The notes beneath the pieces were generated by a model. It ran no database searches. It was not told where the DNA came from and worked only from the letters and a program-made list of their open reading frames with translations. From Strigamia acuminata (lineage: Eukaryota; Arthropoda; Chilopoda; Geophilomorpha; Linotaeniidae), in the NCBI GenBank assembly GCA_949358305.1, contig OX442319.1, positions 14,074,001-14,138,000 of the forward strand: a DNA stretch of 64,000 nt, read 5' to 3'. This document shows positions 1-64,000 of the stretch, piece by piece; positions within the stretch are counted from its first letter, which is position 1; every line of letters starts with the position of its first letter. Position numbers and translations under genes: made by a program.

Positions 1-63
1 AGGTTAGATGTAGATGGAAATGCTCGTAATTGAGTCACTTTTTCTTCAACTCCGTTTGCTTAG

Positions 64-1814
64 GTATTATGGGTGGTGCCACTTGTCCAGTTAATCTGTT
101 GAAAGGTTGCAGGAGCAAACTCAATATGGAAAACATTTGTGTAAGCTTCCATCTTGTGACGGGAAAAGCTGCCGTTTGTAGCCGGGTTCAGTTATTCAGT
201 ATTTTCTTAGTTCTCTTTCCTTTGATTAATTTTAACTCGTAGGTTGGCTACGGCACGACCGAATGCAGTCCTGGAATTTCCGTAACGCGTATGAATGACA
301 CGATCGAACAGAGTACGACGACTGTAGGAAGAGTACTGGAACACACTGAGGTTTGCAATTAAAAATAAAACGCTAAGAGAATGTGATCGGCACACACGAT
401 AGGGGCCGTTCATAATTTACGTAACGTCTGAAGGGGGGGGGAGGGGGTTTCAAATTTTGTTACGGGTTGTTACGACGGGGAGGGGGGGGGGGTCTTAATA
501 ATGTTACGTAACAAAATTTATTTTAAGATTTTTGAAATTTTTTGAATTTTTTGTGAAAATTTCTGAAATTTTTTTGAAATTTTTGTAAAAAATTATAAAT
601 TTGTGTAAAATTTTGTAGTATAAGCTTGTATCAATTTTTTTTTTTTTGGGAGGGGGGGTAGTGAGTTTTGTTACGTAATATTAATATTCTAGGGGGGGTT
701 TGTGCATTTGTTACGACCTTGTTACAAGGGGGGGGGAGGGGGTCTAAAAATCGTAAAATCAGCGTTACGTAATTTATGGACGGCCCCATAGCGCTCACTG
801 CCCTACCTCAAAGTCTCCATCTATGGTCCCAGAAGTGCCTGTGATTCAACAGGAAGTGGCACAATTGGACCAAGAGAGCCTTAACATGACCAGCACGGAG
901 AACGGTTGCAAAAATGTATCGGGTTTAATTTTAATACAAACGGAAAAGTGCTAACCTGAATGGTGTGGTGGGACTCATCCGAATTGGCCATGAGGTCAGG
1001 GGAGGGCCACGAGTTGTGCACCCGGTCACACACATACTCACAATTTGTCCTAGAATCATTTATTATAATTAGCAGACTGACAAGTGAGATTTGTTGGTTT
1101 TAGGTGAAACTCGTTGATCCTGTTTCTTTGAAAGTTGTTCCTATCGGCAGTTTGGGTGAACTGTGGACCAGAGGTTATTTGGTTATGAGAGAATATTGGA
1201 AGGACAAAGAGAAAACTGAGGAGTGCATAACTAAAGATAGATGGTACAGAACTGGGTAAATATGGTGCAGTTGGTTGGTGAGTTGATGTGCATTTTTTCA
1301 ACGTGGGATTTCAGAGATTTGGCAATAGCGGATGAAGCGGGTTTTTTGAAAATTGTTGGAAGAATGAAGGATATCATTATTCGGGGTGGAGAAAATATTT
1401 TTCCAAGAGAAATTGAAGAGCTTTTACACACACATCCGAAAATTTCTGAGGCGCATGTAAATTAATTAATTAATTTTTGTTGCATTTTGATTAATTTAAT
1501 TCAATTGGAATTAGGTTGTCGGTGTACCGGACGAGCGATTGGGAGAGGAATTGTGCGCCTGGGTTAAATTGAGAGATGGGGAAACGCTTGAAACGGAAGA
1601 AGTGAAAGCGTTTTGCGAGGGAAACGTGCGGAATTCAAATGTTGCACATTTAATTTGACGTGACCAATTTGATTTGCTGTAGATGTCGCGCTTCAAGATC
1701 CCTCGCTACATCAAATTTGTGGATAGATTCCCAATGACGGCCACGGGAAAAGTGCAGAAATTCATCATCCGCGATCAAACGACCGCAGAGTTGAAATTGC
1801 AAAATTCCGAGTGA
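64..1814 (+). CDS. ACSF2: Medium-chain acyl-CoA synthetase ACSF2-like, C-terminal half
   Basis: Activates medium-chain fatty acids to acyl-CoA through an acyl-AMP; the vertebrate family member is mitochondrial. Exons read as 64-140, 243-350, 1104-1255, 1315-1456, 1515-1625 and 1683-1814, all with consistent phase; the 5' part lies before the window. Visible ANL-superfamily motifs are YGTTECSPG (adenine-binding A5 region), [17 protein letters not shown] and YRTGDLA (A7), [20 protein letters not shown] (A8 hinge) and [10 protein letters not shown] near the C-terminus, whose lysine is the A10 catalytic residue. The ending and motif order match ACSF2 much better than other acyl-CoA synthetases. 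Intron 351-1103 holds a G-rich miniature transposon. No frame break is seen, so the visible part looks functional. Confidence 0.9.
402..787. mobile_element. TIR miniature transposon with long G-runs
   Basis: The ends are inverted repeats: GGGGCCGTTCATAATTTACG at 402 matches the complement of the sequence ending at 787 (CGTAATTTATGGACGGCCCC) apart from a few changes. The trinucleotide ATA flanks both ends (399-401 and 788-790), a likely 3-bp target duplication. The interior has no ORF and several runs of seven or more G. It lies in an ACSF2 intron. Superfamily not assigned. Confidence 0.8.
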
Positions 1815-2170
1815 TCAATGCTTTATGTATTTGTTTTGTGTATTTTAAATATACGTCCCACAATGCAACATTTTGGCTGAATGTGTCCAGTAGGCGCATT
1901 CATTGAGTAATTTAGACTAAACAGCATTTTAAACAATAACGTTAACCATATACAAACACTTGCAAAAAGCTTTAGAACGTGTTGTGTAACATTGTGATGT
2001 AATATAATACGGAGTATATAAAAAAATTCACACATTGAATTATTAACAAACACACAATACGAACATGGAGAGGTGATGCCGATGCCGGACTCGGGAATCT
2101 TCTCCTCCGAGGTGACGCCGGACTTGGGGGTCTTCTGGTGGAGGTTGTTTCCGGTATCCGGCATTTGGTG

Positions 2171-2450
2171 TCAACCGGTTCGGACGAGCTCTGCACTTGG
2201 GTGTCGTTGGAAGACAGGAAACATCGTTTTGTCGGGCTGCTGGCCGCGGTTGATCTTGCCCCACTGCGTCACCGCCAGCACCGAGTGTTCGCCGACCACG
2301 TTGTTGCGGAAGATGTTGTAGAAGAAGGAGTTGGTGGCCATGAGCACGTAGTGGTGTGCATGGATGATGATGCCGCCCTTGCACTTGAGCGCCACGTCCG
2401 TGAGCACTTGCTTAATTGTCGTACATCTCGCACAGTTTCTTGGATGAAAG
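2171..2450 (-). pseudogene. BTB/POZ-like fragment, probably a decayed gene
   Basis: On the minus strand from about 2407 a reading frame gives LTDVALKCKGGIIIHAHHYV followed by LMATNSFFYNIFRNN, which resembles the N-terminal half of a BTB/POZ dimerisation domain as in Kelch-like proteins. Just upstream another frame gives KLCEMYDN, the usual sequence before LTDV, but a TAA and a frame change separate them. After FRNN the expected C-terminal half of the BTB fold is not recognisable, and the frame ends near 2171. The patch is much more GC-rich than its surroundings, as old coding DNA would be. A real partial gene with unseen introns is the alternative. Confidence 0.45.
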
Positions 2451-3494
2451 ATTGAGGCGAGCCTAGTTCAGTTTCTCGTCCATCGCACGCTCACACGCTC
2501 ATTTGGATTTGACCGAATGTTTTTCAAGTTTCTTTTAGGCCGACGCATTGTTGTTTGATTGAGCTGTCAATAGATTGGGAAGGAAGTTGGTTTGCTTTTG
2601 CTTTATTCCGTCACCAACTGTCGCTAGTTGGCGATATCAAACCAATAGCAACGATGGGTTGCACCAATAAGAAGGAAGCGGCAGTACTAGACAACGAAGT
2701 CTAGTCTAGACTAACACCGTTTGGTCAAATCGTGATCGTGTCGTGAGCGCAACGTGCATAGAGAAAGAGGGCAGAGATTACAGACAAGCAACTAAATCCA
2801 CCAAAAATGTTTTGGTTTTGGTACCTTCATGGAATTTTTTTCGGATTTGCGGCTTCGTATACGTTTCTTTTTGATCGGTGGTGGTGTTAAATGAACTGGA
2901 ATTTGTACTAAGGTACATCAATTTTTATATTTATTTTGAATCAGTGTGCTCATAACTGAACTGGAATTAGTACGACATCAATTTTTATTTTTATTTTTAA
3001 TTTTCAGAAGACAAAAATTTGAAAAAATCAGTGACGATAGAAATTGGCACCAATATCAATTATCATATTAGCATATTAGCACTGGTTGGACAATTGGGAG
3101 AGTTATCTGAAATATATTGCGATACCACCACAACCAAAGAAATAAATTTGAAAAGCTAACTTTTGGTACCTAGAATTTTTTTAAAACAATTTTTCTGATG
3201 AATGTGGCCACCAGCCACCGTGGATTTTTTTTTAAAAAAAGGAAATGTGTGACCTAAAATCAAAATGTTAGAAGTGACCTACATAAACACATAGTTGACA
3301 GTTTTATAGTTATTAAATTGAAGTCACTATTAACAATTTCCTCAAACAATTGGCCACATTCGCCCGACTTAATGGTAATGCATTAAATTAAATTAAATTT
3401 AATCTGTGCAGTCAATGGAGAGTTCAAGAAGTTGAAGCAGGACTACCAGATGTCAGTCATTTTATTATTCATTCATTTTTTTCCATGAAATTAA
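2451..3494. other. Gene-free spacer
   Basis: AT-rich sequence between the BTB-like fragment and DRC10 copy a. I see no convincing exon. The part from about 3400 onward belongs to the DRC10 duplication unit: the block around 3408-3460 (CTGTGCAGTCAATGGAGAG and following) recurs at 6712-6760 behind copy b. Confidence 0.5.
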
Positions 3495-6124
3495 TTAAAC
3501 GATGTTCTTTTTCAATGGTAGATGGAACGGAGGAAGACAAAAAGCACGTTGGCAAAGAGTTAAGCTACGTCCTTCTATACTTGCTTCGTACGCCGATAAA
3601 TACAAAATGCTTGCAAAGCTCGAACAGTTCAAAGGCCCTGCAGAATTAGTGCGAGGTGTAGAGGTATACGGACGATATATGAATTGTGGGATTATTACTT
3701 TCTTTTTCCTCAGCAGCCTGTATCGCTTTCGCGCCAAAAATCCTCGGGCGAGCTTTTGAATCATGCAGACGGCACCCCAGTATCTCACGTCTTTTAACAT
3801 GGACTCCAGCATCTTTTTTAGTCTGACGCTTTTTTCTGTCATCATTGCTTTGTATTCTTCTTCCAGTGGGGGTAATAACACTTCAATATTGGCTAACTTT
3901 TGTTTCATAATCTTGTATTCATTGCTCAGTGTTTCAACTGTGGTCTGGTGATAAAAATTTGTATTATTCTGTATGTACACTAGATTAGTACTCACCAGTC
4001 TTTCACTCATATCTTTATCATACTTCATTATCCAGTTTTCGCCTTCCACTGCGATTTTGAAGTTTTTCTACAAATCAAATAAATCAGACGTTTGTTGATA
4101 TATAAAATGAATATAGATGCTCTGTGAGTGGGGCGGACCGTGGGGTGTTTGGACACCATTCACGACTATGAAAAACACAGAACACACAGTCTGGATTGAT
4201 TATATCTTTATTGCGGTTGCCTAGGGGTTGTGCATTCACCGTGCCTAGGTTGCTGGGTTGCTTTTCAGCGGCCCAGTCCAGTCCAACCGCTGACCACATG
4301 GGTAGTGTGGTCGGATTACCTTGCCCGCTGTGCATTGCAGTATGGCCAACGGGTCGCTTCAAGTCCCTGCAGACTTGATAGCGATCTCGCCTCTTATTGC
4401 GATCGTAATCGCTATCTTCTCCTCGCTAAGCATGACCAGTCACTCTGGTGACCGTGATTGTACTGGGTCTCTTGTAGCGGTCCTGCTACAGATAGACCCC
4501 TTGCTAAATCCTCTGATCTCATTGTCATAGTGACTGAGGATCATCATAATTATGTTGTCGGTGCCCAACTGGTGCCAGTTGGTCAAAACATCACAGGAAA
4601 GAAAACAATAATCACTATGCTCTATGCTATAATTAGTAGAAGCTATTATAATTATATTATATTATTATTATTTGTGATATTTCTGCGTGGCTTTCCGGCA
4701 AGACAGTTTTTCTACTTTCTTTCACCCTTGATAAATATTGAATTCACCTTTCTCAAGTTAAGTTGTGCGAGCCGATGATCCTCCATCATGTTATTGTAAT
4801 TTCGCAATTCAGCTTGATATTCCAAATGGAGGATTCCCTTTTTATCTTTGCTCATTCTTTCTTCCTTCTCAAAATCAATAAACATGTCCATTCTAAAAGA
4901 AAAATCGAATTGCAATTATTCGTGGTGCAATGTGCGACAAACCAACATGCCTCGTTTGAAGGACAGCTTCGGAACTTATCATTTCCATTTTCTCTAAGTC
5001 ATCCTCCAGCTGTGTTATTTGTGTATTCAGATAACTAACCTGTAATCGTGTGTAAATATCAATGCGGGGGGGGGGGGGTCCCTGGCTTGAACTTGAATTT
5101 TATAATCCGAATTTACCTCTTCCGCCGTCGCCACTTGCATGCGGGAAAGTTCCCACTCCAATTCATCGATGTTTGCCTTGAGAACTTTCTCTCTGCTCGG
5201 GGAATTCTCCAGAAACAACGATTGTTCCTTCTCATTCGCGTAGGTCGTCTTTAGCCGTTCGAAGACGAACTTGCGCAATTCTGTGATGGCTTGCAGAAAA
5301 TCGAGCATCCTGGTGGAAGGAGTGCTGTCCATGCTCACAGCGTTGAACACGGCTCGTTTCGCGTAGATGAGCCGAGCCAGACTTTTGACCACGTTGCGGA
5401 TTCTTTTCATCGTCGATGTAGAATACATCGCAAATTTTTGAGAACTCGTCATACTCTTCATGCTCTCCACAAACTCTCTATCGACTTCGGCATCGACCGC
5501 CTTTTGGTTGTCGTAAGGCCATTCGTCATCGAACGAATAATTGAATGCCACGCGCAGATGTTGAAATCCCGATGCGATTTCTGGACCTAACGTTAGAATG
5601 AGACGATGTTATAATAAAGGCCAAAGCCAATATAAATATAGTTTCTAGTTGTTGTTTCTTTCAAGTGAGATGCGTCCAGCGTCACAATGGCATTCCTAAT
5701 ACCACGTGATTTCCGTCCGCCATTCGGAGTTCAATTTTGAACTTGGATTTTGTGGATTTTGAATTGTGTGTGTGTGTAAATTTGGCGAAAAGTTGAGTGG
5801 GAATACCTAAAAAGTCTTTAAAGTAGACGTAGTTTTCGCAAACTGAAGCAAAGCGCGATATTATCTGTACAGTCATCAAGGTTTCGTCCATAATGGCGAT
5901 TATTTCCTGACGTTCAACAGAGACCAGATTTCGTCGTTCCCCTTCCAGTTTCAACATAAATGCCGACTGCATTTGCGCTTTCAGAGGCGTTGTCGAGCTC
6001 TTCCGTCGCTGGAATTTGGAACTGCAAAAGATTGGAGAGAAATTAATGAAATTGATTTGTAGTAAAGACACGCAAAACCGAAACGGAGATTGTAAAAAGA
6101 ATTCTTCACTACCTGGTTGGACAT
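3495..6124 (-). CDS. IQCD: Dynein regulatory complex subunit 10 (IQCD), tandem copy a
   Basis: DRC10 is a coiled-coil subunit of the nexin-dynein regulatory complex of motile cilia and flagella. Exons from 5' to 3': 6113-6124 (MSNQ, tentative), 5807-5999, 5117-5586, 4951-5039, 4748-4892, 3996-4067, 3495-3944; about 476 residues. Exon 2 has IIAIMDETLMTVQII, the usual DRC10 N-terminal helix. Exon 3 has ITELRKFVFERL, matching the family ELRGFLFE(K/R)L motif. Exons 6-7 have ENWIMKYDKDM, a long coiled coil and a good IQ motif, IQKLARGFLARKRY, expected to bind calmodulin. The exon 4 donor is GC (AG|GCATGT). After the lysine run that ends copy b, this copy reads on for about 67 residues to 3495; a donor at 3699 could instead end the exon. 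Paralogue is copy b at 6981-9760. Confidence 0.87.
4123..4595 (-). mobile_element. LTR-like fragment in DRC10a intron
   Basis: Begins TGTGAGTGGGGCGGACC, resembling the complement of the solo LTR end at 62563, and ends near a TCACA at 4591-4595. The complement carries an AATAAA-type signal near 4207 followed by a CA/T-rich tail, as in an LTR R-U5 region. A related copy lies at about 54590-55050 and a shorter one at about 18705-18870. No target duplication matched, so the edges are approximate. Confidence 0.5.
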
Positions 6125-6239
6125 GACGATGGTTTGAAGTCAGACGAGTAAATTTTTGATATTTTCTGCATTTTGAAGTATCGTGAACAATGATAAATTG
6201 TTTGTTAGTACGAATGTGTGAATTATTGCTTGCAAACAC

Positions 6240-6415
6240 GTAAAATAATTGTCAATATTTTATTTTTGACAATTATTTTGCGCTGAAATCGTAAGATTCC
6301 ATAGTCCGCCGTGAATTTCAAGCAATCACTCTTGAAAGTTGTTTATTAGAACACTTGTCTAGCATGATTAAGATGCAAATCTATTGTTGGTTTTGTTGTA
6401 CTTTGGAAATTGTTG
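6240..6415 (-). promoter_or_regulatory. Upstream block shared by both DRC10 copies (a)
   Basis: Sequence directly upstream of DRC10a (GACAATTATTTTG, CCGTGAATTTCAA, TTGTTGGTTTTG) recurs in the same order at about 9895-10048 upstream of copy b. It must have been inside the duplicated unit and is the likely promoter and 5' leader. No specific factor site is assigned. Confidence 0.45.
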
Positions 6416-6980
6416 ACATTTAAATCGTTTTGTTGTTTAGCTATAGCGCCTGCTTAATGCCGCAGCAGAATCACTGCCCTGCACAACAAGACACACGAAC
6501 CCCTCATGGCCCTTCGCCGACCACCACTGTTTATATTTTTAAAATAAAATTTATTTGAATAATTAACACCTGTAAGTACAACTTTGATTTTTCGATTAAT
6601 TTTGTACACAAATTTCTCAAAAAATAAACTTCGAGTTTCTTCTTATGATTCTCTCCGAAAAATTGAGAGAGCACAAATTAAAGACATCAAATTAAATTGA
6701 ATTGAATTTGAATCTGTGCAGTCAATGGAGAGGTCCAAGTGCGACTAGAAGGTGTCTCGTTTTATTTTATCCATTCATTATTCAATTGGACGGAGGAAGA
6801 GTTAAGCGATGTACTGCTAAACTTGCTTCGTTTAGCCGATAAATGCAAATTTGATCTACCGAGCACCGCGCTGGCGAAGCTCGATCAAAATGCAGTCAAA
6901 TACCTGCAGAATGAGTAGAAAATTGCAGCGAAAATACGATATACAATTAAATGGTGCGATTATATTACTCCATGTTGTTT

Positions 6981-9760
6981 TCATTTCTTCTTTTTCCTCA
7001 GCTTGAGCTTGAGCAGCAGCATCTGCTGCTGCAAATGCTGCTGCTGCTTCAATCTCTTTCTCGCTATGTAAGCTTGAACGGCCTTTCTCACCAGATTGAC
7101 GGCATTCAAGTATCTTGCTAAGTGTTTAATAAATAAATAAATAAATAAATAAATAAATGATAATTTTAACATGCCTTCCATCCTTTCAGCCACCATTATC
7201 TTGTGTTGTTCTTGGACCGGGCGAAATATCTCTTCAAGTTTGGCTAGTTTTTGTTTTTCAATGTTGTATTCATCGGTGAGTGCTTCAAAAGTGAGCTGGT
7301 GATATAAACCGTTGTAATTGTGTGTGTGAGGATTAATCAGTGGTTGTTTTGAAGGATTTACCTGTTTTTCACTCATGACTGCGTCGTATCTTTGTATCCA
7401 CTGTTCGCCTTCGACTGCGCATTTGAAGTTTTTCTGCGAGTTAAATAAATTAAAGTTTTATAAATAATTGCGAAAAATCGTTCTTAATATAGATATAAAT
7501 GCAATTATATATTAAATAATGTTATATTTTGCGAATATTTTTTCCGTGAATTTTCTCATAATTTGTACATTATTTTGTTCATGTTCTCACACTATTACCA
7601 CTGTCATGCAGTTTAAAGTTTCCTCAGTTAGAAGTTGAAAAGCAGACGGATTCGAATGCTTAAAACATGTTTTCTACGTGATAATAACTTTGTTCCATTT
7701 GCCCAAAAACGATCTCAAACTTTTACTATTTCCACGTTGGGTTGGAAATACTAGCAAATTTCCGAAAACTGACCAGATTTTTGAATTCCTCACGTCTTTT
7801 GACACATAGTATCCAAAAATGATCCATTTTTTATCCAAATTAATAAATGCACTAATAAAACTCTGGGTTACCCTTCTCAAGTTGAGTTGTGCGACCAGAT
7901 GTGTATCCTGCAGCTCCTCGTATTGTTGCAGCAAACCTTGGTATTCCAAGTTGAGGACTCTCTGTCTTTTTTTGCTGTCTTTTTGTTCATCCACCGTTTC
8001 TAGAAACGATGACATCCTAAAAAAAAAGCGTTACATTAATTCCAATTCTTCGTGGTGCAATGTGCTAATAATGACTGACGTGCCTTCTCTGAAGAATACG
8101 ATCGGAAGTTAGCTTTAAACTTGTTTCTAAACTGTCCTCCATCCGTGCTGCTTCTTCATTCAGCGCATTCACCTGTGCACGTGTGCAAAAACTATAATTT
8201 AGTGTTTCACTCAGGGCTGGATTAAGCATTTGTGGGGCCCTGGACAATTTTTTTCTGGGTCACTTGTGTAATTGTTTTTTGTCATTAAATTGAATTTTTA
8301 AGTCTAAAATTGAATTTTTAAGTCTAAAATTGAATTTTTAAGTCTAAAATTGAATTTTTAAGTCTAAAATTAAATTTTTTAAGTTTAAAATTGAATTTTT
8401 AAGTCTAAACTTGAATTTTTAAATCAAAAATTAAATTTTTTAGTTTAAAATTAAATTTTTTAGTCTAAAATTGAATTTTTAAGTCTAAAATTGAATTTTT
8501 AAATCAAAAATTGAATTTTTAAATCAAAAATTAAATTTTTTAGTCTAAAATTAAATTTTTTTGTCTTTAAATTGAATTGTTGGCCTAAAATTGAATATTT
8601 CAGCGTAAAAATGGATTTTCCAGCCTAATAATGGATTTTTCAGCTTAAAATAAAAAAATGGATTTTTTATTTGGATTATTTTCCTAAAAGTATTTTTTTT
8701 GGCCTAAAACAGAATTGGAATTGAACAAATTACCTGTTCTGCCGTGGACGAGCTCAGGCTTGCAAGTTCGCGCTCCATCGCTGCGATTTTGTTCGTGAGA
8801 ATTTTCTCCCTAGCCGGAGCTCCCTCCAAGAAGAGAAAGCGCTCCCTCTCTCGCGCGTACGTCAATTGCAGCCGGTCGAACACTAACTTCCTCAACTCCT
8901 CCACGCACTCCAACAACTTGAGCATCGCGGGCGAAGGCTTGCTGTCCATGCTCACAGCATTCAGTGCCTCACGTTTCTCGTAGATGCGTCGAGTCAGATA
9001 TTTCACTGTGCCGTAAAGTCTCTGCATCGGCGGCGCAGGATACATTACTAATCGCTGCGTACTCGACATACTCTTCATGCTCTCCACAAACTCCGCATCG
9101 GTTTTGGCCTGCGCCGCTTTCTGCTCGTCGCAAGGGCATTCGTGGTTGAACGAATACTTCAACGCCGTGCACAGGTATTGACATGCCGATGCCACTTCTG
9201 GACCTAACGTTGTAATAAATCGACAAAATTCAATTTTTTAGTTGTTTATGGCATAAAATTGAGTGTTTATGGCATAAAAATGGATTTTCAAGCCAAAAAA
9301 TAACTTTTTTACCCTAAAATTGGATATTTTAGCTAAAATTCAAAAAAATGTTTTCTTTTGGCTAAAATCTTTTATTTATTGGGTAAAAATGATGTTTAGT
9401 GGATTTTGTGCATTTTTGAATTTTTGTGTGTAAAATTATGGTGGAAATACCTAAAAAGCTTTCAAAGTAGTCATAGTTTTCGCAGACTGAAGCAAAGCGC
9501 GATGTTATTTGTAAGGACATCAAGGTTTCGTCCAGAACAGCGATTATTAGCTGGCTGTCGGCGGAGATGAGTTTTCGTCGATCCACTTCCAGTTTCGTCA
9601 AATACGCCGATTGCGCTGGAATTTTCAGAATCGATGTCGAGCTCTTCCTTCGCAGACTGCGTTTGGAAAGACAAAAAACGTTAATAAAATTACGTTTGTT
9701 TTCTATTTTATCAATTGCAGATTATGTTTGTGCATGCTATACCTGCTCCTGCCTGGACAT
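6981..9760 (-). CDS. IQCD: Dynein regulatory complex subunit 10 (IQCD), tandem copy b
   Basis: Second DRC10 gene, same orientation. Exons: 9743-9760 (MSRQEQ, tentative), 9451-9643, 8734-9203, 8084-8172, 7872-8016, 7362-7433, 6981-7295; about 433 residues. Exons 2 to 6 (193, 470, 89, 145 and 72 nt) are identical in length to copy a, with the same phases and the same GC donor after exon 4 (AG|GCACGT). Conserved landmarks are LIIAVLDETLMSLQI, VEELRKLVFDRL and EGEQWIQRYD. Two oddities are in the last exon: an in-frame TTTA microsatellite (7126-7160) adding about 11 residues, and a degenerate IQ site, VRKAVQAYIARKR, in which the Q, R and G of the consensus are lost. It ends in KLRKKKK and a stop. 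Intron 3 holds a minisatellite. Confidence 0.85.
7126..7160. repeat. (AAAT)n microsatellite inside a coding exon
   Basis: About nine AAAT units in the last coding exon of DRC10b. The minus-strand frame stays open through it. A GT-AG pair on the minus strand brackets it (GTTAAA... to ...CACTTAG), but splicing it out would shift the frame before the IQ region, so it is probably translated or the copy is damaged. Confidence 0.8.
8220..8600. repeat. 20-bp minisatellite in DRC10b intron 3
   Basis: About fifteen imperfect copies of a 20-bp unit, AAAATTGAATTTTTAAGTCT, from about 8282 to 8580, with more degenerate units onward to 8700. It is preceded at about 8215-8270 by CAGGGCTGGATTAAG and a GGGGCCCTGG box, which look like the end of a hAT-type miniature element. 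Confidence 0.85.
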
Positions 9761-9894
9761 GGAGTTTTGAAGTCTGCCGACGAGTGGAATTTGGATATTT
9801 TATTCATTTTTTTTAGGTATTTTGCACCACAACAAAATTATTTGTTGGTGTAAATGTGAGGGATGTTGCTTGCAAGTTGCAAACACGTGAAATC

Positions 9895-10048
9895 TGGCAT
9901 CAAAATACTTGTCAATGTTTTTGACAATTATTTTGCTTTGAAATCGTAAAGATTCCAAAGTCTGCCGTGAATTTCAAAGAGAAAGCAACAATTGTTTAGT
10001 TACAACACTCGCCTTGCATGATTACAATGCAAATCAATTGTTGGTTTT
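9895..10048 (-). promoter_or_regulatory. Upstream block shared by both DRC10 copies (b)
   Basis: Counterpart of the block at 6240-6415: GACAATTATTTTG, CCGTGAATTTCAA and TTGTTGGTTTTG recur in the same order and spacing. Likely promoter and leader of DRC10b and the 5' edge of the duplicated unit. Confidence 0.45.
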
Positions 10049-10352
10049 GTAGCATTTTTGAAAAATTTACGTTTTGTCTAGATTCTGCTATCCCCTGCTT
10101 CGAGTCCTCACTCTACAGCACTTTCTGCCGCTTATATGTCGTAGCAAATTGTGTTTAACAAAGTTTCAAGAAGATCCTCTAATTTCTAACTCGTTACTGA
10201 GATTTATTGTAGCGATTTGTCACTTCACTATGCCTACCATAATACATGTCATCCTAGGCAGCGGCCCCGTCAGTCCCAAAAGTGCTCAGTTGACCAATGG
10301 GACACCGGGTCAGATGAATTTTTAAAGGCTTTTATTTAAAGTTATTGATTAG

Positions 10353-10610
10353 CAGCGTTTACTAGCCACGGTGGTTGCGTGCTTGTGGTTACGGTGCGCG
10401 ATGACAGTCATGTGGGCATGGATTTGAATCCGTCACTAGTTTTGCTTTTTAAATTTTATTTTTTCCGTCTAAAAAAAGGGGAAAATTCAAGTTTATAAGA
10501 CACAAACTAAACGCCTCTGCTAAAAAGGACCGGTGGGTGCCGGGGGAGATGAGCGCCCGGCTGCGGTCGGGCGCTGTAATCCGCGTTGCGGGTTCTACTC
10601 CTCGGGAGGT
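10353..10610 (+). repeat. Possible tRNA-derived SINE-like sequence
   Basis: Two GC-richer blocks, about 10360-10440 and 10515-10605, each end in a box-B-like motif (GGATTTGAATCC and GGGTTCTACTCC). The second has a perfect CGCCCG/CGGGCG stem. Neither folds as a clean tRNA, so a decayed tRNA-derived SINE is the best guess. Confidence 0.25.
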
Positions 10611-10979
10611 GGTTTGGGGAATAGGTTCCTTTATTCATTTTTTTTAGGTGTTTTTTAAGTTTTTTTTATATATTTTTACTGCACATTGGATATTTTCCAG
10701 TTTGGAAATATAATGGAAAAGAAATGAGATATATTTTTTAGAAAGTTTAATTTCTGTAAATTTTCAACACTGAAAGATAATGTTGCAAGTTTTAGTTAAA
10801 TGTATGGAAAGCTAATGTAAACTACCGTAGGTTTGGAAATATTTTCACCGTTCTATCTGTAATATCCGTAGTAACCGTAATAACATATATTTAACTAGCT
10901 GTACCCAAGGTAACTTTGTAATAAGGTAGCGCAGTCCCGGACTTTCGGATTGAATACGTCGTGACTTGGCATTGGTCAT

Positions 10980-12100
10980 GCGATCTGTGCCGATGGTTGT
11001 GTCGTCACCGTGATAACAGATACCATAGAGTAAAGAAAGAAAGAGTCGACACTCTCCCGTTTTTGGCGACATTAGGCCACGCCTCCAATCTACACTAGCG
11101 CTCGTAGTGGTGGGGTTGCTACCAACAGCTCCAGATCAATGTGTGATACCCGAAATAATTGAAATAATTAAAATAATTTGACAATGGCACCTCTAAACTG
11201 CAATGGACATTATTGTAGTGCCTACAACTCATTAGTTTTTTAATAAAAAATCATTAATTTTGATCAATATGGATCAAAAATCATTAATTTTGACCAATAT
11301 GAATAAAAAATAATCAGTTTTTAATCAGAATAGAGGCAAAATCGGCAGTTTTTGATCAGAACCAAGCAAAAATCAGCAGTTTTTGACAAATTTTGATCAA
11401 AATTCATTTTTTTTAACCAATTTTGAGCAAAAATCATTATTTAATAACCAATTTGGTCCAAAATTCATCATTTTACAACCAATTTCGTTCAAAATTCATC
11501 ATTTTATACCCAATCGGTCCAAAATTCATCATTTTTTACCCAATTGGTCCAAAATTCATCATTTTATAACTAATTTGGTCCAAAATTCATCATTTTATAA
11601 CCAAAACAAGTAAAATAAATTCATCAGACTTTGCTCCATTTTTAATGTAAATAATGCAAAAATACTCAGCTTGGATTCTGTTGTTGTACCTCTTTTAATT
11701 AAACATTACTCACTACCTATTTTAACCTATTCAAACTAATTTAAGTACATGTATAAACAGATTACATTAAAACTTGAGCTTATTATATTCATCTCTCAAT
11801 GTATTTCTGTTTTGGAATGAAATAAAAAATTTGTTTTTAAAAAATATATTAATAATAATATAAAATTTTAATTTATCTAATAAATATTTGGACATTTGCA
11901 GCTCTAATACATTGCTAGCTAGTAGCTGAGCCACACGATCAGCAACCCAACCACACGAGGGCGCCACCGTCGATATGACGTTTACGATTGCACATACTTC
12001 AAAGGTTCCGACAGAGAGTGCCTGCTCTTACTGTCTTTACTCTATGCAGATACCTTTACTCTTTGACCGAAGGCTACTTGAATACGAATAAAGCATCGCT
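10980..12100. mobile_element. Inverted-repeat element with internal tandem repeats
   Basis: CATAGAGTAAAGAAAGAAAG at 11024 and nearby GCGCTCGTAGTGGTGGGGTT recur inverted at about 12050-12010 (CATAGAGTAAAGACAGTAAG) and about 11975-11935, making two imperfect arms of roughly 120 bp about 1 kb apart. The region between is AT-rich with no coding capacity and contains the tandem repeat at 11390-11610. Exact ends are unclear. Confidence 0.5.
11390..11610. repeat. About 31-bp tandem repeat
   Basis: Six to seven imperfect copies of a unit built from TTTGGTCCAAAATTCATCAT plus TTTATAACCAA. The open frame across it (repeating S-K-I-H-H-F) is a by-product of the repeat. Confidence 0.8.
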
Positions 12101-12244
12101 ATTGGTTGAAAACTGAAATCAACATGACTCACTTAAGTTAATAGCGGTTGTTCACACCAGAGCGCCACTGCAACTCAGTGTCAGGGAATTTTGAACGAGC
12201 GCGTTGATTGGCTCCCGATCGATCACTCTCTCACTCCGTTCGAG

Positions 12245-14676
12245 ATGGCGCCAATTAGCCTGGCATTCGTAGTGAGCTTCACATCTCAGGTATTAAAACG
12301 ATCAAAAATTCTCTTCTATTAAAAAATCTACATATTTTTCTGTATATTTCATCAGGACGACAATTTCCCCGCCGAAAACCTCTTGTACGGAAGCCGCCGA
12401 TGGCAGAGTTCCCCGACACTGAAAGTGGCGACGACGGAAGTCGAGTTGCAGTTCGCAAACAGTTCGAAAATCAGTCACATCGATATCGGTGAATAAAATA
12501 AGATTTTTCCTACGTTTATGCAAGTTTTGAGCGTTTGTTTCCGTGCTAGGGAATTACGGTTCGGCGAATGTGCGCATCCAAGTGGGCCGGTCGTCGTGGC
12601 CGCGTGACCGCGAGTTTGTCACGTTTTTGCCGACGGTTTTTCTCATGACGCCGTCGGAAAGTCGACAAAATATCAATAGGTCGACAGTGCGGATGTTTGG
12701 TGAAGGTAGATGTTAACGAGGGATTTTTTTGAACTTTTTCTTATTATTTATTTTTATTTTTTTAGAGCATTTTGATGAGAAAAGCCGAACGGAATTGTGG
12801 GACCGCGTGAGAATTTTGTGTCATCAGCCGTATCGGTTGGATGTGCCGTTTGGTTTGAGTTTTATTAAGTTCCACGCGGTTGTCGACGATGTGAATTGCA
12901 ATGGGATTGATCGTGCACAAGTAAATCATTATTATTTTTTTTATTTTGTTTAAATTATTTATTTTATTGTATTTTATTTTTTTAGAATGGGGCGGAAGAC
13001 TTGCAGGCGGAAACTCAGACACAATTTATGAATAGGTTTTTGGTTTATTCGAAGATTAGCGAATTTATTTATTTTTATTTATATTTATTTGTTTTATTAT
13101 TTTTTTTTTAGGTTAAGGAATGTTAAGAAGGAACCGGAGACAACGGAGCAATCTGTTTTGTCACGTTCGGCGAGATTAGTTTTAATAAATTCACCGGTAT
13201 GTGATGTTGCATTGGTTAGGAGCAGAGATGGTGCTGGAGTTGTTTGTGGGAATATGATGCGTTTGATCTGAAAAATGGTCATTTTTGCATGTAAGAATCT
13301 CGTTTTTCATCAAGAAAATCATTTTTGTATGATGTATGAGTTTGTTTGCATGTAAAAATGAAGCTTTTCATCAACAATGAGCCTTTTTGCATATAAAAAT
13401 GTCTCTTTTCGTCACAAACGACCATTTGTGCATCCAAAAATGTATTTTTTTGATCAAAAATAAACATTTTTGGATCAAAATAAAGTTTTTCTTTAAAGAA
13501 AAATCATTTTTAAATGTAAAAATGTCCATATTCATAAAAAACATAATTTTGTATCAGTAGAAATAGAAATAGAAATCACTTTTTTATCTGGAAATGTTGA
13601 TTTTCGTCAAAAATTGATCAACATTTAATTGGTTTAGTTTGGTTTAGTTACTCCTGTTTCCCCAGAATGTGAAAAAAAATGCAAGGGTCAAATATATTTT
13701 GAGCATTCAACTGTTTTTATTACCTGGAATTTTATTTTCTAATGTCTGTTGATATTTTTAGATGTCAGTGTCGTCACTGCACAACCTAGACCGTAACAAG
13801 GAAATTGGAAATTGCAATTACACACAGCCGTCCGAAGTACCCAACGACAACAACTTCAACCGGAGAAAATTAAAATCGACAAGAAAACGGAGTTCGTCCG
13901 GCGATGAAACCTACGGCAACTCTCCGAAAAAACAGAACACGAAAGACCTTTCCGAACAAGCAATTAATCCAACGGTTGATTTAATATCTGATCAACCGGG
14001 CCCAAGTTCAGGTCTAGCGGCTCAAGAGACAAAGTACGAATTAAAATCTCGGATTAAGTTGTTAATTATTTTTTTAATTTGTTTAATATTTTTTTTAGTT
14101 TAAATCTGGATGATGATCGCATTCCATGTCCAATTTGCACAGGTGGATAAATTTTGAAAGCTAAAATTAAATTATTAACGTATTACCCCGCTTTAAGCCG
14201 CATGCCGCTCGCTAAACAAACTTTTAGCAGTTTCAGTCGTAAAGCTTACACGCTGGTATCGAGTGAAACATGGCGGACTAAGTGAAAAAGCTGCTTTTTA
14301 TTGTTTTCTATAGTTAAAAAAGCCCGCATGAATAATTATGTTGGAATTAGGGCAAGAAATTTGAGTTTTCTTGATATTCTGAAGGTTATTATTTAAATTT
14401 GGATAAATTTATAGAAATTTAGGCCAATTTCTTACATTTTGGACATCTAAAACTGCTTTTTAGGCTTGCTGTGGTTCAATTCTCATTGAAAAATTTCATA
14501 CTTATTCATAAAAGGTGTTTCCCGGCAGTTTGGTCAAATTTGAGTTACACCGGCGTGCGGCTTAAAGCAGGCTAATACAATACGATAATTAATGTGTGTG
14601 TATTTTGTGTTGCGCAGAACGAATCGAGAAGAGCTTCATTGAAACGCATGTGAATCTGTGCTTGGATTATGGGTAA
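12245..14676 (+). CDS. XRCC1 N-terminal domain protein with C-terminal UBZ4 zinc finger
   Basis: Nine exons in consistent phase: 12245-12289, 12356-12488, 12550-12705, 12766-12920, 12986-13035, 13112-13196, 13762-14057, 14099-14142, 14618-14676; 340 residues. Residues 1 to about 150 match the XRCC1 N-terminal domain, which binds DNA polymerase beta and nicked DNA: SFTSQDDNFPAENLL, HIDIGNYGSANVRIQVG, FLMTPSESRQ, VRMFGE, WDRVRILCHQPY and PFGLSFIKFH. A basic, serine-rich linker follows. The C-terminus, CPICTERIEKSFIETHVNLC, is spaced C-x2-C-x11-H-x3-C like the Rad18-type ubiquitin-binding zinc finger. There is no BRCT domain. The nearest known relatives are XNDC1-type proteins rather than XRCC1. 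The role is inferred: repair-factor recruitment to ubiquitylated chromatin. Intron 8 carries a miniature transposon. Confidence 0.85.
13280..13620. repeat. Degenerate tandem repeat in intron 6
   Basis: Loose repetition of a unit like TTTTTGCATGTAAAAATG, alternating with TTTTCATCAA, about 20-30 bp per unit. It belongs to the same style of TGCATTTTT-based array found in many introns of this window. Confidence 0.6.
14183..14575. mobile_element. Miniature TIR transposon, family A, complete
   Basis: Left end TTACCCCGCTTTAAGCCGCA pairs with the complement of the right end (TTAGCCTGCTTTAAGCCGCA). TA flanks both sides, giving a 393-bp element in intron 8 of the XRCC1-domain gene. Related copies are at 23711-24662 (opposite orientation) and 26238-26290 (one end only). 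Confidence 0.85.
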
Positions 14677-14947
14677 ACATGGTAAACGGTCCTGTTGAAA
14701 AATCTACATATACATTTTATTTTCTTTATTTAGTTTGTGAGGATTGGAGTCTATAGTGAAAGAGGATAAGTAGAAAGATTATTTGTTTCATTATTATTAT
14801 TATTTATATTTTCAACATATTTTCATTTGATGTTTCATAAAAAAAGAAATGCTGTGATAAACAAGACATTTTAATCGTTAATTTTAATGTATATATAAAT
14901 AATAAAGATCACTGTAATTTCTATGTTTAATTCTTTTATTTCTTTTA

Positions 14948-15035
14948 ATTATAACGAATACTTAAACACCATGTAAAAATATTTTGATATAATGAACCGA
15001 TTTCTCGGGTCCCGTGCGATTCGTTATAACGACTG
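14948..15035. mobile_element. Pogo/Tigger-like miniature element, partial
   Basis: Contains ATTATAACGAATACTTAA and CGATTCGTTATAACGA, the arms of the element seen complete at 30600-30740. Ends are decayed. It lies downstream of the CNOT7 stop, in its probable 3' UTR. Confidence 0.6.
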
Positions 15036-15427
15036 CATTTCCAAAATGCCGAGTCAGCACAAAATATGCAAAATAAATTGTATTTAATTCAGAAACAACA
15101 ATGTTTACTACAGAAAACAATGTTACAAGGTTTTGAAGTGATATTTAAAACGGATTAAACACAAGAATGATTAAATTAATATGTGAATCCACAAATCAAC
15201 TTCCATTTCAGATTTTTATTTTTAAACATTAAAAATTAGTTTCAATTGATTTTTTAATTTAAAAATTCACCGTCTTCAAGATGACTGTCCCTTAATTGTC
15301 GGATTTTTTCCTCACTATCAATCGTTGCAATTTACTATCTCTCTCTACATATTCAAATGCTAAGATTTTATTTTCCTTTGTTTTAGAGAGAAACCCAGAA
15401 AATAATCTTCCTCTTATCCATTTATTA

Positions 15428-17391
15428 TCACGAGGATATAGTAGTAGTCAATGCCGAGTTGCTAAGATGGTTATTCTGGTCGTTATGCTCCTCATGGTAA
15501 GAGGTTCCAAGTCCGTATAAATGTCCACAGTACTTGGAATCATCAATATTATCTTCAAAAAACATCTAAATGATGCAATTGTATAAGGGCATATATTATT
15601 GACACCCCCGAAAACCCCCCCAAATTTATTTAACGTTACACCAATTATTCGCACACTATTTGTATTAATTAGACCCCCAAAATTATTTTAGTTTTGTTTT
15701 TTTTCCACCAAACTGTCAAATATTCCCGGTTTTACGTTTGCAACGCTGGTGGTTAATCATTAATTACCATTATTCATTAATTACCTCTCGAATCCTGAAG
15801 AAGGCAGCCCCAGTTAGGAGGCTGTCACTGCCGGCTTGATGTTGCGGTCCCATCCTCGCCAGCTGTAAATAAAAATCAAAAGTAATTGCCCGTGTATTTG
15901 TAATACAGTAAATAATTGTCACCTCGAGTTGCTCGGCTACTTCTTGCAATCCTCCTTTAAGGCTTTTGCAGCTTTTCATGAGATATTTCACATCATAGAC
16001 GCAAGGAAAATAAACCCGAAGTATGTCAAAAAACTCTGCTTCCTCTGATGGCAGATTTTGATCTAACAGTAACTTGAGGAGATAACCAAAATCATAACCA
16101 CTACAAATAAGATTAACTTAATGCTCATTTATCAAGTTCAAAATCAATGTCGATTGACTATGCAAAACTTGTTTAAACAAACTTTTAACATTTTGGATAA
16201 TTTGTGTTTTGTCGTTTGCAACAGCACACAGGTTTCACTAGCGGCATTCAAAAATAAAAATAAAAATTTTAGTTTTAACGTGGGTTTAAACAGGAAATGA
16301 TGTCATTTTTGTTTTAAAATTGAAGTAAAACACAAATTATTTTTGTTTTTGAATGCAGCTGGTGTATTTAAATAAAATTTTGCAGTCACTAACAAATACT
16401 ACCTATGAAATGAAAGCCATTTAACATTGTCATTGAGCACAACTCCCGATGTCATGAGCAGCTCCGCAAAGTGATGCACCTCAATCCCATCTTCCTCGTG
16501 CTTTTTAAACTGAATGCCCGAATTCTGAAGCAAGTGTATAGAATCTTGGGCATACATGTCCTCTCTGTAATTTTAAAATAAACATTTCTTTTCTAAAATT
16601 TATACATCTAATAGTTATTCTAAAAAATTAAAAACAATCTGACTATAAACATCCAAAATTACCATCGACAGTAGTCTGGATTAACCAGTCCGCCAGTAGA
16701 TTTCAATAATGCTAGTGTTAGATACAACTAATGTCTAAATTAAGTGCAGATGGGGAGACCCTGCTCAGTGTGCTGCTTATATATACTAAATTGTAAATTG
16801 TAACATCTCATTATTCGGCTCATTGCAGCTACCCAGCGATCACTGCCCCGCACAACACATGGCCCCTTGTAACTCCCTGCACCGACTTTAATCATAAGCG
16901 AATTACAAGTTTAAAAAATTACGTCAAGTTAAACTTGAAATTAAATTGCCACGTCGAATATCCAGGAGGCGTTTTGCCATTTTCATCGAGAAACGTCAGT
17001 CCCAGTTGAATAATCTTTAGCAGGTCCACATTGCATCGAAGCAACTGGTATTGATAATCCGCCGTGCTTCTGAATTCTCCGATAGGTCGCGCAACCACTC
17101 CAGGAAACTCAGTGTCCTGTATTATTTCGTGAAAATAGATTATTTTATTGATTAAATTTTTTTTTCTGATGTATAAAAAAAAAGAAAAGAATTAATGGTT
17201 GAAATGAGACGAACCATAGCGACGTACTGATATTTCTGCACCATTTTTCGTATATGTCGAAATTCGTCCTCCAAATTTCGAACCCAAACATCTCGAATGC
17301 CACACTCCTCGTTGCTGGCAACGTGGTTGTTACACGAGTTCAAATTACTGTGGTTATTGGGACCTGTGGCTATTGGCATTATACACATCAA
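15428..17391 (-). CDS. CNOT7: CCR4-NOT deadenylase catalytic subunit CNOT7/8 (CAF1/Pop2)
   Basis: Shortens mRNA poly(A) tails as the DEDD-family 3'-5' exonuclease of the CCR4-NOT complex. Six coding exons: 17215-17391, 16923-17116, 16403-16564, 15923-16100, 15785-15862, 15428-15565, all in phase, about 275 residues (vertebrate CNOT7 is 285). Family landmarks run in order: [32 protein letters not shown] (catalytic D and E), [44 protein letters not shown] (third D), [34 protein letters not shown] (catalytic H and D), and [20 protein letters not shown]. All catalytic residues are present. The N-terminus has about 25 extra residues before [10 protein letters not shown] 5' UTR exon is likely at 17761-17960. 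Confidence 0.96.
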
Positions 17392-17960
17392 TTCCGGTAA
17401 GAATTAACTTGTAAGTGGATGTCATGTAGTATTGATCACACTGACGTCAGTGTTTGGCCGGTCACAACGATTCATTCAATCTGTAGAGAAACATTGAGAA
17501 GAAAATAATTTATTAGAATTTTATGGTTTAAGCCTAAAGAAATGTAATTTTTAATAATCGGAAAGAATTTTATCGTTAAAAATTAGAATAATTGAGGACA
17601 GACTTGGCAATTTTATTCATTTGTTTATTTTGTTTGATCTTTGTGCAGGAAATTGTTAGGAAGATGTCGAAATAAACATCCCAAGTAGTTAGAAAAATAG
17701 GCATCCTTTCGTACTTTAGACCGAAAAAAAATTTGTTGTTGCTGCTTTTATTGAACTTACCTACAGTATCGAGTGATGTTCATTTGATGTTGCGTTTTAG
17801 CAGTGTATTGAGTGAAGAGTCTACGAGCAAAAACACTGGAAATGTAGCAGAAATCTTTGGCCTCAGTCTGGAAATGTGTGACGCAAAACAACTGCACTAT
17901 AGGAACTGCACATTCGCAGAAAGCATTGTGGGAAATGTTGTTTGGTTTGAATTCCATAAA
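17392..17960 (-). other. CNOT7 5' UTR exons
   Basis: A strong minus-strand donor (CTGTAG|GTAAGT) at 17761/17760 and an acceptor (TCTCTACAG|ATTGAATG) ending at 17481 bracket an intron that leads into the CNOT7 start exon. The upstream exon would begin near 17960 and is non-coding. The region faces the plus-strand leader near 18140, so this could be a shared divergent promoter. Confidence 0.5.
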
Positions 17961-18290
17961 AAGAAAGAAAGAGAAAAGTAATATCGAAAAAATATTTGTG
18001 ATATAATTCCTAAAATTTAATTTAATCCTAAATAATTCTTGTAATCAGACAGATTTATTTATACACTTCAGTGTTGTGACAGTTAGAAAATCGTAAGGCT
18101 TACATGTTTCACCATAAGGGCGCGCTAAGTAAATCAAGATGGCGAATCTGGGAGCATTTTTAAAAACCAAAGTGTTCATAGATTTTTGCGTATTCTTTTT
18201 AAATTAACCGCTGAAAATTGAAAACATGTTGTGAGGTTTGATCCAGACTGCAGTGTTTGGCTTCACTGCACAACTCACTACCTGTTAATC

Positions 18291-18404
18291 ATGACGGGAT
18301 TGCAATTCCGAGCGAAGGCATTGTACGCACTCGGACTTGGAAACAAAGAGCTAGGAAAACGACTAATTAAAAGTGGACGTGTATCGCTGAAAAACAACGC
18401 AACG
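18291..18404 (+). CDS. Unassigned first coding exon
   Basis: An ATG at 18291 opens 38 codons (MTGLQFRAKALYALGLGNKE, then LGKRLIKSGRVSLKNNAT) ending at a plausible donor, ACG|GTAACC. The composition is basic and amphipathic and unlike the AT-rich noise around it. The leader contains AAGATGGCG at about 18138, a common promoter or start-site motif, with a 22-codon upstream frame. I do not recognise the family and cannot find a convincing next exon in 18430-19960. It could be a short real gene or chance. Confidence 0.3.
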
Positions 18405-18429
18405 GTAACCTTTTTCAATTCCTTTTAAC

Positions 18430-19967
18430 CAAATCAAATGGGTAATCGTACAAGGATTACATTTAAACATTCCCCTTGACGAAATTAGAGATAAAATAAA
18501 ATGAAGGAATTCGGTGAAAAGGCCTATCTGGGAATCAATAAAGGGTAACGTGCGAATTCGAATGACGATTAGGAAAAATGTGTCGAAAGAAATCGTCACG
18601 TACGGTCACGCTGGACGCATTACACACCAAGACATGGCGATGACGAGGAAGAAGAAACAACAACTAGAAACTATATTTCTATTGGTTTTGACCTTGATTA
18701 TATTGTTGCCTATCTAGGGGTAAGTTCCCATAAGTGTTTCCCACATTGTTGCAGCCCAATCCGAGATCAACCGCTGAGCACATGGTCAAGGGCTGCGAGA
18801 TCTGTCTTCTGTCATGCCACTGCATAGGCTTGCTGAATGCTGACCATCTTGGGGACCGTCTATGTCTATGTTTTTGTATGAAATCAAATTCAATGGTAAT
18901 GCTTTGCAGCGAAGGAAATCCAAGGGGCAATAAATTGTGTTTAATAAACAAACATTTTCACTTTCCAATAAATGCGTCAATTCAACATTGATCTCAACAG
19001 GTAACACTTGGTCGTCTCTACTGGTTTCCACACCAAATCTATATTCAATCTATATTCCATCTATATTCCATCTATATTCAATTAATTTCGAGCGATAACA
19101 TTGAAATATTTATTTCTTTTAATTAAGCCATTAAATGGCAGATGTCTGCGCGTCTTGATTAGATATTTTATTCAAGGGCTTTTAAAACTAATGTTTATCG
19201 TGAAAGTTTATCAGTATTGTGCAGCTTGAAGAGAAACCTATTAGTGCAACAGAAATTGGTCCTAATTTAGGCTGAATCTGATTTCGAATTTTGCAAAAAA
19301 AATTGCATTTTCACACATAAAATTGCATTTCGACACATAAAATTGCACTTTGACACATAAAATTGCATTTTGACACATAAAATTGCTGTTTTGCACCTAT
19401 AACTTATATTTTTTACTTTAAAAATTCAATTTTTAATTTGAATTTTGCCTAAAAAATTGAATTTTTGACAATTAGAACTTAATATTTTGCTAATTTGATA
19501 ATCAAGTCAACTCAAAAGAAAAGGAACAAACACACGGCAATTACCTGCAAAACCAGTTCGCTTTTCTGCATAACCTACTTTGCACACTCACGTCAAAACT
19601 TGAACAAACAAACTAACAAAATTACAGTCTCCATTCAACTCACCTTTTTAGTGTCACCCATTAAAATAAAAAAAATCAAGAAAAATCAACAAAAAAATCC
19701 CCATACAAAAAATCAACCCTTTTCATTTCTCTCATTTGTTCCGCATATTTTCCAAGCAATAAATTCAAATAATAAAAAAATCAAATGAGGTTTGAAATTC
19801 AAGTCATAAATAACAAACAAAAAACCAAGTTTTTCTAGGTGGCGCTTTCACTGACAACAGCGGATGAGGTCATGGATGTAAATGAAGCTTGGGAAGGAAA
19901 TCATGCTCCAGTCTGAGCAGATTCCCCGTAGGAGTCGGAGGCGCTCTCCATCTCCAACCACTCGAAA
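18430..19967. other. Spacer with LTR fragment and short repeats
   Basis: About 18705-18870 matches the LTR-like sequences at 4123 and 54590 (TATCTAGGGGTAAG, CCGCTGAGCACATGG). CTATATTC(C/A)ATCTATATTCC repeats near 19040-19082. At 19290-19400 there are about five copies of a 21-bp unit, ACACATAAAATTGCATTTTG. No supported gene. Confidence 0.5.
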
Positions 19968-22900
19968 ATGTCCATGGAACGTGAAGAATTCGGTGCGAAT
20001 TATGGCCCGGTGTTGATGGTGTTTGCCTGGGTTTTTTTCGGGGTGACGTATGTGATTTTTGAGAAGACGGCTCCGATTCAGTGCAGGAAAAATAAGTTTG
20101 CGGTGTGGAGATGGAAAAATATGTGCAACACGTTTCTACATTCAGTTATTACCGGTGTCGGTGCACTTATTTGGTAATTTTTGGTTTTTTTTTATTTTAA
20201 TTTTTGGGTTAAAAATTGGATAAGTTGGATTTTTATTTGGGTGAAAAATTGAATTCTTATTTTGGGTGAAAAATTGAATTTTTTGAGTAGAGAATTGAAT
20301 TTATGGTTGAAAAATTGAATTTTGGGGTTGAAAAATTGAATTTTTGTGTTGAAAAATTGAATTTATGGCTGAAAAATTGAATTTTTGTGTTGAAAAATTG
20401 GATTTTTAGGTTGAAAAATTGAATTTTTGTGTTGAAAAATTGGATTTTTGGGTTGAAAAATTGAATTTGTGGCTTGAAAAATTGAATTTTTGACTAAACG
20501 AGTTAATTTGTGCAGTTAATGCGCTGGTGCACAAGAGGAAATACAATATTTTTTATTTTATTTTTAAAAAAGATTTTGTTTTTCTGAGGTTTGAAAATAC
20601 TGTATAGGAAAAAATTAGTTGAGTTTATAAAAAAAAAAATGATTTATTGAGGTAAAAATACGTGAAATCGTTTTATTTTATTTTATTTCATATTTATTTT
20701 TTTTATATTTTTCAGTTTTTACCGCAGTCCTAAACTAACGGAAGATGTAGTCGATTATTTTGCAGAGTCAAGTCATTTATTATTGAGTTTTTCATTGGGT
20801 AAGTTTACACAAAATTCCAAACATTTTTCACAATTAATCACATTCAAAATAAAATTCCAACCCGTTTATCCCCCTTTTAACCCACTTTGTGCAAAAAACT
20901 AACAAAAAAAACTGATTAAAATTCACCAAAACCGTATTCGCCAAATTAAATTAAAAACCCGCAACGGAAGTCCAATATTTTGGACACATTTTGGACACTT
21001 TTTTACAATTAGGGTCCCAATAAAGGGCTCACAGACAATAAATCAACCTCTGAACATCACTTATAAGCATAAAAGAGAATCTACAACAAAAAGGTTTTAT
21101 TTATTTATTTCATTTGTATTCTTTCCTCCAATTGCTCACACCAGCAATAAAGCCTCAACTCACACACACAGACAGAGAAGTGCAAAAAAAGGATTAAAAT
21201 GGTTATTGTCTCGAGTTTGAGTGGTATAAAAAGAGAAAATTAGATGTTGGTAGGTTGTTTGACCTGGATTTTTAGGGTTTAAGGCTCTCTTCTTTGCTTG
21301 TCAGGTCAATAACCACACACTGCACTCAAGTTTAGAAGGTGAAATGAATGAAAACCAGTTTAATAGGTCCTTATCCTCTTGTTTTGCCGTCAATGTATAT
21401 AGGCCATTGTATTTACTTTTCTTTTTCTTTAGAACAAACCGCGATATAACGAATTTTTTGTTTTAACGAATCCTTAAAAATGGCTTAAAAATGACCATAG
21501 AACACCATGTTGTAACGAACCGGTTCCTCGGATCCCTTGCGATTCGTTATAACGAGTCTCGATTGTATTTTTTATTTTTTTTTATTTTTTTTTTAATGAT
21601 TATTTATTTTAATGATTTATTTATTTTTTTATTATAATGATTTTATTTTTATTAATTTTTTTAATGATATTTTCATTTTTTGATTTATTTATTTTAATTT
21701 ATTTTAATTTTTAGGTTATTTTTTGTTTGATTTTGTGGATTTGATGATACATAATCCAAGACACAGCCAAACGTATGAGCTTGTTGTGCATCATATTGCG
21801 GTAAGTTGTGGACACAAGGTGTAACAGATGGTATATTTATGCTTGATATTGTTCTTATTGAAAACCGAGTATTTTTTATCAGGAAATGTATAAAGGGATT
21901 GATGATGCTGTCATTTTTTTAAATATTATTCTTTGTTGGATTGTGACAATTCCTTTCTATATTTTTGAATTATTATTATTATTATCATTATTATACGGTA
22001 CGCTGTATAATCAAATCTCTTTCAGTGCTTTGGCTTTTTGTAATAACAATTTTATACAATAGGAGTACAAAAAATTTTTATTTGTACACCATGCATATTT
22101 GGAGGTGGGAAAAAATTTATTTTTTAGCTGCAATGTACACTTTTAAGATTCAATTTGGATTTTTTTAATGAAAAAATTGATTCCTTTAATGAAAATTGTC
22201 AAAATCTCTGAAAAAAATAATTCATTGGAATAAATATCCATTTTTCTACCTAAAAAGTGCATAAGTGAATTTTTTCAACGAAAAAGTGCATTTTTAGACC
22301 AAAAAAGTGCATTTTTACACCTAAAAAGTGCCTTTTTACACATAAAAAGTGCATTTTTACACATAAAAAGTGCATTTTTATTTTACACCTAAAAAGTGCA
22401 TTTTTATTTTACACCTAAAAAGTGCATTTTTACACATAAAAAGTGCATTTTTACACCTAAAAAGTGCATTTTTACACATAAAAAGTGCATATTTATACTT
22501 AGAGAGGTCATTTCGGTTCCAAACCAGACATTTGCCTATTGGGTCAGACAGAATTCTGTTGACCGGATAACCAAACCAACAAACGTATTTGTTACACATT
22601 ACATAAAAAAATTTGTTGTAAATATCTGAAATTATAGCAATGACAGTGAACAAAAAAAGATTTGATGATTTAATATTTTCTCTTTTTCATATTCAGGTCT
22701 CGTCGTGCTTTTTTATTTCTATGGTATTTCGGAAATACATCGGCTACGCCACTGCAGCTTTGGCTATTGAAATGAGCAATGTGTGTCTCCATACGAGACA
22801 ACTGCTCCACTTGTCAGGCGTTTCCAGAGACAGTAAAGTTTTCAGAATCAACAGTTTATTGAATGTTGGTGAGTATAAAAGGATTTTTTTTCCTCATTTG

Positions 22901-25900
22901 TGAAAAACTTGACAATTTCAACAATAACCTCGCTTTTATAGCACCTTGATCAATTTTCGTCGACCCCTATACTGATTTAATCCATTTCTTTTTGATTATT
23001 TCTTATTTGGCCATTTTTTAAGTTAGACCGAGGCGAGCCATTTAAAAAGCCGTTTAAATGTGTTTTCAATATTTTTTAGTCTAAATTAGTTTATGAATGT
23101 GCCTGAAGTGATAATAATGGTATGAATCAGATGTTTTTTATTCTTGCTCAGCTGTTTCCTTATTTCTGGATTCATTAAAAATATAAATGATATTAATAAC
23201 TTTCGTCGCTTAGTTACGACAAGGAAAGTTTTAAAAATTACTGGTAGGTGCATTCAATTTCAAATTGTGAAAAACCGGTTATAAAAACTTGATTATAGAA
23301 TCGGGTTTTGATTCTAGTAAATCTTTAGCATGTGCGGTTCTTAGTTGTGTGTTCATCTAGAATCACGTTCTCTTGATTCCAGAACTAGTTCGCAGATTTA
23401 ATACAATTGTAATAAATCCACGAATAATTTCTTGGCAGGGATACTCATTTCCTGATAAGTAATTATACTCAAAACCACTCCAACGTTGATCTATTTCACT
23501 GGTGAAGTGGCACAAAAAAGTAGTCCAAAACACCAGAATTGTAATCGAACTCCAGACATTGTGCTCGATTACCAACATTGTCAAATGTGATGCTTTGACA
23601 CAGAACTACTTTTCCACGTAGTAGAACACAGTACAAAGTTAGGCGTAAACAGGCTAAATAGATCAACGTTGGAGTGGTTTTGAGTATAGTATTCAGATAA
23701 AGTGACCGTATTAGCACGCTTTAAGCCGCATGCCGGTATAAGTTGAATTTGACCGGACTGTCGTAAACCCCATTTTTGCCCGCATATTGTTACGTGTGGG
23801 TTGGGGTGATCCACACACATAACAAATGCTAATTAATTTAGCAAAGACCTTGAAAAGCTTCAGGTGAAATGATTGAGAGAACTGATTTATCATTTAAATA
23901 AATCTCTTTTATTCTATGGGATTTATTACAAACTTAACAAAAATCAAATGATAAACATAATCCTTTATTTTACATAAACATAAAGAAAGAAAGCAAGAAT
24001 GATAATCAAATTATATCTCTATGAATTTGGAAAGGCGGGGTGGGACCAAGCGCTGTGTGCGCTGGTCCACAGAAGCCTTTACTTACCATGTTAACTGTTC
24101 GAGGCTCAGAACATTTCTGCTCTCTCAAACCCACTTAGCTCACCAGGTAAACTCTGGGTCCACCCCCGCTCTACTTGATTGATTAGTCCAGTTGCCCTGT
24201 GCATAATTAACACAGTGACAACTGGTGAGCGGATTTGGAAACTCCAGTGTGCCTAGTGAGAGCTTTCAGAATTAATTCTCTAAACAGAGCGTTTAGGCCC
24301 GCTGTCGTACAGCGAGGTCTGCGCTCGTAACAATATCGTTATAATTATAAAGGAGTATGAATTTTTTTCAATGGGAATTGAACCAGAACAAGCGTAAAAA
24401 GGGTTTTTAGATGTCCAAAATATAGGAAATTGGCCTCAATTTCTATAAAATTTACCCAAATTTATATAATAACCTTCAGAATATCAAGAAAATTCAAAAT
24501 TCTGGCCCAAATTCAAACATTAATCTGGGCTTTTTGAATTAAAAAACATAAAACCCGCTTTTTCATATTTTACCAGCATGCCGGTATAAGCTTTATGACT
24601 GAAACTACTAAAAGTTGGTACCTAATCCCATGTACGGTGGCATGTGGCTTAAAGCAGAGTAATACTAATATGGTAACACTGCAAAAAGCTTTTGCCGCCA
24701 ATCTATTAAATTTCAAACGTGGATTATAAGAATCAGGTTTTCAATAATCCGATTCTAAAAAATATGACGCGTTTTGCATCATTTCAGTTTGAGAAAATCG
24801 AGAGAATTGGTTTTTCGATTTGAAATTGAATACACCTATTCCTATTGTGTGATCATGTTATGCAAATTGTTTAGCTCACTGCATGACCGCTTGTCATTGG
24901 CTCAGTAGCGTACTAACTAATCAGTTAAAAGACGGGCCCCTTCCCCTTGATAATTTCCTTACTCACTTTTTAGTGCTATTGGTACTTTACTTTCCTACTT
25001 TCTAATTTTTATCTGCCAATGCAGCTTGTTTGTTGCGTTACAGTTATTTGTTACCACTTGTGTGAAAAACAGTGCACACCTAGATTTTACCGTAGGAAAC
25101 AATCACGTGTGAATAAAGACGTTGAATATTTTTCAGCTAATGTTACGAGTATTATTGTGACACTCACATTTGCTCCCTTTCCTTGTGGGTAAATTAATTT
25201 CATGACTCATACTTCATTCTTGGCTTCGGAACAATTGAAAATTGTCCTGTTAAAAAATTGTTACTATTAAAAAATTGTTACTATTGAAAAATTGTTACTA
25301 TTGAAAAATTGTTACTATTGAAAAATTGTTACTATTGAAAAATTGTTACTATTGAAAAATTGTTACTATTGAAAAATTGTTACTATTGAAAAATTGTTAC
25401 TATACTCAAAACCACCACAACGTTGATGTATTTAGCCTGTTTACGCCATGTGTTCTGCTACGTGGAAAAGTAGTTCTGTACCTTTGACAATGTTGGTAAT
25501 CGATCACATGTCTGGACTTTTTTTACAAATATGGTGTTATGAGCTACTTTTTGTGCCACTACACCAGTGATACGGCTCGAACAATAGATCAACGTTGTGG
25601 TGGTTTTGAGTATATTGAAAAATTGTTACTATTGAAAAATTGTTACTATTGAAAAATTGTTACTATTGAAAAATTGTTACTATTGAAAAATTGTTACTAT
25701 TGAAAAATTGTTACTATTGAAAAATTGTTACTATTGAAAAATTGTTACTATTGAAAAATTGTTACTATTGAAAAATTGTTGTAAGCTCCGTAGACCGGAC
25801 ATAGGACTGGTCCCAGAAAGTTGTCCGGACTAAAAGGCTGTCCGGATGGGAGAGGGGATTTAGTATTGCTGGGAATAGGTTGGGACCAAATCAGGACCTC

Positions 25901-26733
25901 CAAAATGTCCGGTCCACACAGCTGTCCGGACGGTGCTATGTCCGGTTTACAGAGCTTTCACTGTATTGAACTACACCACAGGTGGCTTGTCTTGTCTTGC
26001 CATGTCAAGTCATGACAAGCCACCTGTGTTGTAATCCAACAGTATAATTTTTCAATTGTTCTCAAGCCAAGAAAGAAGAATGAGTCATGAAGAAACAGTG
26101 TGGTTAACAACTGTTGAACAACAATAACTACATTATCTGCACACAGTCCCAAGTTTAGACAAGAAAACATGGCTTTAAACAAAGATCTGAAATATGCATT
26201 TACATTGGTTTACTGGTAATACCATTGTTGTACCGTATTGCCCCGCTTTAAGCCGAATGCCACTGTGCGTGGGATTACCAACTTTTTTAGTTATTGTTAC
26301 TTTTAATTGCTTAAAACAAGATAAAATAAATTATGTATCGACACAATTAAAGATGGCAACAGGAAACCAGTGGTAATGCTCTAATTTTATGATTAGGAGT
26401 ACTGGAGTTGCCATTTGTTTAAAATTTAGCAACAATAGCACTCGCATGCTGAATGACTTTGATTGTCTGATCTTTTTGTTTTCAGTTAATTTCATCATTT
26501 TTCGGATCATGCTGCTAGCTGTGATGACCCACTGGATAATCATTTATAAAAATCGAGTTCCTACCATGCATTACATCATTGGTACAATGAGCACCTTCAC
26601 CATAATCGGCATAAGCATCTATATATTTTACCGGTTGATAACATCAGACTTCTACCCCAAGAAAACCGACAAAGTGAGCGGGCACGTGGCGAACAGAGTA
26701 TTTGGCGACTTTTCGTCTAAAAAGAGCAAATAA
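19968..26733 (+). CDS. TLC domain membrane protein, TLCD1/TLCD2-like
   Basis: Five exons in phase: 19968-20173, 20716-20798, 21715-21800, 22697-22868, 26486-26733; 264 residues. The TLC fold is recognisable: an N-terminal membrane segment (VLMVFAWVFFGVTYVIFE), KFAVWRWKNMCNTFLHSVIT with the WRW-N motif, YFLFDFVDLMIHN, YELVVHHIAV (the conserved HH), CLHTRQLLHLSG, then two more hydrophobic segments and a basic tail ending KKSK. TLCD1 and TLCD2 act at the plasma membrane on long-chain polyunsaturated phospholipid content; other TLC proteins include ceramide synthases, but the length and motifs fit TLCD1/2. Intron 4 is about 3.6 kb and holds a nested MITE/solo LTR, two copies of a second MITE, a minisatellite and a foldback. 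The gene is convergent with MLLT10. Confidence 0.88.
20195..20510. repeat. 21-bp minisatellite in TLCD intron 1
   Basis: About thirteen imperfect copies of a unit based on TTGAAAAATTGAATTTTTG plus two bases. Confidence 0.85.
21437..21568. mobile_element. Pogo/Tigger-like miniature element, decayed
   Basis: TTTAACGAATCCTTAA and GATTCGTTATAACGAGTCTC mark the two arms, and the middle (CCATAGAACACCATGTTG) matches the complement of the centre of the complete element at 30600-30740. It lies in intron 2 of the TLCD gene. Confidence 0.6.
22255..22500. repeat. 21-bp minisatellite in TLCD intron 3
   Basis: About eleven copies of CCTAAAAAGTGCATTTTTAC plus one base, some with ACAT for ACCT. Some spacers carry an additional TTTTA. 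Confidence 0.88.
23466..23686. mobile_element. Miniature TIR transposon, family B, copy 1
   Basis: Ends TACTCAAAACCACTCCAACG and its complement are perfect inverted repeats of at least 20 bp, flanked by TA on both sides: a Tc1/mariner-style insertion of 221 bp. The second copy is at 25403-25612 and differs at a few TIR positions. Confidence 0.9.
23711..24662. mobile_element. Family A miniature transposon split by a solo LTR
   Basis: Ends TTAGCACGCTTTAAGCCGCA and the complement of GTGGCTTAAAGCAGAGTAA with TA on both sides. After removing the LTR at 23788-24332 and one 4-bp duplication, the remaining length is about 400 bp, equal to the copy at 14183-14575, in reverse orientation. It starts only about 25 bp after the family B element. 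Confidence 0.85.
23788..24332. mobile_element. Solo LTR, 545 bp, inside a miniature transposon
   Basis: Begins TGTTACGTGTGG and ends GCTCGTAACA (TG...CA with a TGTTACG/CGTAACA inverted pair). The tetranucleotide ATAT lies directly at both sides (23784-23787 and 24333-24336), the duplication expected for a Gypsy- or BEL-type element. There is no internal coding region, so it is a recombined solo LTR. Confidence 0.85.
25256..25778. repeat. 17-bp minisatellite interrupted by a transposon
   Basis: About eighteen near-identical copies of ATTGTTACTATTGAAAA, eight before and ten after the family B element at 25403-25612. The array phase resumes across the insertion apart from the TA duplication. 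Confidence 0.93.
25403..25612. mobile_element. Miniature TIR transposon, family B, copy 2
   Basis: Perfect inverted ends (TACTCAAAACCACCACAACG and complement), 210 bp, with TA at 25401-25402 and 25613-25614. It is inserted in the middle of the 17-bp minisatellite. Confidence 0.95.
25783..25964. mobile_element. Miniature element with CCGGACA inverted ends
   Basis: AAGCTCCGTAGACCGGACAT at the left and the complement of ATGTCCGGTTTACAGAGCTT at the right form imperfect inverted repeats. The right end runs on to CACTGTA, giving a CAGTGAAAGC... terminus of pogo/mariner type. The left terminus is lost. Confidence 0.7.
25972..26034. repeat. Foldback hairpin
   Basis: CAGGTGGCTTGTC (25979-25991) and its exact complement (26014-26026) with about 22 bases between; pairing continues outward with few mismatches (ACTACACCACAGG against CCTGTGTTGTAAT). 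Confidence 0.8.
26238..26290. mobile_element. Family A miniature transposon, single end
   Basis: TTGCCCCGCTTTAAGCCGAA onward resembles the complement of the right end of the element at 23711-24662, through GGGATTACCAACTTTT. No second end is found. Confidence 0.65.
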
Positions 26734-27179
26734 TTAATATATTTCTTTATATAAATAATTATATTTACCTCTCTTTATTCAACTATTGTTCGAAAATCAC
26801 ATAATGTATTTTATTAAAGATATATTTTGCCACGAAGCCCCGATTTTATACTTAAGGTTAAGAGAAGACAGAAATTTTACATTTTCAGTTTTATTTCTCT
26901 TTAAATAACAAATGCTGGATGGATCATATATGATTTTGTCATTTACAAACACTAAGCATCTAATTTCCATGTCTACTTAACCAATAACAAACTATAAAAT
27001 CTTTCATTCCATATTTACATTATGGTAATTACAATGACAATTGTTCCGCAAACAAATTTATCTTTTTGTCATTTTTCACACTATTTCCACGATCAAATAA
27101 AACTTAATGGCTTCTGTACATTTCAAGAGTTAAAACTTGCTTGAGCACATTGTTAAATTATGTCATATGAGACTCAGTG

Positions 27180-30100
27180 TCACCTTTTGGTGCCAGGACT
27201 GGTTTTTTTCATCGTTGGATGTTGAGTCACCTGTAATTCGACGTTGAATGCTATATCCTATACAGTTTCATTAAGTGTGCGATTCTGCAATTTTGTGATT
27301 TTGTGATTTTGTATTTTGTGCACGATTAGACAATTTTTATCAAAAAAAAAATGTTATTATTACAAAAGTTTGTAAATATCATTTCTAATTATTATTTTCA
27401 TAATTCCCCGAATTAATTTTATGGGAATCCCCAATTTGCTACTTTTCATACATACGTTGGAACTATACAACGCACTTTGGACCATAAGACGCGACATACC
27501 GCGATTTCGCGTCGCGTCGCGATTTCGCTAGCGAAATCGCGCTGTGAATCGCGCACAGTGCTACACACATGTAGCTATTTCAGCTCTGCGAATTCAAACT
27601 TATGACGTCATTCCACAGCATTCACACAGCAACCAAAAATGTTGATGAAATGACGTCATTTTACACAGCTCACGGGTTTGGCTGCGACACGAATCGCGGG
27701 CGAAATAGTACTTGGGGCAAGTACTATTTCGCAAAGTAAATTTCGAACCGGCGCAAAGTAAATGACGTCACCTGCGCATGCGCAATGGCAACACGATTGC
27801 GACGCGACGCGAAATCGCGGTATGTCTGCGCCCAGCATCACAGTCCACAAAATTACAAAATTGCCTCTACTAATAAAACCCCTTTCTCATCGCATCTCAA
27901 TTCTTACCTGCTGTTGCGTATGTTGATTAGCGCCATTCATAACCACAGATACAGGTGTTGAAACTAACGGGCTGCTGTAGGCTGCATTCGCATTGGCGTA
28001 ACTAGCCGGCTGCAGCACTGGGTAACCAGGGTAAGGCTGCTGGGCCATCTACAAATTCAGTTTTATTTCTCGCTCGGGTGGAAGGTGGTTTTCTCTTTTA
28101 TTAATTATACCCAATCCGGCCTGGCAGCTGGAAGTGTCATTTTCTGGCAGGGGAACCGGGACTTTGGCGGTGCTGGCGGAGGTTGCAAAGCAGTAATCGA
28201 GGGAGAGCAAATCGGCTGTTGGTAAGACGATGCCAAATTGAGACGAGAAAGCGCCGCTTCCTGATACTGCTGCTGTTGCTGCTGCTGCATTCGCAAATGA
28301 TCCGGCGTTGAAATTGGACGCGGTGTACTTGCCTGGTCAGATAGATGCCCTACAGGACTCGGACTATGCATGTATAGCTATTTTAAGAAAACAAAAGTGG
28401 CATTAGAATCAAAGAGAATCATCTCCATGCTATACAGCAGGGGTTCCCAAACTTTTTAGCATCGCGCCCCACTTTTTAAGCAAGGTGATCTTCTGCGCCC
28501 CACTTCATCTAGCAGTGCATTAAACTTTTAAAAAATATACTACTAAAAAGAAAAAAAGAAATTTTTATATAATTTTGCATTAAACTTTGTATAATTTTTT
28601 ATATAATTTTATATACTTTTGGTTAAAAATTTACAAAAGTTTGCAAAATAAGCTTGTTTTATTTAAGCCTGTAAAATGGTTGCGCCCCAACAATAATCAG
28701 CTCGCGCCCCACCAGTGAGGCGCGCCTCACCGTTTGGGAAACCCTGCTATACAGTAATCCGATTTTTAACTTCCATTTTTTACTAGCAAAATGCAAAATG
28801 AACATAAAACGAACAAAAACGGCCACAAATTCAAATAAGAACCACCCCTGAATTGTAGCGCGGCCAAGAGAGGCAATACAAAATAGACTTGAGAAAAACA
28901 CGTACTTGTGCCGGACTGTGCCTTAAATTCGACGAAGTGTGACTAGAGCTAGTTGTCATGCTTGGCACCATGTTGCTAACGGTATGATGCAAACTTGGTA
29001 TCACAACGCTTCGACTGTGAGGCGGCGTAGATGTTGCAGCAAACCCTGGCACATTCACAGGTGGCATCGGCGCGTGGGCTGCCGGCGAGGCCTGGTTCGG
29101 ACTTCTGTGGGGGAACATCAAGTCTTGCGCACTGTTATCCGACGGAATGTAATTGTTCATGCGTGGGATGCGGCCTGCGTCGACGGCCACGGCCGGAGCT
29201 GCAACCGGAGAATTGTTCAGCGGGACGGCCAATCGAGCATTCACCGCCAGCAGGTGGTCTCTTCGTGCAATTAAGCTATTCATGCGCTCCTCGAGGCGTT
29301 GGTTCTCCGTCCTGAGTTGGTGGAGGCACGACAGCAGCGAGGCAACTTTGAATTTGAATTGTTTATTTTTAGAGAAAAATTTGGAGAGAGTTTGAAATAA
29401 ATTACTGTCAAAATGCTGCGCTTGGTCCATGAGAAACTGCGATCCTTGTTCCCATTGCTGCTCGAGGAGTTGTTCCGTGGTTTGCGGGAATTGCGCCCTT
29501 CATAGAAAGGTTTTAGCTTTTGGGTCGGGAGTGTTTTTATTCGCTTACAAATTGTTGTTGAGGGCTGAGTTTCTGCTGCTGGCAACAGATGGTGTTCTGG
29601 ATGGGAAAGGACCAACGACTGGCGACGCCGAACTTCTGTTTCCGAATGTGAGCGGACTTCCGTCGGCACGCCCGCCCGTCAGTATGTCTGCGAAGAGTTC
29701 TTAGGAAAGTCAAGTCAATATTTGGTTCACAAGTGATGGTCAGTTGATTGCAATTTTGTTATTTGTGTTTTGTGGCCACGAGTTATTGGGCCATTATCTC
29801 CCTTTATCTACAACGACTTGTTTGGTCTAGAAAAGACCTCTGTCTCAAAATGTACATTTTTAACCAAAAAATTGCAACTTTCTAAACAAAATAAACATTG
29901 CTGAGTTAAAATGTATTGTTTAGTCACAAAAATGCATTGTTTAGTCACAAAAATGCATTGTTTAGTCACAAAAATGCATTGTTTAGTCACAAAAATGCAT
30001 TGTTTAGTCACAAAAATGCATTGTTTAGTCACAAAAATGCATTGTTTAATCACAAAAATGCATTGTTTAGTCACAAAAATGCATTGTTTAGTCACAAAAA

Positions 30101-33100
30101 TGCATTGTTAAGTTTAAAATGTGCATTGTTGAGCTAAAAGATTCATTCTTAACTTAAAAAATGGCATTGTGAGTTTTCAATTACCTAAACGGCTTTGGGA
30201 ATGCAAACTGGAAAGCCCATCCAGAGACACGGTGTCTGCTGAAAAATTGCCGGAGTCTGCCTGGCTTCCGCAAGACGTGATGTGCGGACTTGAACCATTT
30301 GGCAAAGATGATGAAGATGCATGAAGAGAAAATGAACTGCACATGAAAAACAAAACAACAGATTAATATTGCAGATGATCTAGCACGTGACAACTAGTTT
30401 ACAATGCTGCGAATTGTTGTTCGCGTAAATTGTTAAGAAAAAGTAATTTGCAAATTTTCAATTCTGAATTCGCGTCGCTGCATCGTGAACAGAAACTTCG
30501 CGCGGTGTTGTAAACTAGCCTTTACTTTTACTATTATTGCGAAAGTTTTAGATTAAATTAATGGTGCTCTACAACTTTGTAATTGAAAATTTTGTTGTAC
30601 AGTCGAGCCTCGTTATAACAAATCGCAAGAAACCCGAGAAATCAGTTCGTTGCAATGAAAGTTCGTCGTATCAAATTGTTTTATCATGGTGTTCTATGGC
30701 CAAGCCATTCTTAAGTATTCGTTATAACGAGGTTTGACTGTATCTCAAATAGTTTTAAAAAGACCCACGAATGAGATTGAACATGACTGCGAAGGTCAAA
30801 TTTGAGATCAATTCCATCAAACTTCCTATCCACACGTGTCAACAAATTTCAATTGTATAGAACAGGAAATTTTACCCACGCTGTATATAAATATAAATTT
30901 CAAAAGTAGAAAAATTGAAATAACAGGAAGTGAAGCAGAAATTGACTGCAGATGCTCATGTCTAATGCAATATTTATATCAACATTCCTGTTTGAAGAAA
31001 AAAAATTCTCTACTAAAAACTTACCCTATTCCATTGGTAAGTCCTACCACTTCCTTCTTCTTTCTGCTCTTTTTGCTTTTTGTAAGGAAGAAAATAAAAA
31101 TTGTTTTATAAATAGATAAAAATTGATAAATCCTAGGCCCCTGAATCTATAACAAAAATTAAGCAGGCATTTGAAGCGGAACTGAACCGAAACCCGAAAC
31201 CAGAAATAGATTTATTTATTTACTCAGAGCACTCCAGTGGAGTAAGACCTTTTATTTCTTAAACTTACAAGTTAGCACTCATAAGGTGATTTGCTACCAT
31301 AAGCGCATGCCCAAAAAGTTTTCTGTGTATATACGTTAATGAAAAGCTATCAGAATCCCCTGGTGGCAAAACCTGTGCCAGTCTGACGCATCAGACGTTT
31401 TGTGGTACAGTTGTGATGTCACACAATCATCTAAACCCACAATGTCCGGGTGATCGAGTGACATCATTTAAATGTCAATTGTCACAAGATATCAGTGAGT
31501 TTTTGCGCCACCTGTTAGATACAACCAAAAACGTTCATTCTGCAGGTGAGATTAAAGCTGGACTGGGACGATTGTTATCACCACGACAGAAAAAATCCGA
31601 CCTTCACATGTAGGCCAGTGGAGATCAATTGTAACGCTAATAACGAGGCCTGTGCGATATTGCGATATTAAATTTTGAATGTCGCATATGCACATCGCAA
31701 TTGGATATCGCAATTTGCTATTTTTAAAGGCTTTTATTTAACTTGACTCGAACGTGTGTTTCAACTTCCGGTTTGTGTAATTTGGAAAAAAAAACTCTGG
31801 CGGCAATTTGAAAAACCAATTTTAAAGCCTTTTTCCAAAAACATAGTTTTTTATATTTACTCGTTCTTCGTCAATTCAAAGGCCTAGAAAATTCGACTCG
31901 CGCTCCCATCTCACCTGTTCGGCACAACAACCTTGCGCTGTTTCTTCTTCTCATTCCTATCCAGCGGAGTCGCTCGTTTACCCACCGGGTGCGCTTCGGT
32001 CGTCGTGATCCCGGGATAACTTCCGCTCAAAAAATTCTCATAAGCGCTGAACGTCCCCGCCGCCGTAGCACCCAAAGACGAGCCCATATTCACAGCACTC
32101 GCCACACCGGACAAACTTTTGTTCTCAAATGCGGCATCCTGCGCCGACAAACTCACTTCTTCCAACGTAATCGCGGCCTCGTTTTCCACCTCGAGTTTCG
32201 GGGTGCGCAAACCGACGCCCACAGTTTTCTTAGTCTTTTTGGAGCTCTTTTCGGCGGACCCGAACACCGAGCCGCTGTGGGTGATGACCGTCTCGGTGAA
32301 GTTGGCCGTCGTGAATTTGGCCGCGGAGCCGGCTTCGCTGGCGCCGTCCAGACCTTTGGTCGAGCTGCTCGAGTTTGAATTGTCTGAGAAGCTGAGGTTG
32401 GACACTGTGTCTGGGACGGCGGAAGACGAGGACAAAGAAGAAGCGCACTCGCTTTTCGTCGTGTTGATGTTGATGCTGCTGTTGCTCGGGGTTGGGGTTT
32501 TCTTGCTTTTCGGCCGCGTTTTAGCGGATCGGTCAGCGAGGTCGTGAGGCGGCGTGTTTTTCTCCGGGGTTGAGTCCGGAGTGGCGTCGTCAGCGGGGAT
32601 TGGTTTGAATGCGGGAATTGTTTTGATGGAATTCCCCTTCTTCTGCAAGAGATGTGTGAGGTATGTTTTATATACGCTGATGTTGAAAAAAGGCGTTTTT
32701 GTGCGTTTTGCGGACTAAAAAGTTGCACGTTTCTGCATAAATTTGTATTTTTAGGTAAAAATTTCATTTTTTTTGCAATTTAGAAAGCAAATTTATGTAT
32801 TTTGCGTCTAAAGTGAAAATAATTTTCTGTTAAAAAATGTTTACAAAATGCATTTTTCTGTCTAAAAACGTTTGCAAAATTCATTTTTCCGTCTAAAAGT
32901 CTAATAAATGCATTATTCTGTCTAAAAATGTCTTTAAAAAATCCATTTATGTACATAAATTTGCATTTTTGGCATTTTTCTACCAATAAAAGATGAATTT
33001 TCTAACTAAAAAATGCATTTTTGTCAGAAAGTTTATTTTTCATCTGAAAGCACGTCCTTCAGTCAAAAATTGCATTTTTTAGTCAAAGATTTTGCATTTT

Positions 33101-35308
33101 GTGCAAAACATGTAAAAATAGCATTCTTAATAGCTCGAAATAGAAAAAATTGCCACTTAATGAAGATAAAGCCAATAATAACAATAAAAATAATGTTAAA
33201 GTAAATAGAGTACCGGTATGTAATAAAAGAAAAAGAAAAAAAAGGTGCACTCACACTGTCTGCAAGAGTTAACCTATGCTTGTTGCTGCAATTTTTTCTG
33301 GGCTGAGCTGTTTCAAATTTTTCCATCTGCCATCAATGACGAAAATGAAAAGAAAAGAAAAAGAAAAAGTGTCTCATTTCATTTCACAAACAAGTTGAAT
33401 ATTCCTCTTTTTGTCTACTCACCAACTTCTGATAATGGTATTGGCAATAACCGCAATATTTCACATTATCCATATAATTGCCGGCTTCTTCGCACAGCAA
33501 ACCCGCAGCTTGAGCACTGAAAACACAATACCACAGTTGTTGCACATAAAAATGCATTGTTGCATCTATCATTTCATTACCAAGTCACGTGAAAATGCTG
33601 CTTGCATCCAGATTTATTACACTGCATGCAGGCACCAACGGTGGCTTTGCTTTCCTTGCCCTGTTCTTCGCATAAATAGCAAATCTGAGTTTTTATAAAA
33701 ATTATTATAAGAAAAGTAATAATGAAAATAATTAATAAGTTGCAATTAGAGTGACCTCCATTGCTAATTACTTTACCTTGCTAAATCGGTCGTGCGGGAC
33801 CAACTGAAGAATAATCGGTTCCATCGTAGTCACGTTACCAAATCGAACTTCGGGAATATACAATGCACAAACAACATGAGCCCAACCTAATATTAAAAAA
33901 TATTTAAAAATAATAATAACAATAATAATAACAATAATAATTATACAGAAATTTAATCCTCTTTTCAAATTTAAATTTTTTTAAAAATATATTTTTTTAA
34001 TGCAATAAGAAAAATAGAAAATAAATAAAATTGAAATATGATTTACATTAAATACAATAAAAAGTTTAAGGAAATGTAATCAGTTACGGGAAAACCGACC
34101 TCCGTTGTCAGTGTGCTTCAAAGCACCATCTTTTGAGGGGCAAAGCTCACATCTCTTAAAAAGGAAAAAAATCATATTATAATTTCAGATTTAAGGATCG
34201 TAGTTGAGTCTCGGCGTCTCGTTAAGAACCAAACACCAAATTCCCCAACAACAAATACCGTATTTCTTCAAATTTAAGTCGCAGCTACTTTTCCCTTACA
34301 ATTATAACATGTTTTACACTATATTTAGTGTAAGGTAAAAGGTTTGCGGTTCAAGTTTTATGTTATAGTTATAAAATTAGACATAACTTTACACATGTTG
34401 TGTGATTAACGAAACTTTTTCATAAAAAGAGAGAATTCTTGTTTTTAAATGTGAAAAAGGTCATTGATAATCCAAATTTTTAGTCAGTGACGTAAATAGT
34501 GGAAAACTACCAGATTGACTACGCTATTTTCAGAAATAATGCACGCTCCGATGGAGTTATAAGTTTTCCACTATACTTATAGGCCTAACGGGGGCTTTTA
34601 TAAGGGAAAAGTACCTGCCGCAAACTGTGTATTGCCCTCGATTAAAAGATTATAAGCAAAACATTCGGCTTGAAATTTTACGCGGCAACTTTTAATTGAA
34701 GAAATACGGTACTAGGTTATGTTGGCGCTAAACGGTCAACATCGAATCAACGGATGTTCGCTTTACAAGAACATTCGTCTACCATGGATTATCACATTGT
34801 GCGATGTATATGATTCTCTAATTTTGGCTGCCGTCCACATGTCCGGCTTCAGCGCCCTGTGCGATTATCTTTGTGCAGGGCGCCGAAACCGGAATGGACG
34901 TAAACAAAAATCGTCTTTTTTTTTGCAATTGTTCGGCGAATCGATGAATTTGGAGAGACTTATTGAGCCGCAAATTCACCAACACGCTGAAAGATCACAA
35001 AAAAGACCGACCTGTCTAATGTTTTACTCATTCCTGCAAGACCGCTCAATGGATGTCCATGTACACTTTTTAAAGCATCTACTTTTAATGGATTCAAAAG
35101 TTTAGTATCATTTTTGTCCAGTTTTTGCTCCAGGTTCGGCAATTTTAATTTTTTGGTTCTCACTTCTCACGAAAACACCGAGTCTCGAAAACTATGATTA
35201 ATTTTTGTTTTTCAGTTTATACCATTCGGGCAGCTCTTTCCTGGGACTCGCATTTCTTACAAAACCACGGACCAGTTGGCACGCTTACAATTCCGTAACA
35301 AGCTAAAA

Positions 35309-35345
<37 letters not shown>

Positions 35346-35624
35346 AAATAGATAAAATTATTTTTTTTTTCAAAACATTTTCCATTTTAGATATTTTTTT
35401 CCATAGAAAAAAAATCAATTGATATTGAAATTTGAAATTAAAATTTAAAAACAAAAAAAAAACTAACTGAAATTTCAGTTAGCAAAGTGGTGATCACGTG
35501 ATACACGTCTCCCACCTTGGTGAACAGCGACGTTACAGCCGTGGCCGTCGCAATAAACTAGCGGGTTCTCGGCCCAACCGCGTTCATCTGAGCATACACA
35601 GCAACCACCAACCATTTCCTTCAT
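27180..35624 (-). CDS. MLLT10: MLLT10 (AF10)-family PHD-zinc-knuckle-PHD protein
   Basis: Chromatin reader and partner of the H3K79 methyltransferase DOT1L. Exons: 35516-35624, 35223-35302, 34100-34154, 33777-33886, 33581-33684, 33423-33516, 31915-32642, 30185-30336, 29549-29687 (or from 29699), 29406-29497, 28906-29345, 28111-28377, 27908-28048, 27180-27230; about 853 residues, all in phase. The start MKEMVGGCCVCSDERGW opens PHD1 (CCVC, CDGHGC, HQACYG, WFCKKC). A knuckle (RCELCPSKDGALKHTDNGGW) and extended PHD2 follow (HVVCALYIPEVRFGNVTTME, ICYLCEEQG, CMQCNKSGCKQHFHVTC, CGYCQYHY). A long Ser/Thr/Lys region leads to the octapeptide-leucine zipper that binds DOT1L: EQLLEQQWEQGSQFLMDQ and CLHQLRTENQRLEERMNSL. 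Gln/Pro-rich tail. Fly Alhambra and nematode zfp-1 are orthologues. Confidence 0.94.
27479..27845. mobile_element. GC-rich palindromic miniature element in last MLLT10 intron
   Basis: ACATACCGCGATTTCGCGTC from 27495 recurs inverted at about 27823-27795, a near-perfect TIR of about 28 bp. GGAC begins and GTCC ends the element. Just inside the left TIR is a perfect 24-bp palindrome (27518-27541, CGCGATTTCGCT and its complement). It is much richer in CG than the surroundings. Confidence 0.85.
28438..28746. mobile_element. hAT-type miniature transposon, complete
   Basis: CAGGGGTTCCCAAACTTTTT at the left and the complement of GTTTGGGAAACCCTG at the right are classic hAT ends. The 8-bp CTATACAG flanks both sides exactly (28430-28437 and 28747-28754). 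309 bp, no ORF, in an MLLT10 intron. Confidence 0.95.
29905..30140. repeat. 21-bp minisatellite in MLLT10 intron
   Basis: About ten nearly exact copies of ATGCATTGTTTAGTCACAAA plus one base. Because 21 is a multiple of three, both strands show long meaningless open frames (HCLVTKM on plus, CIFVTKQ on minus). Confidence 0.95.
30600..30740. mobile_element. Pogo/Tigger-like miniature element, complete
   Basis: CAGTCGAGCCTCGTTATAAC at the left and the complement of GTTATAACGAGGTTTGACTG at the right, with TA on both flanks (30598-30599, 30741-30742). 141 bp. It has split an older repeat: ATGGTGCTCTACAACTTTGT before it and AAGGTCAAATTTGA after it also occur in the element at 50487-51251. Confidence 0.92.
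32780..33070. repeat. Degenerate minisatellite in MLLT10 intron
   Basis: Loose repeats of about 25 bp built around AAATGCATTTTTCTGTCTAA. Confidence 0.6.
34258..34709. mobile_element. Miniature TIR transposon in MLLT10 intron 2
   Basis: CCGTATTTCTTCAAATTTAA at the left and the complement of TTAATTGAAGAAATACGG at the right, with TA on both flanks. 452 bp, no coding capacity. Confidence 0.85.
34719..35165. other. Open but unassigned stretch in MLLT10 intron 2
   Basis: Both strands stay open for over 60 codons (plus 34719-35105, minus 34960-35163). Composition is more balanced than the neighbouring intron DNA, so it may be a decayed transposon coding piece. No family motif is recognised. Confidence 0.3.
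35300..35345. repeat. (AAAT)n microsatellite
   Basis: Ten or so AAAT units just upstream of the MLLT10 exon 2 acceptor on the minus strand. Confidence 0.9.
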
Positions 35625-35879
35625 TCTGATGGAATTAGCGCGACCGCACCGCCGATCCCGCCGCCACGACGATCATTTTCAGCTGGTTGGTATCACATTG
35701 TGGGCACAAACTGTGCGCGACTGTGCTTTGGCTGGCCCTTTGGTGTGCACGACATGGAGGGTGCGCGTGAGGCATTCTGGGATATGTTTCCCGCTTTGTC
35801 TCGCCGGTCGTGCACAGCCGTATCTCTTTATGTGTTGTGTTGTGGTGTAATGTGACGTGTTTGGGGCTCGTTTGAAAGG

Positions 35880-36480
35880 AATATTAAATCCAAAGAAAAG
35901 TTTGGTGGATCTGAAAATCTTGAGAAATCTTTCTAAAGATAGTGGTAAAATCTTCTGAATTTCTACAAAACCTTTAAAATTCTGGGTAATTGTGGGAAAT
36001 CTTTAGTTGTAAATCCAAACATATTTTCGAGATTTCCAGTAAATCCGATAAATCTTCAGGAAATCTAACAAATCTCATAAAAGTTTGACAAATCTCATGT
36101 AAATCCAATAAATCTGAAGTAAACCTAATAAATCTCAAGTAAACCTAATAAATCTCAAATAAACCTAATAAATCTCAAGTAAATGCAAAAAATCTCAAGT
36201 AAATCTAATAAATATTTTTAAAAAAATTGGAAAGTTAAATTGGTGATTTTCCCGAAAATCTTGAGCCAACCAAATTTTACAGATTTCCCTAGTTGATCCA
36301 ATAAATCTCCAGCAAATCCAATAAATCCCAAGTAAATCCAGCAAATCTCTAGCAAATCCAACAAATTTCAAGTAAATCCAATAAATCATCAGTTAATCTA
36401 ATAATTCTCAAGTAAATCCAATCAATATCCAATAAATCTTGAGTAAATCTCTAGTTGTGCAAAACCGGTATTAATATCCA
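35880..36480. repeat. Degenerate tandem repeats between Cdx and MLLT10
   Basis: About twenty imperfect copies of a unit like AATCTCAAGTAAATCCAATA, 20-22 bp. No gene in this stretch; the MLLT10 promoter is presumably in 35630-35870. Confidence 0.75.
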
Positions 36481-36722
36481 ACAAATACAATAAATCTCCA
36501 GGAATCTCGCAACAATTCTCGAGTTTTCTTGTAGGAAATCTCGCGCAATCTCGCAGCATGTCTCGCCTCGTCTTACAAGTTTGGCAACCAAGTCAAATTT
36601 CACCAATTCCTTTTTATGTCCACTCAAAATATACACAAAATAATCAATAAAATAAAATATAAAAAAATTCAGATACAAAATCACACTTTAGTTTCTTTCT
36701 TCTGTCATTTACAATTCACAAT

Positions 36723-39159
36723 TTACTGCTTGTTGTAAATGTCTTTCTCCTTCTGCACCAAATCTTCTCTTTTCTTTACTTGTTTCCGCTCTTTCGCTCT
36801 TCTGTTTTGAAACCAGATCTTCACCTACAATTTTAAAATAAATAACAAAGATTAATTATCCACTGAAAACATTTTATTCACAAACATCAAAATGGTTGTT
36901 GTCGCTTTGTTTTCACGTAAATTGGGGCTTTACCTGTCGTTCTGATAAGCCTAAAAGTTGAGCTAGTTCAGCTTTCCGCCTCATTGTGATGTAGCGACTG
37001 TAATGGAATTCTTTCTCCAGTTCCAGTCGCTGTATTTCGCTGTACACTACGCGGTATTTGTCGTTCGTTCTCGTCTTGCCTAAACGAAAAATAAATAAAT
37101 CATTCATATTTGTTCACATCTGTTTGATATTTGTTTTCAACAATGCTATTTAACCCTTATTAGCGGAGGATTTAATTCCATTCAAAATTTTGGAAATAAA
37201 TTTCTTAAAATACAAAAGAAAAAGCAAAAACTGTCAAAAAAGAGCAAAAAGTTCCAAATAACAAAATGTCCGGCCATCAAACCACATTTTCAGGGGGTGG
37301 TAATGAGTCGGGTGACCTTAGTGGGTCCCAAGAGGTGCAAATACCCCAAAAGGGGGAAAATTAAGGGGTCAGTGAACTGCAATCATGGCCCCAAATAATT
37401 TCTTTTTTTAAAGAAAAAATAAATTTCAGCGAAAAATTATCAGAAAAAAATATATTTGTGGGGGATGTGAATTATTTATTTATTTTTTTTAGTTGGGGGT
37501 GGTGTGTTGTCCACGCGTGGATTTGCTGCTAATGACCGGGGATAGGCTGGACGTGGCCTCTGGTCAAGCGGCAAACGCCAAAAGAGACGTGGGGTTCCGT
37601 GGGGATTAGTCGATGGTCAATTGCATCGATGTAGTCGCACTTGACTCGTTGGTTCGTGTTCGTCGCACCCCTGGCCCTGGAACACCTGAAGTCCCTTTGT
37701 CCACTTTGTGATGTTTGACAAATTGGTTGTGGGACAACAAAGTGACAACACGTTTGTTTCGCCTCCTCTGCTTTGGTGTCACTCACCACGTTGCTCGGTT
37801 GCATCAATTGCTTGTTTGATGGCGAAATGAGAGAGACGAATGCTTTTTTGTATTTATTTAAACGTGATTTTGAAGGTGTTTGAATGTATGGACTAAAATG
37901 GTTTTGAAGGTGAGGCAATGTGGTAGAAAAATGTCATTTGTGCTTTATGGATGTTACAATGTCTAAAAATTGTCAAAATACGTGAGAAAATGTCTAAAAA
38001 TTGTCAAAATACGTGAGAAAATGTCTAAAAATTGTCAAAATAGGTGACAAAATGTCTAAAAATGGTCAAAATACGTGAGAAAGTGTCTAAAAATTGTCAA
38101 AATACATGTAAAAATGTCTAAAATTGCTGCAAATAGAAATAAAAAGACCAAATTATGTCAAAGATGTCTAAAAACTTTCACAATATCTGTAAGAATGTCT
38201 AAAATTGCTCTAAATACGTGTAAAAATGTCTGAACATCCTCAAAAGTAAAATAAAAGGCTAAAAATCTCAAAAAAACACATACATGAATCCGAAATCCCA
38301 AAACACCTCAACATGATCAAAAAACTTCCCACACACATAAAAACACCCCCGAAATGGCTAAATCATTCAAAAAATGGCTTAAAACATTCAAAACATCAAA
38401 TAAAACGTCTAAAACATAAAAACCCAAGAAAAAGGTGACTAACAAGTAAGTAATACGTTTTAAAATGCATTTCAAACGGCTGAAAATCTCAAAGAAGCAC
38501 AACAACATACCTGGGTTGAATTGTGTCATATACGACGCCTTTTTCATCCAGTCATACGGACCACGCATCACCTGCGGCCTCAATCCGTGTTGCACGAGCC
38601 CCGAGCCGCAATCCTGACTCCCCGTCAACACTCGATGATGATCCGCACACGCCGGCGACTCCGAGCCCGAACCCGAAACCCCGTCGCTCGAATCGGGCGA
38701 CTGTTGCCCGCAACCATCGACACCCGAATCGGGCGAATGTTGATATTGCGGCTGCGCAAAGTACTCGTGGACCCCGCCAAACGCGAAACCGGGGTTACAC
38801 GACCCGTTCACGGAATTCACGGGACTCCCGCAACTCCAGTCGTCGAAAACCGGAGTCCGCGACGAACAAAACGAAGAATTCAGCGCTTGGCCGGGCCAAG
38901 AGGTTTGATGCGGCGCGCCGGGCTCTGTCGCGCCGCCCAACTGGCTCACGGTGCACGGCGGCTCCTGGTGATGCGATGCGGGGAAGTGCGGGGCAGCGGG
39001 CTGTGCCGGGCCGTACGGAGAATAATGGCAAGGGTGGGAATCGTAGTAAAATAGCATTTCGTTGGTGTCGGGCGGGTTTGGATCGTTTGGGAAGTAATGC
39101 ATGGTGTATCCAGGTTGGATGCGTTTTGATGGGTTTTGATGGAGAGCTTGGGGGACCAA
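36723..39159 (-). CDS. cdx: Caudal/Cdx ParaHox homeodomain transcription factor
   Basis: Posterior patterning and gut transcription factor. Exons: 38511-39159, 36934-37079, 36723-36824; 298 residues, in phase. The start at 39159 is the first in frame; a second ATG lies 19 codons on ([13 protein letters not shown]). The N-terminal region is Pro/Ser/Gly/His-rich, ending in the caudal hexapeptide-like motif YDWMKKASY just before the intron. The homeodomain is split by an intron after [52 protein letters not shown] and [22 protein letters not shown] and NRRAKERK are diagnostic of Cdx. The protein ends 18 residues after the homeodomain, a short tail. Nothing marks a linked Gsx or Xlox gene here. 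Confidence 0.96.
37960..38240. repeat. About 31-bp tandem repeat in Cdx intron 1
   Basis: Seven or so copies of AAATGTCTAAAAATTGTCAA plus AATACGTGAGA, decaying toward 38240. Another 1.1 kb of this intron (37110-37950) shows no gene. Confidence 0.88.
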
Positions 39160-42100
39160 GAGGATTTGTTTGGGGTGAAGTGGTGTGATTGGTTGGGTTT
39201 TGGGGCAGGTCTGGGAGCCAATGAGGTGAGGGGATTTTTTGGTTTTGGGTGAAGGGGTTTTGGCCTTTGGGAGGTGTTGGAGGATTTTTTTTTATTTTTT
39301 TTATTTTATTTTATTTTATTGTGTTTTAATTTTTTGTGTAAATTGGGGAAGCGATGGGGGCAGTGTGGGCATGTGGTCGGCAGGGAAGTTTAGGGGCAGC
39401 AATGATGGAAATTGAGGTGATTGGTGTTTTGTTATTAGGTTAATTGGGGCAGTGTGAATTTTTATGAGGGGAAGTGGTGTTTTGTGGGTAGAGTTGTGGT
39501 GGTTTTGAGTAAATTTGGTCGTGAATGGTTTATGTTGGGTTGTTTAGGGATGGAAATTGTGGTGGAAAGTGAGGAAATAAATTGTTGGGACAAATTGGAT
39601 GGAGGATTTCGTAATTGGGAAGTATTTCGGAAATGACTACCGTAATTCGTTCAAAAAGATTTTTCAAAAAATGTAATTTTTTTTAAAAATAATTTTTCTA
39701 AGATCTCAGTACTGTTTTATTCTACAATTTTACTAAAATTTCAACTTTTTTTTTCTATAAATTTCAACCAAAAATTTCACAAATTTCAACCAAAAATTTC
39801 ACAAATTTCAACCAAAAATTTCACAAATTTCAACCAAAAATTTCACAAATTTCAACCAAAAATGTGCCAACTTGCTTTCAACGAACACTAGTAGCAACAA
39901 GAACGAACGACAGGGTCACGACTCGTGAATCGTGTCTGTCTCGTGACCCTGACCGGGGCCAAGAGTTAAAAGCGAAGGGTGAACACGCCCCTTCAATTAC
40001 TGAAACGACACCGCCGACGAGACTCCCACAACATCTCAATCTTCACAAACCCGTTGTCAAACAAAAATTCAGTAAGTCTTTTCTTCTGAAATAAAATTTA
40101 AAATAGCTCAAATATCTTATTTTTCTAAAAATCTAAACAAGACAAGTGTTAAATGGCAGTCGGAAGTGCCTTAATGCGCCCTCGTCACGCTGGTTTTGCA
40201 CCCAACATCACACTGAGGTGCGATTCGCGTCACCCACAAACCAAGAATAATTAATTCATTGCTCATTCGTCAACCGGAACTCAAACTTGAAGGTTTTAGA
40301 ACATTTCGCTTCTTCTAAACTTCCATTTACAACTCTTTCTTACATCAATTTCATAGTTTCTGCTCATATTTTCAATGTTTCTGGTCACATTTTCAATGTT
40401 TCTGGTCACATTTTCAATGTTTCTGGTCACATTTTCAATGTTTCTGGTCACATTTTCAATGTTTCTGGTCACATTTTCAATGTTTCTGGTCACATTTTCA
40501 ATGTTTCTGGTCACATTTTCAATGTTTCTGGTCAGAATTTAATGTTTCTGGTCACATTTTCAATGTTTCTGGTCACATTTTCAATGTTTCTGGTCACATT
40601 TTCAATGTTTCTGGTCACATTTTCAATGTTTCTGGTCACATTTTCAATGTTTCTGGTCACATTTTCAATGTTTCTGGTCACATTTTCAATGTTTCTGGTC
40701 ACATTTTCAATGTTTCTGGTCACATTTTCAATGTTTCTGGTCACATTTTCAATGTTTCTGGTCACATTTTCAATGTTTCTGGTCATATTTTCAATGTTTC
40801 TGGTCAGAATTTAATGTTTCTGGTCAGAATTTAATGTTTCTGGTCAGAATTTAATGTTTCTGGTCAGAATTTAATGTTTCTGGTCAGAATTTAATGTTTC
40901 TGGTCAGAATTTAATGTTTCTGGTCAGAATTTAATGTTTCTGGTCAGAATTTAATGTTTTTGGTCACATTTTCAATGTTTCTGGTCATGTTTTTATAGGT
41001 TCCGGTCACATTTTTGTAGTTTCTAGATGAGGAAAAAAAATTGCTGAAATTCCTTGTTTTCCCCCTTCTTTCAAACTGCGTGCTTTTCCTGTGATTCGCT
41101 CACCCACCCCTAAGGAGGGGCGTCCTGTTGTCCACTCGTCCTTTCTCCCTCCATCCGTGGGTCGTTTACAAATTGCTCTAGTCCGTCCCTCATCTTCTTG
41201 ATTACACACATGCCGCCATTTGCCTCAAGGAGTCGTTGCCAACAACAACCCCCACCTGTCCGCGGATTAAAGAATGACCAATTGACCATTCTTCACAAAA
41301 ATTTAAGGTGGGGTCCACGAACTGACCGAATAAAAAAAAAATCAATTTTTTTTCAATTAAAAAATAATCCAAAAAACGTCTTTGTTTTGGAGGTCAACGA
41401 CTTGACAAACCCCCATCGTGACCCCTCGGTTTGGGGGTCGAATTTTTGCCACTTTTATCAATTGAAAAAAAAATGGATTTGGATTACGTTGATTTTTGTT
41501 TTATTATTTTTTGGATTTTTATTGTTGGGAAAAATCAATAAATTGAAATTTGATTACAACGGAAAATTGGGATTGATGAGACGGCGAGAGCGGTGCGGCG
41601 GTGCGGCAGGCGTGGCAGGTTTTGCCGTCGATGCGCGATTGGGTTTTACGTAGCGATTGGGCGTGGTTGGGGATCAAGTGACGGCTTCATTCGCTGGGGT
41701 CTGTGGGGAGTGATGGTTGTGGAAGGTGGACGGTCCATTGGAGGGAGCATGGCTAGAAATTATTTTTTTGAGGTGAAATTAAATTGTTCAATTTGAATCA
41801 GTGATACAAAATTAATTTGTGAGGGTAATGAGAGATTTTTGGATCTAAAAATTATTTTTGCACATGATTTTGCAGTTTTGGGTCTGAAAAATTAATTTTA
41901 TGCAGTTAGAAGGAGATTTTTGGGTCTAAAAAATTTTTTTTGCCTTAAAAATCAATTTGTGCACTTGAAAAAGGCATTTGTAGGTCTAAAAAATCAATTC
42001 AAGTACTGTAAAGACATGTTTTAGGTCTAAAAATCCATTTAATGCACTTAAATGACAATTTTTTACCAAAAAAATCAATTTGAGGCATTTTTTTTATCTG

Positions 42101-42425
42101 AAAAATCAATTTCTGCACACAAGACGACATTTTTTTGTCTAAAAAATCTTTTATTAAGAAAAAATCAACGTTTGAAAGCCATAAGCAACAACACAAACAA
42201 TGGGCGAGCGCGCACAAACTCGCAACAATTCATCCCGCATTCGATGTGACAGCCTCGCATTCGGCACTCACAATGGCGCCTACCTTTCGACAATGGAATG
42301 AACAGAGTTCGGGCAATCGAAATTCCGTGTAAATCTCTTGAGCCAATGCCTCCCAAGTCGTAGTAACACACGTAGAATCGAGAGGGAATCGAATGTCGAT
42401 GTTGGCTTTCATTTAGAACTCCACC
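39160..42425. other. Gene-free interval between Cdx and the HMG-box gene
   Basis: 39160-39650 is G/T-rich and presumably holds the Cdx promoter. 39770-39865 is a 19-20-bp tandem repeat (CAACCAAAAATTTCACAAAT). 39911-39951 is a hairpin (CAGGGTCACGA with its complement). 40370-41000 is a large minisatellite. 41100-41660 has patches of higher GC but no supported exon. 41820-42160 is a degenerate repeat based on AAAAATCAATTT(G/C)TGCAC. Confidence 0.6.
40367..41000. repeat. Two-type minisatellite (21 bp and 20 bp units)
   Basis: About twenty copies of a 21-bp unit (TTTCTGGTCACATTTTCAAT plus G) with one 20-bp variant (TTTCTGGTCAGAATTTAATG) inside at about 40531, followed from about 40798 by eight consecutive copies of that 20-bp variant, then decaying units. 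Long open frames on both strands are produced by the 21-bp period and are not genes. Confidence 0.96.
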
Positions 42426-44268
42426 ATGGCCGAAAATAACAAAAAAAACTTGAAAAAAGCCAGACTCGTCGACCTAATGCATAACTCGCACACAAATCTC
42501 CACTTTCGATCTTCTAGCCGCAATCCCAGCCGACAGAGCCAGGGCGGAATGCGAAAGAGCGTCGCGAGCAGCCTGTCGGAAAAATCGACGAAATCGACGA
42601 AATCCTCCAAATCCGCGAAATCGCGCTGCTCCGCTGCCAGTCATCGAGAGAATCGTTCCGGCACCGATTCCAGGCACAATACGAATTTAATATTTAGTCA
42701 TTTTTCAGCAAAAAAACGACACACAAATGAAGAATTTATTTGTTTTTCGGAAAAAATAAAAAAAATTCGGAAAAAAATAAAAAATTTATTTATTTTCGGC
42801 AAAAAAAGGAAAAATTTATTTATGTTTCGGCAAAAAAGGAAAAATTTATTTATTTTGGGCAAAAAAATGAAAAATTTATTTATTTTTCGGCAAAAAATAA
42901 ACAATTTATTTATTTTGGGCAAAAAAATGAAAAATTTATTTATTTTTCGGCAAAACAGAAAAAATTTATTTATATTGGACAAAAAAAGGAAAAATTTATT
43001 TATTTTGGGCAAAAAATGAAAACTTTATTCATTTTTCGGCAAATAATGAAAAATATATTAATTTGTAATTTCTTCAGGGCGACAAGGACGAGTATTGATT
43101 CCAAAGGCCGTAGCGACACCACGAAAGCGACCAAGGAACCGAAAGCGAAGAGCACTGACTCGAAGACGACGTACCCGAATCGGAAGTCGAGCTTGACGAC
43201 GGTGGGACAATCGATGATTAGCGGCCAATCGCTGCGATCGTCGACGACGCGCTCATCCACTACGCGCTCGTCAAAATCTCGAAGCGTGACGCCGGGGAAG
43301 GTGACGGGTCCCTCGACGAAGACGTCCACTACGCAGACTCGAAGATATCGCAAGTCGAGGGGCATTTTTCGGGGCGTGCCGAGCGCTTATTCTTTTTTCG
43401 TCAAGTCCTATTTCAGCGAGTTTCGCAAGAAAAATCCCGATGAAAAACTTCCGTTTATTACTCTTTCCAGGTAGGGAGATTTTCTCACGTTTTAATGCGA
43501 GATCGCGCGAGATTTTCTTCCGAGGTGACAGGTCAGGCGAAATTTGACTCGGGCAAATAACTCGCGAGATTTAGCTAGACTTTCAGCGAGATTGCACGAG
43601 AGTTGGTCAAAGATCGGGCGAGATTTTTCGAGAATTTGCGGGAATTGGAGCGAGAATTTGCGAGATATTTGAGAAGTGGCATTTTAGGACTATTTTGGTC
43701 GATAAAAAAATCAATATTTTGGCCTAAAAATGCATTTTTGGTACATAAATTGTGCATTTTGTGTCTAAAAATGCAGTTTTTCACATAGATTGTGCGTTTT
43801 GTGTCTAAAGTTGCACTTTTGGTACATAGAAGTCACTAAATTATACATTTTGTGTCTTGCATCTGAATTGTGAATTTTATGTGTCAAGATACATTTATGT
43901 TTTGCAGACGGTGTGCGGACAAGTGGCACTCCCTGCCCAACCCGATCAAGCAGGAGTTCTACCGAATGGCGCAGCATTTCAACACGCGCAAATTGGCCAT
44001 CACGCGCAAGTCGGCTCAACGGCTTTGCCCCATTTTTATTCGACGACGGATTTCGGGCCCGGCTCGTTCGGTAACCACCGCCACCACCAAATCCATCCTG
44101 TCGAAGCGGAATACGCATAGTGGTGACACGAGTTGCACGTCCACGTCCAGCACGCGAAGCGCGCCCAAGAAAAGGTCGCGTCCTCGCCTGCTCCAGCCCA
44201 ACAAATACCGTCGCTTGTTCTCGATGCATTCGTCCACTCCCGGTCGACACAATCGATTCCAGAAATGA
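42426..44268 (+). CDS. Highly basic HMG-box protein, possible sperm chromatin protein
   Basis: Three exons: 42426-42673, 43078-43470, 43908-44268; 333 residues, in phase only if intron 1 uses a GC donor (AG|GCACAA ... TTCAG). Residues about 1-170 are Ser/Thr/Lys/Arg-rich with almost no hydrophobic residues (KSTKSTKSSKSAKSR, RSSTTRSSTTRSSKSRS). An HMG-box-like domain follows across intron 2: PSAYSFFVKSYFSEFRKKNP, DEKLPFITLSRRCADKWHSL and PNPIKQEFYRMAQHF. The tail is again Arg/Lys-rich. This layout of one HMG box in a protamine-like basic context resembles the MST-HMG-box sperm proteins of flies (Mst77F and protamine type), but sequence identity looks low. Alternative: a divergent somatic HMGB-like factor. 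Intron 1 carries a 30-bp minisatellite. Confidence 0.75.
42735..43050. repeat. About 30-bp minisatellite in HMG-gene intron 1
   Basis: Ten or so copies of a unit containing AAAATTTATTTATTTTGGGC and a run of A, period near 30 bp. It is open in several frames because the unit is a multiple of three, which makes it look like an extension of exon 1. Confidence 0.9.
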
Positions 44269-45363
44269 ACACTTTGTACGCATCTTTCTCTCCTTTTCTC
44301 CCTGACTTTCGCACTTTTTGCATATTTGAACAAAAAAATTGTTAAATTTGAAATAATTGTTGTCTTGGGCTTAATGTCTGATTAAATTCAAAAATAGAAA
44401 TTGTTGCATTGCATGTTTGCTTCGCTTTCTTTTATTTTAACATCTCTCACACACAAGGTTTTGCATTCATCAAATCTTGGAAAACAACACAAAACTGAAA
44501 TCCTGAAATCTTCAAGATTTAAAGTCGGCGATTCTTGGGATTGGACGTTAACCCATTTGTAAACAAGTAAATATCTGTAATGCATGGAAGCAAATCTTAG
44601 ACTTCTAAACTTCTGTCCGTCTGTCCCTTAAAAAACAAAACAAAACAAAACCAAAAAAAATTTCCGGTTCCGGTTTGTAAAAAAGTGTAATAACCAGTTT
44701 TTTAATTAAACCGGAGGTCGGAAAAATACGAAAATACCTTAGGAACCTAATGAAGGTGTGTGCTGAGTTCATTGCAATTGTCCGTTTGGCTCTGCTTTCG
44801 TTTTGGAGGAATCAATGCGGACAGACAGACGGACAGAACCGTTTTATTAGACTTTCTAAACATTAGGTTTAGAAGTCTAAAACCGCTTGATTGATCTGCA
44901 TACAACATCATGCTGCAGCTAACATTTTTCTAATATAATTTCATAACTCTTTTAGTGCTAACCCGCAAACACAAAGAGAGCCGAACTTAGTTATTGCGGA
45001 GCCCCTAAGCAAAATTTTTTTGGGCCCCCACCCCACTCCCCAAAGAAAGTTTAATTTAAAAAAAACATAAAAAATACACTTATTATTCTTCTCTTTATAT
45101 TTCTTAAATCTATAAATGCATATGAAACATCTTTTCGTGGGAAATGCAGATTTTTTTGCATTTTGTCCGACGACCCGGGTCCCTAAGCAACTGTTTATTT
45201 TGCTTTTCCATAAGTCCGGCCCTGAACACAAAAATGTATAAGCTCTCTTCTGAATTTCATAATGCACACCAATAAATAATATACAAATATTTAATCATTT
45301 TTATAATACAGTCAATGTGATCGAGGCAAACAAACGAAGCTAAAATTTAATCAACAAATGGAT

Positions 45364-45394
<31 letters not shown>

Positions 45395-45413
45395 TTAAGT
45401 TTAAGTAATGACA
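44269..45413. other. Spacer between HMG-box gene and Topors
   Basis: Contains an inverted-repeat element at 44598-44880 (TAGACTTCTAAAC and its complement at the ends, CTGTCCGTCTGTCC inside), the hAT miniature element at 44976-45224, and an (ATTT)n microsatellite at 45362-45398. No gene seen. Confidence 0.6.
44976..45224. mobile_element. hAT-type miniature transposon
   Basis: Right end is the complement of CAGGGCCGGACTTATG; left end is GAGAGCCGAACTTAG. The 8-bp AACACAAA lies directly at both sides (44968-44975 and 45225-45232). Confidence 0.85.
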
Positions 45414-48030
45414 TCACTCCGTACACCTCCTACTACTTCCACTACTACTCTTATGTCCCTTGTAATGCTTCTTGCACTTGTGTTTACTCTCCTCCCTCTC
45501 CTCCTTATGCCTCTTATGATGCTTCCTGTGCTTCTTGTGCTTCTTATGCCTCCTCCTCTCTTCGCCCGTCCTCTCCCTCTGCATCGTCCCCCCGGACCCA
45601 TTCACCACCCACTTATACTTCAAATTCTCCGGACAAACGATTTTCGAGCGAAACCTCGGCAGATCCTCGTCGTCCGAGCTCGAGTCGTCGAACAAAACTA
45701 TCCTCGACTCCTTCCTCGAGCCCTCGCTGTCACTCGACGAAATAAGGTCCACGACCACCGGCGTCCGGCTGCCCCTCGCCCTTCCCTCGCAGATTATCAC
45801 GCAGTCGTCGTCCTCCGGGCCCGATTCGGCCCCCAAGAACCGACTATCGCCCACCCCGCTCGGCCCCGGCTGCGGCGAACTCGAGTTCCCACCAACTCGC
45901 GGCGCGTCCACCACTTCCGCTCGCGAGGCCACCCCCTCGAGGAAGTTCTTCACCTTCTGCAGCGCCGATTCGTCGGGTAAAACGTCGAAAAATGCACTTT
46001 CCGGCCGACTTTCGGGCGATAACGTGATGATCTCCGATTCGGGGCCCTGACCGGACGGCCCGGGCTCGTCGTAGACCGCGTTCTGGTCGTACGTGTACAG
46101 ATCCCACGGGGAGCGTGCGAAATGGAACAGTTCGTGCACAAAGTGGTCGGTACGGTGCAGCGTGTAGGGACGCACGTGGATGGCGAACTCGGGGCTGCGG
46201 ATCGAGAAGCGACGGATGAGCGACAAAACCAGTTCCATGACGAACGCCAGGCGGCTCTCCTGGTGCTCGAGGACCACGAGCAGCTCCCTGTTGAGCCACG
46301 GGATGAGGCGGTGCGCGCACGCCGGGTTCTGGCGGAAAAAGTCGGGCGATGTGGAGCGGACTCGGCCGATGCCTTGTTGCTCGAGCGGGCGCACGCGGAG
46401 GCCGCGGCGGTAGACGTCGCGGCGCGAGGCCGTGGCGGGGCTGTGTTGGTGGTGGGAGAAGAAGGGGGGCATGGGCGGTGGGTGGGATTGGGTGAGGAGC
46501 ATGTCGCCGATGGCGAGGAGGCGGCGCCGTTCGGGGGTCAGGGTGGAACGGTAGCGGAAACGGCGCGAGTCATGTTGTCGTTTCGGCGTTTGGCCCGGGC
46601 GCAAGTGGTATTGGTCGTAGTCTTCGATGGAGCGCACGTTGTGGATGATGCTCTTGAACGATTGCTTGCACAGGGGACATTCGGCTTTCACCTGAAATAC
46701 AACAATTACGAACTTTTAGTCGGATAAATAAAATAAATAAAATTCTAGCAGTTTTACTCCTTTTATGCCCATGCAAAGTGTTTTGTAACGTGTAAAAATA
46801 CATTTTGTATTTTAAAATAAATTTGTATATACGTTAAAATAAATTTATCCACCTTAAACTGAATTTACAGACGTTCAAATGATTTTTTACACCTCGAAAT
46901 TAATTTGTACACCTTAAAATGAATTTATACACGCTAAAATGCATTTTACGGCGTTTAAATCAATTTGTACATGTTAAAATAAATTTGTGTACCTTAAAAT
47001 AAATTTATACATGTTCAAATAAATTTGTACACGTTAAAATGAATTAATATATACGTTAAAATGAATCTATATACATTAAAACAAATATTTACACGTTAAT
47101 ATACATTTATATACGTCAAAATACATTTAAATACGCTGAAATGCATTCATACACCATAAAATACATTTCTACTCGCTAAAATAAATTTCTACACGTTATA
47201 ATGAATTTCTACACGTTAAAATAAATTTCTACACGTTAAAATAAATTTCTACACGTTAAAATTTCTACACATTAATATACATTTAAACACGTAAAAATCC
47301 ATTTAAACACGTAAAAATCCATTTAAACACGTAAAAATCCATTTAAACACGTAAAAATCCATTTAAACACGTAAAAATCCATTTAAACACGTAAAAATCC
47401 ATTTAAACACGTAAAAATCCATTTAAACACGTAAAAATCCATTTAAACACGTAAAAATCCATTTAAACACGTAAAAATCCATTTAAACACGTAAAAATCC
47501 ATTTAAACACGTAAAAATCCATTTAAACACGTAAAAATCCATTTAAACACGTAAGAATCCATTTAAACACGTAAAAATCCATTTAAACACGTAAAAATCC
47601 ATTTAAACACGTAAAATCCCATTCAAACACGTTAAAATACATTTACACTCGTTAAAATGCATTTTACGATGCTAAAATCAATTTTAAAAGAAATCAAACT
47701 CTTTTACAGATATTAAAACAAATTCATAGACCTTAAAAAAATTCATACGTATTGACAACGTTTTCACGTCGCGAAGCTCGCACTACTTACTTTGGACCAC
47801 TCCAGCAAACACGTGAAACAAAACTGATGAAAACAACTGTCGGTGAACGACTTATTCTCCAATTTGCCCAAACAAATCGCACAGCCCGAATCGGGCGAGT
47901 CGCGATCGCCTTTTTTACTTCCCGTCGAACTCGACGCGTCCGTCTCCGAGGCCGTCTTCGGCGAATTGCTGCCCGCATCGTCCAAACTTTGGTGCGGAGT
48001 GTCCCACCTGCTGTGCTTCACGCCCGCCAT
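45414..48030 (-). CDS. TOPORS: Topors-like RING E3 ubiquitin/SUMO ligase
   Basis: Nuclear E3 ligase with both ubiquitin and SUMO activity; binds topoisomerase I and p53 in vertebrates. Two exons: 47791-48030 and 45414-46691; 505 residues. The RING finger spans the intron: CAICLGKLENKSFTDSCFHQ, FCFTCLLEWSK and VKAECPLCKQSF, followed by the Topors-specific IIHNVRSIEDYDQYHLRP. The central part (LIPWLNRELLVVLEHQESRL, FVMELVLSLIRRFSIRSPEF) matches the conserved Topors domain. An acidic Ser-rich stretch (VVDLISSSDSEGS, VLFDDSSSDDED) is a possible SUMO-interacting region. The C-terminus is a His/Lys/Arg tract (HKKHKKHRKHHKRHK), then GSSRRCTE. About half the length of fly or human Topors, the difference being in the C-terminal RS region. 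The 1.1-kb intron is largely repeat. Confidence 0.93.
46780..47640. repeat. Minisatellites filling the Topors intron
   Basis: 46800-47280 has degenerate 19-20-bp units like ACACGTTAAAATAAATTTCT. 47280-47630 has about seventeen almost identical copies of the 20-bp unit ATTTAAACACGTAAAAATCC. The homogeneous block sits next to the degenerate one and clearly derives from it. Confidence 0.95.
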
Positions 48031-50486
48031 TGCGAAATTCTGAAATTAGCACGAAAAAATTACTAATCTGAAGGAATTTACGCTTTCGCGTCGCTTTTTC
48101 ACCATAAACTGGATCGTCGATCGAAGGCTAGGTACATCGACGTGTTATTATGTGTTTGGGAACGTTGGGTAGACGTTGGATGACGCACACGACGTGAATG
48201 GGTCGAAATGTAGTTGGGAAAATAGTTGGCTAGTTGGCCTCCATTACGCTCACGACGCTCGACTAGCGCGCGGACGAATTTTTTGGATTGTTGTGATCGA
48301 GCGGTTAGGGAGAGGATGGAACTGTGGGTTAACGACGGGTGTATGGAAAAGGCGAATTGATGGAATATGCGCCACGTGATCACGTGCTGCTCTCTGATTA
48401 CGTAATTCGACGTCATCGCACGATCAGAACATGGGCTTTCTTCTTCATCGGAGGTTTGGGTTTACGAGCTCCGGTTTGTTCCGATTTTTTCTTCGATTTG
48501 TCGATAATAATGTCGACATTTGTCTGCAAACTGTATTGCGAGACGTGTTTAAGTTTCTATCATTTCATTTGATGCGCTCGGTAACAAATTCCAATTTACA
48601 TCTCTCCAGATATTCTCTCGAACGAACTCCAACATGGCGCTGTTCGGGTGTTTTTAGTGAACTTAATGGCGGCTGTTGTTTTCCGTTGGTTCTTTGTTGG
48701 TTCTTTGTTGTGGTCCGCGCACTTTAATTTTGTCTTCCAAGAAAATATACATGCCAAAAATCATGTTGGAATAGATTTTTATTGACTTGTGTGAATTGTA
48801 AGCCTGCATTTTTTAAGTGTGGCATTTTCATCAACATTTGTCAGTATTTTTCGAATATTTTTGCATGACAGCAGTCGTTAGGCTTAGCAACTTCGAAAAT
48901 GGCGCCGTTGCTCTGATGTCTGCATTTCACAAAAATTGGCATTTTCATTTAATATTTGTTAATATTTTGTAAATATTTCAATATATTTTGGGTGTGACTG
49001 GAAGAAATGAGAAACTGTTCTTGTCTGTTCATATTTTGATTTCTTTCCACAGTTTGGCTGAAATGTTGAGACATGCAGGGAACATTTAATTGGGCTAGTG
49101 TTGTGAATCCATCCTTTTATTTATTTGCACCAAAACATGGGAGATTTAGCTCTAATTGCAATTGATTTTTAAGTTTTTTGGGTTGTCATCAAATGAAACT
49201 ACAAGGTCCTGCACGAGCGTACGGCCACTTGCTGGTCAAGATTCGCGTCATGGAACCAGCTAATCCATGAATACCCTCACTCCAATTAAACATTATTGCC
49301 ATACACATCCTTGATTATGAATATTCCTTCTGTCAGAGGCAGAAAAGCCTTCACTTGGTGCGTGACCTTATCTCAATACTGAAGGTGCGACATCATCTAC
49401 CTTGATCGTAATACTACTTCCCTTTTCTTTGAGCCTCTTGAAATTCTCTTCCCGAGAAACACTTGGCATTATCTGCAATCATCCCGCAAGGGTATCCCAA
49501 CTTGCAGACTGCTCTTCTAAAGGCAAACAAAGTCGTTCCGGTGCTATCTTTAACTGGACGTAACTCCACCATTCCCGAAAGTGAGTCCTAAGACTATGAA
49601 TGTACAGGGTCTTCACTTTAAAAACATCACTTGTTCAATGAAAAACTATTAGAAAATCGAATTTTTATGTTTACAATTGGTGCTGAGGCAACATTGTGCC
49701 ACTGTTGCTGACAAGCTGGTTGATTTTTGGCTGACCAAGCATTCCTGGCACTGTTCATATTCCCGATTTTCATACTAATTCAGATACTTTTGTTACCATT
49801 TCTGCATGATGCCTAGCTTATTCGAATTAGGTTAGGTTAGGTTAGGTCTACGTAAATTCTGTTATTTAGTTATTGATTTTTCTTCTATGTATTCAGTGCT
49901 GCATGGAATGGTTTTCTGTATCCTTATTGGCTAACGCCAGTTGTATGTGTTCTTGTTATATTTTGAGGGGTCTATTTTAGTCCAGTTACTTCTTGGCCAT
50001 AAGCAAATGGTCAAGTGTTTTCTGGTGGTCATTTTAACATTTTTGTTCATCTTTGGAATATTTACTTAACTTAAGAATTCCAGTGTGCCATTGGAAAGAG
50101 GTTTCAAATGACTACGTTCATGTGTAACAAACTTACAACTTGATGAGCAGTAACTTATTTGAACCCTTTTGTTTCTCTTCTTAATTTTATCCGTTGTTAA
50201 GCGGCACTCACACCTTTGCATTATCAACACCCATTAAACCAGATGTGTTTTTACTAGCTCCTCTTGTTTTATTCTTGAAGCAATGTGGTGTGAGTAGACA
50301 CCTTATCTTCCCACCGAGGATTGCTGACACTTCTGAATATGAATTAGAAAAGTTAAACTCTACTGACAGTATTAAATATCTTATTAAAAAACACAAACTT
50401 TGAATTAGACAGAGAACAACAGACAAAAAACTCCAGGCTGTTAGCAACACCCATGTTGCTTGCAACATCACTATCTATAGTTTATA
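48031..50486. other. Gene-poor interval upstream of Topors
   Basis: 48040-48720 is presumably the Topors promoter and possibly another leader (AACATGGCGC, TTAATGGCGG near 48630-48670). 49200-49620 is of balanced composition but has no exon I can defend. 49827-49846 is four TTAGG units. A 69-codon frame at 50194-50403 has no recognised motif. Confidence 0.4.
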
Positions 50487-51251
50487 CAGGGTGTCCTAAA
50501 AGTCTGGTTCCCTCCAAATATTTCCTGAGCAATTGCATCTAGGCCAACTTTGATGAAGCGATCGTATAGGAAGTTGGGTGAGAGCAATCCAATGACGTCA
50601 TCAAATTTGACCTTGTAGGTCATTTTCAAGGTCATTCATTTGCTAACTTCTAAACCAATCAGGTTAGAGCAAAAAAGTCAATTACAAAGTTGTAGAGCAC
50701 CATCAAATTAGTACTATCCAATTGATATTAGTCATCTTAAGTTAAATGTTTTCCTTTTAAAAAGGAGACAAATCAGCTGAAATAAAGTCAGCCATTGTGA
50801 CAAAACTTAAATTTCTATTAGAAAAATACTGAATTACTTAAATAAACGTATTCAAATGTGCATTATTATGCAAGTAAACAAGAAAAATCACTGCCTCTTT
50901 TAATGCCTCAATAATTATTTTATCACAAGAATAAAAAATTTCACTTTGCAGATTTTTTTTTCTGATTTGCCTTCTTTTTAAAAAGAAAACATTTAACTTA
51001 AGATGACTAATATCAATTGGATAGTACTAATTTGATGGTGCTCTACAACTTTGTAATTGACTTTTTTGCTCTAACCTGATTGGTTTAGAAGTTAGCAAGT
51101 GAATGACCTTGAAAATGACCTTCAAGGTCAAATTTGATGACGTCATTGGATTGCTCTCACCCAACTTCCTATACGATTGCTTCATCAAAGTTGGCCTAGA
51201 TGCAATTGCTCAGGAAATATTTGGAGGGAACCAGACTTTTAGGACACCCTG
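50487..51251. mobile_element. Mariner-like non-autonomous element with very long inverted repeats
   Basis: CAGGGTGTCCTAAAAGTCTG at the left and its complement at the right, with TA on both flanks. The inverted arms run about 270-290 bp each with few mismatches, leaving an AT-rich centre of roughly 200 bp. No ORF. Related truncated ends begin at about 51881 and 56884. Confidence 0.92.
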
Positions 51252-54200
51252 TATATTAATCCTATCTTTCAAAAATATATTAATGTTTTAATCTTTTCAA
51301 TCAAATGCAATAATTTCCGTGGTCTTATTGCTTTTGACAAGATATCAGCTAGCGTCTGCCTTTGTAGCTAGATATTCCGAGGATTTTTCTGGTGTGACTG
51401 ATAGTAATAACAGTGTCTGGGGATGAGTTACACTCAACAATGGCAGATTAGGATTTGCCCTTTAGCTACAATTCCCACACTGGAATTCCGCCTGGATACT
51501 GGTCGTTTTTCGCGTTTACCCAGTTTGTAATGCGAACGTTCTCGTCTGTGGTGTAATGATAAACGCTTGTACGAGAGGTTCTCCTTTATTTCACAATACT
51601 ACAGCCATCTAACGAAATAATCGATTATTTTCCACAAATAAAATCTACACTATATACTAACTTAAACAAATCCATGAAAGTTGAAATTGAAATTGCAAGA
51701 TAGGTATATACACCACAAGCTGGCAAGAGAGCTGGAACGTTAAAATGTTCCAGCCAAAATCTGAAATTAATTCTAACAGGCAGTCAGTGTAATTCAAACT
51801 GATTATCAGCAAAAATATTTTAAACAGCTTTAGCACATGGTAAATATTACGACAACACGACCAAGTTGTGTAGAATATACAGGGTGGTGCAGAAAGTCTG
51901 TATGAATAAAACCCTCCTTATGTCCTTATGTCCTTTGTAGTCAAAATCCACGTTAACATGTTGGGCTTCTGTTTAGAGCGGTTTTCAGTTTGCTGCGTTG
52001 ATTTTTCCTACTGCGGACTTTTCAAACAAAAAATAAAATTAAAATCTAAAAATATCCCATGAAAAATTACTTGGAAATGAAATTGGTCCGTATGACATTC
52101 TGGACAATAGGCTGTTGGCGTTACAAAATATTGTTCAACTCACGCCTACAAATTTTTAGTTAGGTTGAATTGTCTTGAGATATAAATTATTATTATCAAA
52201 TATAAAATAAATTGTAAAATTATTTTAACTTACTGAATTGTATGATCAAACGAGAATTTTAAGACTTGTGAATCTATCTTGAAGTGTGAATCTATCTTGA
52301 AGGTAAGTCTACAATAACAAAGGGTGTGCAATTAGAAGATATAGGGAATCAGCGTTTCTGCTAATGGCTGCAAGAGGGATTGCCATTGGTTTCATGCTAC
52401 CTTCTGGGGTTGTCAAGAAAATTAGGATCTATTCTAAAATGAAAAAGCTTTCCATTGCATTTCACCAGTGGCGGATCTAGCACCCGGCTATCGGGGCTTG
52501 AGCCCCGGGCCCCCAAATTCTAGGGGGCCCCCGAAAAGTTAGATCCGCCCCTGCATTTCACATTAACGCAGGGGGTTTTCAAACATTAAATTAATCCTGG
52601 TGAACAAATGTACAAAGGTGTTTGGGATAAATCAATTTGGCTGTGTCAACCAGGCACTAAGGAATAAGTCATATCAGTTGAATAAAAATGAAAAAGAAAG
52701 TCATAAATAAATAAATGAAATTAATAATATAAGCACTGCAAGCGAGTGGAGAAAGACGAAAACGAGGTGTGATGCCTGAAATAAGAAAAACACGAGAGGA
52801 AATAAAAAAGAAATTTAACTTTGGAAAAAACAAAATCATCAAATTCATATTCACCTCAGGAATATCCTCTTGGTTTATTAAAAAAGAAATGGGCACACAA
52901 AATTACATGACAGCAATAACTGACCACACGTAGGTTTCTGATGACATGAGCATAGTCAACTATGCCAAAGATAATACTTTTTTGTCAATATTCTTGTTGG
53001 CAGGCCCAGGGGAGCATAAAAACAAGTTAGTGAATTGTTGCTCTACTCTTGCTAATGTTGCCTCCGCAATTGTTAGAATCCAAGTGTTACTATTAAAATT
53101 TCCGTCTAGGCCTAATGCTGCATGGTCAGGCCTATCCCAGACATATGACCCCTGCTAGTACAAAATGCATGGCGGCAACTAGGCCAAAATTTTAAATTAA
53201 TTATAATCCATAAATAACCCAGTCTCCTCGCTCTCCCCTTTGCCAGATGAGAAATTTGCCTCTAGGGGCCCCAAAATCATTCATTTTGCAATTTGGTTGA
53301 AAAAAATGAATTTTTAGACAAAGGTAAACAAATTCGATGCAAACGCTGCACTTTTTCACAAAATGCACAATTTAGTTCACAGCATTCGAAAAATAAAAAA
53401 ACTCGCCTGCCAGTCCACAATTTTACTTTTCTTGCCAACATCTACTTAAATACAAATAAAAACAAACCCATAGATATTTTAAACCGAGGTCACTTGAAGT
53501 GCTCGATGTCCGTGTGATGTAGTTTCTGTGGACAATGAGCGTCGAAGGAGAATCGATTGGTGCGCCCCGTTGCGAGTGCACAGTCGCGGCAATCACCACG
53601 AACGAGTCTTCGCATACACATAGGACGACAAGGGTTAACTTACAGCACTTACAAGTACTGTTGAGTCGTGACGAGTACGAGCTGGCGATGGCTGCATGTG
53701 GCTGGTGGCCCAGGACATGGTGCGTAAACGGCAAAACTGAGTCGAGGTGCAAAGGGAAAGAAAGGGCGGCCGGACATGGTAATGGGCTATATGGCTTCTG
53801 CTGTGCAGCCTGACGCCATCCTAGTCAAACATGTTTGCGATTGCATGCCAACTCCAGCAAGTGACCAGTAACTCGGTCTGTTTTACTCAATAAGTATTAA
53901 GATCAACGTGGCCACACACTCCTGGGAGGTGAGTTGCAGTGCATAGCTTAAAAACGCAAACTTACCAGCCCTAACGGGGGATTGTAACTATAGACTTTGA
54001 CCGGTATCGGTATCGGCTAGCGGCCGATATTTCGGTATTCACCGGTATTGACATCTGTCATTAAAAAATAGCTCTTTCCTAAAGCCATTTATAGGCAGCA
54101 TAAGTTCTCTTCACTGATGGGTGACTCAAGCACTGGCGATAAGTTAAGCCTGACTGACAAATGACAAAAAGGGTTTGGGATAAATCCATTCGGCTTGTGA

Positions 54201-54589
54201 CGGAAAAAGGAAGTAACGTGAAACATAGGGCTAACCTTCAGCACAGTCTGGGCATTTATGATGCTGAAATATAATTTGGGAGAGGCCGAAATAAGGGCAC
54301 TGAGAAAATGACTTAGAGATAAAAAAGAAGCACTTACAAGTAAACATGTGACATTAGCAATACCGGTATCTGACTTTGTAACCAATGAGATAAAAGAAAA
54401 AAAAATACTCCGTAATAGATTGACATGGCGCACCCATCTGCGCACTACTTCACTGTGGGGCTATTGGGACCTTGTTGTATTCTGGTCTATTGATCGCTGA
54501 AAGAAGGACCCTGATTAAAAAATATGTTTTTGTACAAATTTCTAGTATTGTCTCGGGATACATGTTTTGTTTATGGAAACAACCCAAGA
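51252..54589. other. Gene-poor interval with repeat fragments
   Basis: 51881-51960 starts with CAGGGTGGTGCAGAAAGTCT, a mariner-type end without a partner. 52466-52553 is a hAT miniature element. 52620-52900 and 54170-54430 share GTTTGGGATAAATC and may be decayed copies of one element. 53500-53820 is a GC-richer patch with overlapping frames on both strands (plus 53535-53813; minus 53423-53752), possibly a first exon or promoter; no motif is recognised. Confidence 0.4.
52466..52553. mobile_element. hAT-type miniature transposon, 88 bp
   Basis: CAGTGGCGGATCTAG at the left and the complement of AGATCCGCCCCTG at the right, flanked exactly by the 8-bp CATTTCAC (52458-52465 and 52554-52561). Confidence 0.95.
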
Positions 54590-55050
54590 GAGCACACAGT
54601 TGGGATTGATATAATCTTTATTGATAGTTGTCTAGGGGTTGCGCATTCTCACCGCGTTATCGCTTAGGTCACTGGGTTGCCTTGCAGCAACCCAGCCCAG
54701 TCAAACACTGACCACGTAGTCAAAGACCACTTGGGCAGCATGGTCTGTTATCATTGCCTGCCGCGCATTACAGCATGGCGATCGAGTCGCCTCAAGCCAT
54801 TTCGGACTTGGGAGCGATCTTGCCTCTTGTTGTGATGACAGTCACCATCGTCACCTTCTCTCTAGAATTCTCACAACTAGTCAGCATGAACTGTCTCCAA
54901 GATGGCAATCAAGCCAAAAAGAGACCTTTCAGAATCCTTTGTCCTGATTGGTTGGTTGCAATCAGGACTCAGCTCCAACGATACGTCGTAGGAGCTGCTG
55001 AGGATCCTCTACTTAATGTCGCCAGTGCTGTGGTACATGAGTTTGACAAA
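54590..55050 (-). mobile_element. LTR-like fragment
   Basis: Resembles 4123-4595 along most of its length: TTGGGATTGATATAATCTTT, GTCTAGGGGTTG, CTGACCACGTAG, CGCCTCAAGCCATTTC. On the minus strand it contains AATAAAG followed by CCCAACTGTGTGCTC, as near an LTR poly(A) site. Ends not resolved; the right side runs into the minisatellite at 55035. Confidence 0.55.
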
Positions 55051-55965
55051 GTTAAAATGACACGAGTTTGACAAAGTTAAAATGACACGAGTTTGACAAA
55101 TTTAAAATGACACGAGTTTGACAAAGTTAAAATGACACGAGTTTGACAAAGTTAAAATGACACGAGTTTGACAAAGTTAAAATGATATACACGAGTTTGA
55201 CAAAGTTAAAATGATATACACGAGTTTGACAAAGTTAAAATGATATACACGAGTTTGACAAGTTAAAATGATATACACCAGTTTGACAAAGTTAAAATGA
55301 TATACACGAGTTTGACAAAGTTAAAATGATATACACGAGTTTGACAAAGTTAAAATGATATACACGAGTTTGACAAAGTTAAAATGATATACACGAGTTT
55401 GACAAAGTTAAAATGATATACACGAGTTTGACAAAGTTAAAATGACACGAGTTTGACAAAGTTAAAATGATATACACGAGTTTGACAAAGTTAAAATGAT
55501 ATACACGAGTTTGACAAAGTTAAAATGATATACACGAGTTTGACAAAGTTAAAATGATATACACGAGTTTGACAAAGTTAAAATGATATACACGAGTTTG
55601 ACAAAGTTAAAATGATATACACCAGTTTGACAAAGTTAAAATGATATACACGAGTTTGACAAAGTTAAAATGATATACACGAGTTTGACAAAGTTAAAAT
55701 GACACGAGTTTGACAAAGTTAAAATGATATACACGAGTTTGACAAAGTTAAAATGATATACACGAGTTTGACAAAGTTAAAATGATATACACGAGTTTGA
55801 CAAAGTTAAAATGATATACACGAGTTTGACAAAGTTAAAATGATATACACGAGTTTGACAAAGTTAAAATGATATACACGAGTTTGACAAAGTTAAAATG
55901 ATATACACGAGTTTGACAAAGTTAAAATGATATACACGAGTTTGACAAAGTTAAAATGGCACATC
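55035..55965. repeat. 25/29-bp minisatellite, about 33 units
   Basis: Unit CACGAGTTTGACAAAGTTAA plus AATGA (25 bp) or AATGATATA (29 bp). The 25-bp form makes up the left edge and appears singly at about 55446 and 55705; the 29-bp form dominates. Units CACCAGTTTG mark two positions (55275, 55621), suggesting an internal duplication of a multi-unit block. It lies just 3' of the DEG/ENaC gene. Confidence 0.95.
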
Positions 55966-56096
55966 AGTTTTTAAATGATAAAATTTTACAATCGCTTGTT
56001 TTGTATTTGCTTGTGTTTATAAAGGTTAAAAGATTTAAGTAAACATCTTTATAATTTAGGAGAAATAGCAGAAAGCATTTTCCGATTATAATTCTG

Positions 56097-59000
56097 TTAA
56101 ATCAAATTATTTATGACAGAAAACGTCGAGAGGCCGGTCAGAATACCAATTACAGAACCAATATTGGAAAACAATTTTGTGAGCGAAACTGTTCTCTCTT
56201 CTGCAATCACTTCTCTAACGTTTTCTGGAATCATGTACGTAACACGTGAACGTCCATATCCTAATTCGTCCTCTGCCACTGCTGGATGGAATATGGTTTC
56301 TATGCAGCGTGATTTGCACCGACAGTCTTTCTGAAAGTTTGTCTTCATTTGAGTTTCAAAATATGTTTTTTGCATTGCTTTAGCCTCTTCTAATTTAGTG
56401 CAAAGCGATAAATTGCTATTCTCCATAAATGGTAATCTATGAATTGTTGAAATTAGAATACTGTACATGCATATACTGAGAAAAAAGTGAATTTCCAAAC
56501 ATTTACAAGTTGGAAATTTATATAGAAAATTTAAATTCACTCTCATGAGAAAATTTGAATTTAAATAAAAAATTAGTTTCAGCTAACAGTAAGTGTATTT
56601 AAAATTTAAAAAATGGAAAGTAGTATTATTTTTATATTGGAAATATATTAGAAATATATAGTGAAATTTCAAAATTTCTTAATTGAAAATGTTTTGTAAC
56701 TTTTTGTAAAAAAATCCTACGTGAACCCCAATGAAAAGTAAGTACTGAAACATTTTGCCAATTTAGCTCAAGCTGTTGGAATTATTCAAACATCCTGCAT
56801 ATTATATTTTAATGTCCGTCGTACATATCGAATTAAGTGTATAAACGTTCATAGAATGTTCAGTATACATATATTTGATATACAGGGTGAACATAAAGTC
56901 TATCACTATCGTAAATATTTCTGAAAGTGCTGACAATTCATCTGATCTAATGATGGTAAAGTATTAAAGTTGGGTAGGGCAATCTTTTGGTGACCCGAAA
57001 TTTGACTTTGGGATGTTCCTTCAAGGTCATTGGGAAATTATCTTGGAAACCGTTAGAGATAGACAGAAATTTCCAATTGTAAACTTGTAGAGCAGCATTT
57101 GTTTAGTCTAAAAATGACTAATTCTCAAATCTTTTGTACTAAAAAGTTTTAAGAAAATCGCAATTGAAAAGTAGACACAAGTCAAAGGATAACATGGCCA
57201 AAATTGAAAAAGTGTCAAAAACGTGCTGATTAGACGTAAAATGACCCAAAAAATTGATTCCCCTGGTCGGAATTTGCAAATCTGGCACCGTTGCAGAGAT
57301 ATGGGCAGAAAACTGAATTTTTTTATGACACTTTCTTTTCAAAACTACTTTTTCAATTGCAATTATCTTAAAAATTTTTAGTACAAAAGATTTGAGATTT
57401 GAGATTTGAGATGTAGAATATTCTTATAGTTTCCCAATCTACTTGCTTTACGAATACATGCAATACAAGTTCTGGCATCTACTCTAGCAATACACAGAAG
57501 TTTTAAATCTTATTGCTCTTAGTATTTTCTCTGAATTAAAGTTTGCAGTTGGTGCCATTCATTCAGTAAACTAAATGCTCTAGAATAATGTCATAATGTA
57601 AATGCTGACCTGCATGAAATATTCAGTCGGGATGCATAACAGTTCTGTTCACATTCTGATACTTGCTCGTTGTCACCACACGGGCTTGTCGGGGTATCGA
57701 CTCGAACAATCTAGAATGAACAAATGTGTTCTAAGCACTGTGCACAGTTTTCTGATTCAATTATAATTTACCGTTTGACGGGAAATATGAATTGCGACAT
57801 TATTTCCACCGCTTATGTAGAAAATATGTTTAGGGTGAAAAGATTGATTTTGTGGCAGAATAAAGTGCTACAATGCATCAGAAGTTGAAATAGTTTATTT
57901 CAAAAGTTCAAAATATCTCACTGGCTGAAGTTTGTTGATTTTCCACATTTTATAAAGGTCTACCCAGATGCTACCCGGAACAAACTGTGCTTCTTCTAGA
58001 AGATTTAGAAGCAGAAAGAAAAAATTATTCCATATGACGTGTTTATGATGGGAAAAAGTGGAATTGTTGCGGGTAGCAACTCTTATTAAATTTGGAATAA
58101 TTAAGTGTTACTTTGGAAAGTCGATGGATCGAAACTGATTTCGATTGGATGGTACAGAAAAGAACAAGTACGCAATGGATTACATCGAAACATGCTATTA
58201 ATATGCTATTATTTCCATCCCTTTAAATCAATAGTTGCCTCAACCTATTTCCATTGTGAGTCAACAAAGTAACCCTGGTGGTCAAATATGGCGCAAGCAC
58301 AAATTCCCACTGCATCCGTGATTGATCAATTAAGATCAAGCATGGTAAGCACCCATTGCCAACACGTACAAAACTTTTGCTTGAGTACTCGTGTTTTGGT
58401 GTTGAAACAAAAGGCGATCACACATTAAAAAAAACATATCTGCTGGTGTTTTACAGTGCTGGTGTGACGATTTGGGTGACGTGCTAACTTGTATCGAACT
58501 TTACTTGTAGCCGGGTGAAAAAAGTGTAGTAAAAAAGCAGCCGGGTAGAAAAATGGATACGTGTCCATGTCATGCTTGGTTCATGCTGCAATTAAGCAAT
58601 ATTTTAAGGTGCACAGGTTCCTCAATCGAGATACATTATCAGCGTGGTCAGCACGCATTGCCAACATGTGCGTTAACTCGTTTTGATGTTGTGACAATAT
58701 CAAACACATTATTATGAAGATATAAAATGTATCCGCTAGTCTTTTACAGGGCTGGTGCATTTTGGGTCGATTCTTAGGGCAACGTGTGTTAGAACTTTAG
58801 GTGGCTAAACAAGTTGAAAGATGGCATAGAATAATGTCAAATTTTTGCTACTTTTCTTGAAAACACTGCATAGTCCAAACATTGTTGACAGAGTGGATAC
58901 AGTAACAGCATCTACAAGTAGTTTGTGAGTCTGTAAAAAACATAAAAGTATGCAAACAAATTCACCTTTGAATATTCATTTGCTTACATTCCGCTGCAAT

Positions 59001-62000
59001 TCCATGATACGGTCGTGATAGTATTTGAAATTGGATGAGACGTTCCATAATTGTAATGGCTTGTTAGCGAATTTTGATGATTGATGAAGCAAATCGATGA
59101 GTTGGTAATCTTTGCTATTAGCATTCAATTTTTTCGCTAAATCCTTTTTAGCTTTTAATACTTTCTTATTTTCTTCACATTCAATAATTTGTGGAAAATG
59201 TATGATTTCGTCCCTTTCGAGTCTAACAGTTTGATAGACTGGATATTTCAGAAACTCGTCCATCAAATCGTACATGTAATAAACTGAAAGAGAGAGCAGC
59301 AATAATACTACTATGGTTTTCATTTTCAATAGTTTCTTGACAAATGATTGTTTTTGCGTTTTCTGTTTCTTTTCGAGTATCGTTTGTATTCTCTCTTTCA
59401 ACTGGCAATTTCCTTTAGTTGTTTTGTAGGACTTGACGAAAGGTGTTTTGCAGCAGTGGACAAATATTTCAACGAGTGTTAAGCATGACATGCCGAAATA
59501 GAGACCGATGGTTCCTCCGATATCACACAATAGATCGATGAGATCGTAAGAGTGACGTTCTTGCAACATTCGAACATAATTATTCACAGCATATACTTGT
59601 AGAACATCTTCTTTATAATACTCTGTATTGAATGAAGTACTTTGATGTGTTACATCGCATAAATCGAGACATTTGCATTTCTGAATGGTGTTTACCGCCT
59701 CAAATAGTACTGTTAAAGTGATGAACTGCCTTTTAATTTCAGTTTGGCTGAATTTTTGTAGATTTTGTAGTTCATAATATAAATCACTGAAACAACATGA
59801 ACACAGTGATTTTCTCAACTTGAGGACAAATGAAAGCCCCTAAACCTTTATCCTAACATTTGAACAAGCTACACAACTCAGTACTTGTACAGTACAGCTC
59901 CTTGCCAAAATGGAATATTGGTTAAACTATGTTTAAGGTGCGCGCCATAAGTATGGAATAATCAGTTTTATTGTAATATTTTTTTTTACGCTTCATCTAG
60001 AATCAAACCAATTTTTTAATCCATGTATTTTGTCCTTTGAATTCGTTTAAAATTAACAAGTTTATAATTTTTCTAGAAAAATAAATTTGGCAGTGATTTT
60101 ACACGAAAATGGGGGTGACATAAGTATGGAATATTTCACGTTTGATGCAAAAAAATGAATAAAATGAATATCACATAACATGCCTTTGTCTGATTAGTTA
60201 ATCAGTGAATATGTCATCAATTTTCTGCCATTTTTGAATTGTATTACTTGCTATTTTTTTATTTTGAAGCAATCCCTTGTACAAAACTTGCGACCACTGA
60301 GGAAATCGCAGAAATATGGCAATTAAAGGCACTGGGGCTCGCCAAACAACAAATTGATAGAAGATTAGGAAGAAATTTAAAGAAATTAGTCAATTGCATC
60401 AAAAATTCTAATCAAAACATGAAATCCAAATGTGAAAGCAGACAGGGAAGACCAAAAGTGACCATGCAGTGAGCATTGTCCTGCTGAAACACCCATTTAT
60501 TGCCACAATTTTCCATCCAAATGGCAATAAATGCATGTTCAACATTTCCTTATACTTCTGTGAATCTTTCCAATCTTTCATTATTATGATGTTTGCCTGT
60601 AATTTTTGCCCGAATGTCACCCAAACCATCACTTGATTCTGCCCACTGAGAAAACTTCTCTGCTCTCCTTAAATCTTGCCACTTATTACACTAACCATTC
60701 AGACCATCTAAGTTGAACTGTATTTTGTCTGTAAAAAGCACTCACAAGTCAGTTTCATGATTTGGTCCAGGGCAGCTTGGTATTAGTCTAATCAGAACAC
60801 TTCAATTTGTGGGCTTAACCACAGTTGTACAGCTATTTTTTGATAAAGATGATCACAATTGTTTAGTCTGCTTTGAATTGTTTGCTAAAGACACAATTAC
60901 ATCTACATGTGTGCAAATTTCATTTGCAGACAACAGCAGAGTCAGTGCCAGGCACAAAATATTCTTGTGAACTTGCTGCATGGTCACTTTTGGTCCCCCC
61001 TTCTTGCTTCCATATTTGATTTTCATCTTTGGGTTAGGACTTTTGATATAATTGATTAATTTCTTCCTGATCTTCTATGGATTTGCTGTTTGGAGAGCCC
61101 CAGTGCCTTTAATTGCCATATTTCTGCGATTTCCACAGTGGTCGGAAGTTTTGTACAAGGGATTGCTTCAAAATAAAAAATAGCAAGTAATACAATTCAA
61201 AAATGGCAGAAAATTGATGACATATTCACTGATTAACTAATCAGACAAAGGCATGTTATGTGATGTTCATTTTATTCATTTTTTTTCATCGAACCTGAAA
61301 TATTCCATACTTATGTCACCACCATTTTTGTGTAAAATCACTGCCAAATTTATTTTTCTAAAAAAATTATAAACTTGTTAATTTTAAATGAATTTAAAGA
61401 ACAAAATACATGGATTAAAAAATTGGTTTGATTCTAGATGAAGCGTAAAAAAAAATATTACAAAAAAACTGATTATTCCATACTTATGGCGCGCACCTTA
61501 TAACCGTTTTTTACTACAACTTCTTAAAGGTAACAAAATAAATAAATAAATAAATGATGGTTTTTAGGATACGACTCTACCATCATTTAGCTGTGGTTTG
61601 GTTAAAATTGAATTAAAAAATATTGATTCAATTTACCAATGTAACAATGCGGAATAGTGAGATAAAAAACATTTATTTCTTGAAACTATAACAAAATCCA
61701 AACTGTAATTATAATTAATGCAACACGATGATCCACATTAACTAAGTTATAATTTCAACTAATAAATGTTTTGTATATCACTTTAACTCATTGCTCCATT
61801 GTCACAAACAATTGCATATTCTCGTATTTTGTCATTTTGTAAATCCAGATTACTCAAAATGGAATCATAATCATACTCAAAATACACTAAACGTTCTAGG
61901 AACGTTTATACCCGAGTCGTACGGTAACTAGGGTTTGATGCTGTGACCGGCTGCCCGCTCAGTCCGTTCACTTGCCTGCAACACACGGCGCTTCCACGGC

Positions 62001-64000
62001 TCTCGCGCACCTCGTGTGTTTCTCGCGCGCACCTGTTGCGGACCCCCGCACCAGGTGGAGCTGATGGTCCTTGGCCCGGCCAATTGGGAACCGGAAGTGC
62101 CCCTTCCGGAAGTGGTGGGCCCCGCAGAGGCCCAGAGAGTTCTCTAACTTCCAGCATGGCGAACGGTCGCTTCCACGATCGCTCTTCCACGCTGGCGGCA
62201 ATGATGAATCCGATTGGCGTAGCGACTCTGTCGCCCGCCGGGACTTGATAAGTCCGAGTTCCCCATGTCCGTCCTGCGTTCTCCGTGAACGTAGCGGCGA
62301 CATGGCTAAACGGTATTCCGACCACGTGTGTCATGGCGGCCATTGGCCACCGTGCCACGTGGTCTTGTTAGGGACGGCTGTTCGCAGCCGTCGCATTGGG
62401 AAATGCACTGGGAGACACCACATCATACCCCTAGACATAATAAAGCTTACCTTAAACTAAACTTGTGTCTCTTGTGTATTTCGGAGTGAATTCTATCGTG
62501 TGTGTTGTGTCCAGCGCCTCGTGGCTCTCCCCCGACCACGTGGCGACCGTCCAAACACTCACAATGCATGTTACAAGTACGATGCGATGCGCGGGAATGT
62601 TTGAATAATTCCAACAAAAATTGTAGCCAAATAATGGTAGAATTATATCCTAAAAGTATTGTTTATTCGTTTATTTTGTTACGTTTAGAAAATTGTATTA
62701 AAAGAGGTGATGAACTTAGTTTTGACCATTATTCCATTTTTTTTGCCAAGGAGTTGTAAAGTACAACACCTGTTGACATCCAATGGATATCTGTGTTTGG
62801 ATATGCACATTTTGTCATAACGACACTTTACAGTACCTGGCGTTTAGCGTTTTCCTGAAACAAGCTCGTAAGCAGTTCTCTAAGTCAACTTCATTGCCAC
62901 ACGGTTTTCGTTTCAGGTTAATGAAGTGATACTAAAACGAGTTTAGAAAGAAATATTGAATTAATTTTAGCACAATTGTTACTTAGAATAAACAAACAGC
63001 GCTAATGTTTTGAAAGTTGTAGATCTAAACATTACATGTTTGACTGCTAAGACAGTAATATCTTATTTTTTAAACTTTAAACTTTGAACTTATTCCTTAC
63101 TTTCTGCGTGATTATTCCAGCACGGTTCATTTTGCGATTACATGGCATTCTGGTTAAAACAGTTTTGAGTAAATGATCCACGATCGGTGAGGCATCTATT
63201 AATACCTTTAAATTAAAACAATAAATGACAATTGTTACAAAAATAGGCGATTAGTATAGTGGCGTATTGGATGCACTCGCAGACTAAAAACTTCCTCTTA
63301 ATAACGGATCAAGTTTGTTTTCAATGCAAATTAGTGTAAATTAATGCAATTCATTTAGCTAATCAAATACTTACAACAACACTCCAGCATTTTTTGGGGA
63401 GTTTGAATTTTATTATCATCTTGTAATATTGATTTCCAAATTTCCAAACAAATGCTAAAGAAAATGGATTTTAAAATTTAAATGAACCAATTTTTGTAGA
63501 CTTACGACTAGAAACTTGTGTCACTGGGTAAAGGGCAGGGTGCATTTTAACTGTAAGGTTAGCACGTGATTTCCCCTACAAAGATTACATGAAATTACAT
63601 TTTATATTAAACTTTTATTTTGCAGACAAAAGAATTTTTTCAAAAAAAATGAAAATGATTTACCGCTGCAAAGTAGGCATCGGTTATGAAGTTAGAAGGT
63701 CTGAGATATTTTATTACGTCTGAGTAGTTATATTTTGACGACCATGGATTAGCGTGCGCATAATAGCATTGGTCTTTTTTATTTATGAACTTATTAAATT
63801 CTTGCGTGGTGTGTGGATAAAAATAAACAAATGGCATCCTAGAAGCATCTGTCGTTTCAACTAAGTTGGCGTCAACTGCTGTTGGCTCAGACAAGTAACG
63901 CATTATTCGGTCTGCGCTTTGGTAAACACAAGCTGCTATATTCATCAAGAGTAGAGTGCAAACTAGTACACGTAGAATCTTTTTCTTTCCCGAAATTTTC
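56097..64000 (-). CDS. Tandem two-module DEG/ENaC sodium channel (partial)
   Basis: Amiloride-sensitive-type cation channel. Exons: 63664-64000 (cut by window end), 63506-63575, 63375-63454, 63101-63205, 62837-62931, 58988-59786, 58852-58930, 57922-57995, 57772-57867, 57610-57710, 56097-56436; about 725 codons, every junction in phase. Module A: TM1 (ILRVLVCTLLLMNIAACVY), SEPTAVDANLVE and MPFVYFYP, cysteine pairs PCGNEVDLENCLRAC and CKCLDLCDVT, TM2 DIGGTIGLYFGMSCLTLVEI with a GxS filter (GMS). Without a stop, the same exon continues through about 47 mostly basic residues into TM1 of module B (MKTIVVLLLLSLSVYYMYDL, YPVYQTVRLERDEIIHFPQI). Module B has PCGDNEQVSECEQNC, DCRCKSRC, and TM2 NIGSVIGILTGLSTFSVINN (filter GLS), stopping right after. 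Topology fits a cytosolic linker. The closest family is uncertain (pickpocket-like). Confidence 0.85.
56884..57415. mobile_element. Truncated mariner-like element with internal inverted repeat
   Basis: Starts CAGGGTGAACATAAAGTCTA after TA. CTCAAATCTTTTGTACTAAA near 57124 pairs with TTTAGTACAAAAGATTTGAG near 57378, but the right terminus is missing. It lies in the last intron of the DEG/ENaC gene. Confidence 0.6.
59936..61498. mobile_element. Tc1-like transposon, palindromic defective copy
   Basis: AGGTGCGCGCCATAAGTATG at the left and its complement at the right, with TA on both flanks; 1563 bp. The inverted similarity continues more than 500 bp inward on each side and includes the start of the transposase gene on both arms. 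Confidence 0.9.
60255..61160 (-). pseudogene. Tc1-like transposase remnant, duplicated at both ends
   Basis: Minus strand from about 61150: a helix-turn-helix start (EIAEIWQLKALGL) follows, then decayed sequence, a DDE-domain piece with MVWVTFGQKLQANIIIMKDW and, in another frame, FQQDNAH (the second catalytic Asp region) near 60490. On the plus strand at 60268-60475 the same helix-turn-helix start recurs (TTEEIAEIWQLKALGLAKQQ, then GRPKVTMQ). Frameshifts and the inverted duplication make it non-functional. Confidence 0.8.
61942..62563 (+). mobile_element. Solo LTR, 622 bp, GC-rich
   Basis: Starts TGTGACCGGC and ends CACTCACA (TGTGA/TCACA inverted pair). ATGC lies on both flanks (61938-61941 and 62564-62567), a 4-bp target duplication. 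AATAAA at 62439-62444 followed by a CT/TG-rich stretch fits the R-U5 region. It is far more GC-rich than its surroundings. No internal retroelement genes are present. It sits in the DEG/ENaC intron 62836-59787. Confidence 0.88.

What the first reader, a model, noticed from the sequence alone, without database searches (positions are those of the whole stretch)
56097..64000. Concatenated DEG/ENaC channel: two subunit modules in one polypeptide
DEG/ENaC/ASIC channels are normally trimers of single two-TM subunits. Here the exon 58988-59786 has no stop between TM2 of module A (GLYFGMS filter) and TM1 of module B (MKTIVVLLLLSLSVYYMYDL), joined by about 47 mostly basic residues. All eleven exons keep phase, both modules keep the paired-cysteine blocks and a GxS filter, and the membrane topology works out (linker in the cytosol). 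The gene runs past the window, so a third module is possible, which would make a covalent pseudotrimer. I know of no well-described natural DEG/ENaC concatemer.
Basis: partly seen in the sequence, partly recalled or inferred. Interest (0 to 1): 0.88.

Follow-up and report, generated by a model that had tools for sequence, protein, structure and literature searches.

The report
Centipede channels with two fused subunits
A centipede gene, one of a very large family, encodes two sodium-channel subunits as one continuous protein, which is surprising because such channels are normally built from three separate one-unit chains.

Summary
On the minus strand an 11-exon gene model without a break (56097 to 64128, i.e. 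128 bases past the window) encodes 767 residues: two DEG/ENaC modules, A and B, joined by a 42-residue basic linker inside one exon (59786-58988). Each half passes Pfam ASC's cut-off. Intron phases are the same in A and B (0,1,0,0,2), pointing to tandem duplication and fusion. No third module was found. The genome is Strigamia acuminata. The family is large: 144 scored loci carry the fused exon, 139 without a stop; 84 have first, fused and last exon in order, none has two fused exons in a row (capped lists). The linker is under purifying selection among close copies; four Strigamia maritima gene models read through it. The nearest solved structure for each module is the centipede thermal receptor BRTNaC1, a single-module trimer. 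My searches found no report of a natural DEG/ENaC concatemer. Expression and assembly are untested; how a two-unit chain fits a trimeric channel is the open question.

The parts
63664..64000 (-). exon 1: N-terminus, TM1 and first ectodomain part of module A; continues to L009:128 (ATG, in-frame TGA upstream)
63506..63575 (-). exon 2 (module A)
   Evidence: paralogues
63375..63454 (-). exon 3 (module A)
63101..63205 (-). exon 4 (module A)
62837..62931 (-). exon 5 (module A, cysteine-rich; counterpart of exon 10)
58988..59786 (-). exon 6, the fused exon: end of module A with TM2, 42-residue linker, TM1 and first ectodomain part of module B, no stop
58852..58930 (-). exon 7 (module B)
57922..57995 (-). 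exon 8 (module B)
57772..57867 (-). exon 9 (module B)
57610..57710 (-). exon 10 (module B, cysteine-rich)
56097..56436 (-). exon 11: end of module B with TM2 (SNIGSVIGILTGLSTFSVINNLI) and stop TAA

Best explanation
The gene encodes one four-pass membrane protein made of two DEG/ENaC subunits in series (N-terminus in the cytosol, TM1-ectodomain-TM2 of A, basic cytosolic linker, TM1-ectodomain-TM2 of B, C-terminus ending just past TM2). It arose when a gene of the centipede BRTNaC1-like kind duplicated in tandem and the last exon of copy one became continuous with the first exon of copy two. Shown: the unbroken frame and splice sites, both modules, the same series of intron phases, a large family with the same order of exons, selection on the linker among close copies, read-through models in a second species. 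Inferred: the protein is made as one chain and works as a cation channel of sensory cells, with A and B next to each other in a pore and A supplying the canonical pore helix. Most likely in my view the tether fixes an A-B pair in a trimer whose third seat is filled by another subunit (a single-module partner, or one module of a second A-B chain). Rapid change in the first part of exon 6 (thumb-like part of A, by position) and the large copy number suggest ligand recognition that differs between copies, that is, a chemoreceptor-like family.
For: Model of 767 aa, 11 GT-AG exons; a second full model, 774 aa, same 11 exons and phases, C8:11841 kb. Pfam ASC: A 57.7 and B 49.1 bits, cut-off 23.6. 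A against B: best local match E 2e-9 in a two-sequence comparison, 71 of 336 aligned residues identical, phases 0,1,0,0,2 in both. Fused exon in 144 scored loci, all 144 matches spanning TM2-linker-TM1, 139 without a stop; last exon in 150 scored loci, 150 without a stop; first exon in 150, 146 without a stop; 84 ordered triplets among 144. Linker dN/dS 0.28 among 15 close copies, TM2 0.21, TM1 0.24. S. maritima proteins P0001-P0004 contain TM2 of A, linker and TM1 of B in one chain. BRTNaC1 is the best PDB match for A alone (8.5e-8) and B alone (7.2e-11). Engineered ASIC concatemers exist (PMC10329638, PMC8871370: titles, abstract starts and term counts in the listing only).
Against: No RNA or protein evidence was available. 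A's Pfam match covers only residues 235-381, and a fragment of exon 1 scores 13.6 bits, under the cut-off. Linker dN/dS among the five more distant copies is weaker, 0.62, above TM2's 0.30. In the A/B alignment the first three intron positions lie about 10-12 columns apart; only the last two coincide closely. B's TM2 is short and the usual acidic residue after the filter (recalled) is N in this copy, D in C8:11841. The HG motif before TM1 (recalled) is not visible in A or in the linker. Two modules do not divide into three seats, so the assembly is guesswork. AlphaFold models of pieces failed (mean pLDDT 31.7 and 45.7). Of six S. maritima models, P0005 lacks the linker and the first part of TM1 of B, and P0006 lacks TM2 of A.
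Confidence: 0.65

Rival explanations
1. The two halves are made as separate single-module proteins (alternative ends and starts, or cleavage after translation), so the fused frame is only a chromosomal arrangement.
For: Some methionine lies in the linker or at the start of TM1 in 18 of 20 loci; 2 of 20 have a poly(A)-signal-like hexamer between linker and TM1 end; two GT dinucleotides in TM2 are conserved in all 20.
Against: No stop in the exon in 139 of 144 copies; the methionines are not at one place in all subfamilies and 2 of 20 loci have none; no AG is conserved in all 20 in the linker; the linker is constrained as protein among close copies; by topology the linker is in the cytosol, away from secretory proteases (inference).
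Confidence: 0.07
2. Two or three A-B chains assemble without any other subunit: three chains as a twin of trimers (A3 plus B3), or two chains as a pseudo-tetrameric pore.
For: Both modules keep a GxS filter in the two full models; no gene with three modules was seen (capped); no dedicated single-module partner was identified, though none was sought. One paper argues for ASIC1a tetramers at the cell surface (PMC4529235, title and abstract start in the listing only).
Against: Solved DEG/ENaC channels are trimers (recalled); PDPNaC1 of a centipede is a homotrimer (PMC12714832, abstract and passages), BRTNaC1 is described as trimeric (PMC12804983, passage). Nothing here tests assembly.
Confidence: 0.25
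3. The fused proteins no longer conduct; they are ligand-binding or dominant-negative partners.
For: B's TM2 is short and divergent; A's N-terminus is divergent (13.6 bits to ASC for a fragment of exon 1, under the cut-off).
Against: A keeps a canonical TM2 and GMS filter with low dN/dS; at least 144 loci keep the fused exon, 139 of them open.
Confidence: 0.15
4. Assembly or collapse error that removed a stop codon or joined two genes.
For: None found.
Against: HiFi assembly, QV 59.6 (PMC10556566, passages); the same exon in 144 loci on seven contigs and in gene models of S. maritima from another project.
Confidence: 0.01

Closest known systems
BRTNaC1, broad-range thermal receptor 1 (PDB 8YMR and related entries); [quoted passage not shown]
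   Same: Best match in the PDB for both modules separately; DEG/ENaC; centipede antenna (PMC12804983, passage)
   Different: One module of 431 residues per chain, trimer; the matches are weak and partial
PDPNaC1, proton-dissociation-permeated sodium channel of the same centipede (PDB 9JF7)
   Same: DEG/ENaC of centipede antennal neurons; weak match to both modules (E 6.6e-4 and 1.5e-4)
   Different: One module of 421 residues, nine exons, homotrimer (PMC12714832, passages)
ASIC, ENaC, FaNaC and pickpocket channels
   Same: ASC domain, two TM helices per module, GxS filter (ASIC, FaNaC and Pickpocket 26 appear; ENaC recalled)
   Different: One module per chain
K2P, two-pore (TPC) and four-domain Nav/Cav channels (recalled)
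   Same: Natural fusion of channel subunits into one chain
   Different: Tetramer-type pores in which the number of fused modules divides four; here two modules meet a family of trimers

Membership tests
DEG/ENaC (ASC, PF00858) | ASC profile over the curated cut-off in each module | tested here: met
   A 57.7 (stretch 235-381 only), B 49.1 (nearly the whole profile), whole 93.8 bits, cut-off 23.6
DEG/ENaC (ASC, PF00858) | two TM helices flanking a large cysteine-rich ectodomain | tested here: met
   hydropathy peaks at 51-69, 361-383, 424-447 and 745-767; 16 cysteines in A (TM and linker ones included) and 10 in B. Two weaker peaks inside the ectodomains (204-222, 543-561) were not counted as TM
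DEG/ENaC (ASC, PF00858) | GxS selectivity filter | tested here: met
   GMS in A, GLS in B (translation)
DEG/ENaC (ASC, PF00858) | HG motif before TM1 (recalled) | tested here: inconclusive
   read by eye only, not seen in A or the linker; no profile test made
DEG/ENaC (ASC, PF00858) | one module per polypeptide, as in the described members (recalled) | tested here: not met
   two modules in one frame; this is the variation, not a bar to homology
DEG/ENaC (ASC, PF00858) | trimeric cation channel | not testable with these tools
   no structure or recording; models of pieces failed
BRTNaC1-like centipede DEG/ENaC | closest relationship to BRTNaC1 | tested here: inconclusive
   best PDB hit for A and for B, but no tree with other centipede channels was built
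natural channel concatemer | one continuous frame with selection on the linker | tested here: met
   constraint clear among close copies, weaker among five distant ones
natural channel concatemer | one transcript and one protein | not testable with these tools
   no RNA or protein data at hand

The most novel reading that the evidence does not exclude
A family of well over a hundred natural two-subunit DEG/ENaC chains that departs from the one-chain-one-seat trimer: two chains forming a pseudo-tetrameric pore, or three chains forming twin trimers, used as a rapidly diversifying sensory receptor family of geophilomorph centipedes.
Probability: 0.25. Interest if true: 0.92.

Novelty: new variant of a known kind. 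Interest (0 to 1): 0.82.

Why it matters
Natural fusions of channel subunits that I can recall all occur where the module number divides a fourfold pore. A large, selected family of two-module chains in a family of trimers makes an assembly question directly testable: which seats do A and B take, and who sits in the third? It would also be a natural counterpart to the engineered ASIC concatemers, and points to a large, apparently undescribed receptor family in centipedes: the main text of the S. maritima genome paper has no occurrence of sodium channel, amiloride or degenerin (term search).

Tried and rejected
Third module upstream: rejected (in-frame stop before the ATG; no ASC-like frame seen by eye in the listing of the next 10 kb, L009; no E6-E6 neighbours within 20 kb). 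An acceptor between that stop and the ATG was not formally excluded. Structure prediction of S. maritima P0005 (collected) and of the fused exon (collected) gave mean pLDDT 31.7 and 45.7, so no fold search was made. Homologues beyond Strigamia: three protein searches gave only S. maritima proteins; the search needs shared five-residue words and the candidates were capped, so absence elsewhere is not shown. Literature: ten searches were made; those aimed at natural fusion or concatenation were 19, 24, 54 and 90, with 91 on engineered concatemers; I recognised no paper on a natural DEG/ENaC concatemer in the listings. Subscription papers are largely missing from the library. The paralogue at C8:14414 kb lacks an AG before exon 10 in my reading and was not counted as intact. 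The tally of 199 distinct loci rests on capped lists and a chaining rule and is only indicative.

Dropped rows: the dN/dS work used 20 loci, those of the 144 for which DNA was held, among them L018 with one stop. Pairwise values are pooled without a tree. Some of the 144 rows have identical scores and may be recent duplicates or unmerged haplotypes.
Full report
What is there. The minus strand of the window from 64000 to 56097, with 128 further bases in L009, holds an unbroken gene model of 11 exons coding for 767 residues. All junctions are GT-AG; the ATG has an in-frame TGA five codons upstream; the stop is TAA at 56097. Exon 6 (59786-58988) contains the end of module A with TM2, a linker of 42 residues (13 basic, 2 acidic), and TM1 with the first part of the ectodomain of module B, in one open frame of 287 codons. 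Whole-protein ASC score is 93.8 bits; module A alone scores 57.7 and module B alone 49.1, cut-off 23.6; A's match covers only residues 235-381, B's runs over nearly the whole profile. A fragment of exon 1 alone reaches 13.6 bits, under the cut-off.

Origin. A and B align over 336 residues with 71 identities, and the best local match has E 2e-9 in a comparison of just these two. The intron phases in A are 0,1,0,0,2 and in B 0,1,0,0,2, which is what a tandem duplication of one gene would leave. In the low-identity A/B alignment the last two intron positions coincide closely, while the first three lie about 10-12 columns apart. The last intron of each module has phase 2; by my reading of the printed DNA, five single-module ASC genes of the same genome (L001, L003, L004, L006, L007; 5 of the 8 held) have an acceptor at the matching place in the same phase. 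In 8 of 8 single-module last exons (L001-L008) the frame ends 7 to 20 codons after the TM2 match. In exon 6 it does not end but runs into the next TM1.

A large family. A six-frame search of the genome with the 266-residue exon scored 144 loci of 1383 candidates; all 144 matches span TM2, linker and TM1; 5 of 144 have a stop, 139 none; identity 44-88% apart from the query itself. The last exon gave 150 scored loci of 1159 candidates, none of the 150 with a stop. The first exon gave 150 of 527, 4 with stops. Placing these on the map, 84 of 144 fused exons have a first exon as the nearest of the three types upstream and a last exon as the nearest downstream, same strand, within 20 kb; the other 60 lack one or both in these capped lists, or have a neighbouring gene's exon nearest; 0 of 144 has another fused exon as a nearest neighbour. 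Two modules, not three, is therefore the family's plan as far as seen. A second gene, at C8:11841 kb, was modelled from ATG to stop: 774 residues, 11 exons, same phases. A third, at C8:14414 kb, lacks the AG before exon 10 in my reading. Two more (C8:13954 and C8:13851 kb) match in exons 1-10 as far as read; a last-exon hit lies downstream of the second of these on the same strand, outside the DNA fetched, and none is listed near the first.

Selection. In 20 loci whose DNA was held, pooled pairwise dN/dS in the linker is 0.28 among 15 close copies, 0.215 between these and L027, and 0.62 among five distant copies; TM2 of A has 0.21, 0.17 and 0.30. So the constraint is clear among close copies and weaker among distant ones. 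All 20 loci stay in frame through the linker, with length differences of one or two residues. In the other two forward frames 20 of 20 loci have stops in the TM2-linker-TM1 stretch. Some methionine is present in the linker or at the start of TM1 in 18 of 20 loci, but not at one place in all subfamilies; two GT dinucleotides in TM2 are conserved in all 20, but no AG in the linker is; 2 of 20 have a poly(A)-signal-like hexamer. By contrast the first part of exon 6 shows pN/pS of 2.6, 1.2 and 1.0 in the first three sliding windows (the first rests on a low pS of 0.057), and one window in the ectodomain of B reaches 1.1; the ectodomain part of A as a whole has dN/dS 1.0 among close copies. I read this, tentatively, as relaxed or diversifying selection on ligand recognition.

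Organism and second species. C1 of the genome is 66,985,994 bases long, the exact length of the longest scaffold of the Strigamia acuminata assembly, a 237.5-Mb HiFi assembly with QV 59.6 (PMC10556566, passages); the held copy has 157 contigs and 237,517,015 bases against 158 scaffolds and 237,534,282 in the paper. Six S. maritima proteins in UniRef match, all named uncharacterized. P0001, P0002, P0003 and P0004 run through TM2, linker and TM1; P0005 goes from TM2 of A to the later part of TM1 of B without the linker and on to the end of B with its TM2; P0006 lacks TM2 of A. The best match of P0002 in S. acuminata by score is 54% identical and none of the 136 listed exceeds 58%, so the family seems to turn over fast. 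The S. maritima genome paper does not use the words sodium channel, amiloride or degenerin in its main text (PMC4244043, term search).

How it may work. Both modules resemble best, among solved structures, BRTNaC1, which PMC12714832 describes as a thermal receptor of Scolopendra subspinipes mutilans and PMC12804983 as trimeric (passages); PDPNaC1 of the same animal is a homotrimer of 421-residue chains. A keeps a canonical pore helix with GMS; B keeps GLS but ends right after TM2. I infer a cation channel with A and B in neighbouring seats, tethered on the cytosolic side. How a chain of two fits a pore of three is not known; a third partner, a second chain with one idle module, twin trimers or a pseudo-tetramer are all open. 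I favour the first two together at perhaps 0.5 and the last two together at about 0.25; a chain that does not conduct, or is not made as one chain, takes the rest.

Novelty. Ten literature searches, four of them aimed at natural fusion or concatenation, listed no paper that I recognised as describing a natural DEG/ENaC concatemer; the library lacks most subscription papers, so this is not proof. The family belongs to DEG/ENaC by profile and filter; it differs in carrying two modules per chain.

Limits. No transcripts, no protein, no usable structure model, no tree, no sampling of other centipedes.

Noticed in passing
window about 55040-55970: Tandem array of a short unit (tatcattttaactttgtcaaactcgtg and shorter variants) directly downstream of the gene
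   Followed up: no
window about 59930-61490: Intron 5 holds a long imperfect inverted-repeat element (seen by eye) whose ends read like ...gcgccataagtatggaataatcag; it looks like a decayed DNA transposon
   Followed up: no
window about 61900-62620; also upstream of the exon in L006: GC-rich interspersed repeat inserted in intron 5; by eye a similar stretch lies upstream of the last exon of the single-module gene in L006
   Followed up: no
L009:3079-7203 and L009:8300-10000: Gypsy-type retroelement frames and then an alpha-2-macroglobulin/TEP-like gene on the plus strand upstream of the channel gene (named from the translations by recall, not searched)
   Followed up: no
window 59786 to about 59655 and paralogues L013-L026: Hypervariable first part of exon 6 (module A), pN/pS about 1.0-2.6 among 15 close copies, while TM2 and the linker are conserved
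   Followed up: partly
C8:14414 kb (L027 and L032): Paralogue with otherwise matching exons lacks the AG before exon 10, perhaps a young pseudogene
   Followed up: partly
G000 contigs C1, C4 to C11: Besides the fused family the genome has many ordinary ASC exons: 93 scored of 2094 candidates
   Followed up: no
G000 contig C1: Some rows have identical scores at different places (for example C1:52772263 and C1:52783365), which suggests recent duplications or unmerged haplotypes
   Followed up: no
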